From: a virus
Virus record (IMG/VR): IMGVR_UViG_3300045999_006174
Span: 1 to 37,263 of that record
DNA: 37,263 bases
Reading direction: 5' to 3' (one strand)
The notes beneath the pieces were generated by a model that was not told the DNA's origin, did not search any database, and saw only the letters and a program-made list of their open reading frames with translations. The position numbers and the translations under genes are program-made. Position 1 is the stretch's first letter. The number at the start of each line of letters is the position of its first letter. Of this stretch, positions 1 through 37,263 are shown in pieces.

Positions 1-52
1 GAGCGTATTGGGTAGCAAAAGCGACTTCACCTAAAATTTTATTTTGTGACAT
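1..52 (-). CDS. nrdJ: Class II ribonucleotide reductase, N-terminal fragment (cut by window edge)
   Basis: The first 17 codons of the RNR gene are present, starting at ATG 52 with GGAG upstream. The bases match 36810-36861 exactly, and the complete gene is at 34921-36861. This is an edge artefact of the circular overlap, not a second gene. It shows that RNR directly follows the holin-like gene on the circular map. Confidence 0.85.
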   Translation of the reverse strand, partial: MSQNKILGEVAFATQYA

Positions 53-94
53 GATCATCTCCATGTGAAAGGGATGATCATTAGAACACAAATC

Positions 95-337
95 TTATTT
101 ATTTTTTAGAAAATCAACATTCGTCTCAATTCTTTCAAGAATAACGGTATGTTGATTGAGAGTCTTATTGATCATATCTAGCTCAGCATCTGTCTTTTCT
201 TGCTTGACAAGTAAAGCCATCGTTTGATGTTCGAGCAATGCAATTCTCTTATCGTATGATGAGAAGATCTTAAAGGCTGGTAGAAGAGCGGTTATAACGG
301 CAGTTAATGCACTGATTGAGATCATATCTGAGTTCAT
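95..337 (-). CDS. Holin-like / membrane-anchored coiled-coil lysis protein
   Basis: An 80-residue protein. A hydrophobic stretch (about residues 8-26, ISALTAVITALLPAFKIF) near the N-terminus is followed by a charged heptad-like segment (about 28-78), giving a single membrane anchor plus a coiled coil. This layout resembles small phage holins or XhlA-type lysis accessories. The gene begins 4 bases after the stop of the M15 peptidase, with the sequence GGGTGAC before ATG 337. Position after an endolysin supports a lysis role, but the family is not identified; a spanin-like or purely structural role is possible. The second copy at 36904-37146 encodes exactly the same protein despite about 16 base changes, so the protein is under strong purifying selection. 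An in-frame start further upstream (388) lies inside the peptidase gene and has no better ribosome site. Confidence 0.6.
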   Translation of the reverse strand: MNSDMISISALTAVITALLPAFKIFSSYDKRIALLEHQTMALLVKQEKTDAELDMINKTLNQHTVILERIETNVDFLKNK

Positions 338-341
338 GTTG

Positions 342-719
342 TCACCCTTGCCACCTTGCTCTTGTGCCTCTGATATCATAATGCACAAAATTAGAATCTA
401 GGTACTTGCCAAGCCCGCCCTCTTTGATCTTGCCTTGAGCAATCAACTTCTCAATGCGGTTGTAGATCTCTTCAGTTGGTACACCAGCGATCTTAATATC
501 AGCCGCTTTCGCATGAAGATGTTGAGATTTATCAGCACCCCCAACTTGAGCGTTTCTAGTTGGCGAACGATATCCACTGATGATTATAATAGGCTTCTGA
601 AAATGCTCTCTGATGACTTGCAAATTCTTTAAAAGCTCAACCGCATTAGCTACCAATTCAGGGGGGATTGAGTCGCTAAACTCAAGCTCAGAAAGCTTAA
701 AATTTTTTGTTACTTGCAT
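342..719 (-). CDS. M15A-type zinc peptidase, probable endolysin
   Basis: A 125-residue single-domain protein matching the peptidase M15A/VanY-like fold. SGYRSP is at 48-53, the zinc-site motif S65-x-H67 ... D74 (SQHLHAKAAD) follows, and the third ligand H113 sits in VHYD near the C-terminus. Such enzymes cut peptide crosslinks or stem peptides of peptidoglycan. The length is normal for phage M15 endolysins, and there is no signal peptide, so release would need a holin; the next gene downstream is holin-like. GGAG precedes ATG 719 at good spacing, and the upstream gene stops 4 bases before. A different allele of the C-terminus lies at 37151-37263, with HYD kept but only about 58% identity over 36 residues. 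Confidence 0.85.
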   Translation of the reverse strand: MQVTKNFKLSELEFSDSIPPELVANAVELLKNLQVIREHFQKPIIIISGYRSPTRNAQVGGADKSQHLHAKAADIKIAGVPTEEIYNRIEKLIAQGKIKEGGLGKYLDSNFVHYDIRGTRARWQG

Positions 720-722
720 GAT

Positions 723-1226
723 TTATCTCCAAGCTTTTATGAATAGATGCATTCTGAAATTTGTATTGCCAGCATCTGCAGATGAATTAACGTTAATCGT
801 TCCACCACCTATTTTAATTGCTTGCGTTTTAAATGTTTGCATGGCCGCCGTTGCGTCGATATATGCGATGCATTTCTCTTGCGCATATTGAAATAAATTA
901 TCTCTTAAAATAGAGCAAGAACCTATCGATGATAAAACAACATCTGAAGTATCCACGATTCTGTATTGCACATTTTCTGAGGTTGTTGGGCTTGCATCAG
1001 AGACCTTCATTCTAAAATCAATTAGGTATTTCCATCCTGCTTCTAAATCAATTGTGATTGAATTGGTTGTTATGGTTGGATAGCCTATAGATGATGCGAT
1101 TTGAACTTGCGTATCAACTGAAAATGTTTGCAAGTCCACATATGTTGCCCCTACAGAATTGAAATTATTTGAATAAATGCCAATAGCTGATAAATTGATT
1201 CTTTTTTCTGTTGAAAAATAACTCAT
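723..1226 (-). CDS. Small receptor-binding-type tail protein, paralogue 3 (MSY family)
   Basis: A 167-residue protein with no recognised family. It shares features with the gene at 1606-1983: it starts MSY, has a central ITIDLEAGWKYLIDF segment (ITLEAGFEYLV in the other), then QYR-I/H-V, and ends in a beta-rich stretch finishing near a W-R pair. This suggests a compact beta-sandwich head such as phage tip or C1q-like proteins, used to bind the host surface (inference). ATG 1226 overlaps the upstream TGA in an ATGA, with GGAGG upstream, so the three small genes are translationally coupled. It lies between the fibre cluster and the lysis genes. Confidence 0.5.
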   Translation of the reverse strand: MSYFSTEKRINLSAIGIYSNNFNSVGATYVDLQTFSVDTQVQIASSIGYPTITTNSITIDLEAGWKYLIDFRMKVSDASPTTSENVQYRIVDTSDVVLSSIGSCSILRDNLFQYAQEKCIAYIDATAAMQTFKTQAIKIGGGTINVNSSADAGNTNFRMHLFIKAWR

Positions 1227-1609
1227 TGAATCCTCCAAAACTGATTAAACATTTTTGAAGATGCTGAAACAACTAGACCTGTTCCAAATTTTGAAGACTG
1301 TTGCGATAGGGATACACCAGGTGAATTTGATCCAACAAAATTGTCATCTGTCATGGATGACATGCTTGTAATCGTATTTCCTCTAATTGTAGCCCCCGCC
1401 CACTGAAATCCAAACCAATTATAATACATGATCAAGCCCTCAGTAGAATTATTGGCTGTTATAAAATATTTCGATTCTACTAAATATTTACATCTTGATG
1501 TAAAAGATCCCAAAGCGTGAGCGCTGAAATCATCGCTTAAAGTCGTTGCCCCATTGATATCAATCTGGACGGCCCTTGTGCCTTGTGCTTGTGATGGATC
1601 ATAGCTCAT
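1223..1609 (-). CDS. Small receptor-binding-type tail protein, middle gene (MSY family)
   Basis: A 128-residue protein of unknown family. The start at ATG 1609 (MSYDPSQ) is chosen over an earlier TTG because GGAG sits 9 bases upstream and ATG forms an ATGA overlap with the stop of the preceding gene. It is rich in Ser, Thr, Asn and aromatic residues with no transmembrane segment, and it ends FWRIQ, like the GWRIE end of the long fibre. CKYLVESKYFI in the middle is a weak counterpart of the EAGxxYL segment in its two neighbours, so it may be a diverged third paralogue. It is probably a virion surface protein of the tail tip. Confidence 0.45.
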   Translation of the reverse strand: MSYDPSQAQGTRAVQIDINGATTLSDDFSAHALGSFTSRCKYLVESKYFITANNSTEGLIMYYNWFGFQWAGATIRGNTITSMSSMTDDNFVGSNSPGVSLSQQSSKFGTGLVVSASSKMFNQFWRIQ

Positions 1610-1983
1610 AGTGGAAATCTCCAAATGATCAAGCGTGAATTATTAGTCACAGCTTGATTAGCATAAAGGGAAAAAGTTACTGAAGCATCCGCTTGAATTG
1701 AAGAGGTTTGTTCATCAAGTCCGCTTGTGGTCGAAGTTGCACTAACTGAATATAAATCGCCATTTACACCATCAACAACATGTCTATATTGCGTGGCAAC
1801 TGTGATAGACGGTGAACTTGTGACTAAATACTCAAAGCCAGCTTCAAGTGTAATCACATCGCTTGCTATGGATGGAGTAAAATCACCATTTACAAATGAA
1901 AAAGTCACATTTCCCACCCCGCTAGATGAAAATGAACAAATAGCAAGATTAGGGTTCACATTTCGAGCAACATTATAACTCAT
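1606..1983 (-). CDS. Small receptor-binding-type tail protein, paralogue 1 (MSY family)
   Basis: A 125-residue beta-rich protein starting MSYNVARN. It contains ITLEAGFEYLV (around residue 50) followed by QYRHVVDG, both shared with the gene at 723-1226, and ends IIWRFPL. No enzymatic motif is seen. ATG 1983 overlaps the fibre stop as ATGA. The earlier in-frame TTG at 1995 is only the GGAG-containing leader. Together with the two downstream genes it forms a tandem set of small surface proteins after the long fibre, a usual place for adhesins or decorations in siphophages (inference). Confidence 0.5.
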   Translation of the reverse strand: MSYNVARNVNPNLAICSFSSSGVGNVTFSFVNGDFTPSIASDVITLEAGFEYLVTSSPSITVATQYRHVVDGVNGDLYSVSATSTTSGLDEQTSSIQADASVTFSLYANQAVTNNSRLIIWRFPL

Positions 1984-4559
1984 TCGATTCTCCAACCTGA
2001 TGATGTTGCTGTGATAGTAACTGATGAATTTTGAAGAGATAGAGCAAAGGTTGTTGCACCGTCAATTGTCTCGCTAGCATTGCCGTCAAGTGTTGCTGTA
2101 CCAGTGCCTAACAACTTGAAAACAAGCTCTAATCCATCATTTGATGCTACTGCAGGCAAGTTAACGGTAACGGCTGAAGATCCGTTGTTGATATAATATT
2201 TTCTCTTGATGATACTACTATAATCAACGCTACCAAGATTTAATGGAAATGTTGACTCGGTGCTATATGCCGGCCTTGTGATACTTTGGCTAACTGTAGC
2301 AGGCACCCAATTAGTGCCATTCCAAGATAAAACTTGATTTGTTGTTGGAGCGGTTGTAGCTGTATCAACATCGCTTAAAGCATTGATAGAAAAACCGCTT
2401 AGAGAGACGGTTGAGTCAATCTTATTTGATCCATCAACATAACTGTAACTGATGCCAGTATGTGATCCACTTGTTAAAAGGGATGCACTAGCATCTTGAG
2501 CAAGTTCATCAGTGTATTGAGTGATTGTTGTAGCGATTTGCCCGCTTGTGATTGTTATCCCCGCTCCTGCACTAAAGGCATTTCTCGCAAGTGTATCAGA
2601 GAAATATTTATTTGTTGAACCTTCAGTTAAATTATCAGTTGTTTTTGTTGCCAAGCGTGTATCAAAAGCAGAATTAACTCTTGTGCTTGTATAATATAAA
2701 TTAGTTGAACCTTCAGTTAAATTATCAGTTGTTTTTGTCGCAAGTCTATTATCAAAATTTGTATTAGTGAAATAAAGATTAGTTGATCCTTGATTGATAT
2801 TATCAGTTGTCAATGTCACATTCCCAGCCACTGGAGAAACTGAATTCACCGCGTTAACCGTTCCACCGTTGGCGGTGACATAGCTTTTCACTGCTGATAC
2901 TGATGGGGCTTGATCTGTTTGAGTGCCTGCCATGCTATTGACAACGGCGGCGGTTTTTGCCCTTGTGCTTGTAAAATATTGATTAGTTGACCCTTCTGAA
3001 ATGTCATCGGTATCAAGTGAAACTGTACCTGTTTGACCATTAACTGAAACAACAGCACCACTCACACCAAAGGCAACCCATGCACTGCCATCATAAATCC
3101 AAGATGAAGAGTCATCTGTTTGAATAGCAACATCGCCCTCTTGTGCTACAAGTGCAAGTCTAGCGGCTGCATCAGCGACAACATGAACATCAGTGATTGC
3201 TAAAGGTGGCAAATGATTGGTAGGAACAAGACCGTTTGCATCTAGCTCACAAATACCATTATTTGCACCCTTTTGAAGGCTGATTCTAGCATCTGCATCT
3301 GTGTCTGTGTATTGAGTGATGGTTGATGCAATTGTGCCACTAGTTAAAGAGATGCCAGTGCCTGCTGTGTAGTAGGCTTTTACTGATGAAACGGAAGGGG
3401 CTTGATCAGTCTGAGTCCCTGCCATGCTATTGACAACAGAAGCACTCTTAGCAAGTGAATTTGTGAAATAGAGATTTGTTGAACCTTGAGTTAAATTGTC
3501 AGTTGTCTTTGTTGCCAAGCGTGTATCAAATCTTGAATTGGTATAGAAAAGATTTGTTGATCCTTCGGTTAAATCATCGCTTGATGTTGGGATCGTTGGC
3601 TTGTTTCTTAGTTCGCTATATGATCCACTGAAAGAGGTTGATAAGCCGTTATTTAGATCATAAACATAGACATCAGCGTTCTGAAATTGCTTGATGCTTA
3701 AATCATTATAGCTTGTTCTTCCAACTGTAACGACATTTGAAGTTAAATTTGTTTGCAATAAATTAACCCCACTACATTCAGTCAAGATCGTGAGTAATGG
3801 GGAACCCGCCCCTGATCTTGATGATGTAATTAACTGATTTCCCAAGTTGCAACGATCAAAATAAACTGTTGCTGTTACATTGGAAGCGATAGAAATTGCA
3901 CCCGCAAAAGAGCATTGCTCAAAAGTGATGAAATTTGCACAAGCATTATTGATTGTTACGGTGCTATCAAAAATCACATTCTTAAAATAGTGTCGCCCTT
4001 GAGTTCCATTGATCAAGAAAGCCCCCTCAATATTGAGGTTTTCAATCTTAATTCTTGTAGTGCTTGCCCCTGATATAGTCAAGCCTCTTGATAGTAGTTC
4101 ACAGCCATGCACACCAGTTGGGGATTCAGGCGCTAAAATGTTAACATTTGCATGATTTGAGATTGTAACGGTTGAGCCACCATATGATCCCACAGACATG
4201 TAAATGGCACTAACTCCGCTTGATCCTGCAATACCATCTAAGACGGTTTGAATATCGTTAACCCCATCATTTACATAATAAGAATTTGAATAAAGAGTTT
4301 TTGCTTGTACTGATAGAATATCGCTTTGAGCGGTTGAAACATCGCTTTGAAGAGTGCTGATGTCGCTTTGGGCTGTTGTCATATCGCTTTGAAGAGTTGA
4401 TACATTTCCTTGATCGGCTGATGTAAAATATTGACGATCAGCATTTGAGCCTTCTGCGATATTATCGGTTGTTAAGACGACAACACCAGTTTGACCATTA
4501 ACGGAATCAACTGCACCACCACCGCCACCACTAACAGGAGGTTTAATGATAATTGCCAT
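1980..4559 (-). CDS. Long tail fibre with beta-helix region and repeated EGSTNLYYT modules
   Basis: An 859-residue fibre. It opens with a basic/proline stretch and a Gly5 hinge (about 11-15), then VNGQTGVVxLTTDNI, a motif common in phage fibres and repeated near 500. A heptad-like TLQSDxxTAQSD segment (about 54-85) is probably a trimeric coiled coil. Residues about 90-290 are Asn/Ile/Ser-rich with ladder-like repeats typical of a beta-helix. After that come at least seven copies of TTDNLTEGSTNLYYT-type modules and two near-identical AGTQTDQAPSV blocks. The last 100 residues form a small beta domain ending GWRIE. It is the main adhesion fibre by size and position. It starts 2 bases after the upstream stop and is coupled to the next gene by ATGA. 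Confidence 0.8.
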   Translation of the reverse strand: MAIIIKPPVSGGGGGAVDSVNGQTGVVVLTTDNIAEGSNADRQYFTSADQGNVSTLQSDMTTAQSDISTLQSDVSTAQSDILSVQAKTLYSNSYYVNDGVNDIQTVLDGIAGSSGVSAIYMSVGSYGGSTVTISNHANVNILAPESPTGVHGCELLSRGLTISGASTTRIKIENLNIEGAFLINGTQGRHYFKNVIFDSTVTINNACANFITFEQCSFAGAISIASNVTATVYFDRCNLGNQLITSSRSGAGSPLLTILTECSGVNLLQTNLTSNVVTVGRTSYNDLSIKQFQNADVYVYDLNNGLSTSFSGSYSELRNKPTIPTSSDDLTEGSTNLFYTNSRFDTRLATKTTDNLTQGSTNLYFTNSLAKSASVVNSMAGTQTDQAPSVSSVKAYYTAGTGISLTSGTIASTITQYTDTDADARISLQKGANNGICELDANGLVPTNHLPPLAITDVHVVADAAARLALVAQEGDVAIQTDDSSSWIYDGSAWVAFGVSGAVVSVNGQTGTVSLDTDDISEGSTNQYFTSTRAKTAAVVNSMAGTQTDQAPSVSAVKSYVTANGGTVNAVNSVSPVAGNVTLTTDNINQGSTNLYFTNTNFDNRLATKTTDNLTEGSTNLYYTSTRVNSAFDTRLATKTTDNLTEGSTNKYFSDTLARNAFSAGAGITITSGQIATTITQYTDELAQDASASLLTSGSHTGISYSYVDGSNKIDSTVSLSGFSINALSDVDTATTAPTTNQVLSWNGTNWVPATVSQSITRPAYSTESTFPLNLGSVDYSSIIKRKYYINNGSSAVTVNLPAVASNDGLELVFKLLGTGTATLDGNASETIDGATTFALSLQNSSVTITATSSGWRIE
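2585..3600 (-). repeat. Intragenic fibre repeats (EGSTNxYxT modules)
   Basis: Within the fibre gene at least six modules of the type TTDNLTEGSTNLYYT occur here, several followed by FDTRLATK; a seventh, degenerate one lies near residue 30. Two modules are followed by a longer shared block (SVVNSMAGTQTDQAPSV) at about 2880-2945 and 3385-3435. Some copies are nearly identical at DNA level, for example around 2620-2660 and 2700-2740, which would allow repeat gain or loss by recombination. Confidence 0.8.
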
Positions 4560-4561
4560 GA

Positions 4562-4942
4562 TTAAACGACCTTTCTATTGAATGCACAAATGAATTTAAC
4601 ATCATCACCGCTTGCCCCTTTTTTGTAGGCGATAGTTGTGATTGCACCGCCCTTTGTACCACCGCATTGAATATCAATTGCACCACCAGCTAAAACAAAA
4701 ATTTCATTTGTTGTGCTATCTGATGCAGTTGTTAGAGGTCTTAGCTTAAAATAAGCGGTTGCTGATCCTGGATTATAGACACTGATGTCACAAAAGGCAA
4801 GATCTGCATCTAGTGCTGTCCCTGTTGTGCTATCGATAAAATCGCTTGAATTTAAATCAGTCCAATCGGTTGAGTTATTGGCTGATGTACTCTTGCACGC
4901 GATAAATTCACCTGTTTGAATTTGGTATTGTAGACGGTTCAT
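4562..4942 (-). CDS. Unknown virion-associated protein of the tail region
   Basis: A 126-residue protein with no family recognised. It has a mixed Ser/Thr/Asp-rich sequence with likely beta strands (AYFKLRPL, NEIFVLAGGAIDIQCGG, ITTIAYKKG), no membrane segment, and three or four cysteines. Its position between a tail hub and the long fibre suggests an adaptor, small decoration or fibre attachment protein. ATG 4942 overlaps the stop of the 53-residue gene upstream in an ATGA, so translation is coupled. Confidence 0.55.
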   Translation of the reverse strand: MNRLQYQIQTGEFIACKSTSANNSTDWTDLNSSDFIDSTTGTALDADLAFCDISVYNPGSATAYFKLRPLTTASDSTTNEIFVLAGGAIDIQCGGTKGGAITTIAYKKGASGDDVKFICAFNRKVV

Positions 4943-5100
4943 TTTGCCTTCTTTATGATAATCGGTTGATCTTCGATGATAACGACTTTCTTGCTAGTCT
5001 TTTTATTGTCATCTTTTTGTTCTAAAATAGCAATTCTCTCTTCTAATCTTTCGATAAGATCAGCTAGATATCGCATTGTTAATTGTGGCTTTTCACTCAT
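4939..5100 (-). CDS. 53-residue coiled-coil miniprotein
   Basis: A short gene reading MSEKPQLTMRYLADLIERL and continuing as a charged helix with heptad pattern (residues about 9-30), then a Lys-rich and Val/Ile-rich tail. AGGAG lies upstream of ATG 5100. The gene overlaps the tail hub stop by 8 bases and the next gene by ATGA, so it fits the coupling pattern of this operon. Its function is unknown; a small oligomerisation or fibre-connector peptide is possible. Confidence 0.65.
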   Translation of the reverse strand: MSEKPQLTMRYLADLIERLEERIAILEQKDDNKKTSKKVVIIEDQPIIIKKAK

Positions 5101-7720
5101 AGATAAAGCTCCTGTCTATGTATGCTCTTTTTGTATGATGAGATGATGCATTTAAGTATGTTGTAGGTTGGATGATGCCACCCGCTGACATGCCATGGTT
5201 GCTTGTAAAAGTGATTTGATTTGCATTGATAGAAGCAATTGTCTTTGTCAAGGTGGTTGCTTCTGATCCTTGTAAAACATAATCAACGATATCACCAGCC
5301 TTAAAATAGCTGATATCTGCATCAGAGTAAAAGGCTGATTCAATCTCAATTGTTGTTGTATTGATGATTGTAGCGATTTTAGCTGATGCATTCCATGAAG
5401 GAGAAGAATCGCCCAAGTGAATGAGTTTAAGTTCTGTACCTTCTCCCATAAGATCGATGCTGATTGATTGCACCATGGCAATCTTATTTGATACTCCATA
5501 AGCATCAGCATAACCCTTGAGAAATGCGCTAGTTATTTTTAGATATGATCCAACATCTAAAGCAAGGCCTTTACCTGTACCTATGGAAAGATGCCACATT
5601 CTCACCGCTTGACCATACAATCTAAAAAGCCTTGCATAAGTTGGCAAGAAATTCTCTAGAAAATCGCTTGCATTTGTACCCCCTAGAATGTCGCTAGTGA
5701 TGCCATATAAATCTAATTCCATTGATTTGGTTTCACCCGCTAGACGATTGATCGCATCGTAGTTATTAACAATTCTAGTCGTTGGTTCTTCTTGATGCAT
5801 ATCATATCTAAACTTAAATTGAGTTACGATATCTTCAAAGTTCGACCAATAAGGCGGCTTGCTTGCTAGAAAGTCAACATCTGATAAAGAAGTTTGATCT
5901 TCGTCCGCTTCATGCCCAAGGAGTACTAAAGAGATGCGAGGATTAAAGCTATCTCTATTCATGACAATACAAGCCCCCATCGTTTTAAGCATAGGATCAA
6001 GTATTTCTCTTAAAGTCAATTCATCAGCAGGTAGCGAGAACATCCAATCGGTTATTCCACTAGCTGAATTTAGGCTTAAAAATGATTGCTCATCAATCAT
6101 GCTTGAGTGTAAATTGCACCCCGTCAATTGTAAATCATAAGCCCCATTGATTGCACCACCCCCACCGCTTTCTAAGAGTTGTAAAATCACTTCACCCGCT
6201 GGGCGTCTAGTGATGATCATTCCCTTTGAAATCTCTATTGGAGAGCCTTCACCCAACCAATCGCCAAAAGGTGGCAACTTTCTATTTTCTGAGATATTCA
6301 TATCAAGATGCAAGAGATATGCACCGCCTACATCTTCTTCATGTGTAGCTAGTGCATTAACTACATCTTCACCGATTTTTATTTGTATTGCATAGAGATT
6401 GCCATCTGCTTCTGTTGGCAAGCCTAAAGAGTCTTGAACTAAAATATAAGGTTCGTCTCTATCTCTCCAACCTAAAGCAAATCCTCGAATGTCATAGAGA
6501 GCTGGATCAGCACCACCAAAGGGAAATTCTGTCACCGTAAATTTTAAGCCTAAATCTGATTGATAAACTCTATCATCTGTCTTTTCTCTTATTGGAGCTA
6601 AAGAGCCTAAAAAGCTGATACCAAATGAATGAGCTTGTGGATCAAATGCAATATAAGGCAAAGGCACATCAAAGGCAAATTGCTCATTGCTTGCTTGTAT
6701 GAGCAAATCAGAGTTATCGGAAAACACTAAAGCATCATCAAAGCCAAGAGTTTGAGATACTCTTAAAACATATCGTCCACTTCTCTTTAAAATAGCAAAC
6801 GGACCGCTAGGAAAAGTTGCACCATAATCATTGATCGTCTTGATGATCTCATCATGTGTTTTTAAGCCATTGCCTAAAGTTAATGGATACCATCCATAAG
6901 CTGAGAAATTCGGTACTCTAAAGACGAGAGGTGATAACTGATTTCTGATATCTCCATAATAGTGGACGCCTTGAGCCAATCTAGTTTTCTGAGTACCTGA
7001 AGAGACCTTATTGTCAAGCATGGCAGTTATAGGCAAGATTGAGATTGACACTGAATTTAAGCCTTCAATCGTTGGAGAGCTTTCTATGATACCTTGAAAA
7101 ATGATCTGATTGTCCCAAGTGTTGCCGTTCTGATCAACTGAGCAAGCATAGATTTTTGCTTGCCTACCTCTCCAAGATACCAATTCACTTGAAACTATAG
7201 GTGTATCAGTACCGCCCAAATAAATCTGATGCTGCTGTCTAAATCCCAATCGGTGGCTAGTTGTTATTGTATAGATGCCACCGCTCTCAGATTGGGAAGT
7301 ACAATAGAAACTCTCTGATCCAATATGCAAGAGATGAGGATAAGTCAATGATGGATTACTATCAACCATTAAATCAGGAGTATCATCAGACCTTAAAACA
7401 TTTGCAACAAGCTGACCACTCCAAATAGAGCTTGATCTTGATAGACGGCTAAAAATCACATGTGGATCAATATTTGACCCTCTCATCCTATCCATAGCCA
7501 AAGAGATTGAGATCGGCTGATATGTGGCAACGCCTCCACTTGGTTCTATTTCCGCTTGATATGGAGTTATCGACTGAATGCAATCTAAATCAGTATATGA
7601 AAGATCATAAAGGGATGATGCTGTGAATGGATTTGCTCCCATATAAAAGCGAGTCATTAAGCCTTGTATCTCCAAGCCAAAGACTCGATAACCTTGATCA
7701 TCTTGCAATTTAAAAGCCAT
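5093..7720 (-). CDS. Tail hub / central tail-tip protein
   Basis: An 875-residue protein and the largest gene between the tape measure and the fibre. By order it is the central tip or hub protein (a role like lambda J or the Dit/Tal pair), but no named domain can be assigned by eye. Sequence features: MAFKLQDDQGYRVFGLEIQG at the N-terminus; repeated phrases about surface-loop folds (FYCTSQSESGGIYTITTSH, 140-160); a Gly-rich ESGGGGAING segment around 525; and a C-terminal 130 residues rich in short beta strands. AAGGAG precedes ATG 7720, which overlaps the upstream stop as TAATG. No peptidoglycan-hydrolase motif is seen. Confidence 0.6.
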   Translation of the reverse strand: MAFKLQDDQGYRVFGLEIQGLMTRFYMGANPFTASSLYDLSYTDLDCIQSITPYQAEIEPSGGVATYQPISISLAMDRMRGSNIDPHVIFSRLSRSSSIWSGQLVANVLRSDDTPDLMVDSNPSLTYPHLLHIGSESFYCTSQSESGGIYTITTSHRLGFRQQHQIYLGGTDTPIVSSELVSWRGRQAKIYACSVDQNGNTWDNQIIFQGIIESSPTIEGLNSVSISILPITAMLDNKVSSGTQKTRLAQGVHYYGDIRNQLSPLVFRVPNFSAYGWYPLTLGNGLKTHDEIIKTINDYGATFPSGPFAILKRSGRYVLRVSQTLGFDDALVFSDNSDLLIQASNEQFAFDVPLPYIAFDPQAHSFGISFLGSLAPIREKTDDRVYQSDLGLKFTVTEFPFGGADPALYDIRGFALGWRDRDEPYILVQDSLGLPTEADGNLYAIQIKIGEDVVNALATHEEDVGGAYLLHLDMNISENRKLPPFGDWLGEGSPIEISKGMIITRRPAGEVILQLLESGGGGAINGAYDLQLTGCNLHSSMIDEQSFLSLNSASGITDWMFSLPADELTLREILDPMLKTMGACIVMNRDSFNPRISLVLLGHEADEDQTSLSDVDFLASKPPYWSNFEDIVTQFKFRYDMHQEEPTTRIVNNYDAINRLAGETKSMELDLYGITSDILGGTNASDFLENFLPTYARLFRLYGQAVRMWHLSIGTGKGLALDVGSYLKITSAFLKGYADAYGVSNKIAMVQSISIDLMGEGTELKLIHLGDSSPSWNASAKIATIINTTTIEIESAFYSDADISYFKAGDIVDYVLQGSEATTLTKTIASINANQITFTSNHGMSAGGIIQPTTYLNASSHHTKRAYIDRSFIYE

Positions 7721-8337
7721 TATACTTGCTCCTTGTAAAGCTCATAAGATCCTATCATATCTAACTTACAATCAACACAATCAATCTTCAAAGCAAGCAA
7801 ATTGCCACGATATGTGCTAGGTAAATAAAGAGGCCTTGCGAAGTTGGTTTGAACTGATGATGTGCCTGTTGTATCAGATGAGCTTGAGACAATAGCTGAC
7901 TTGAAATCAGCTAAAATAACAAGTTCTCCATTGGTATCAGACAAAACACAACCATTATCTATTATATCTTGAGTTGTGGTTGGATTTCTCACAAGTGAAA
8001 CAGTAATTGATATAGGATCATCACTAGATGCATATTTGAAAACAAAGCCAATGTATTCGCAATTCTTTGATGACTGATGCAAGTGAATATATGTTTGATT
8101 GCCCTTTGGGATATGTCTTAAATTGGTTATATTTGTAACTGCATGCGATTGGTTATAATTCCAAGAGGTTGGATTATCTCTTGATGTATAGGCTATTGCT
8201 GATTTTCTACCTTTAGCAAATGCTAGATGATTTAAAGCATTTGCTATTTGTGAAATTGTAGCACCAAGCACAGGCTGAGATATTGAAACCTCTTGATCTA
8301 GTGGAGCTTTTCTAGTTGTTTGAGAGATAAAAGCCAT
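7720..8337 (-). CDS. Tail-tip protein, unknown family
   Basis: About 205 residues. Adjacent in-frame ATGs at 8340 and 8337 are both possible; 8337 gives better spacing from the GGGGGG upstream and overlaps the preceding TGA. The protein has a short N-terminal amphipathic part (LGATISQIANALNHLAFAKG) and then a beta-rich body with many Ser/Thr. It lies among four consecutive distal-tail genes between tape measure and fibre, so it is likely a baseplate or tip component. No enzymatic motif is evident. Confidence 0.55.
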   Translation of the reverse strand: MAFISQTTRKAPLDQEVSISQPVLGATISQIANALNHLAFAKGRKSAIAYTSRDNPTSWNYNQSHAVTNITNLRHIPKGNQTYIHLHQSSKNCEYIGFVFKYASSDDPISITVSLVRNPTTTQDIIDNGCVLSDTNGELVILADFKSAIVSSSSDTTGTSSVQTNFARPLYLPSTYRGNLLALKIDCVDCKLDMIGSYELYKEQV

Positions 8338-9404
8338 CATGCCCCCCAAAGAGAAATTGATTGAATTGGAGATGATATTAAGGTTGGATCAAGTGGATCA
8401 ACTGAGAGCAAAGGATTGATTCTAAGTGGTCTTAATCGATAGGTTAAATTAACTAAAAAAGCATCAAAACTTGAAGGATATTTAGTTAAAATTGAAATCC
8501 ATTTTCCTGTCTCTCCAGCACTCACAACAATCTTATTTGACCATAGATAAAACTCATAATCATAGGCTGATGGATTGATGACATACATGTTAATCACAAG
8601 GTTTAAATTCAATGTTATTGCTCCCTCCCATTGTGGAAGATTGGGAGTCATTGCGATCAGGTCTTGATAAGAGAATGTCTTTTGAGGATGAATTGACCCG
8701 CCGTTAAATGAATTTGTTGTACCACCATCAGCATTTACATCAATTGCTGATGCTGTGAATAACATACGAGGCCTCTTTTGCAATAGCCTAAGATTGCTCA
8801 AAAGTTGCCTACCTTTTGCAGATGATAAAGGCTTGTCACTTATAAAAGCATCATCGCCTATTGGGTAAAAATAATCAGCACCATTTGGTTGATATACAGC
8901 ACCATCTGAAACTGATGATAAAGGCAATGCTTCAACGCAAATAGAATTTACTTGTAAATGTCCTTGTACGATCATTTGCACAAGCATGTATGAAGTTGAA
9001 TTGCTGATGCTTGCGAATGTGATTGATCCTTGATAATAGGCCGTTGTGCTAGGAGTTAAATTAAGAGTTAATGTAGCCGTTGATGCTCCAGCCGTTATCG
9101 TAACATAAACATAATTCAAGCCAGTATGAGCTTGTGCATTAACTGTAATTTGAAAAACCTTGTGAGCGGTGCTTATAGTTGGCATCCTCCAATAACAAGC
9201 TATTTTAGGAGTAGCTGAATTATAGAATAAAATCCCATCATCAAACTTTTGCTCAATCATCACCCCTGCACCATAATGAGCATGAAGATAATTTTGCATC
9301 TTGCCAAGATTGACAAGTGCATCAGCATCATTTGATATTTCTTTCCCTGAAACATAGAGAAATGGATCAAGCGAGACGATTGGATTTAAAATAGAATTAG
9401 TCAT
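8337..9404 (-). CDS. Tail-tip structural protein, unknown family
   Basis: A 355-residue protein from ATG 9404 (MTNSILNPIVSLDPFLYVSG). This start is preferred over the longer reading at 9452 because GGAG lies 7 bases upstream and the start then overlaps the preceding stop by only 8 bases. The sequence is beta-rich with Thr/Ser/Asn content typical of virion proteins; a central stretch (about 110-170) resembles a carbohydrate-binding-like beta sandwich. Its function is inferred from position only. Confidence 0.55.
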   Translation of the reverse strand: MTNSILNPIVSLDPFLYVSGKEISNDADALVNLGKMQNYLHAHYGAGVMIEQKFDDGILFYNSATPKIACYWRMPTISTAHKVFQITVNAQAHTGLNYVYVTITAGASTATLTLNLTPSTTAYYQGSITFASISNSTSYMLVQMIVQGHLQVNSICVEALPLSSVSDGAVYQPNGADYFYPIGDDAFISDKPLSSAKGRQLLSNLRLLQKRPRMLFTASAIDVNADGGTTNSFNGGSIHPQKTFSYQDLIAMTPNLPQWEGAITLNLNLVINMYVINPSAYDYEFYLWSNKIVVSAGETGKWISILTKYPSSFDAFLVNLTYRLRPLRINPLLSVDPLDPTLISSPIQSISLWGA

Positions 9405-10587
9405 GCTCGATCTCCATAGTGATAGGTACTCTTCTTCTGATAACTCCATCATAAGCGAGATCTGCTGATATGTCGGTTATAGTGCCAACGATCACGCCTT
9501 GATCTCCATTATTTTCACTTGTATGAGTGAGAGAATAAGCTGGATTTGATGAGGTGATATCATTCGTTATCCTTGCTAGTCTAGGATCTCCAACCCCTTG
9601 AATGAAATTGATTTTTGCTCCCTTGTAAAAGTAAGCCCCCAAAGTATCGCTAAAAAATCGATAATCATTCTGAATATCAGCATAAGCATCTAAATGGAAA
9701 GTCAATCGAGATTTAACATAATTGCCTATGAAGTTGGATGTAAAGCCACCGCCTATTTTTCTTTGATACTCACTCACTCGATCGTATGCTATATGATGAT
9801 CTTGAAATGGTCGAGATGGATATAAGACGCCTGGCATCACATGATCAGAGATTAAAGCCTTTCTTCCATAGAGAGAAACCCATTGCTCATTCCCACTAAA
9901 TCCAAGCCTATCTCTGAAATCTGTATCAACCCATGAGAATGATGGATTGGCAAAGCTTGACATTCTGACAACATGTCCATCATCTCGCAAAATCCATTGA
10001 TGAGCTTGTGCAAAATAAAACTCATCCCTTGATTGTAGGCAATATTCGCCATTGCCTGATCTGATCGATAAGAGAGAAACCATATCTTGAGCAAGTGGAA
10101 AGCTCGGATAAAAAGTAGGCGATGATGTTGATGATCCAGTATAAAAAAGTTTGCTTGTGTTAGTTGATGATTCATTGCCAAACACTAGATTTTTTCTAGT
10201 CCAATCAGATGGAAATGTAACTGATGGACCGCTTTTTGCAATCCCTGAGCTGCTACCTATTCCCCAATAATCAGGATCAGTAGCAAATAACCACCATCTA
10301 AATGTAGTACTTGTATTTGCATCGTCTGAAATCTTGATTTTATCAGAAGAATCAATTTCAATCGTCCAAGTTGTACCAGCAAAATCGGCTTCTAAGTCAT
10401 GTTTGAGAGAATAGCTTGTACTCATCCCTTGACCGTTTAGAAACTGGATAGCATTATCAAAAACAATCTGAGATGCTGATGGCAAGCTGATGTCTTGACC
10501 TTCCGTTGTGTACAATGTACTTGTGAAAGGCCTTGCATCAAAATCAGTCATCAATGCAAAATTAGGAGCAAATTCATTTCTAGGCAT
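9397..10587 (-). CDS. Distal tail protein following the tape measure
   Basis: A 396-residue protein. It has many aromatic residues and short strands (TTFRWWLFATDPDYWGIG, SWVDTDFRDRLGFSG), with no membrane or enzymatic motif. It is the first gene after the tape measure, the slot held by the distal tail protein in many siphophages, so a ring at the tail tip is the best guess. ATG 10587 overlaps the tape-measure stop by 8 bases, which suggests coupled translation. Confidence 0.55.
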   Translation of the reverse strand: MPRNEFAPNFALMTDFDARPFTSTLYTTEGQDISLPSASQIVFDNAIQFLNGQGMSTSYSLKHDLEADFAGTTWTIEIDSSDKIKISDDANTSTTFRWWLFATDPDYWGIGSSSGIAKSGPSVTFPSDWTRKNLVFGNESSTNTSKLFYTGSSTSSPTFYPSFPLAQDMVSLLSIRSGNGEYCLQSRDEFYFAQAHQWILRDDGHVVRMSSFANPSFSWVDTDFRDRLGFSGNEQWVSLYGRKALISDHVMPGVLYPSRPFQDHHIAYDRVSEYQRKIGGGFTSNFIGNYVKSRLTFHLDAYADIQNDYRFFSDTLGAYFYKGAKINFIQGVGDPRLARITNDITSSNPAYSLTHTSENNGDQGVIVGTITDISADLAYDGVIRRRVPITMEIEHD

Positions 10588-12721
10588 TTAATCTTACCGT
10601 CCCTCTGTTTGAGTTATTTATTTGTCTTACAATACGATCAGCAAATGCTCTTTCAGCGGCCGCCTTTGTATCATAGATGACTGATCCACCGAAGTTAATA
10701 TTAAAGACCATTGGTTCAGCTTTACTTGCTTCTGGTCTAGTCGGTGCTTGTGCTTGTGCCAAACCAGTAGGTGAAACACTAGCTGAAGATCCACCACCTC
10801 CACCGCCTCCCATCGCTTTTGATGAAACCCCAGCAATAGCACCAACACCAGCAAATAAAGCGGCTGATTGAAAATATTGACTAGCTGAAACACCACCAAT
10901 TGGACCCAAAGCCAAAGCTGAAAAACCCATAGCGGTTGCAAAGATTGATCTTGCGATTGCCTCTTGTGCTAAGCCTTCAAGTGTTGACTTGATTGCTTCT
11001 TCCATTGATTGAGCTCCCATAATTGCACCAGCAACAGATGCAGCAAATGCTTGAGTTGTTGCCATTGCCATCTCACCCATTTCAGATGCTGCATAACTCT
11101 CAACCTTGACTCTTTGATTTGCATATCTCTTTTGAATTTCAGCTTTAGCAAGTTCATTATCCTCAACTGATCTTAATTCAATCTCTTGATTTTTTGCCAA
11201 TAGATCAAGTTGCTTTTTGTACTCATCCTTGCCAGCTTCAATATCTAAGATTGCAATCTTATCCCTTAATTCTTGTTGCTTTTGTTGATATTGGATGCTG
11301 GCTTGATATGTTGCCTCTTCGTGTGCAATTTGCTGATTGATTAAATCTTGATTGATCCTTGCTTGCTCTGAGATTTTAGCTTGCTCTTGTGCAAGTTGTT
11401 GATCATTTATCCCTTGAATTGCTAGTTGATATTGTTTTTCAGCAATTAACAATTGATTTTTATTATTTTTATTTAATTGTTGAGCCGTCTTGTAGTTGTT
11501 TTGAGCAAGTGCTATTTGCTCATCAAGGCCTGATTTGGTTAATTGAATTTCAAGTGCATTGATCTGAGATTGCTCAGATATGATTTGCATTTGCCTTGCC
11601 TTGAAAGCATCTGATCTTGCTTTTTGCTCACTCTTTAAACGATCAGCTTCAGCTTGTTTGATTTGCTCGATTTCTTGCTGATTTTTGATCTCTTTGAGTT
11701 GGAGTAAGTCGCTTGATTGTCTAGCCTTGTTTTCTTCCTCAATGACTTTAGTCAGTGCTTGAATCTCTTTGGTTGTCTTGCCATGTTGATCAGCCAATCT
11801 TTTCTCAATGCTCAAATCTCTCTCTTTTTGCAAGATCGATTTTTCATAGGCTGATAAGGTGGAGGTATTGAGTAAAAGATCGCTATATTCTTTTTGAATT
11901 TCTAACTGTGCTTTGAGTGCATCTGTTGCCTCTTGCTCAGTCATCGCTAAATCTCTTTGATACTCTTGAGCCTTTTGTATAGCTGGCAATGCAATCTCAT
12001 AACCTTTAGTCAATTCATCTTGAGCCTTAGCAACGGCTTTATCAGCTTCTGCAAGTCGCATCTGAGAGGCTATTAAATATTCATCAGATTTCAGTCGTTC
12101 ATTCGTTTGAGATGCATATCTTCGTTGTTCATCAGCAAGCATCTTTTGAGCCTTAATTTGCTCGGTATAAACCTTTGTCAAGCCTGCATTCTTCTCATTC
12201 AAAATCTCAAGTTTTAATCTTGCCTCTGAGTTTAGAGAAATAAGATCTTTTAGCTGATCATTGGTTGGCTTGATACCTTTATCAGCAAGTTCTTCCATCT
12301 TAGCGGTAAGATCACTAGCCGCCGCCGTTACTGCTGCTTCAATTTGCTCAGCTTCTTTGGCCGCTCCACTAAATTGATTAAATGCTTCTATTGCCAAAGC
12401 TAAAGCTCCAGCTATTGCTGAAATAGGTCCAAGCATTCCCATAAATGCAACTATTCCACTTTTGCCACCATTTTCTAAGACTTCACCCATTGCACCAAAG
12501 CCGTCAACTAAGCCACCAACAGACTCGCCAAGAGAATTGAAAGCTTCACCCATGACGCCGCCTTGTGCTGCTACGATTGCACCAACACCTTTAAAAGACT
12601 CTCCAACCCCCTTAACTGATTCGCCTATCTCAGATGCTGATCCTTGCACCTTCTCAAGGTTTTTCTGTGCTTGTTGGACGCCTTCAACCTCAACATCAAT
12701 CACAACTCTATTTTCTGCCAT
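10580..12721 (-). CDS. Tail tape measure protein
   Basis: A 713-residue protein from ATG 12721 (MAENRVVIDV); a GTG 12 bases earlier is possible. Domain order is typical: an N-terminal VEGVQQAQKNLEKV segment, a hydrophobic part (about 85-115, MGMLGPISAIAGALALAIEA), a very long Gln/Glu/Lys/Ala coiled coil (about 125-530), then a second hydrophobic part (SIFATAMGFSALALGPIGG) and a Gly7 stretch. It sets tail length and is threaded in the tail tube. By the common rule of about 1.5 angstrom per residue the tail would be near 100 nm (inference). It lies directly after the G/GT chaperones, overlapping their stop, as in lambda. Confidence 0.9.
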   Translation of the reverse strand: MAENRVVIDVEVEGVQQAQKNLEKVQGSASEIGESVKGVGESFKGVGAIVAAQGGVMGEAFNSLGESVGGLVDGFGAMGEVLENGGKSGIVAFMGMLGPISAIAGALALAIEAFNQFSGAAKEAEQIEAAVTAAASDLTAKMEELADKGIKPTNDQLKDLISLNSEARLKLEILNEKNAGLTKVYTEQIKAQKMLADEQRRYASQTNERLKSDEYLIASQMRLAEADKAVAKAQDELTKGYEIALPAIQKAQEYQRDLAMTEQEATDALKAQLEIQKEYSDLLLNTSTLSAYEKSILQKERDLSIEKRLADQHGKTTKEIQALTKVIEEENKARQSSDLLQLKEIKNQQEIEQIKQAEADRLKSEQKARSDAFKARQMQIISEQSQINALEIQLTKSGLDEQIALAQNNYKTAQQLNKNNKNQLLIAEKQYQLAIQGINDQQLAQEQAKISEQARINQDLINQQIAHEEATYQASIQYQQKQQELRDKIAILDIEAGKDEYKKQLDLLAKNQEIELRSVEDNELAKAEIQKRYANQRVKVESYAASEMGEMAMATTQAFAASVAGAIMGAQSMEEAIKSTLEGLAQEAIARSIFATAMGFSALALGPIGGVSASQYFQSAALFAGVGAIAGVSSKAMGGGGGGGSSASVSPTGLAQAQAPTRPEASKAEPMVFNINFGGSVIYDTKAAAERAFADRIVRQINNSNRGTVRLNA

Positions 12722-13648
12722 TGTTGATCTCACTCATCTGTCTTTCATTAAGACGATTTTTTAACAATTGATGATGATAGTATAATAAATCTACTGCTTC
12801 AACAATAGCACAAGTTGGCGATGGATAAGATGTTTTTATGTCAAATAGTCCATTCGTATGACTAAAGAAAGCATTTACGATTGGAGTAGCTAGATTGGCA
12901 AGTGCAACAGGACACGATCTTATTTTGAGCTCGCTGAAAGCTTCATCGCTATCAGGTGCAACTCGATAAGCAGGTACAAATAAGCCTTGCTCATCCTCAT
13001 CTAAATAAGGCAATCCCTTTTGAAACTTGCCACCACAATTCCCCCTAAGTTGTCTTAATCCTGGCTTAGATTTACATTGCTCACACCCCCAAGATCTCCC
13101 TTTATTTTGAGATAGCCATATTGAGGATGTGATCGCTATTTTCCCTCATCACCTAAAAGAGAAATTCTTTGAACATGAGCTACGATCTCAGCGATTGTTT
13201 GAATACGATGATGATCAGGTTTGATTGATTGGATTGCATCCCAAGCATTGCCGTCAAAGCCTTCAATCTTGACCAATGCTTTTTTAGCCGTTTCAGCATA
13301 TACACGATTGAGATAGGCTTGATACTGAGCAAAAGCATTCTTCTCTTGATCAGATAAAGAGTCTTGCCAATATGCTCGCTTTTTTTGATCATCAGGCTGT
13401 TCAACAAAAAGCATTCTTCCAAGTTCTGATCTAGTATATGCACCAGCCTTAATCTCAATCTCTTCTCTATCAGACGGAGAGAGAGGCTTGATAAAGAAGT
13501 AGGTTGGAGCTTGATCTTGCTTGACCTTGAGAGAATCAAAATCTCCTTGAAGATAAGCGGTGATTTCAGCCGGTGTCATATCTAAAGCTGGATCACAAGA
13601 AACAGCAATTTTAATCTCAATGTTTGTTGTTGTGCTGAATTTTAGCAT
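12708..13648 (-). CDS. Tail assembly chaperone GT, made by -1 frameshift at 13139-13145
   Basis: Joining the 170-residue upstream frame to the -1 frame gives a 313-residue protein. The -1 frame is open from the slippery site to the stop at 12708 (143 residues) yet has no ATG and no ribosome site at its beginning; only an internal TTG at 13013 could start it. The part before that TTG looks like real protein, with a cysteine cluster CEQCKSKPGLRQLRGNC. In lambda and many siphophages, GT recruits the tape measure through its T domain while G coats it. Gene order (tail tube, G/GT, tape measure) is the same here. The Cys cluster may bind metal (inference). Confidence 0.85.
13136..13648 (-). CDS. 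Tail assembly chaperone G
   Basis: A 170-residue acidic/helical protein beginning MLKFSTTTNIEIKIAV, located between the tail tube and the tape measure. The stop TAG at 13138-13136 follows immediately after the slippery heptamer, so most ribosomes finish here and a fraction continue into GT. AGGA lies upstream of ATG 13648, which follows the tail-tube stop by one base. The family is recognised from position and frameshift architecture rather than from a motif. Confidence 0.8.
   Translation of the reverse strand: MLKFSTTTNIEIKIAVSCDPALDMTPAEITAYLQGDFDSLKVKQDQAPTYFFIKPLSPSDREEIEIKAGAYTRSELGRMLFVEQPDDQKKRAYWQDSLSDQEKNAFAQYQAYLNRVYAETAKKALVKIEGFDGNAWDAIQSIKPDHHRIQTIAEIVAHVQRISLLGDEGK
13139..13145 (-). 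other. Slippery heptamer G GGA AAA for -1 ribosomal frameshift
   Basis: Read on the minus strand, the 0 frame is GAG GGA AAA TAG. The heptamer G-GGA-AAA has the X-XXY-YYZ form, close to the G-GGA-AAG of lambda G/GT. A stop codon directly after it is a favourable context. A -1 slip moves translation to ATA GCG ATC and onward, which stays open for 143 codons. No clear downstream hairpin was picked out by eye. Confidence 0.85.
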
Positions 13649-13649
13649 C

Positions 13650-14942
13650 TTAAATTCCTAGTGCAATTCTCACAGGTGAGTTGGCTGGCTGTGTTGTACC
13701 TACATCACCACCGAATCGGCTTTGTTTGTAGGTTAATACTTGCTTCACAATCTCACCAGCTACATCATATTTATTTGGATCAACGGTCAAATAACCAGCT
13801 GGGATGAATAAAGCCATGCCTTTGCCATCGCCAACAGGTCCAGTACCTATTAACACTTGACGGATTGTTCTATCTGAAAAATCTGATGCTAAAGTTGTAT
13901 TTGCTGATGATAAGGTCAAGGTGCATTCAACATCAACATTTGAAACCTCCATATCAGACATTCCGAGAATAGAGTTTGAATAGCCTTTAGGTGTTAAAGT
14001 GTTGGCAATATTAAATGTAAAGCCTTCAGCATCCAATGCAATTCTTGAAAGCTCTTCGCCTGTTGTGCCTACTACATTGGTTCGTGAGTAGGTGACGGCA
14101 TCAGAAACAACAGCATAAGCATTTCTAAAATGCTGAGTAGCACCACTTAAAACAACTGGCTCAACTGGACCTGTTGCATTGCTATGATCGTCTTGAATTA
14201 GAGCGGCTTGGAAGGTAAATTCACCCATCACACGACCACCATTTACAGAGATATTTAAGCTTGCAAGCTTGCAACCATAGGCATATGTACGGAAACCAAC
14301 GCCGTCAACTCTAAAGCATAAAGATGAAACCACTTGACCGCTTGAAGTACCATAAGGCACATACCATGTCTGCATTGGATAAATAGCTGTTGGATTTGCA
14401 CTAAATGCAGGAGAAACCCCAATCTTACCAGCACCACCACGATTATTTGCTGTTACTGATGAATACTCGCAACGACCATTGATGAGAGAAGAAACAACAC
14501 CACCGATCTTATAGTTTGTATTGGTAGTTGTTGGAGTAAATACATTCTCATCATCAGCTGTTACTGTATCGCTAGAAGTAAAGCCAGCGAGATTTGTAAG
14601 AAAGCCAGCATTCAAAAGCTTGCCTAAGCCTGTTGATGCATAGGTATTTGCACCAGTTCCGACGGTGGTAAAATCGATAGTGACTTGTACTTGACCAGTT
14701 CGTCTTTGTACTCGACTTGATCCACTCCAAACAGTATCAGGTTCAGGAGGCAAGCCATGAGGTCCGTCTCTTGTTTCAAGTCGTTCATTTGCAACAACAT
14801 CACCATAAATCACAACTGGATCTCTTTCACATGGTAAAGAAATGAAAGACAAGCCACTGAAATCAGGCAAGCCAGTTGATGATGATAAACTTCCAAAAGT
14901 TGCTTCAGTTGCTACCGATAGCGATCTGTGTGTGACTGTCAT
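13650..14942 (-). CDS. Major tail tube protein
   Basis: A 430-residue protein located just before the tail chaperones, the usual slot of the tail tube gene. Composition is typical: Ser/Thr/Gly-rich beta structure, no membrane segment, repeated short strands, GRVMGEFTFQAAL in the middle. It is long for a tail tube protein, which suggests an added domain on the tube surface (inference). GGAGG precedes ATG 14942, which starts one base after the upstream TGA. Expression should be high in the late phase. Confidence 0.75.
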   Translation of the reverse strand: MTVTHRSLSVATEATFGSLSSSTGLPDFSGLSFISLPCERDPVVIYGDVVANERLETRDGPHGLPPEPDTVWSGSSRVQRRTGQVQVTIDFTTVGTGANTYASTGLGKLLNAGFLTNLAGFTSSDTVTADDENVFTPTTTNTNYKIGGVVSSLINGRCEYSSVTANNRGGAGKIGVSPAFSANPTAIYPMQTWYVPYGTSSGQVVSSLCFRVDGVGFRTYAYGCKLASLNISVNGGRVMGEFTFQAALIQDDHSNATGPVEPVVLSGATQHFRNAYAVVSDAVTYSRTNVVGTTGEELSRIALDAEGFTFNIANTLTPKGYSNSILGMSDMEVSNVDVECTLTLSSANTTLASDFSDRTIRQVLIGTGPVGDGKGMALFIPAGYLTVDPNKYDVAGEIVKQVLTYKQSRFGGDVGTTQPANSPVRIALGI

Positions 14943-14943
14943 G

Positions 14944-15399
14944 TCAATCCTCCAAATAAAGAAGAGTAAAAGGTAAAATTAAAAGATAGCCTACTTGAGA
15001 AGGATCATTTTGAATTTCTTGAGTAGTGGCTTGATTAGGTATTAAAGAAACGATACCAGTTGATGAAAAATCATAATCAGGTTGTTTCAAGGTGTCGATC
15101 AGCTTGCTTGAATCTTCAGCTATCATCCGTTCAAGTAAGCCTCGATCTCCTCCGATATCATATCTTATTCTCAAAGATAGCTCAATTCTCTTTCTTCCAC
15201 TGATGCCAGCTTGACCGTCATCTTGAGCAAGAGCATTGAAAGCGATATCAAACAAGCGATTTTGATTTGATCTGCTCTCAAGTGATAGCGTGTTGCCTTG
15301 AGCGTCTTTGATGCATACAAAATGATGATAAGCATCAGTCTTTGGAGTGATAGCCTCAATTCGATCTATGAGATGATCTAGTGCTTCATATATGCCCAT
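14944..15399 (-). CDS. Tail terminator-like protein
   Basis: A 151-residue protein beginning MGIYEALDHLIDRIEAI, with mixed alpha/beta character and ending in LLILPFTLLYLED. Size and position (after the tail-completion gene and before the tail tube) match tail terminator proteins, such as lambda U, that cap the tube and contact the head. ATG 15399 is chosen because GGAG lies upstream; the longer reading from 15411 begins inside that leader. Confidence 0.6.
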   Translation of the reverse strand: MGIYEALDHLIDRIEAITPKTDAYHHFVCIKDAQGNTLSLESRSNQNRLFDIAFNALAQDDGQAGISGRKRIELSLRIRYDIGGDRGLLERMIAEDSSKLIDTLKQPDYDFSSTGIVSLIPNQATTQEIQNDPSQVGYLLILPFTLLYLED

Positions 15400-15400
15400 G

Positions 15401-15910
15401 TTATTCTCCAAGTAAATTTGATTTAACTATTTGCACGAGTTGATCAACCTCTTTGGGAGCAAGACCAATAAAGCCACGATCTTGATTAACTGCATAACCA
15501 TAATCTTGCACAGGTGGCAAAAGACCAATAGTGAATTTTGTGTTGGTTGCATCAAGTACTACAAAGTTTTGCATCATCATCCCTGATAGAGTTAAATCAA
15601 CTGAGGCCGTCTGACCTTCAATCGCATTTGATCGCTTGCGAGATTTATCTTTATATTCAGCATAACCACCAGCAAAAAACATGGAATTAGGTTTTTTAAC
15701 TCCGCCTTTAGGCTTTAATCTTTTGTAGGTTGTTGATTTATATCCGATATAAATAGGCTTTGTTGAGTATGCTCTAAACTTGTTTAAATTATAATCCAAT
15801 CCCTTGTAAATTCTGATTTTGATGATTGCTAAGATATCTTGTGCAATTCCTATCATCATAGGCTTAGTCAGATTTAAGGCTGGCAAGTTTAGGCTTAATG
15901 TTGCTTTCAT
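15401..15910 (-). CDS. Tail completion / virion morphogenesis protein (Mu G-like)
   Basis: A 169-residue basic protein. Near the C-terminus it has RGFIGLAPKEVDQLVQIV, resembling the conserved end of phage Mu G-type virion morphogenesis proteins, which join head and tail. It is rich in Lys and Arg in the middle (SRKRSNAIEG) and contains no membrane segment. It starts one base after the preceding reading frame stops and is followed by the tail terminator. The assignment rests on the end motif, size and neighbours. Confidence 0.6.
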   Translation of the reverse strand: MKATLSLNLPALNLTKPMMIGIAQDILAIIKIRIYKGLDYNLNKFRAYSTKPIYIGYKSTTYKRLKPKGGVKKPNSMFFAGGYAEYKDKSRKRSNAIEGQTASVDLTLSGMMMQNFVVLDATNTKFTIGLLPPVQDYGYAVNQDRGFIGLAPKEVDQLVQIVKSNLLGE

Positions 15911-16861
15911 TTACCATCTCATATTTCTTGAAGGGATAAACTGAGCTTCATATTCCCCAACAACTCTGCCAGCAAAATTCCCACGAATATCAGAGCTTGC
16001 ACTTACTCGCTGATTGTTTTCAGTAGTTTGAATGATGCCATCTGTATTCAAATCAAGGCTGATTGTTTTCATAGAAAGATCAGCAAGTTCAATTCCCCTT
16101 GCTCTCATTTTTTCACTTAAATCTATATTGCCATTAAGCTCATGCACACGAGCAATCGCAAGATAGGAATGAGCCTGCAATAAATCATGTGAATTGTGTA
16201 TATCATCTTCATCAACATCTCTCGGTACGATTAAATCTCTTACATATAAAGCCAGCTCATCAAGTGCTGATGATATTTGCTCTTCAAAGCCGTTTGCCCG
16301 TCTAGGTGCTAGATCAGCAATATGAGGAAATATTGAGCATAGCTTATTATGATCTAAGCCAGTATCAAAAGGACGAGGCACAATCTTTAAAGATCCTTTT
16401 TCAACTCTATTGATCGTTTGTGTGCCTTCGCTTTGCACATACTCAACAGCATAAGCGATTGTTTGCTTAGATGCAGTAACATTGGAAGATGAGCAAGTAT
16501 AAAGCCAACTAGCAAATTGAATTGTTGAGTTTGCAGTAAAAGAAATATCTCTTGGTAGTGGATCAGCTAAAATCAATTGTGTGCCAGTGATACGAACGAT
16601 CTTAATTGAGAAGAATGTATCTGCATCAGTGAGTAAAAAAGCATCTGATTGAAATTGCTTTAAGGCTGATGCTGATGCTGACAAAGTCATAACTCGTCTA
16701 TCTCTATCTAAATCAGTAGCTACTAAATCAGATCGACCTTGAGTCATAGCACTTGTGATCGTGCTTCCATCGAGATAGAAGGCAATTGATGGAGTTCCAC
16801 TGATTGGATGTGGAGCTTGCCAAATGAAATTATAATTTTTGCCTTGTTGTGCTTTTCTCAT
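15911..16861 (-). CDS. Head-tail connector / neck protein, tentative
   Basis: A 316-residue protein. The first half is beta-rich (SGTPSIAFYLDGS), the second half helical (about 190-270, ISSALDELALYVRDLIVPRDV and following), resembling connector or adaptor proteins, where a helical bundle docks on the portal. It ends in a basic RNMRW. It starts in an ATGA overlap with the F-like head gene. No family can be named with certainty; the role is deduced from its place between minor head protein and tail completion protein. Confidence 0.5.
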   Translation of the reverse strand: MRKAQQGKNYNFIWQAPHPISGTPSIAFYLDGSTITSAMTQGRSDLVATDLDRDRRVMTLSASASALKQFQSDAFLLTDADTFFSIKIVRITGTQLILADPLPRDISFTANSTIQFASWLYTCSSSNVTASKQTIAYAVEYVQSEGTQTINRVEKGSLKIVPRPFDTGLDHNKLCSIFPHIADLAPRRANGFEEQISSALDELALYVRDLIVPRDVDEDDIHNSHDLLQAHSYLAIARVHELNGNIDLSEKMRARGIELADLSMKTISLDLNTDGIIQTTENNQRVSASSDIRGNFAGRVVGEYEAQFIPSRNMRW

Positions 16862-17781
16862 GTTGTTATGTCCTTTATCTCACTATCTGAAACCACCGTT
16901 AAATTGTTGACCTTTAGAAATCCCTTGCTCACTGGAGCCCATGAATGTCGGCAATTATAGCCACCGCCTGAAGTCAATGGAGGACCACTTGAAGGTTGCC
17001 CATTGTCAAGCTTGATGATCTGCTTTTTAGATAGCACTTTTCCAACAAGCTTGCGACAAAATGGTCTAGTGATCCCATCTTTAGGCCCAACATAAATGAA
17101 GTTCTCTAAGCCAGCTTCATCAGCATTTAAAGCATTGATAGATCTCCCAAATTCAGCGATCTTCGTTCTTGCTTGAGTAGTGCCAACGCCAACTGATTTA
17201 TCAAAAGCAACTCTCATCTGATCAAGCACCGGCTTTGAGCTTCCAACAATAATCGCCGTTGTTGCCATGTTGCGAATTGCACTACTAAGAGAAGGCAATA
17301 TCTGAGCATCAAAAACTTGTGATGAAGTTTGCTGAGCAATAGCTTGAATGAGATTTGGAGGTGCTGATTTAAACTCAGGATCAATCGCAAGAGTTGCCTT
17401 ATTGATCAATTCCACTATGTCCACTTGAGACCGCTCAAAATATGTCAAGGCGTCTCCCATGCCACTTGAGATTAAAAATGATTTAAGCTCATCAGGTGAC
17501 ATACTAACAAGCATTTGGCCTTGACCTTGTTGCACCATTTCAGCGATTGCACGATATAATCGATTGGTCGCTTTTTTCATCTCTTCCTCAAATGTTTTAG
17601 CTGAATTAACCTCTTTAACAAGGACATCCAATCTCATTTTAAGCAAGAGTTTTAATTGTGGATTGCGTTCATCAATCCATTGTTTTCTGATATCCTCTAT
17701 TGCCTGTTGATCTGCATCACTAGCTTCTGCTAGGTGCACCATATTATTGATAGAATTAAGGCAATAAGGACAATTAAGCAT
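16858..17781 (-). CDS. Mu F-like / SPP1 gp7-like minor head protein
   Basis: A 307-residue protein. The C-terminus has the family signature: NFIYVGPKDGITRPFC (227-242) followed by GGGYNCRHSW (272-281), matching the D-xxTR-xxC ... GGxNCRH pattern of Mu F/SPP1 gp7 head morphogenesis proteins. These sit inside the head near the portal and are often injected. The N-terminus has a CPYC motif (4-7) that could bind metal with the later cysteines. It is usually next to the portal, but here lies downstream of the capsid gene. The ribosome site before ATG 17781 is weak. Confidence 0.8.
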   Translation of the reverse strand: MLNCPYCLNSINNMVHLAEASDADQQAIEDIRKQWIDERNPQLKLLLKMRLDVLVKEVNSAKTFEEEMKKATNRLYRAIAEMVQQGQGQMLVSMSPDELKSFLISSGMGDALTYFERSQVDIVELINKATLAIDPEFKSAPPNLIQAIAQQTSSQVFDAQILPSLSSAIRNMATTAIIVGSSKPVLDQMRVAFDKSVGVGTTQARTKIAEFGRSINALNADEAGLENFIYVGPKDGITRPFCRKLVGKVLSKKQIIKLDNGQPSSGPPLTSGGGYNCRHSWAPVSKGFLKVNNLTVVSDSEIKDITT

Positions 17782-17788
17782 ACGAACA

Positions 17789-18820
17789 TTAAGCTAAACA
17801 ATCAGTCAAGAGGAAACCATAATTTTGAGCGATGATCTTATCCTGATGGGTGTGTTCCATCCAAACAGTGCGTTTTGTCATAGCAAGATCATCATAAGCA
17901 CCTGAAGAATAACCTTCATATACAAAATTGAGAGCGGCTACTGGCATAACCTTAACACCATTCTTATTTGCAATTGCATCAGAGCCTTTCATGATACCCA
18001 TGAAAACACTATCATCAGTCCATACTTGAGCTTCAGAAGAAGTTAAGCCAGCATTTGCTGTTTCTTTACGAGCTTGACCAACATGAACATTTGGGATGCC
18101 TAAGACTTCTTTGAGAACGGAAATCACCATGTCATCTTTCATCAAGCGATTGCCTGATGCTGTACCTGATGGAGTACTACCAGCGGTGAAAAAGCCTCTT
18201 ACTTCAGCATTGCGAGATAATGCACGAAGAGCACCATAACCAAGTACTAAAGTATCAGGCAAGATACCATGAGAATTTGCACGAATAACATCGATCAAAG
18301 CATGAAGATCAGTTAAAGGTTCAGCACCAGCTTGATTCCATTGTGTACCATTTGAGCCGCTTGCCAAAGATGCGAGATCGGAGGTGTAAGAGCCCCAATT
18401 GCCAGCACCAAACAAGAGATTGGCCAAACGAGTTTCACGATTGAGCAACATTGATCTTTGTACTTTTCTAAAAGATCGTTGTTCTTCATTGCCTGGATAT
18501 TGTGAATACTTGATATCTTCAAGAGCAATTTCATCACTTAAAGAATAAATCTTTGCTGAGAAGGTTGTGCTTGAACGGTCAAAGTTGCCAATGCGTTGAC
18601 GATCTGCACCAGGTGCTCTTTGTGCATCAACATCAGGAGAGCCCATGAAGTTGCGTGTTTCTTCGATCAAGAGAGTACCTGTTGGACCAATTGCTTTGAC
18701 ATCAACATTTTCAATAACTTGATCGGCGATCAGTTGTCCATCGCTAGGAATTGCTTCAATGGCAAGGTTGCGAAGGATTTCGTTGACTGGATGAATATTG
18801 CTATAACTAGAATTTGCCAT
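17789..18820 (-). CDS. Major capsid protein
   Basis: A 343-residue protein following portal, protease/scaffold and decoration genes, with the size and composition of an HK97-fold capsid protein. Recognisable parts: an early helix (NEILRNLAIEA), a long E-loop-like stretch, GILPDTLVLGYGALRALSRN around 185-205, and a C-terminal beta region (VEGYSSGAYDDLAMTKRTVW-type). AGGAG stands 9 bases before ATG 18820, consistent with high expression. The order decoration then capsid is like lambda D-E and many Mu-type heads. Confidence 0.85.
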   Translation of the reverse strand: MANSSYSNIHPVNEILRNLAIEAIPSDGQLIADQVIENVDVKAIGPTGTLLIEETRNFMGSPDVDAQRAPGADRQRIGNFDRSSTTFSAKIYSLSDEIALEDIKYSQYPGNEEQRSFRKVQRSMLLNRETRLANLLFGAGNWGSYTSDLASLASGSNGTQWNQAGAEPLTDLHALIDVIRANSHGILPDTLVLGYGALRALSRNAEVRGFFTAGSTPSGTASGNRLMKDDMVISVLKEVLGIPNVHVGQARKETANAGLTSSEAQVWTDDSVFMGIMKGSDAIANKNGVKVMPVAALNFVYEGYSSGAYDDLAMTKRTVWMEHTHQDKIIAQNYGFLLTDCLA

Positions 18821-18824
18821 TTGA

Positions 18825-19217
18825 TTAGACTCCTAAAGAGACATTGAAAAAGATTTCGATTTCTTCATTTGCACTTGCTGCGGTATTTGCAACATTTGGC
18901 AAGAAACGACCAGCGATGATTTGAGTATTTGCACCTGTACCATCATAAGCATACACTTTGCCAGCGGTACCAGGTTGAACAAAAAAGTGAGTGCCTGCTG
19001 TGATTGTACCACCAGCAACAACACGAGAAACGCCGCTGATGCATACATTGATAGCATCACCACTTGCACCAGCAAGTTGAGCAATACCAACAGGGACATC
19101 AGTTGACGCGGTGCAAGGAGTTACTTTTGCATCGCTATCGAGCTTAACCAAGGTCAAAGCGGTGATAGATGCAGATGCGATAAAGGTCTTATAGATAGCA
19201 TGATTATTTAAGCTCAT
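18825..19217 (-). CDS. Capsid decoration (cement) protein, DUF2190-like
   Basis: A 130-residue protein. The pattern of small beta strands with VPVGIAQLAG, GDAINVCISGVSRVVAGG and ITAGTHFFVQPGTAG matches DUF2190-type phage cement proteins, which stabilise the capsid as trimers. It ends four bases before the capsid gene's ATG, so both are on the same message. AGGA is upstream of ATG 19217. Confidence 0.75.
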   Translation of the reverse strand: MSLNNHAIYKTFIASASITALTLVKLDSDAKVTPCTASTDVPVGIAQLAGASGDAINVCISGVSRVVAGGTITAGTHFFVQPGTAGKVYAYDGTGANTQIIAGRFLPNVANTAASANEEIEIFFNVSLGV

Positions 19218-19222
19218 GATTA

Positions 19223-19891
19223 TTATCCTTTGAAATGTTTGATGTAAGCATCAGGTTGTTCGTTCTTCATGACATTTAAGGCTTCTGAAAATGTGATGCC
19301 TTTTGTCTTTTTGATTTCATTCACTTGATCGATAAAGCTGATCTCTTGAGCGGTGCTAGCATGCCCCTTTTCAGAAAGGTTGATCGCTTGATTTGCTTTT
19401 CTTTCACTGAATGATTGCCAAATAGCTGGGAATTTATCCTTGATATCATAGGCTGATTCAACGGCGGAAATTTCACTAGGTGCAATCTTGCCAGTGTTAA
19501 GCAAGCCGTCAATCACAAGCTTTCTTTCAGCTTGATGCTTTTCAGCTTGTAAGGTCTTGACTTGCTCAGACAAAGAAGTGACTTGTGCATGTAGCTCGTT
19601 CATCAGTTTGGCTTGTGCCTTTTCAGATAAAGCGGTGGCTTCAGACATTTTCTTTTCATCTTCCATCATCTTTTTATCTTCTTCAGCCATCATCTTTTTT
19701 TCATCTTTTTTGGCATATTCGCCTTCAAGTGAAATCTCGATCTCGCCGTCTGATTCGTCTTTAGTGAGCTCATCATTTTCAGACTTGACGCCTTCCAACT
19801 GAGCTTCTAGTTGCTTGACTAGTTGATCTTTTTCTAGCACTAAAGCCACGAGTTGATCAGCTGTCATAGCCTTTAATTCTTCTGGATTCAT
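19223..19891 (-). CDS. Internal in-frame start: free scaffold protein
   Basis: Inside the protease gene an ATG at 19891 (codon 325, MNPEELKAMTADQL) has GGAG six bases upstream, a better site than that of the full-length gene. Starting here gives 222 residues that are only the charged coiled-coil scaffold. Mu (I/Z) and lambda (C/Nu3) use exactly this nested arrangement. That the nested start is used here is inference from the ribosome site and domain boundary. Confidence 0.65.
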   Translation of the reverse strand: MNPEELKAMTADQLVALVLEKDQLVKQLEAQLEGVKSENDELTKDESDGEIEISLEGEYAKKDEKKMMAEEDKKMMEDEKKMSEATALSEKAQAKLMNELHAQVTSLSEQVKTLQAEKHQAERKLVIDGLLNTGKIAPSEISAVESAYDIKDKFPAIWQSFSERKANQAINLSEKGHASTAQEISFIDQVNEIKKTKGITFSEALNVMKNEQPDAYIKHFKG

Positions 19892-20863
19892 TATGTTCTC
19901 CATGAGTAAAACACGACTGATTTTATTTTTAGATTGAGCTGGTCTAGCCGTCAAGGTGACAGCTTGAAGTTGAGCAAATCCGATTGGCTTTGGATCATCT
20001 TCCCTTGCATAAATATCACCTACTAAAAATTCAGGTGATGGATATAAAACGCCTTCACTAGCTTTCACTAGATCGAGGCCTGCTTGAGTATATAGAGGTT
20101 TTACATAAAGTGCATCATCTTTTACATATACATCAGAGATTTCACCGTATGCCATAGATTGAGCTGGATCAGTTGGCCCGTTATCCATAAAGGGAGATGA
20201 TTGATGATTCCAATCGATGATAACAGGATCTTCATTGAGCCTTGCCTTGAATACTCTTACGATCTCAGCAAGGATCTCAGGCGTGACATCTTGAATCGTC
20301 TTCCCATTGATGCGACTGTTGACTTTACCAACAGAAAGCACCTTAATGTCTGATCCTGGATATAAAGCAATTTCTCCCAACCTGATTCTTTCTCTAAATA
20401 CCTTAATGTCAGTACGATTGGAGGACGGCAAGGAAGATTCTGACAATGCCTTTTCTTTCTCATCAGCTCTCTCCATTTGTGCTAAAATTTTCTTTGCCCA
20501 AGTATAACCAGCATCACCGCCCCAACCATCCCAAGCTTGTCTACCTTTACCATATTCAGCCCATGTTGAGCCTTGCTTGTCGACTTCGTGCCTTGTGAAA
20601 TAGGCAACCATTCGCTTAATGGTATCAGGTGATAAGGTAACGCCGTTAGATAAATCTCTTGCTCTAGCAATCCCAACGGCTGTCATCCCTCTTTTTGAAG
20701 GTGGCTGTTCAGCTCGTTTCTTTAATGCTCTGATTGCTGCATCTCTTGCCCCTTGAGGTGGAGTAAAATCTATTCCATCATATTTCTTAGGTGCATTGAG
20801 ATAAGCATTAAATCTTCTATTCATCAATCTTTGTTTAGCAAGTGATATTTGTTTCTCGTTCAT
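19223..20863 (-). CDS. Mu I-like head maturation protease fused to scaffold
   Basis: A 546-residue protein with three parts. (1) Residues about 30-125 are a helical domain widely seen in phage head genes (TAVGIARARDLSNG ... RMVAYFTRHEVDKQG ... WGGDAG). (2) Residues about 150-320 are a protease domain of the Mu I type, with D217-W-N-H220 and YPSPEF (274-279). (3) From 325 it is a charged, Lys/Glu/Met-rich coiled coil, typical of scaffold. The protease trims the scaffold during head maturation. It overlaps the portal stop as ATGA and lies upstream of the decoration gene. Part 3 can also be made alone, see the entry at 19223-19891. Confidence 0.8.
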   Translation of the reverse strand: MNEKQISLAKQRLMNRRFNAYLNAPKKYDGIDFTPPQGARDAAIRALKKRAEQPPSKRGMTAVGIARARDLSNGVTLSPDTIKRMVAYFTRHEVDKQGSTWAEYGKGRQAWDGWGGDAGYTWAKKILAQMERADEKEKALSESSLPSSNRTDIKVFRERIRLGEIALYPGSDIKVLSVGKVNSRINGKTIQDVTPEILAEIVRVFKARLNEDPVIIDWNHQSSPFMDNGPTDPAQSMAYGEISDVYVKDDALYVKPLYTQAGLDLVKASEGVLYPSPEFLVGDIYAREDDPKPIGFAQLQAVTLTARPAQSKNKISRVLLMENIMNPEELKAMTADQLVALVLEKDQLVKQLEAQLEGVKSENDELTKDESDGEIEISLEGEYAKKDEKKMMAEEDKKMMEDEKKMSEATALSEKAQAKLMNELHAQVTSLSEQVKTLQAEKHQAERKLVIDGLLNTGKIAPSEISAVESAYDIKDKFPAIWQSFSERKANQAINLSEKGHASTAQEISFIDQVNEIKKTKGITFSEALNVMKNEQPDAYIKHFKG

Positions 20864-22269
20864 CTGATTGCTCTCAGTCTTTCAGCCATAGCTAAAGCTG
20901 GATTTTGTGCAACAGCACGATCTTGAGCCGTCCTTGTTGCCTCGATTGGCAATTGACCAGCACCGATCTTTTGTCTGATTGCTCTCTCAAGATCATCATC
21001 AGGAGTTAATAATTGGGCTTGCACCAAGCTAGGCAATGATGCGAGCGCTTCAGCTAGTGCATCAGTATCTAATCCACTATGCACCAAGCGAGGCAATTTT
21101 GTTGTTTCAATGTTGCCATAATTCCAACGGATAAGACGACCAATTGTTCCACCGCCCCGTCTATCTTGTCCACTAATTGCACTTGCTACCAAGTCGAGAA
21201 AATTGATGCATGCTCTTCTAAAAACGGATAGATGCACTTCACCAACTGATCTTGATCCAGTATCAGAAATTCCCAAATTCATAAATTGAGCCATAAAGGC
21301 TTGTGAGATTTGATTGTCACATTCTTGAATAACTTGTAAAGCACCGTTAGCATCAAAGCCTGATGATCCTCCATAGGTATCAAAAGAAACAATATTGTTT
21401 TCTACTAGATAGCTTTGCTCTTGCACCACATAAGCCTGTGCTTGCTGTTGTGCTTCATTGATCATTGCATCAACATCGCCGTTTGAAATTCCCATTTGAT
21501 CAATAGCTTGACGATTAACCTTTACGATTGGAGTAGGCACAGCCCATTTCTCAAGACCAATTGCCATGAGTGTCGCCGCCCTTTGCTTTTCTTTCCACCA
21601 CCACCAACAAGGACGAAGCAAGCCAATACCCTCGAAGTTTGAACCAGTGCGATTGAGAGTTAATAGTAAAAGTTTTGATGCTGGTATAGGTTCAGGTGTA
21701 ACACCGCCAACCATGATTTGAATAACACCGTCTAAATTTTGCTTGTCTACTGAAAGCCATTGCTGATGCGATGAAGGTTCACGATCAGCATATCTCTTGA
21801 GAAATACCTTCTCTTTTCCGATCGAGTCTTTAGCTACACAATAGACTTCTTCAGCATATCTCCAACCATGAGGAATGAATTCTAAAAGATAGTTTAATTG
21901 ATCCTCAAAGCTAATTTCCATCATGCCTGGATAGCCTTTAAAGCCAAATGCCTCGTTGGCAAATCGTGCAAGTTCTTCGCTTGTTTGATCACCATCTCGA
22001 CCAGCTTTAAACTCCCATTTAGCTGACAATAGAGTCTGCTTAACCAAGCTCCAAGATCGTCTAATAATTGGATCAGTAGCTAGCATATCTTCAGCTTCTC
22101 TTGTCCAAGATCGACCTGATAGAGCTGGGTTCTGTTCCTTGCCAGTGATATAACCGCCCTGAATGGATGTTCCACTTATCCCATAAGACTGAAAATGTGG
22201 TCTTTGTTGAGATAGGTAGGGCATCTCTTTGCTTGAGCTTGTCATTGTCATATATGGATAAACCGGCAT
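20860..22269 (-). CDS. Portal protein (DUF935 / Mu gp29-like)
   Basis: About 469 residues from ATG 22269 (MPVYPYMTM), with AGG 8 bases upstream; in-frame ATG 22275 and GTG 22278 are alternatives. It carries the family signature FEGIGLLRPCWWWWKEK (212-228) and a following EKWAVPTP, as in Mu gp29-type portals. It forms the dodecameric ring for DNA packaging and tail attachment. It lies upstream of the Mu I-like protease, as in Mu-type heads, but is separated from terminase by methyltransferase and HTH genes. A strong leftward promoter lies upstream. Confidence 0.85.
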   Translation of the reverse strand: MPVYPYMTMTSSSKEMPYLSQQRPHFQSYGISGTSIQGGYITGKEQNPALSGRSWTREAEDMLATDPIIRRSWSLVKQTLLSAKWEFKAGRDGDQTSEELARFANEAFGFKGYPGMMEISFEDQLNYLLEFIPHGWRYAEEVYCVAKDSIGKEKVFLKRYADREPSSHQQWLSVDKQNLDGVIQIMVGGVTPEPIPASKLLLLTLNRTGSNFEGIGLLRPCWWWWKEKQRAATLMAIGLEKWAVPTPIVKVNRQAIDQMGISNGDVDAMINEAQQQAQAYVVQEQSYLVENNIVSFDTYGGSSGFDANGALQVIQECDNQISQAFMAQFMNLGISDTGSRSVGEVHLSVFRRACINFLDLVASAISGQDRRGGGTIGRLIRWNYGNIETTKLPRLVHSGLDTDALAEALASLPSLVQAQLLTPDDDLERAIRQKIGAGQLPIEATRTAQDRAVAQNPALAMAERLRAIR

Positions 22270-22319
22270 AAACATCACCTAAAAGAATATATACAAATCA
22301 TGATATTGCATAAAATGCT

Positions 22320-22346
22320 ATTATATCAAATAAAAATTTAAGTCAA
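22320..22346 (-). promoter_or_regulatory. Probable strong leftward promoter for the structural genes
   Basis: On the minus strand TTGACT (22346-22341) is followed, 15 bases later, by TATAAT (22325-22320). TG lies one base before the -10, making an extended -10 element. The -10 ends about 50 bases before the portal start. The short spacer is compensated by the extended -10 (established for sigma-70). It would give the head and tail genes their own promoter separate from terminase. Confidence 0.6.
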
Positions 22347-22349
22347 GGT

Positions 22350-23015
22350 ATGGAAAAACAGAAAAGCCATACCTTGCCAACTCAACATTCCCCAATTACT
22401 AAACACATGAAAAGAGAAAATATGTGCAAGATTGATGATGAATTTTTTATCACTACTCAAGGAAAGATTTATTTTAAGGGACAGGTCTATGAGTTGGAAG
22501 ACTGCGACTTTAATGAAGGTGCAAAAATTGTCATCCACTATGGAGAAAAGAAAATTGAAAAGCTACTCAAAAAAGACATTAAAATAAAAGTGATCCCTGA
22601 TCAGTTTATATTTCAGAAAGAAGACGACATGTTTTTATCTCCACTAGACGAGCCAATCATGACAGCACAAGCTCAGCCCGTTCAGCCCATTCACTCAACC
22701 GTTGAATTGCCCCCTGAAATCGATCAGTTTGAGCAACTAATGAAAATCACAAAAGACAATACACCTCTAGCGCTCATCATCCTAATCGTATTGATGTTTC
22801 AAAGGATGCAAAAGAAAGAACGAGATGATAAAGATCATGCGCTCGTTTGTGACTTTGAAAGAAAAGAGATTGAGAAAAAGATCAATGTTTTAGAAAGCAA
22901 GCTAGACAGCCAAGCCAAAGATCAAGCAAAAATCCTTATAGGTGATGATGATCTATCTGATCGATTGGATAAGGTGGAGGAAAAGATCAAGAAGATCAAT
23001 GCGTCTTTGCCTTAA
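22350..23015 (+). CDS. Lone rightward gene: possible membrane / coiled-coil protein, unknown function
   Basis: Up to 221 residues; family not recognised. From the ATG at 22350 the first 24 residues have no good ribosome site; an alternative start at codon 25 (MCKIDDEFF, 22422) has AAAGAG just upstream. The N-terminal part is mixed alpha/beta (FFITTQGKIYFKGQVYELED). A Gln/Pro-rich bridge (about 105-120) leads to a short hydrophobic stretch (TPLALIILIVLMF, about 139-151) that could be a membrane anchor, then a charged coiled coil (about 155-220). It is the only rightward gene in a 27-kb leftward series, divergent from the portal and converging on the HTH gene with a 20-base overlap. This looks like a moron: possibly a host-altering or superinfection-exclusion protein (inference). 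Confidence 0.6.
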   Translation: MEKQKSHTLPTQHSPITKHMKRENMCKIDDEFFITTQGKIYFKGQVYELEDCDFNEGAKIVIHYGEKKIEKLLKKDIKIKVIPDQFIFQKEDDMFLSPLDEPIMTAQAQPVQPIHSTVELPPEIDQFEQLMKITKDNTPLALIILIVLMFQRMQKKERDDKDHALVCDFERKEIEKKINVLESKLDSQAKDQAKILIGDDDLSDRLDKVEEKIKKINASLP

Positions 23016-23463
23016 CATTCGCAAGACGATTGATATAAAATCTCTCATCGATACCATACTGATGAAATAAGTTTCTCATGCGATCCCTACTGATATCAAA
23101 CATTCTCGCAAGACCAGCAAAGGACTGAGCTTTATCTAAAGCCTTCAATATCTCATCTTTTGAAATTTTCTTGAGTTTAGGCTTATCTTTGGCCTTAGAA
23201 TGGCGATGCATTTTTTCTTTTTTAATTCCAAGCTGGTCGCATTTAAATCTAACGGCCGAGATAGTCACGCCCAACTCAGAAGCGATCTCTTTCCAAGTTC
23301 TATCTGATGAAACAGCCTTGATAAGATCTGCGTCGCTAATCCTCTTTGATTGAACGCCCTTTTGTGGCTTTGTGTATTTACCACAATAACCTTGATAAAC
23401 CTCGCCTCTTTCGATCATATCCTCGATCATGCACAATCTAGGATCTAAATCATATTGTCTCAT
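22996..23463 (-). CDS. Tandem helix-turn-helix DNA-binding protein
   Basis: A 155-residue basic protein. Two related HTH units are visible: ISDADLIKAVSSDRTWKEIA and the following SELGVTISAVR (about 42-80), and KISKDEILKALDKAQSFAGL with ARMFDISRDRMRNLF (about 99-133), both with the hydrophobic spacing of HTH folds and linked by a Lys-rich region. Such proteins regulate late genes or bind packaging sites. ATG 23463 has GGAGG upstream and overlaps the previous stop by 14 bases. Whether it controls the portal promoter nearby is unknown. Confidence 0.6.
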   Translation of the reverse strand: MRQYDLDPRLCMIEDMIERGEVYQGYCGKYTKPQKGVQSKRISDADLIKAVSSDRTWKEIASELGVTISAVRFKCDQLGIKKEKMHRHSKAKDKPKLKKISKDEILKALDKAQSFAGLARMFDISRDRMRNLFHQYGIDERFYINRLANVKAKTH

Positions 23464-23647
23464 CTGATCCTCCATCCATCTTTAAAACAGCCTTTTTTAA
23501 TCGCCCACCATATCGCCTCTCAAAAGATCTGATCTTAGATATCACCTCTTGATCAAGGATGTGATGCACCCTTTCCAACTTCTCGGATGTGCCTAGAATA
23601 AATCCTCCATCGATCCACAACTGAATCAGTAATTTGTTTCCATACAT
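23450..23647 (-). CDS. Small unknown protein (65 residues)
   Basis: A small, slightly basic protein with LLIQLWIDGGFILGTSEKLE at the N-terminus and a helical, basic C-terminal half (VISKIRSFERRYGGRLKKAV). It starts at ATG 23647, one base after the methyltransferase stop, with GGAG upstream, and overlaps the HTH gene. No family is recognised. Coupled placement and a real ribosome site support its being a gene. Confidence 0.55.
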   Translation of the reverse strand: MYGNKLLIQLWIDGGFILGTSEKLERVHHILDQEVISKIRSFERRYGGRLKKAVLKMDGGSDETI

Positions 23648-23648
23648 G

Positions 23649-24659
23649 TCAATCTCCTAGATGAAACAACGGTTCATGATTGCTTATTCTCTCAATAGAT
23701 TTGCGATGATAGTTCTCATCCCTTTCAATGCAAATGAAACGGCGATTTGCGTTCATGCAAGCGATGGCTGTTGTACCGCTACCACTGCAATTGTCTAGCA
23801 CTAGTTCGCCTTCGTTGGTATAGGTTTTGATTAGGTATTCAAAGAGGGCAACGGGCTTTTGAGTTGGGTGTTGCCCTCGTTCACAATCAAAATATAATGT
23901 GTTTCTTGGATAGTTTTCATATTCTTTGCTTGTATGTTCTTTGTACTTTTGATTTGTTTTGTCCCCATACATCTGCCTATTGAAATCATTGTTCTTTGTC
24001 CGCTTTGTACTTCGTACACGATCATCAAAGTTAAAAGTATATGGATCATGAAACTCTTCTTTCATAGCTTGCAAAGTTTCAAAGTTCAAAAAGCCCTCCA
24101 TCTGGTCAATCTTGAAACACTGTATCAATTGATCATAAGTTTCTTTTGTGCATAGATCAAACTGTGATGATGTATATCTAAAGCAATGATCAACACATTG
24201 ACCAATAACAGCTATGATATGTTTTTTTGATAATCCTATGAACTCATGAACTTTCTTAAAATACGCTCGTAATTCCTTGTTAAATTGTATCTCTATATCA
24301 TCTTTTCTAGGTGGTCTAAACACAAGTACATTCTCAAAATATCTATGTGGTTGTATGCCTACTAAAGCAAAATTTGAATGTTGGTTCTTTATCCACACAT
24401 AATCATGATTAAACCATGTTTCTTTGAATGTCATGAGCTTTGCACAGAACATGCCTTGTGCTGTCAAAACAATGTTCCCATTATCCTTGATCACTCTTGC
24501 ATACTCAGCCCAAAGTTTGCCCATGTCAATAATAGAATCCCATGAACATGCTGTTGTACCATAAGGCAAATCACATAGGATCATATCAACGGATTTGCTA
24601 GGAATGGATGGCATCAGATCAAGGCAATCGCCCAAGTGTACCGTGTTTTCTTTTAGCAT
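23649..24659 (-). CDS. DNA methyltransferase, beta-class (N6-adenine or N4-cytosine)
   Basis: A 336-residue enzyme. Catalytic motif IV is D30-L-P-Y33 and AdoMet-binding motif I is VLDNCSGSGTT (287-297), giving the IV-before-I order of beta-class enzymes. HPTQKP at 264-269 is also typical. Between them (about 125-200) is an insert, FNKELRAYFKKVHEF and onward, likely the target recognition domain. It probably protects phage DNA from restriction or marks it for packaging. It overlaps the TerL stop by one base (TAATG). No matching restriction enzyme is present, so it is an orphan methylase; the site cannot be read from sequence. Confidence 0.85.
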   Translation of the reverse strand: MLKENTVHLGDCLDLMPSIPSKSVDMILCDLPYGTTACSWDSIIDMGKLWAEYARVIKDNGNIVLTAQGMFCAKLMTFKETWFNHDYVWIKNQHSNFALVGIQPHRYFENVLVFRPPRKDDIEIQFNKELRAYFKKVHEFIGLSKKHIIAVIGQCVDHCFRYTSSQFDLCTKETYDQLIQCFKIDQMEGFLNFETLQAMKEEFHDPYTFNFDDRVRSTKRTKNNDFNRQMYGDKTNQKYKEHTSKEYENYPRNTLYFDCERGQHPTQKPVALFEYLIKTYTNEGELVLDNCSGSGTTAIACMNANRRFICIERDENYHRKSIERISNHEPLFHLGD

Positions 24660-26050
24660 TAGTGATTCCTCATCGCCTTGATATGCGACTGAACAAAGTT
24701 AAGTTTATTCTTGACCGTTGGAGATGTAGCAGGCAAAGGCTTATCAGCAACGATCTCGCTATCACGCCAAAGCCAATTTATGACATCGTATCTAAGAGCA
24801 TCTAACGGATCTTCTCGACCGTCTTTTTTAGGCGTTTCTTTGCCATCCCAAGCATAAGACAAAATAGCTTTTCTGAATGAATTCCCAATAGAGCTTGCCC
24901 CTCGTTCCCATACTTCAGAGGTGCATAAAATTCTTCTTTGATGGATCAGCCTTTTTACTCTTTGAATACCGTTTAAAATGTCTGTTCGTATTGGATCAGT
25001 GCACCACCTAAAAGGCATCCCTATACCACCTTGATCAGGATGCTTTGAAAGTTCATGAAAGGCTGATTGGGCTGTACGATCTGATCTAGCTGATCCAGCC
25101 TTATCACCACTTGCCCCGTCTAGTAAAATGCGATTGGGATATCGTCTAGCTAGATCACGAGGGCAAGCTACCTTTAAGATTTCTTTAGCAAGTTCTGAAA
25201 GCGTGATTTCTTGAGGGTTGATTTCAGCACAGATGACATCAGCTTCTAAGGTTGGATCATGTGCCAAGATCAGAACGGAAGGTTTTCTAAAGCCAAAGTC
25301 AATGACAAGCCTTGATGACATGCTCTGATCATATTTCCAATTGCTGATAACATGGCTTGAAGTCCATTCGGAATAAATCACGCCTTGAGGTGGTCTAGGT
25401 TGATTTTCAACCATTGCCAACCGTTCAGACTCAGGCAAATTCTTGACGGCATCAAACCAAGCTTCTGAGAGGTTGGCTTTATTGACATGGCTAGCATAGA
25501 AGATTGGCGTGCATCCCGCCTTTTCAGCAAAATCAACCCACCAAGCACCCCAAACGGGCAAGCCTACCATGATCATCTTAGGCGATGGGCCTGATCTAAG
25601 ACGCCCCAAGGTTTTCTGAGCGACCTCTTCAGATAGTGTTTGACACTCATCAATCAAGGCAAGCCCCGAAGTGATATTAAGGCCTTCAAGAGGGTTATGT
25701 GTAGCGTCCCTTGTGCCTGGTCTAAAATAAGATCGACACCAAACGACATGCCCATTTGGGGCAGTCCATTTGCCTTCTTGCTGATGATAAATCCAACCAT
25801 AAGGTACAAGCCATTTCTCCAACTCAGGGCCTAAAACTGATCTATAACGGGGGGCTGTATCAGTGACTAAGAGAGACGATTTATTGGGATGTATGCTTGA
25901 CCACGTCCATAAGGCGAAGACTAAAGCTGAAGTCTTGCCGCTACCCCAACCAGCACGAACGGCAATAAATGGATCGTCCGAATAGATCAAGCGATCAATC
26001 AGATCAACTTGTAAAGGATTTAATTTAAGCTCAATATCAATCTTCTTCAT
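24659..26050 (-). CDS. terL: Terminase large subunit
   Basis: A 463-residue packaging motor. Walker A GWGSGKT is at 34-40 and Walker B LALIDE at 130-135, followed by the C motif region. Nuclease acidic residues are visible at D251 (LVIDFGFRK) and D311 (ILLDGASGD), with a further DALRYD near 435. The N-terminal ATPase pumps DNA and the C-terminal RNase H-like domain cuts it. It overlaps TerS by 14 bases and the methyltransferase by one. Packaging type (cos or headful) cannot be decided by eye; self-overlapping contig ends suggest circular permutation. Confidence 0.9.
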   Translation of the reverse strand: MKKIDIELKLNPLQVDLIDRLIYSDDPFIAVRAGWGSGKTSALVFALWTWSSIHPNKSSLLVTDTAPRYRSVLGPELEKWLVPYGWIYHQQEGKWTAPNGHVVWCRSYFRPGTRDATHNPLEGLNITSGLALIDECQTLSEEVAQKTLGRLRSGPSPKMIMVGLPVWGAWWVDFAEKAGCTPIFYASHVNKANLSEAWFDAVKNLPESERLAMVENQPRPPQGVIYSEWTSSHVISNWKYDQSMSSRLVIDFGFRKPSVLILAHDPTLEADVICAEINPQEITLSELAKEILKVACPRDLARRYPNRILLDGASGDKAGSARSDRTAQSAFHELSKHPDQGGIGMPFRWCTDPIRTDILNGIQRVKRLIHQRRILCTSEVWERGASSIGNSFRKAILSYAWDGKETPKKDGREDPLDALRYDVINWLWRDSEIVADKPLPATSPTVKNKLNFVQSHIKAMRNH

Positions 26051-26570
26051 CGCTTTGATCTTCTATTTCAGGCAAATCATGCTTGATCTCAATTGATTTT
26101 TGATGCTTCTCTTTTTGCACCTGCTGAATCACATTGATGATAACCTTTGAGTCATCGCCTTTAGTGTTCATGTCAATGGTCTGCTTCTCTCCAAACTCTA
26201 GAGGAAACTTTCGAGCGAGTAGCCATTGGGAAGCTCTGACATCGTTCTCTGAATGTCGCTGGATATTCTGAAGATGCTTGATCTTTAAAGAGATTTCAGC
26301 TCTCTTGATATCAGCCACCAATTCAGGATCATTCTTCATCCAGCCATTCCAAGTACTATATGCAACACCAACAAGGGAAAGAGCATCACCTTGAGAGAGG
26401 CCTTGAGATATAAACTCAAGCACTTGCTCAATTGAGATCAGTCGCTTTTGCTTTGCGATTTCAGATTTATCCTCTTGTGGCTTTTTTGATAGTGCTGTGC
26501 TATTTTTGCCAACTTTAGAATCAACTGTATCATTTTTAACGATCTTATCGGTTGTTTTACTCTTTGCCAT
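26037..26570 (-). CDS. terS: Terminase small subunit
   Basis: A 177-residue protein with Lys/Ser-rich N-terminus, an HTH region (about 45-80: ISIEQVLEFISQGLSQGDAL ... YSTWNGWMKND), a coiled coil with RHSENDVRASQWLLARKFP, and an acidic tail ending EDQSDEED. It recognises the packaging site and hands DNA to TerL. The start at 26570 (MAKSK) has GGAG 7 bases upstream; the ATG two codons earlier is too close to it. Directly upstream of TerL as expected. Confidence 0.8.
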   Translation of the reverse strand: MAKSKTTDKIVKNDTVDSKVGKNSTALSKKPQEDKSEIAKQKRLISIEQVLEFISQGLSQGDALSLVGVAYSTWNGWMKNDPELVADIKRAEISLKIKHLQNIQRHSENDVRASQWLLARKFPLEFGEKQTIDMNTKGDDSKVIINVIQQVQKEKHQKSIEIKHDLPEIEDQSDEED

Positions 26571-26766
26571 GATCATGCTCCATAAAGTAAATTGGGCTTT
26601 GTCCTGTCTTTTCTGCGAGTATTTTGGCTAAAGAATAGCTAGATTGATTCTTGCCTCTAAGAACATTGATAAGAGTAGATTCATGATATCCGATTTCTTT
26701 AGCTAAATCTTTAATGCTCATCCCTGTCTTCTCTTTAACGAGTTTGGTCTTTTCATTCATTGCCAT
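26557..26766 (-). CDS. Small XRE-type HTH regulator
   Basis: A 69-residue protein with a clear HTH (about 14-50): MSIKDLAKEIGYHESTLINV then LRGKNQSSYSLAKILAEKTG, typical of Cro/C1-type repressors. It overlaps both neighbours by 14 bases. An ATG two codons in (26760) is an alternative start. It lies just before TerS and may control the early-to-late switch of this leftward unit (inference). Confidence 0.75.
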   Translation of the reverse strand: MAMNEKTKLVKEKTGMSIKDLAKEIGYHESTLINVLRGKNQSSYSLAKILAEKTGQSPIYFMEHDHGKE

Positions 26767-26992
26767 GATCTAGCTTTCTGATGATCTTAGTTGTGATTTT
26801 CTCAATAGCATCATCATCATCGATTTCAAGAGCAAGATCAATTTGATCTCTTTGAAGACCGTCAAGCAATATCTTTTCAGCCAACTTAGAAATCTTAACT
26901 GAATGCCTATCGCTGATCGTGTCTAGTAGGCTGATCAGCTTAGTTGATACATATAGACTTAAAATCGATTTGCGATCTTTAGGTTTCATCAT
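26753..26992 (-). CDS. Small ribbon-helix-helix-like DNA-binding protein
   Basis: A 79-residue protein with a short basic N-terminal strand (PKDRKSILSLYVSTKL) and two helices (LLDTISDRHSVKISKLAEKI), matching ribbon-helix-helix regulators in layout, then an acidic stretch DDDDAIEK. The ATG at 26992 overlaps the SSB stop as ATGA; 26989 is an alternative. Likely a transcription regulator, but identified only by pattern. Confidence 0.5.
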   Translation of the reverse strand: MMKPKDRKSILSLYVSTKLISLLDTISDRHSVKISKLAEKILLDGLQRDQIDLALEIDDDDAIEKITTKIIRKLDHGNE

Positions 26993-27273
26993 AGAAATAC
27001 GACCTCAGAGGCAATCACTTTGATGTATTGCTTGCCTTCATGTTCGTTGATAACAATGCGACCAATAACGGTGATTTTGTCGCCTTTCTTTGCTTGACTC
27101 TGAACGATCCTCGCAAAGTTGCCCCACATTTCACAACTAAACCAAGTCGTCTTTTCTTCTCCCTTTACCTTTTCACTATAGGCAACTGAGAAATTAACTA
27201 CCTCTTTATCGCCAACTGTCTTGAGTTGTGGATCATTGCCAAGTCGTCCAATAAGTGTAAATCTATTGAGCAT
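26989..27273 (-). CDS. ssb: Single-stranded DNA-binding protein (short SSB)
   Basis: A 94-residue OB-fold protein starting MLNRFTLIGRLGNDPQLK, a standard SSB opening, with WFSCEMWGNFARI in the middle and GDKITVIGRIVINE later. It lacks the acidic C-terminal tail of bacterial SSBs, which binds partner proteins, so it may act only as a coat. The TAATG overlap couples it to the upstream gene. Confidence 0.9.
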   Translation of the reverse strand: MLNRFTLIGRLGNDPQLKTVGDKEVVNFSVAYSEKVKGEEKTTWFSCEMWGNFARIVQSQAKKGDKITVIGRIVINEHEGKQYIKVIASEVVFL

Positions 27274-27551
27274 TATTTTTTATCCTTTAGTTGTTTGTAC
27301 AAGTTTTGAATTTGTTTGATATGGTCTGTTGTGATTTTGGCTTTAGATAGATCAGCTATCTTTTCCTCAACCTCTTTATCTGAGAAATATTGTTGCTCAA
27401 TTGCATTGTTATGATCTGCTACCATATCGCCAAATATGATATTGATGCATAATTTTAAAGCTTCAGCAATCTCAGGTGCATCGTCTTTGAACATTGCATC
27501 AATGACTTGCTCAAGGCAAATCAGCCTGTTGATGAGTTTGATATTTAACAT
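27273..27551 (-). CDS. Unknown early protein (92 residues)
   Basis: The first gene of the long leftward series. It starts at ATG 27551 (MLNIKLINRL) with AGGAG upstream; a longer reading lacks a ribosome site. The protein is helical and slightly acidic, with two Cys and ending in KQLKDKK. No family is recognised. Its stop overlaps the SSB start, so the two are coupled. Confidence 0.6.
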   Translation of the reverse strand: MLNIKLINRLICLEQVIDAMFKDDAPEIAEALKLCINIIFGDMVADHNNAIEQQYFSDKEVEEKIADLSKAKITTDHIKQIQNLYKQLKDKK

Positions 27552-27636
27552 AAATTTTGTCTCCTGCTTTGTGTTATATAAACACATGAAAGTATAATAT
27601 TATATAATATTATATAATAATTTTCTAGGAGAAAAG
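27552..27636. promoter_or_regulatory. Divergent control region with palindromes
   Basis: This 85-base gap separates the leftward SSB/terminase series from the rightward ThyX cluster. It holds a perfect 22-base AT-only palindrome (27593-27614) and a 6-bp inverted repeat TGTGTT/AACACA (27570-27586). A rightward promoter fits TTGTGT (27569-27574), 18 bases, TATAAT (27593-27598). AGGAG stands before ThyX. Leftward -10 candidates lie in the same palindrome, but no good leftward -35 was seen. The dyads are operator-like. Confidence 0.55.
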
Positions 27637-28308
27637 ATGAAGATAAATGTATCAGATGGCTTTGTTGAATTGGTTGACCACATGGGAGATGATTTAGCAA
27701 TAGTGAACGCTGCTCGTGTCTCTTATGCTGGAGCAAGTAATGAATGGACTGATCGAGATGAAAGGCTTTTGCGATATCTTTGGGATCACAATCATTCAAG
27801 TCCCTTTAGACATGGCAACATAAAATTCAGAATTAAAGCACCAATCTTCATTTTAAGGCAATGGATGAAGCATCAAGTTGGCTGTGCATGGAATGAGCAA
27901 TCAGCACGATACACCAAGATTGAAGAGAGTTTTTTTTATCCTGATCATTTCAGATTGCAAGATACTAAAAACAAGCAAGGATCAAGTGGATGCCTTGATG
28001 ATAATAGAGAGGACGAGGCTTTGACTTTGCTTGCTCAAGGCTATCAGGTCGCTTACTACAATTATTTAAGATTGCTTGATTTGGGAGTATGTAGAGAGCA
28101 AGCGAGAATGATTTTGCCCGTTGGGATTTATAGTGAATGCATCTGGTCTGCTAGTACTCAGGCAATCATGCACTTTTTAAAGCTTCGTCTTGACCATCAT
28201 TCTCAATTTGAGATGCAAGAATTTGCTAAAGCTGTATATACTATTGCGTCTAGTATCTTCCCAAAAACGATGGAGCTTATCGATGCAATGCCTAAGATGC
28301 CACAATGA
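27637..28308 (+). CDS. thyX: Flavin-dependent thymidylate synthase ThyX (variant motif)
   Basis: A 223-residue enzyme that makes dTMP from dUMP with FAD, NADPH and methylene-folate. SPFRHGNIKFRIKAPIFILR leads to the signature region at 74-92 (RQWMKHQVGCAWNEQSARY). NE-x-S-x-R is intact, but the usual R-H-R is K-H-Q, so flavin contacts may differ. The dUMP-side CREQARMILPVG segment is present. It is normal in length, and AGGAG precedes ATG 27637. It fits with the class II RNR and deaminase as a nucleotide-supply set. Confidence 0.9.
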   Translation: MKINVSDGFVELVDHMGDDLAIVNAARVSYAGASNEWTDRDERLLRYLWDHNHSSPFRHGNIKFRIKAPIFILRQWMKHQVGCAWNEQSARYTKIEESFFYPDHFRLQDTKNKQGSSGCLDDNREDEALTLLAQGYQVAYYNYLRLLDLGVCREQARMILPVGIYSECIWSASTQAIMHFLKLRLDHHSQFEMQEFAKAVYTIASSIFPKTMELIDAMPKMPQ

Positions 28309-28465
28309 AATCAAATCAACCTTAGCTGGATCAAGTATTGAGTACCACTATTGCAAAAAGTGCCGAGCAATCCTTGATCAAAATGCGATCATCCTATCAT
28401 ACGATGATATTTCTTATGATGAGAGTTGGGATGATATCACCAAAGACGAGAGCGAAGATGAATAG
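28283..28465 (+). CDS. Zinc-ribbon miniprotein (60 residues)
   Basis: A short gene overlapping the end of ThyX by 26 bases. ATG 28283 has GGAG 8 bases upstream, which fixes this start over earlier in-frame ATGs. The protein has C3-x-x-C6 and C24-x-x-C27, a classic zinc ribbon, followed by a very acidic tail (YDDISYDESWDDITKDESED). The tail looks like a DNA mimic or partner-binding segment (inference). It also overlaps the next gene's start by 8 bases, so all three are coupled. Confidence 0.7.
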   Translation: MQCLRCHNEIKSTLAGSSIEYHYCKKCRAILDQNAIILSYDDISYDESWDDITKDESEDE

Positions 28466-28934
28466 CTTTTTTGATGTATGTTGGCTTGTGATGGGAATGA
28501 TCTTTAATCCCAATCAAGTCAAACAAGATTTAGGCTGGGAGAAGATCGTGGCTAAGTCAATCCCAAGCAGGATGAGAGCTTGCCAACAAGTAGCCTCAAC
28601 AGCTGAGAGAATGGGAGTTGATCCAAATCTGATGATTGCGATTGCTTTCTATGAGAGCAAGTTTGAGAGAGGCCTTGTATCGTCTGCAGGTGCTGAAGGT
28701 ATCATGCAAGTGAAAAAGCAATTTGTTGATTGTCAAGGTTGCGATGAGATTGAGTATGGTATCAAGGCCTATCAAACATGGCTGACAACAAGTCAAGGCG
28801 ATGTTTGTCTTGCTCTCGGTCGCTATGCTGTAGGCAATAAAGGCAAATGTGGAAAGAGATCTAAAGCGATTATCAAGCTTGCTTCTGAAATAGCTTGTCT
28901 TGCCTCCAAGGATGATGATTGCTATGACTGCTAA
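28458..28934 (+). CDS. Lytic transglycosylase (SLT family) with hydrophobic N-terminus
   Basis: A 158-residue protein from ATG 28458. The catalytic-type motif FYESKF (E66) and SAGAEGIMQV (76-85), then EYGIKAYQTWL and ALGRYAVGN, match soluble lytic transglycosylases, which cut the glycan strands of peptidoglycan. A hydrophobic N-terminus (FFDVCWLVMGMIF, 4-16) suggests export, as a signal-anchor. Six or more Cys in the last 70 residues (CQGC, KGKCGK, CYDC) suggest disulphides outside the cytoplasm. Odd place: it lies in the nucleotide cluster, far from the M15 lysin and holin. Confidence 0.8.
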   Translation: MNSFFDVCWLVMGMIFNPNQVKQDLGWEKIVAKSIPSRMRACQQVASTAERMGVDPNLMIAIAFYESKFERGLVSSAGAEGIMQVKKQFVDCQGCDEIEYGIKAYQTWLTTSQGDVCLALGRYAVGNKGKCGKRSKAIIKLASEIACLASKDDDCYDC

Positions 28935-29367
28935 AGATAAGGCATTTTTGAGTATGGCTGAGATCATGGCTAGCCTCTCACCATGTAGCAGGGCAAAAGT
29001 TGGAGCGGTGATAGTCAAGGGAGATGTGCCTATCATCTCTTCGTTCAATGGGATTGCTCGCAAGCAAAGCGGCCTTTGTGGAGGTGCTGATTGTCTTAGA
29101 GATAGATGTAAAATAGCAAGCGGATCAGAAAGCCAAATTGGTTGCCACCATGCTGAATTTAATGCAATTGCGAATGCTGCTAAGAATGGGATATCAACAG
29201 ATGGATGCTCGATTTATGTGACTGCTCCACCTTGCTTAATGTGTGCCAAGCTAATTCATCATGCTGGGATTAAAGCCGTTATTTATGAAGATCGAGATAA
29301 TAGGTGGATATCAACAGGCGAAGAGTATTTATCTATGAATGCGATTGATATTTTAAAGATTAGATAG
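28924..29367 (+). CDS. dCMP deaminase-like cytidine deaminase
   Basis: A 147-residue enzyme from ATG 28924 (MTAKDKAFL); earlier ATGs at 28912/28915 sit too close to the AAGGA. Zinc and proton-shuttle motifs are H76-A-E78 and P103-C-L-M-C107. CSRAKVGAVIV (21-31) is typical of dCMP deaminases of the ComE type. It turns dCMP into dUMP, the ThyX substrate, so the cluster forms one route to dTMP. An extra cysteine set (LCGGADCLRDRC) lies at 51-62, seen in several phage dCMP deaminases. It overlaps the transglycosylase by 11 bases and ends the cluster. Confidence 0.85.
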   Translation: MTAKDKAFLSMAEIMASLSPCSRAKVGAVIVKGDVPIISSFNGIARKQSGLCGGADCLRDRCKIASGSESQIGCHHAEFNAIANAAKNGISTDGCSIYVTAPPCLMCAKLIHHAGIKAVIYEDRDNRWISTGEEYLSMNAIDILKIR

Positions 29368-29538
29368 ATCAGCCCAAGTTTTGAGTTTAGTATTTTACAA
29401 GCTTCTTCACTGAAAAAAAAGGGCTGAGATTAGTGTCTGCTCTAAGGTGCTACGCGTCAATGTGATCGTTGTCTTATATGCCTCATCAAGGTTGAGCAGA
29501 CAAAGCTTAAACACTGGAGGAAGCTATTTGATTTCAAA
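29368..29538. other. Gene-free convergent gap with two long-range inverted repeats
   Basis: These 171 bases lie between converging genes and contain no plausible gene. A perfect 9-bp pair TGTCTGCTC (29434-29442) / GAGCAGACA (29494-29502) encloses 51 bases. A perfect 7-bp pair TCAGCCC (29369-29375) / GGGCTGA (29421-29427) encloses 45 bases. A 14-base palindrome covers 29526-29539. None has the stem-then-T-run form of a simple terminator. They could form side-by-side RNA hairpins on either strand: a small RNA, a paired terminator, or an endonuclease-associated element. Confidence 0.5.
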
Positions 29539-30309
29539 TTATTGATTTTTATCAATAAAAGCCTCTTGTACTTTTAAAAGATGAGATCTTCCAATAATCC
29601 AACCATCTTGCAAATAGCTTAGCAAAACAGATTGATTCACTCTCTTTTGTCTGCCAGTTGTACGATCAAAATTTAGAGCCTTTGAGATGATTTTATCACC
29701 ATGCTTTTTAACAATAATAGCTGATGAGCAAGTTAATCGATAGCCTTCAAGCATGTATTTAAGAAGATCAAGAGAATCGATAAAAATAATAATGCTATCT
29801 TTTTTTATTTTTAATTTTTTATTTCTTCCACCTATTCCACCTGTTCCACCTATTCCACCTGTTCCACCTGTTCTCAAATTATACATACATCCAAGATGTT
29901 TAGAATATCTTTCAACTACAATACTATTTACTAAACTCTCTTCTGCTTTAAAGGCATCGGCTGATGATCTGTAAAACTTTACAATGAACCTTAAAAAGCT
30001 ATCTTTGCCATATTGTCTAACTGCTTCTTGAATCTTAATTCCTCCACCTAAATAATGTTTGAGGGCAAGTTTTAATCTAGCGTTTGCACCTTGTCCTTTT
30101 TCTAAATCATCAGAAACTGTTCGCTTTCCAATATAGAAAAATCCATTGATCTTATTGATAGTCAAATAAACATAATGATATTTCCCATCATCTCCTAAAG
30201 TTGGAGTGATATTATCATCAAGATGATTGAGGATGCTTTCAACAAAGATTTGAGCTTCATCATGGATAAAGTTGATGTCATCAGGTGAATAAGTTGGATT
30301 GAGTTTCAT
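29539..30309 (-). CDS. GIY-YIG endonuclease (homing type)
   Basis: A 256-residue protein. The nuclease core is visible: YVYL at 46-49, FYIGK at 58-62, and a catalytic-type Glu in KAEESLVNS (123-124). A glycine-rich linker (GGTGGIGGTGGIGG, 147-160) leads to a basic C-terminal region likely to bind DNA. Free-standing GIY-YIG enzymes in phages cut allelic sites to spread themselves. It lies just after the replication initiator, with AAGGA before ATG 30309. An in-frame 9-base repeat in the linker is listed separately. Confidence 0.85.
   Translation of the reverse strand: MKLNPTYSPDDINFIHDEAQIFVESILNHLDDNITPTLGDDGKYHYVYLTINKINGFFYIGKRTVSDDLEKGQGANARLKLALKHYLGGGIKIQEAVRQYGKDSFLRFIVKFYRSSADAFKAEESLVNSIVVERYSKHLGCMYNLRTGGTGGIGGTGGIGGRNKKLKIKKDSIIIFIDSLDLLKYMLEGYRLTCSSAIIVKKHGDKIISKALNFDRTTGRQKRVNQSVLLSYLQDGWIIGRSHLLKVQEAFIDKNQ
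29826..29870 (-). repeat. Five 9-base tandem repeats coding the Gly-rich linker
   Basis: On the plus strand five units of TTCCACCTA/TTCCACCTG follow one another; read on the minus strand they encode the alternating GGI/GGT residues of the endonuclease linker. The length could change by slippage without breaking the frame, since the unit is 9 bases. Confidence 0.9.
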
Positions 30310-30321
30310 TCTGTTTTTCCT

Positions 30322-31605
30322 TTACTTGATTTCAATCTTAGTAAATAGTTTTTGATTTTGATCAGGCTTAGAGAAGATAACAATTGATCCATCAAAAGAA
30401 GATACTAAATCATCAAATTGTTGCATCATCCTATCTTTGAATTTGCTTGATGCTGAAGGTGGATTGAAATCAGTGATGATGATGATATCCATCTTGCCAA
30501 AGTCGTCTTTGATAGTCGATAGAGTACCGCCCTTATTTCTTTGATAGTCATCATATCTTAACTCAAACAATTCTTTGAGAGATAGAAAAGCAATCCTAGG
30601 GGCTCCAAACTGTGCTTGATTTGGATAATGCACCTCAAAGAGATTTTGCTTAAAGATACCTACTGCTAATTGCTCTAATTGAGTTTCATCATTTCCAACG
30701 ATTTGAAGCTTGTGTTTGCCCCCTGTGCATATATCCACTACCAAATCCCTATTATCATCGCTTAGAGTGCCTTTAAATTGCTGAATAGAGATATCTTTAT
30801 GTTCAGCCTTAAAGTTAACATAAGGCAATTTCAATTTTCTTGAGATATGTATCTGTCTTGACTCGGTAGGCCAAACATCATTTAGATCATGAATTGAGTA
30901 GTATTTGCCTGTATCTTCACAAGCCTTAAAATTGGATGAAGCTTTAGGCAGTCTTGAATTTAGCTTTTTAGTTTCTTGATTGACATATAGCAGCTTAGCA
31001 AATTCTATTGCCTCCCAATTTGTTGACGGTAGATCAATGAATGGATTTGCATCATGATTGACTTGAGATTGTACTTGCTCAGGCTGAACGGTCTCGATCT
31101 GTGTTTTTACTTTTCTTTTATTTATTTTCTTTTGATTATCTTTATTAGATATATCTTTATTTGGGGGGTAAAATTCCACTGATTGATTAGGGGATTTTTC
31201 CACTGATTGATTAGGGGATTTTTCCACTGATTGATTAGGGGATTTTTCCCTTGATTGAACATCAGATTTATAAAAATCAGTGTATGCTCTCCAGTATCTA
31301 GCTAAACAAAAATCACTCAAGATCAGCTGATTGACTGATAGCACTTTCTTTTTGATGATGATGTTGGCCTTGATCATTTTAGGGATTGCATCTTTTACTT
31401 GATGTTCGGATAATCCAATCAATTTACCAATGAACGCATATGAAACACAAATAGATCTGCCATCTGATTTATCATCTAATTCAATGAGCTCAATCATTCT
31501 CATCAAGATTGATTTGCTATTGGCGATTGAAGACAAGATATCGCATCGATTGATGTTATTAAGAACGCCAAATGATGGCATAAGCTCGCTAAATAGCTTT
31601 GACAT
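30322..31605 (-). CDS. Replication initiator, with DnaC-like degenerate C-terminal domain
   Basis: A 427-residue protein. The N-terminal part (about 20-100, SYAFIGKLIGLSEHQVKDAI ... KMIKANIIIKKKVLS) is a winged-helix region of the type found in phage initiators. Residues 118-144 repeat SPNQSVEK three times, encoded by perfect 24-base repeats, and a Lys-rich linker follows. The C-terminus (about 295-415) has the order of DnaC/IstB loaders: LQIVGNDETQLEQLAVG in the Walker A place without GK, RIAFLSLKELFELR, KMDIIIITDF in the Walker B place, and SIVIFSKPD at the end. It may bind the origin and load the DnaB encoded divergently. AGAAAGG precedes ATG 31605. Confidence 0.6.
   Translation of the reverse strand: MSKLFSELMPSFGVLNNINRCDILSSIANSKSILMRMIELIELDDKSDGRSICVSYAFIGKLIGLSEHQVKDAIPKMIKANIIIKKKVLSVNQLILSDFCLARYWRAYTDFYKSDVQSREKSPNQSVEKSPNQSVEKSPNQSVEFYPPNKDISNKDNQKKINKRKVKTQIETVQPEQVQSQVNHDANPFIDLPSTNWEAIEFAKLLYVNQETKKLNSRLPKASSNFKACEDTGKYYSIHDLNDVWPTESRQIHISRKLKLPYVNFKAEHKDISIQQFKGTLSDDNRDLVVDICTGGKHKLQIVGNDETQLEQLAVGIFKQNLFEVHYPNQAQFGAPRIAFLSLKELFELRYDDYQRNKGGTLSTIKDDFGKMDIIIITDFNPPSASSKFKDRMMQQFDDLVSSFDGSIVIFSKPDQNQKLFTKIEIK
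31103..31258. other. Candidate replication origin inside the initiator gene
   Basis: Three perfect 24-base direct repeats with a fourth degenerate copy (to about 31258) sit next to a roughly 60-base run of about 85% A+T (31103-31162). Repeats plus an AT-rich unwinding region within an initiator gene is the layout of the lambda origin, where iterons lie in gene O. The function is inferred from layout; no footprint or replication data are implied. Confidence 0.5.
31174..31245. repeat. Three perfect 24-base direct repeats (iteron-like)
   Basis: Copies start at 31174, 31198 and 31222 with period 24 and begin TTCCACTGATTGATTAGG on the plus strand. All three are identical base for base, and a weaker fourth begins at 31246. 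A repeat kept identical at third codon positions points to recent duplication or to selection on the DNA itself. Confidence 0.95.
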
Positions 31606-31711
31606 TGTAAAACCTTTCTTTTAATGATTTCGCCTATTGTATCTTTTTAAATTGACATTGCAAAAATAAAGTGATACGAATTTAAAAAAACTCACTACAA
31701 GGGGAATAAAC
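31606..31711. promoter_or_regulatory. Divergent promoter region between initiator and Cro-like gene
   Basis: Leftward: TTGCAA (31663-31658), 16 bases, TACAAT (31641-31636), leading to the initiator. Rightward: a perfect TTGACA (31652-31657) with a weaker -10 near 31673-31680 (GATACGAA). The two -35 boxes are back to back, so one repressor could shut both. GTATC (31639-31643) and GATAC (31673-31677) are an inverted pair that could be operator half-sites. AGGGG stands before the HTH gene. Confidence 0.6.
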
Positions 31712-31942
31712 ATGAAAGTCAACTTGAAATTAAATCGAGTAAAAGAAACTACAGGGCTGACTATCGTTCAGATTGCAGAAAAGATGAATGTTAAAAGTCG
31801 CATTCAAGTCTATCAGATGATCAAAGAAGAAGGATGCTCTATGAAAAACGCAATGCGACTTGAGCGAGCTACTGGCATCAGTCATCAGTTTTTTTTGTAT
31901 CCATTGCCTACCGCTCTTCAATTTTTACCAAAGCAAGACTAA
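31712..31942 (+). CDS. Cro-like small HTH regulator
   Basis: A 76-residue protein with an HTH (about 16-50): LTIVQIAEKMNVKSRIQVYQ then MIKEEGCSMKNAMRLERATG, as in Cro/C1-type regulators, with a short C-terminal tail. It starts with AGGGG upstream and is the first rightward gene from the divergent promoter region, the usual position for Cro. It probably controls replication genes; with no integrase seen, a lysogeny switch is not supported. Confidence 0.75.
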   Translation: MKVNLKLNRVKETTGLTIVQIAEKMNVKSRIQVYQMIKEEGCSMKNAMRLERATGISHQFFLYPLPTALQFLPKQD

Positions 31943-31945
31943 AAA

Positions 31946-33421
31946 ATGACTACACAAGAAAACAATGATCAGCCCAATCAATCTAATAAGTTTAATGATG
32001 GATGGGATCACAATGTAAGAATTTCAGATATGATTTCAGACGGTCAAATCTTTGATGAATCTGATTTAATCGCAAGTGCTATGAGAGCGGCTAGGATTAT
32101 TTCAACGCTCATGATCGATGGATACGATGAAATCAAAGAGATGATTTTTAGGCTTATTAAGTCTGATGACATGATGCTTGAGCATACTCTTTGCATGCTT
32201 TTCAGAATGGCTGTTAGGATCAGAGCAAAAGGCACAAAAGAGAATCCATCACCTATCACTATCCCAGCAATCATCGAAGAGTATAAAGCTAGACATTCTT
32301 TTAATTCTAAAGAATTGCCACATTCTCAGCCCCCTGAGATGATCAGCCAATTCGTGATGAATTTGTCAATCAATCATGATCCTTTTGTCTTATATCCAAT
32401 TGCATATGCTGAAGTGAAAAGGCATGTTCATTTTTATGTTACCTCTCAAATCGTTGCCTTAGATTTCTTTAAGGGAAAGCTTCTTAAAGAAGGCTATGAT
32501 ATGGCATGGGTGGAAGATCGACATAAAACTAAGGTTGATCTTTATAAGCAATTGCTCCCAGTGGAAAGCGAACAATTCAAACATCAGATTGCTAAAACGA
32601 TTCAGATGATGCGAGCAGTCCCAACTGGAGTGAGTACCGACCTCGCTGAATTGGATAAATATTTAAAGCTTCAAAAGGGATGCCTTTACTACATTGGGGG
32701 GCGTCCAGGTGTTGGCAAGACTGCATTAGCTTTGCACCTTTTAAAGCTCAAAGATATTTGCAATCGCAAGACCATATTTATAAGCCTTGAGATGAGTCAA
32801 GATCAGTTAATCGCAAGGTTACTTTGCTCAGTCAGTGGAATCGATTATGCAAATATTAAAGATCGATCTTTAGATGAAGCACCTATCAAGGTGGTAGAGA
32901 AGATTGTTGATGCTGCTGAAAAGCTTGAGGCCTTGAACATAACGCTTGTTGATAAGGGCGTTAGCGATATAGCTTCCGCTGTGTCTCTTTGCAAAAACAT
33001 TTTAGATCATCAAGGCGAATTGGGGATGATTGTGATTGACTATCTCCAATTGATGAAGGGATCAAGTCAGAATAAAAATCAAATTAGAGAACAAGAGGTT
33101 AGCGAGATCAGCAGATCATTAAAGCTACTTGCCAAAGAATGTGATTGCCCTGTTGTGTGCTTGACTCAAGTTAATAGAGAGGCTGAGAAGAGACAAGACA
33201 AGCGACCAGGATTAAGCGATCTTAGAGAGTCGGGATCTCTTGAACAAGATGCTGATGCTGTGCTGATGCTTTATAGAGAAGACTACTATGCTAAAGAGTT
33301 TTCAGTTGATGCTGGTCAACTTGAGATTATCGTTGCAAAAAATAGACATGGATCATTGGGGACAGCCAAAGTTAAGTACGATCGCAATACTCAGACAATA
33401 TCAAATCTTGATAGTTTTTAA
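31946..33421 (+). CDS. dnaB: Replicative DNA helicase, DnaB family
   Basis: A 491-residue protein. The C-terminal RecA-like motor is complete: Walker A GGRPGVGKT (251-259), SLEMS (280-284), Walker B VIDYLQLM (363-370), LTQVNR, LRESGSLEQDADAVLML and AKNRHGSLG. The N-terminal 220 residues are helical and diverge from the bacterial DnaB N-domain, which may alter loading. It is a hexameric 5'-3' helicase, likely loaded by the divergent initiator. It starts 3 bases after the HTH gene, with a weak ribosome site. Confidence 0.92.
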   Translation: MTTQENNDQPNQSNKFNDGWDHNVRISDMISDGQIFDESDLIASAMRAARIISTLMIDGYDEIKEMIFRLIKSDDMMLEHTLCMLFRMAVRIRAKGTKENPSPITIPAIIEEYKARHSFNSKELPHSQPPEMISQFVMNLSINHDPFVLYPIAYAEVKRHVHFYVTSQIVALDFFKGKLLKEGYDMAWVEDRHKTKVDLYKQLLPVESEQFKHQIAKTIQMMRAVPTGVSTDLAELDKYLKLQKGCLYYIGGRPGVGKTALALHLLKLKDICNRKTIFISLEMSQDQLIARLLCSVSGIDYANIKDRSLDEAPIKVVEKIVDAAEKLEALNITLVDKGVSDIASAVSLCKNILDHQGELGMIVIDYLQLMKGSSQNKNQIREQEVSEISRSLKLLAKECDCPVVCLTQVNREAEKRQDKRPGLSDLRESGSLEQDADAVLMLYREDYYAKEFSVDAGQLEIIVAKNRHGSLGTAKVKYDRNTQTISNLDSF

Positions 33422-33542
33422 TCTTTTGTATAAATTTTTTTTAACATAGTTATTTTTTTTATTGACAATATGATTAGAATGTTATAAATTATTTTTACAA
33501 AACAAAACAGAAAACATTTTACAACCTACTCAGGAGTACAAA
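33422..33542 (+). promoter_or_regulatory. Intergenic gap with rightward promoter
   Basis: A T-rich stretch follows the helicase gene. Then comes a perfect TTGACA (33462-33467) with a -10 region at 33483-33490 (TATAAATT; 15 to 17 bases spacing depending on which hexamer is counted), and AGGAG just before ATG 33543. It would drive the two small genes and the annealase separately from DnaB. No stem was seen with the T-run, so a terminator is not claimed. Confidence 0.6.
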
Positions 33543-33740
33543 ATGAACCAATCACCTAAATGTGGATTGTTCCCAACAGTCGATAAAAGACACCTTCAAG
33601 AAGGCATCTCTCAAGAACAACGCCAAGCAATCGCAAAAAAGCAAAGCATTGGAGATATCATTAACAATGCTGGAGTGATATTCTTCCATATGTTTCTTTG
33701 GGCGATGTTTTTCTTTTCACTACTTTTTTTCGGAGAATAA
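33543..33740 (+). CDS. Small tail-anchored membrane protein (65 residues)
   Basis: The N-terminal 40 residues are polar and helical (SQEQRQAIAKKQSIGD), and residues about 43-63 form one strong membrane segment (GVIFFHMFLWAMFFFSLLFF). AGGAG precedes the start, and a promoter lies directly upstream, so it is likely expressed early. Its function is unknown; candidates are host takeover, membrane anchoring of replication, or superinfection exclusion (inference). Confidence 0.65.
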   Translation: MNQSPKCGLFPTVDKRHLQEGISQEQRQAIAKKQSIGDIINNAGVIFFHMFLWAMFFFSLLFFGE

Positions 33741-33744
33741 GCAG

Positions 33745-33990
33745 ATGAGCCAACTCAACACTCTCTCAAGACTCAATATCATCCAACTTGATGGCACAGG
33801 TCCATTGATGCATCAACTTGATGATTTAACAACAGACTGGACAATCGATTGCGATGATGTGGAGATCATCACTGATCGTCTCAAGATCATCATCCCAATC
33901 GCAACTCTTAACCTCTCAATCGATGCAGAACCTTCTGAAATCATTGCTGCTATCTATGATCGATTTGTAGCAATTTTGAAAAACAATTAA
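33745..33990 (+). CDS. Unknown small acidic protein (81 residues)
   Basis: An acidic, Asp/Ile-rich protein with alternating strands (TDWTIDCDDVEIITDRLKII), no membrane segment and no motif. GGAG lies 9 bases before ATG 33745, overlapping the end of the membrane-protein gene. It is between that gene and the annealase, likely on one message. Acidic composition would permit binding to a basic host protein (speculative). Confidence 0.55.
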   Translation: MSQLNTLSRLNIIQLDGTGPLMHQLDDLTTDWTIDCDDVEIITDRLKIIIPIATLNLSIDAEPSEIIAAIYDRFVAILKNN

Positions 33991-34001
33991 GGAAAAACTA
34001 A

Positions 34002-34928
34002 ATGGCAAATCATAAACTTTTAGAATCTCTCTCTGATGTCAATGCTATTGCTGACAGTATGGAACAACTCGTAAAACTTGCTGCTTATCTCACTGCAGGC
34101 ACAAATTGGAATGCTCAACAACTCGTGACAGCTTATCTCTCTTATGGGATGATGCATGGTTGGAACATTGCCCAAACTATGGAAAAGATGAACATCATTA
34201 AAGGCAAGATCACTTATCAAGCTAGTGCTATGTTTGGCATTGTCATTGCTTCTCCCAAGTGCAAGTCATGGAAAGTCTTATCAAACACTGAAGAAGAATG
34301 CTCAATTGAATTTACAAGAGGCGACAACAATCAAAAGTATGTAGTCACTTTCACGATTGCATTGGCACAGAAGCAAGGTTTGACAAATAATCGCCAATGG
34401 CAGACTATGCCCAAGCAAATGCTTATGGCTAGATGCAAGTCAATGGCTGTTCGTGATGTGTTTGGCGATGTAATCAGTGGCTATGATACGATTGAGATGG
34501 CTGATAATATGGATATGTCTGAAGAAGAAAGACTAGAAATCTTGAGTCAAGAGCTTGATACTCCAATCTATGCTGAAAGACAACCTGTTCAAAGAGCAAA
34601 GCCGGGCGTTAAGGCTGGGGCAGATACAAAAGCCAAGCCTCAAGTTCAACCTGTACAAGTTCAACCTGTGCAAGTACAAGCACCACCACAACAGCCTCAA
34701 CAAGTGCAGCAGTCAGCACCACCACCACAGCCCCAACAAGTGCAACAATCAGCACCGCCCAAGACTCAAGCACCACCACCTGATCAAGCTTCACTCTTCC
34801 CAAGCGATCAAAAGCAAGCCGTTGAATATCAATCCTATCGAGACAAGGATTTAAGAGGAGGCTGGGCTGATGCCGACTACGATGAAGATGATGCTAGGGA
34901 TTGGAGAGAGTCGTGGAAAATTAAATAA
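34002..34928 (+). CDS. RecT-like single-strand annealing protein
   Basis: A 308-residue protein. The core (about 20-165) shows the pattern of RecT-type annealases: ALAQKQGLTNNRQW (120-133), PKQMLMARCKSMAVRDVFGD (137-156), then SGYDTIE (159-165). It anneals homologous single strands in replication and recombination. A Gln/Pro-rich, low-complexity linker (about 215-275, QPVQVQ and PPPQPQQVQQSAPP repeats) leads to an acidic C-terminus that could recruit SSB. AAGGA precedes ATG 34002. Its end overlaps the RNR end by 8 bases, tail to tail. No exonuclease partner gene is seen. Confidence 0.6.
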   Translation: MANHKLLESLSDVNAIADSMEQLVKLAAYLTAGTNWNAQQLVTAYLSYGMMHGWNIAQTMEKMNIIKGKITYQASAMFGIVIASPKCKSWKVLSNTEEECSIEFTRGDNNQKYVVTFTIALAQKQGLTNNRQWQTMPKQMLMARCKSMAVRDVFGDVISGYDTIEMADNMDMSEEERLEILSQELDTPIYAERQPVQRAKPGVKAGADTKAKPQVQPVQVQPVQVQAPPQQPQQVQQSAPPPQPQQVQQSAPPKTQAPPPDQASLFPSDQKQAVEYQSYRDKDLRGGWADADYDEDDARDWRESWKIK

Positions 34929-36861
34929 GGCAGACCCCACCAGCGCAAGCAGGTTCAACACTAGGATTTTCTTTAAACCCTCCTACATTTAAATCGACCT
35001 TAGACCAATCAGCCAAGAGCAATTTATTATATTTAGAAATCATATGTGCATTTGTATCGCTGACAGTTTGATAAGGTGCATTCTCATAAACATGATCGCC
35101 ATAATCGGATAAAAGAGAAATGCCTTTAACGGTATCTCTAAGCGACCAAATTCTATCCGTTAGATCATCCCATTCATCAGCCTTGACGGTGCAAGTATTA
35201 GACACATTATGAGTTAATCCGAATTGATCTTTTTCCCTAAGTTGTGTTGTTGGCTTGACCCAGTGCTTTTGAATAAAAGCGACCATCGTCAAAAAGTCTT
35301 TACTAGATAAATTTTCTCTAAGCATTGCACAATATGGGGCTTCACAAGCAAAAGAAACGATCCCAACTTGTGCGTCGCTATCATCGCACACTTCGGGCAA
35401 CTTGCTTAAAATCTCTTGCCAAATAGGATTTATCTTATTTATTCGCATCGTTCTAATATATCGTCTTGCATGATATGGATGGATACCAGCTGAACAGCCC
35501 GCAACCGTTGAACTATTGCCTGATGGCTTGACAGTTGTGCATCTTAGAGCGGGATTGATCTTGATTAACTTAGCAACTTCCTTATTTACAGATACAACCT
35601 CTTGCGAACATTTTTTAAGCAAGTTTTCATCAAAGATCAGATCAGACCTGCTCATAATACCCGTCATAGAAACACCTAATAAAGCATCTCTCTCTATGAT
35701 CTTTTTAGTAGTCTCTCCAAGATAACCCGTCTTTGTGTAGCTTGCTTGAAGTGTACCTAAGAAAGCAGCTGCTTTACATGCACCTAAAAAATCATCAGCA
35801 TCATCAAGGTTTGCAACAACAATCTCATTTAAATTGCATACAGCCCACCCGCTTGAAGTGTTGCCTTGATCGTCCTTGAATGTTGGATATAAGCCTATTT
35901 CTCCACATGGATTTGTTGAAAATTCTTTATCATAGCAAAAGAAAAAGCCGGGCTCTCCGAATTGTCTTGCGTTGTCAATGATCTGAGTAAATACAGATTT
36001 TTTCTCAAGTCCATCAAGTAGGATTTGAGCTGAAATATTCGCATAAGCTCGTTGCGGATTATCTTGCCACCAATCGCCGGTCTTAGCAGTCATCATCTCT
36101 TCATCATCAGGAGAAAATAACGCAATTGTTGCCGCTCGTCTTGAGCTGAGTAAAGCGGCGTGGCTTATGTGCATGAACATGTCAAAACACTGGATTGGTC
36201 TTAATTTGTCTTGTGCTTGATCGACAGCTTGATCAAGAATAGATCTCACCTTTTCAATAGCAACCTCAAGTACTCTCGGACCAGGTGCAACGCCACCGAT
36301 TGAAATGGGAGAACCTTCGGGCCTAACTTGATCATAATGGAAGTTGATGCAATATTTAGCTTCATCTTCACTTGATGGAAGATAACTTTTTGTTAGCACA
36401 TGCACAGCTTCAGCCCATCCTTCGATAGAGTCTTCAACAACATGAATTTTCTTTAGTCTAGAGTCTCTTTGATCTTTTGAAATTAAAGCGGGTAGTTTGG
36501 CGATATGATGCTTTTGTACTGAAAAACCGACACCGCATCCGCTCATGAGCAGCCAAAAACCTTCAGCAAAAAAACGCACTCTATCGATATATGAAGCAGT
36601 GCAATTGTACATTCGCATATTGTTTCTCTCAATAGCAATACCACCGAATTGTGTTGATCTTTGAGATGGGAAAACCTTTTTTTTATAAACATAGTTTTGA
36701 AAAACTTGCTCGATATCCATACTTAAAAAAGGAAATTTCTTTTGATGCATTTGCTTGACTCTTGCCATTGCATCTAAATAAGTTTCTCGCTTGCCATCAG
36801 CTTTAACATGAGCGTATTGGGTAGCAAAAGCGACTTCACCTAAAATTTTATTTTGTGACAT
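34921..36861 (-). CDS. nrdJ: Class II (B12-dependent) ribonucleotide reductase
   Basis: A 646-residue monomeric-type enzyme (like Lactobacillus RTPR) from ATG 36861 with GGAG upstream; the TTG 39 bases earlier is less likely. N317-P-C319-G-E321-I holds the thiyl-radical Cys and Glu of the active site. YNC (87) and SGCGVGFS (107-114) lie earlier. CAGGVC near the C-terminus (639-644) is the redox pair for re-reduction. It makes deoxynucleotides with adenosylcobalamin, with or without oxygen. It directly follows the holin-like gene, so it sits at the end of the late series, unusual for a nucleotide enzyme. Confidence 0.92.
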   Translation of the reverse strand: MSQNKILGEVAFATQYAHVKADGKRETYLDAMARVKQMHQKKFPFLSMDIEQVFQNYVYKKKVFPSQRSTQFGGIAIERNNMRMYNCTASYIDRVRFFAEGFWLLMSGCGVGFSVQKHHIAKLPALISKDQRDSRLKKIHVVEDSIEGWAEAVHVLTKSYLPSSEDEAKYCINFHYDQVRPEGSPISIGGVAPGPRVLEVAIEKVRSILDQAVDQAQDKLRPIQCFDMFMHISHAALLSSRRAATIALFSPDDEEMMTAKTGDWWQDNPQRAYANISAQILLDGLEKKSVFTQIIDNARQFGEPGFFFCYDKEFSTNPCGEIGLYPTFKDDQGNTSSGWAVCNLNEIVVANLDDADDFLGACKAAAFLGTLQASYTKTGYLGETTKKIIERDALLGVSMTGIMSRSDLIFDENLLKKCSQEVVSVNKEVAKLIKINPALRCTTVKPSGNSSTVAGCSAGIHPYHARRYIRTMRINKINPIWQEILSKLPEVCDDSDAQVGIVSFACEAPYCAMLRENLSSKDFLTMVAFIQKHWVKPTTQLREKDQFGLTHNVSNTCTVKADEWDDLTDRIWSLRDTVKGISLLSDYGDHVYENAPYQTVSDTNAHMISKYNKLLLADWSKVDLNVGGFKENPSVEPACAGGVCLI

Positions 36862-36903
36862 GATCATCTCCATGTGAAAGGGATGATCATTAGAACACAA
36901 ATC

Positions 36904-37146
36904 TTATTTATTTTTTAGAAAATCAACATTTGTCTCAATTCTTTCAAGAATTACTGTGTGCTGATTTAAAGTCTTATTGATCATGTCTAGCTCAGCATCT
37001 GTTTTTTCTTGCTTGACAAGCAAAGCCATTGTCTGATGTTCGAGCAATGCAATTCTCTTATCATATGATGAGAAGATCTTAAAGGCTGGTAAAAGAGCGG
37101 TGATAACGGCTGTTAATGCACTGATTGAGATCATATCTGAGTTCAT
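36904..37146 (-). CDS. Holin-like protein, second copy (other allele)
   Basis: Encodes the same 80-residue protein as 95-337, identical at every residue, although about 16 bases differ. All differences are silent, including a Leu codon changed at two positions (CTC to TTA). A real second gene cannot be excluded, but a strain variant at the circular junction is more likely. Confidence 0.85.
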   Translation of the reverse strand: MNSDMISISALTAVITALLPAFKIFSSYDKRIALLEHQTMALLVKQEKTDAELDMINKTLNQHTVILERIETNVDFLKNK

Positions 37147-37150
37147 CTTG

Positions 37151-37263
37151 TCACCCCTTCCATTGTGTCAATGTTCCACGAACATCATAATGTACAAAGG
37201 TTTCATAGATACCTACCCCGCCTTTTTTCATCTTGCCTTGATCAATCAAACGTAGAATAGTTT
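37151..37263 (-). CDS. M15 peptidase, C-terminal fragment, divergent allele (cut by window edge)
   Basis: The last 36 codons of an M15A peptidase: LIDQGKMKKGGVGIYETF followed by VHYDVRGTLTQWKG. The zinc-binding HYD is kept. About 21 of 36 aligned residues match 342-719, with a two-residue gap before FVHYD. Sequence beyond the window edge would hold the rest. It shows that the endolysin gene varies sharply while the holin-like neighbour does not. Confidence 0.85.
   Translation of the reverse strand, partial: TILRLIDQGKMKKGGVGIYETFVHYDVRGTLTQWKG

Follow-up and report, generated by a model that had tools for sequence, protein, structure and literature searches.

A phage gene family joining a winged-helix initiator, in-gene repeats and a DnaC-derived domain: a candidate one-gene origin and loader module with ATPase motifs lost in two of four clades

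Results

Gene layout at the initiator locus

We analyzed a metagenomic IMG/VR virus record of 37,263 bases, referred to here as the window. Its minus strand carries an ORF of 427 amino acids (P0001, 30322..31605), annotated as a fused initiator-loader gene, which reads from N to C terminus as a winged helix, 24-bp repeats lying within the gene, an AT-rich tract and a C-domain. The same layout recurs in about 30 homologous contigs, which fall into four clades. A first-pass annotation of this DNA had proposed an ORF at these positions with a winged-helix-type N-terminus, and both proposals held up: the ORF is genuine, on the minus strand, and an AF2 model predicts a winged-helix domain at residues ~30–96 (31318..31518, minus), with the elements H30-43, E51-54, H56-62, H67-79, E83-88 and E91-96 at a pLDDT mostly of 61–89. 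Foldseek of this model also gave winged-helix and initiator matches, and matches of the window protein to PHROG families named ‘replication initiation O-like’ were weak (E 0.003–0.03, best 0.0033). The model was built from a 16-row alignment that included the motif-keeping relatives described below, and is moderate overall (mean pLDDT 55.9; winged helix and residues 270–427 mostly 60–89, the C-domain blocks mostly 60–87; residues 185–280 of low confidence). A single-sequence AF2 model of the window protein was rejected (pLDDT 34.7).

Wherever this was checked, the initiator gene stands back to back with an HTH gene and a DnaB gene. In the window, these encode a small Cro-like HTH protein of 76 amino acids (31712..31942, plus), divergent from the initiator gene and with homologues in the same place in contigs L020, L021, L022 and L024, and a DnaB-type helicase (31946..33421, plus; PF03796, 2.3e-77), the presumed client of the loader. 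The helicase has a divergent N-domain, and the DnaB N-domain model found no match in its first ~226 residues. The clade-B helicase (L020, 3416-5281) has 621 amino acids versus 491 in the window and carries extra N-terminal sequence. Besides the helicase, no window protein contains a GxxxxGK[TSN] motif.

Directly downstream of the initiator gene lies a gene for a GIY-YIG (SegE-like) endonuclease (29539-30309, minus), which is retained in L004 and L007, whereas L002, L003, L005 and L006 have different sequence in its place; L021, L022 and L024 have GIY-YIG homologues in the same spot (~47–53% identity). This pattern suggests a mobile endonuclease that is swapped where the initiator gene ends. 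Inside the endonuclease gene, a 9-bp unit is repeated 5.3 times (29826-29873) and encodes a GGTGGI-type run. The region 26989-37146 of the window holds a large nucleotide and replication gene set of the phage's own, including SSB, ThyX (27637-28308), dCMP deaminase (28900-29367), a RecT-like protein (34002-34928) and ribonucleotide reductase (34921-36900). The window proteins that were scanned included no integrase, and the terminase has a distant cyanophage match only. The record ends (1-347 and 36810-37156) are 95% identical over 347 bases, and contig L003 spans the junction of the ends; the genome therefore probably has terminal redundancy or is circularly permuted, and the assembly probably mixes strain variants.

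Family and distribution

Diverged relatives were reached by searching with the adjacent helicase, and further scans filled four clades: clade A (the window and 6 contigs), clade B (7 contigs, among them L020, L119 and L120), clade C (4 contigs, including L021 and L112) and clade D (12 contigs, including L022 and L024). All members that cover that part of the gene have the winged helix, then tandem repeats of 21–24 bp, then the C-domain, and the fusion of initiator and loader that had been proposed for the window recurs in relatives of all four clades. A check set beforehand concerned relatives that lack the repeats and carry a separate loader: none lacks the repeats, and a separate DnaC/IstB match was found neither in the window nor in a 35-kb clade-B record, both of which may be incomplete. 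In a helicase tree, the helicases of the four clades are monophyletic (100/100), those of clade A being sister to those of clade B (100/98). In every clade, the fusion gene is paired with this one divergent DnaB clade.

The family is known from uncultured contigs alone, and its four clades are a small sample. We found no full-length relative in the cultured phages, plasmids or prokaryotic genomes searched. Against cultured phages, tblastn with the window protein gave no match, and tblastn with L022 gave partial matches to stand-alone loaders only, at E 0.2 or worse; two scans of genome contigs found no relative. The fusion gene of contig L111 is split (4962-5324 and 5328-6329) by an in-frame stop that lies precisely between the winged helix and the iteron array; this may reflect a sequencing error or a genuine split.

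Candidate iterons and the AT-rich tract

The in-gene array (31174..31258, minus) is made of three perfect copies of a 24-bp unit, at 31174-31245 (codons 121–144), and a degenerate half copy; Tandem Repeats Finder delimits the same span with 3.5 copies, as the top-scoring tandem array in the window. The first-pass annotation had reported perfect repeats at codons 118–144 with an AT-rich flank: the three 24-base copies were recovered, the start was corrected to codon 121, and the flank corresponds to a tract of 60 bases directly after the array (31102..31161, 87% AT), the most AT-rich in the gene and a putative unwinding region. Six near-identical contigs from other metagenome assemblies carry 2, 3 or 4 copies of the unit, and the array is therefore real and polymorphic.

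Tandem repeats of 21–24 bp occupy an equal position in the gene in all four clades, and the strongest AT-rich tract adjoins them in three of the four, the exception being clade B (L020). The encoded peptides are wholly unlike between clades (EKSPNQSV, PMDKN, TTQMGIIE and TTENTTIE). For sequence pairs within clades B, C and D, dS was 0.06–0.28 in the repeat block versus 0.5–2.0 in the flanks, and dN in the block equalled or exceeded dS, the reverse of both flanks. Among other blocks of equal size, synonymous change was as low in 5 of 341 for L020/L119, in 1 of 316 for L022/L111 and in 24 of 315 for L021/L112; the close pair L119/L120 gave no such signal. Low dS together with relaxed dN looks like what an origin would produce, with the DNA held and the peptide not, and concerted evolution of the tandem copies may contribute to this signal.

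The unit found in clade-A siblings, TCCCCTAATCAATCAGGGGA, and the lambda iteron, TCCCCTAAAACGAGGGA, have their arms in common. When units were aligned locally to the lambda origin, the match was equalled by 1 in 1000 codon shuffles for L007, by 5 in 1000 for the window and by most codon shuffles for the other clades. An inverted repeat within the iteron is clear in L119 (1/2000 shuffles) and L007 (31/2000) and weaker in L021 (68/2000); in the same shuffle test, neither the window copy, with its one arm mismatch, nor clade D reached significance. We regard the in-gene repeats as candidate iterons, presumably bound by the protein that they help to encode, and as a candidate origin.

Ancestry of the C-domain

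A DnaC-type AAA+ domain with degenerate ATPase motifs is predicted at residues ~283–427 (30325..30759, minus). When the AF2 model was compared with the PDB by Foldseek, the first match was 6qem_G (E. coli DnaC, 3e-4) and the second 3ec2 (Aquifex DnaC, TM 0.62 on the target); the matches included DnaA and IstB as well. The predicted structure thus has the AAA+ fold of the DnaC/IstB/DnaA clade, and the DnaC/IstB character assigned to this region from the order of its motifs is borne out, DnaC being the best solved-structure match of the C-domain model.

At the sequence level, the window C-domain matched the intact C-domain of L022 with a BLASTP E of 1e-15, computed for a 1e8-letter database (31% over 188 aa). 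The family phrog_50, ‘DnaC-like helicase loader’, in turn matched L021 at 8.9e-10 and L022 at 2.8e-6, a profile of two stand-alone phage loaders (one DnaC, one DnaI) matched the intact clades C and D at 5e-10 to 2e-8, and a profile of the intact C-domains aligned with three stand-alone loaders at an hhalign probability of 97.6%. Because a direct comparison of the window-clade C-domain with stand-alone loaders was not significant (hhalign 0.5%), the chain of homology from the window to DnaC is transitive, by way of the intact relatives. Searches of PDB sequences with phmmer and profiles of the whole family gave short helix-turn-helix matches only, and those with the intact C-domains gave weak P-loop and replication-factor matches only, with DnaC at E 0.75. 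Taken together, these comparisons support the derivation of the window C-domain from a DnaC-type AAA+ loader through its intact relatives.

Two candidates were set aside along the way. Matches of phrog_50 within the window were rejected as a loader, since they map to the P-loop of DnaB and not to the fusion gene, and the SecTim467 ‘replicon initiation protein’, a structural match, was rejected as a second example of the fusion, having no AAA+ motif. In addition, IstB transposition helpers go with a partner transposase, IstA, and with element ends; the window proteins scanned included no transposase, and the fusion gene neighbors a DnaB gene in all clades, so that it does not look like an IstB-type helper.

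Loss of the ATPase motifs and selection on the C-domain

The motif-keeping relatives L021, L022, L024 and L112 have a Walker A motif reading GASGTGKTH, GSAGSGKTH or GPAGSGKTH, a Walker B motif DIICIDDF and a C-terminal Arg, and clades C and D as a whole keep GxxGxGKTH, DIICIDDF and this Arg. Clades A and B are without all three, having lost Lys and Thr from Walker A, the first Asp of Walker B and the segment with the Arg. In the window, the place of Walker A reads GNDETQLEQ (residues 304–312; 30670..30696, minus), compared with GSAGSGKTH in L022 and GASGTGKTH in L021, and that of Walker B reads DIIIITDF (residues 373–380; 30466..30489, minus), compared with DVICIDDF or DIICIDDF in relatives, while the C-terminal segment that bears the Arg-finger-like Arg is absent. 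The absence of GK from the Walker A place (GNDETQLEQL) and the reading DIIIITD at the Walker B place had been noticed from the window alone; alignment with the motif-keeping relatives agrees with both observations and identifies the replacements as Leu for the Lys, Glu for the Thr that follows it and Thr for the first Walker B Asp. Because relatives with intact Walker motifs exist, the ancestor was a DnaC-type ATPase whose motifs were later lost, and the likeness is not accidental. Judged by these residues, the window protein is a DnaC-derived domain and not an ATPase loader.

The C-domain has nevertheless not decayed. Its dN/dS is 0.03–0.17 among variants of the window clade and ~0.11 for L020/L119 in the sister clade (46–54 nonsynonymous versus 75–76 synonymous changes), and the ATPase-dead C-domain is under purifying selection and is no decaying relic. 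As the helicases of clades A and B are sisters, the loss is most simply explained by a single event in the ancestor of the two clades; there may also have been two losses.

Discussion

We think it likely that the locus represents a one-gene module, combining initiator, origin and loader for the phage's own DnaB, that is ATP-free in the window and its sister clades. The winged helix would bind the 24-bp iterons inside its own gene, as in lambda, the AT-rich tract beside them would then open, as at the lambda origin, and the DnaC-derived C-half would capture the phage's own divergent DnaB and bring it to the opened strand. The AAA+ domain of the window clade and of its sister would no longer bind or hydrolyze ATP, and should for that reason serve as a structural adaptor with no ATPase activity; what sets the helicase free would then have to be contact with the origin or with single-stranded DNA, or by the ATPase of DnaB itself. 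It has been reported that the Walker A mutant K112R of E. coli DnaC loads DnaB at close to wild-type levels, and that DnaC opens and loads DnaB without ATP hydrolysis, turnover serving mainly for efficiency, control and switching (PMC8213410). Therefore, a permanently ATP-free, origin-tethered loader is plausible. As to history, we lean towards a phage family that merged origin, initiator and loader, and of which half subsequently lost the DnaC-type ATPase, leaving a natural pseudo-ATPase DnaC that loads without ATP and whose domain is still selected.

Several alternatives bear on this reading. The phage DnaB could load itself or borrow a host loader, the dead AAA+ half then being only a platform for oligomerization or docking, with no ring opening. 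In phage D3, an O protein is directly followed by DnaB without an annotated loader, and modules of the P22/D3 type likely operate in this way; most bacteria supply DciA; and with Walker A, Walker B and the Arg finger all lost, there is no motor left. However, the D3 O protein has 329 amino acids and is about 100 shorter than the protein described here, in which a full DnaC-derived domain is under strong purifying selection, and docking need not be separate from ring opening, since DnaC opens DnaB without hydrolysis (PMC8213410). We therefore judge this explanation rather unlikely.

It is considerably less probable still that the repeats are a feature of the protein, a variable linker, with the origin lying elsewhere. 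Tandem repeats expand easily in disordered linkers, and the siblings carry 2–4 copies, as such a linker might; yet the peptides differ completely between clades while the repeat position and the 21–24-bp period stay, an AT-rich tract follows the repeats in three of the four clades, dN is at or above dS in the repeat block and below it in both flanks, and the lambda iterons sit at codons 117–144 of O. An even slighter chance attaches to the protein being mainly an autoregulator, or to the dead AAA+ domain inhibiting host DnaB loading. Regulators often use winged helices, and phage proteins that block host loaders are known, such as the S. aureus DnaI inhibitor (PMC4887207). Across all four clades, however, the gene is always paired with one DnaB clade, relatives have an intact loader site in the same position, and the window offers no other initiator candidate, all of which speaks against both readings.

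The purpose of the ATPase in DnaC-type loaders is still debated. Here a natural lineage appears to have dropped the ATPase and kept the domain under selection, with motor-keeping close relatives as controls, which amounts to nature's own experiment in removing ATP from a helicase loader. Furthermore, as a single polypeptide unites origin, initiator and loader, the minimal needs of origin-directed loading become testable with one gene and the adjacent helicase. The parts and the logic are already known, and the combination is apparently undescribed: the open-licence literature searched yielded no account of a fusion between an O-type initiator and a DnaC-type loader, and none of a DnaC whose ATPase is naturally dead.

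Among known systems, the closest at the origin is lambda O with ori-lambda, together with the O proteins of Stx phages, which likewise combine a winged-helix-type initiator with iterons in its own gene, although in sequence the N-domain is only weakly similar to O families. O-type initiators bind their iterons and form an O-some. The iterons occupy codons 117–144 in lambda and 121–144 here, are in both cases imperfect inverted repeats with T-CCC / GGG-A arms, and adjoin an AT-rich tract, which in lambda is also an A-purine tract; moreover, iteron number differs between close lambda-type phages as well (PMC7466680). In lambda, however, the C-half of O binds P, a loader encoded separately that has no relation to DnaC and brings in the host DnaB (PMC6391071), whereas here the C-half is a DnaC-derived domain fused to the initiator and the phage encodes its own DnaB. 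With a DnaC-derived C-half and no separate loader found in the window, the locus resembles O at the origin and yet is no O/P system.

Compared with DnaC and DnaI, the C-domain has the same (here predicted) fold (6qem, 3ec2) and motif order and is likewise encoded with a DnaB helicase, but these loaders, which themselves originate from phage (PMC5109545), stand alone, whereas here the domain follows a winged-helix initiator and, in the window clade and its sister, has lost Walker A, Walker B and the Arg finger. DnaC and DnaI loaders attach to the LH-DH module of DnaB by an N-terminal helix. Lambda P and DciA likewise load independently of ATP and have no ATPase activity themselves (PMC6391071, PMC8213410). 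Their folds are unrelated to this one, P bearing no relation to DnaC and DciA containing a KH-like domain, whereas the ATP-free state here is derived from an ATPase. The modules of the P22/D3 type resemble this locus in placing a phage initiator beside a DnaB that the phage itself encodes, and D3 has no annotated separate loader, but no DnaC-like domain was recognized by eye in the shorter D3 O protein. Finally, Orc1/Cdc6 and DnaA also join, in a single polypeptide, origin binding by a winged helix or HTH and a helicase-recruiting AAA+ domain; they differ from the window protein in that the AAA+ domain comes first and retains an active ATP switch.
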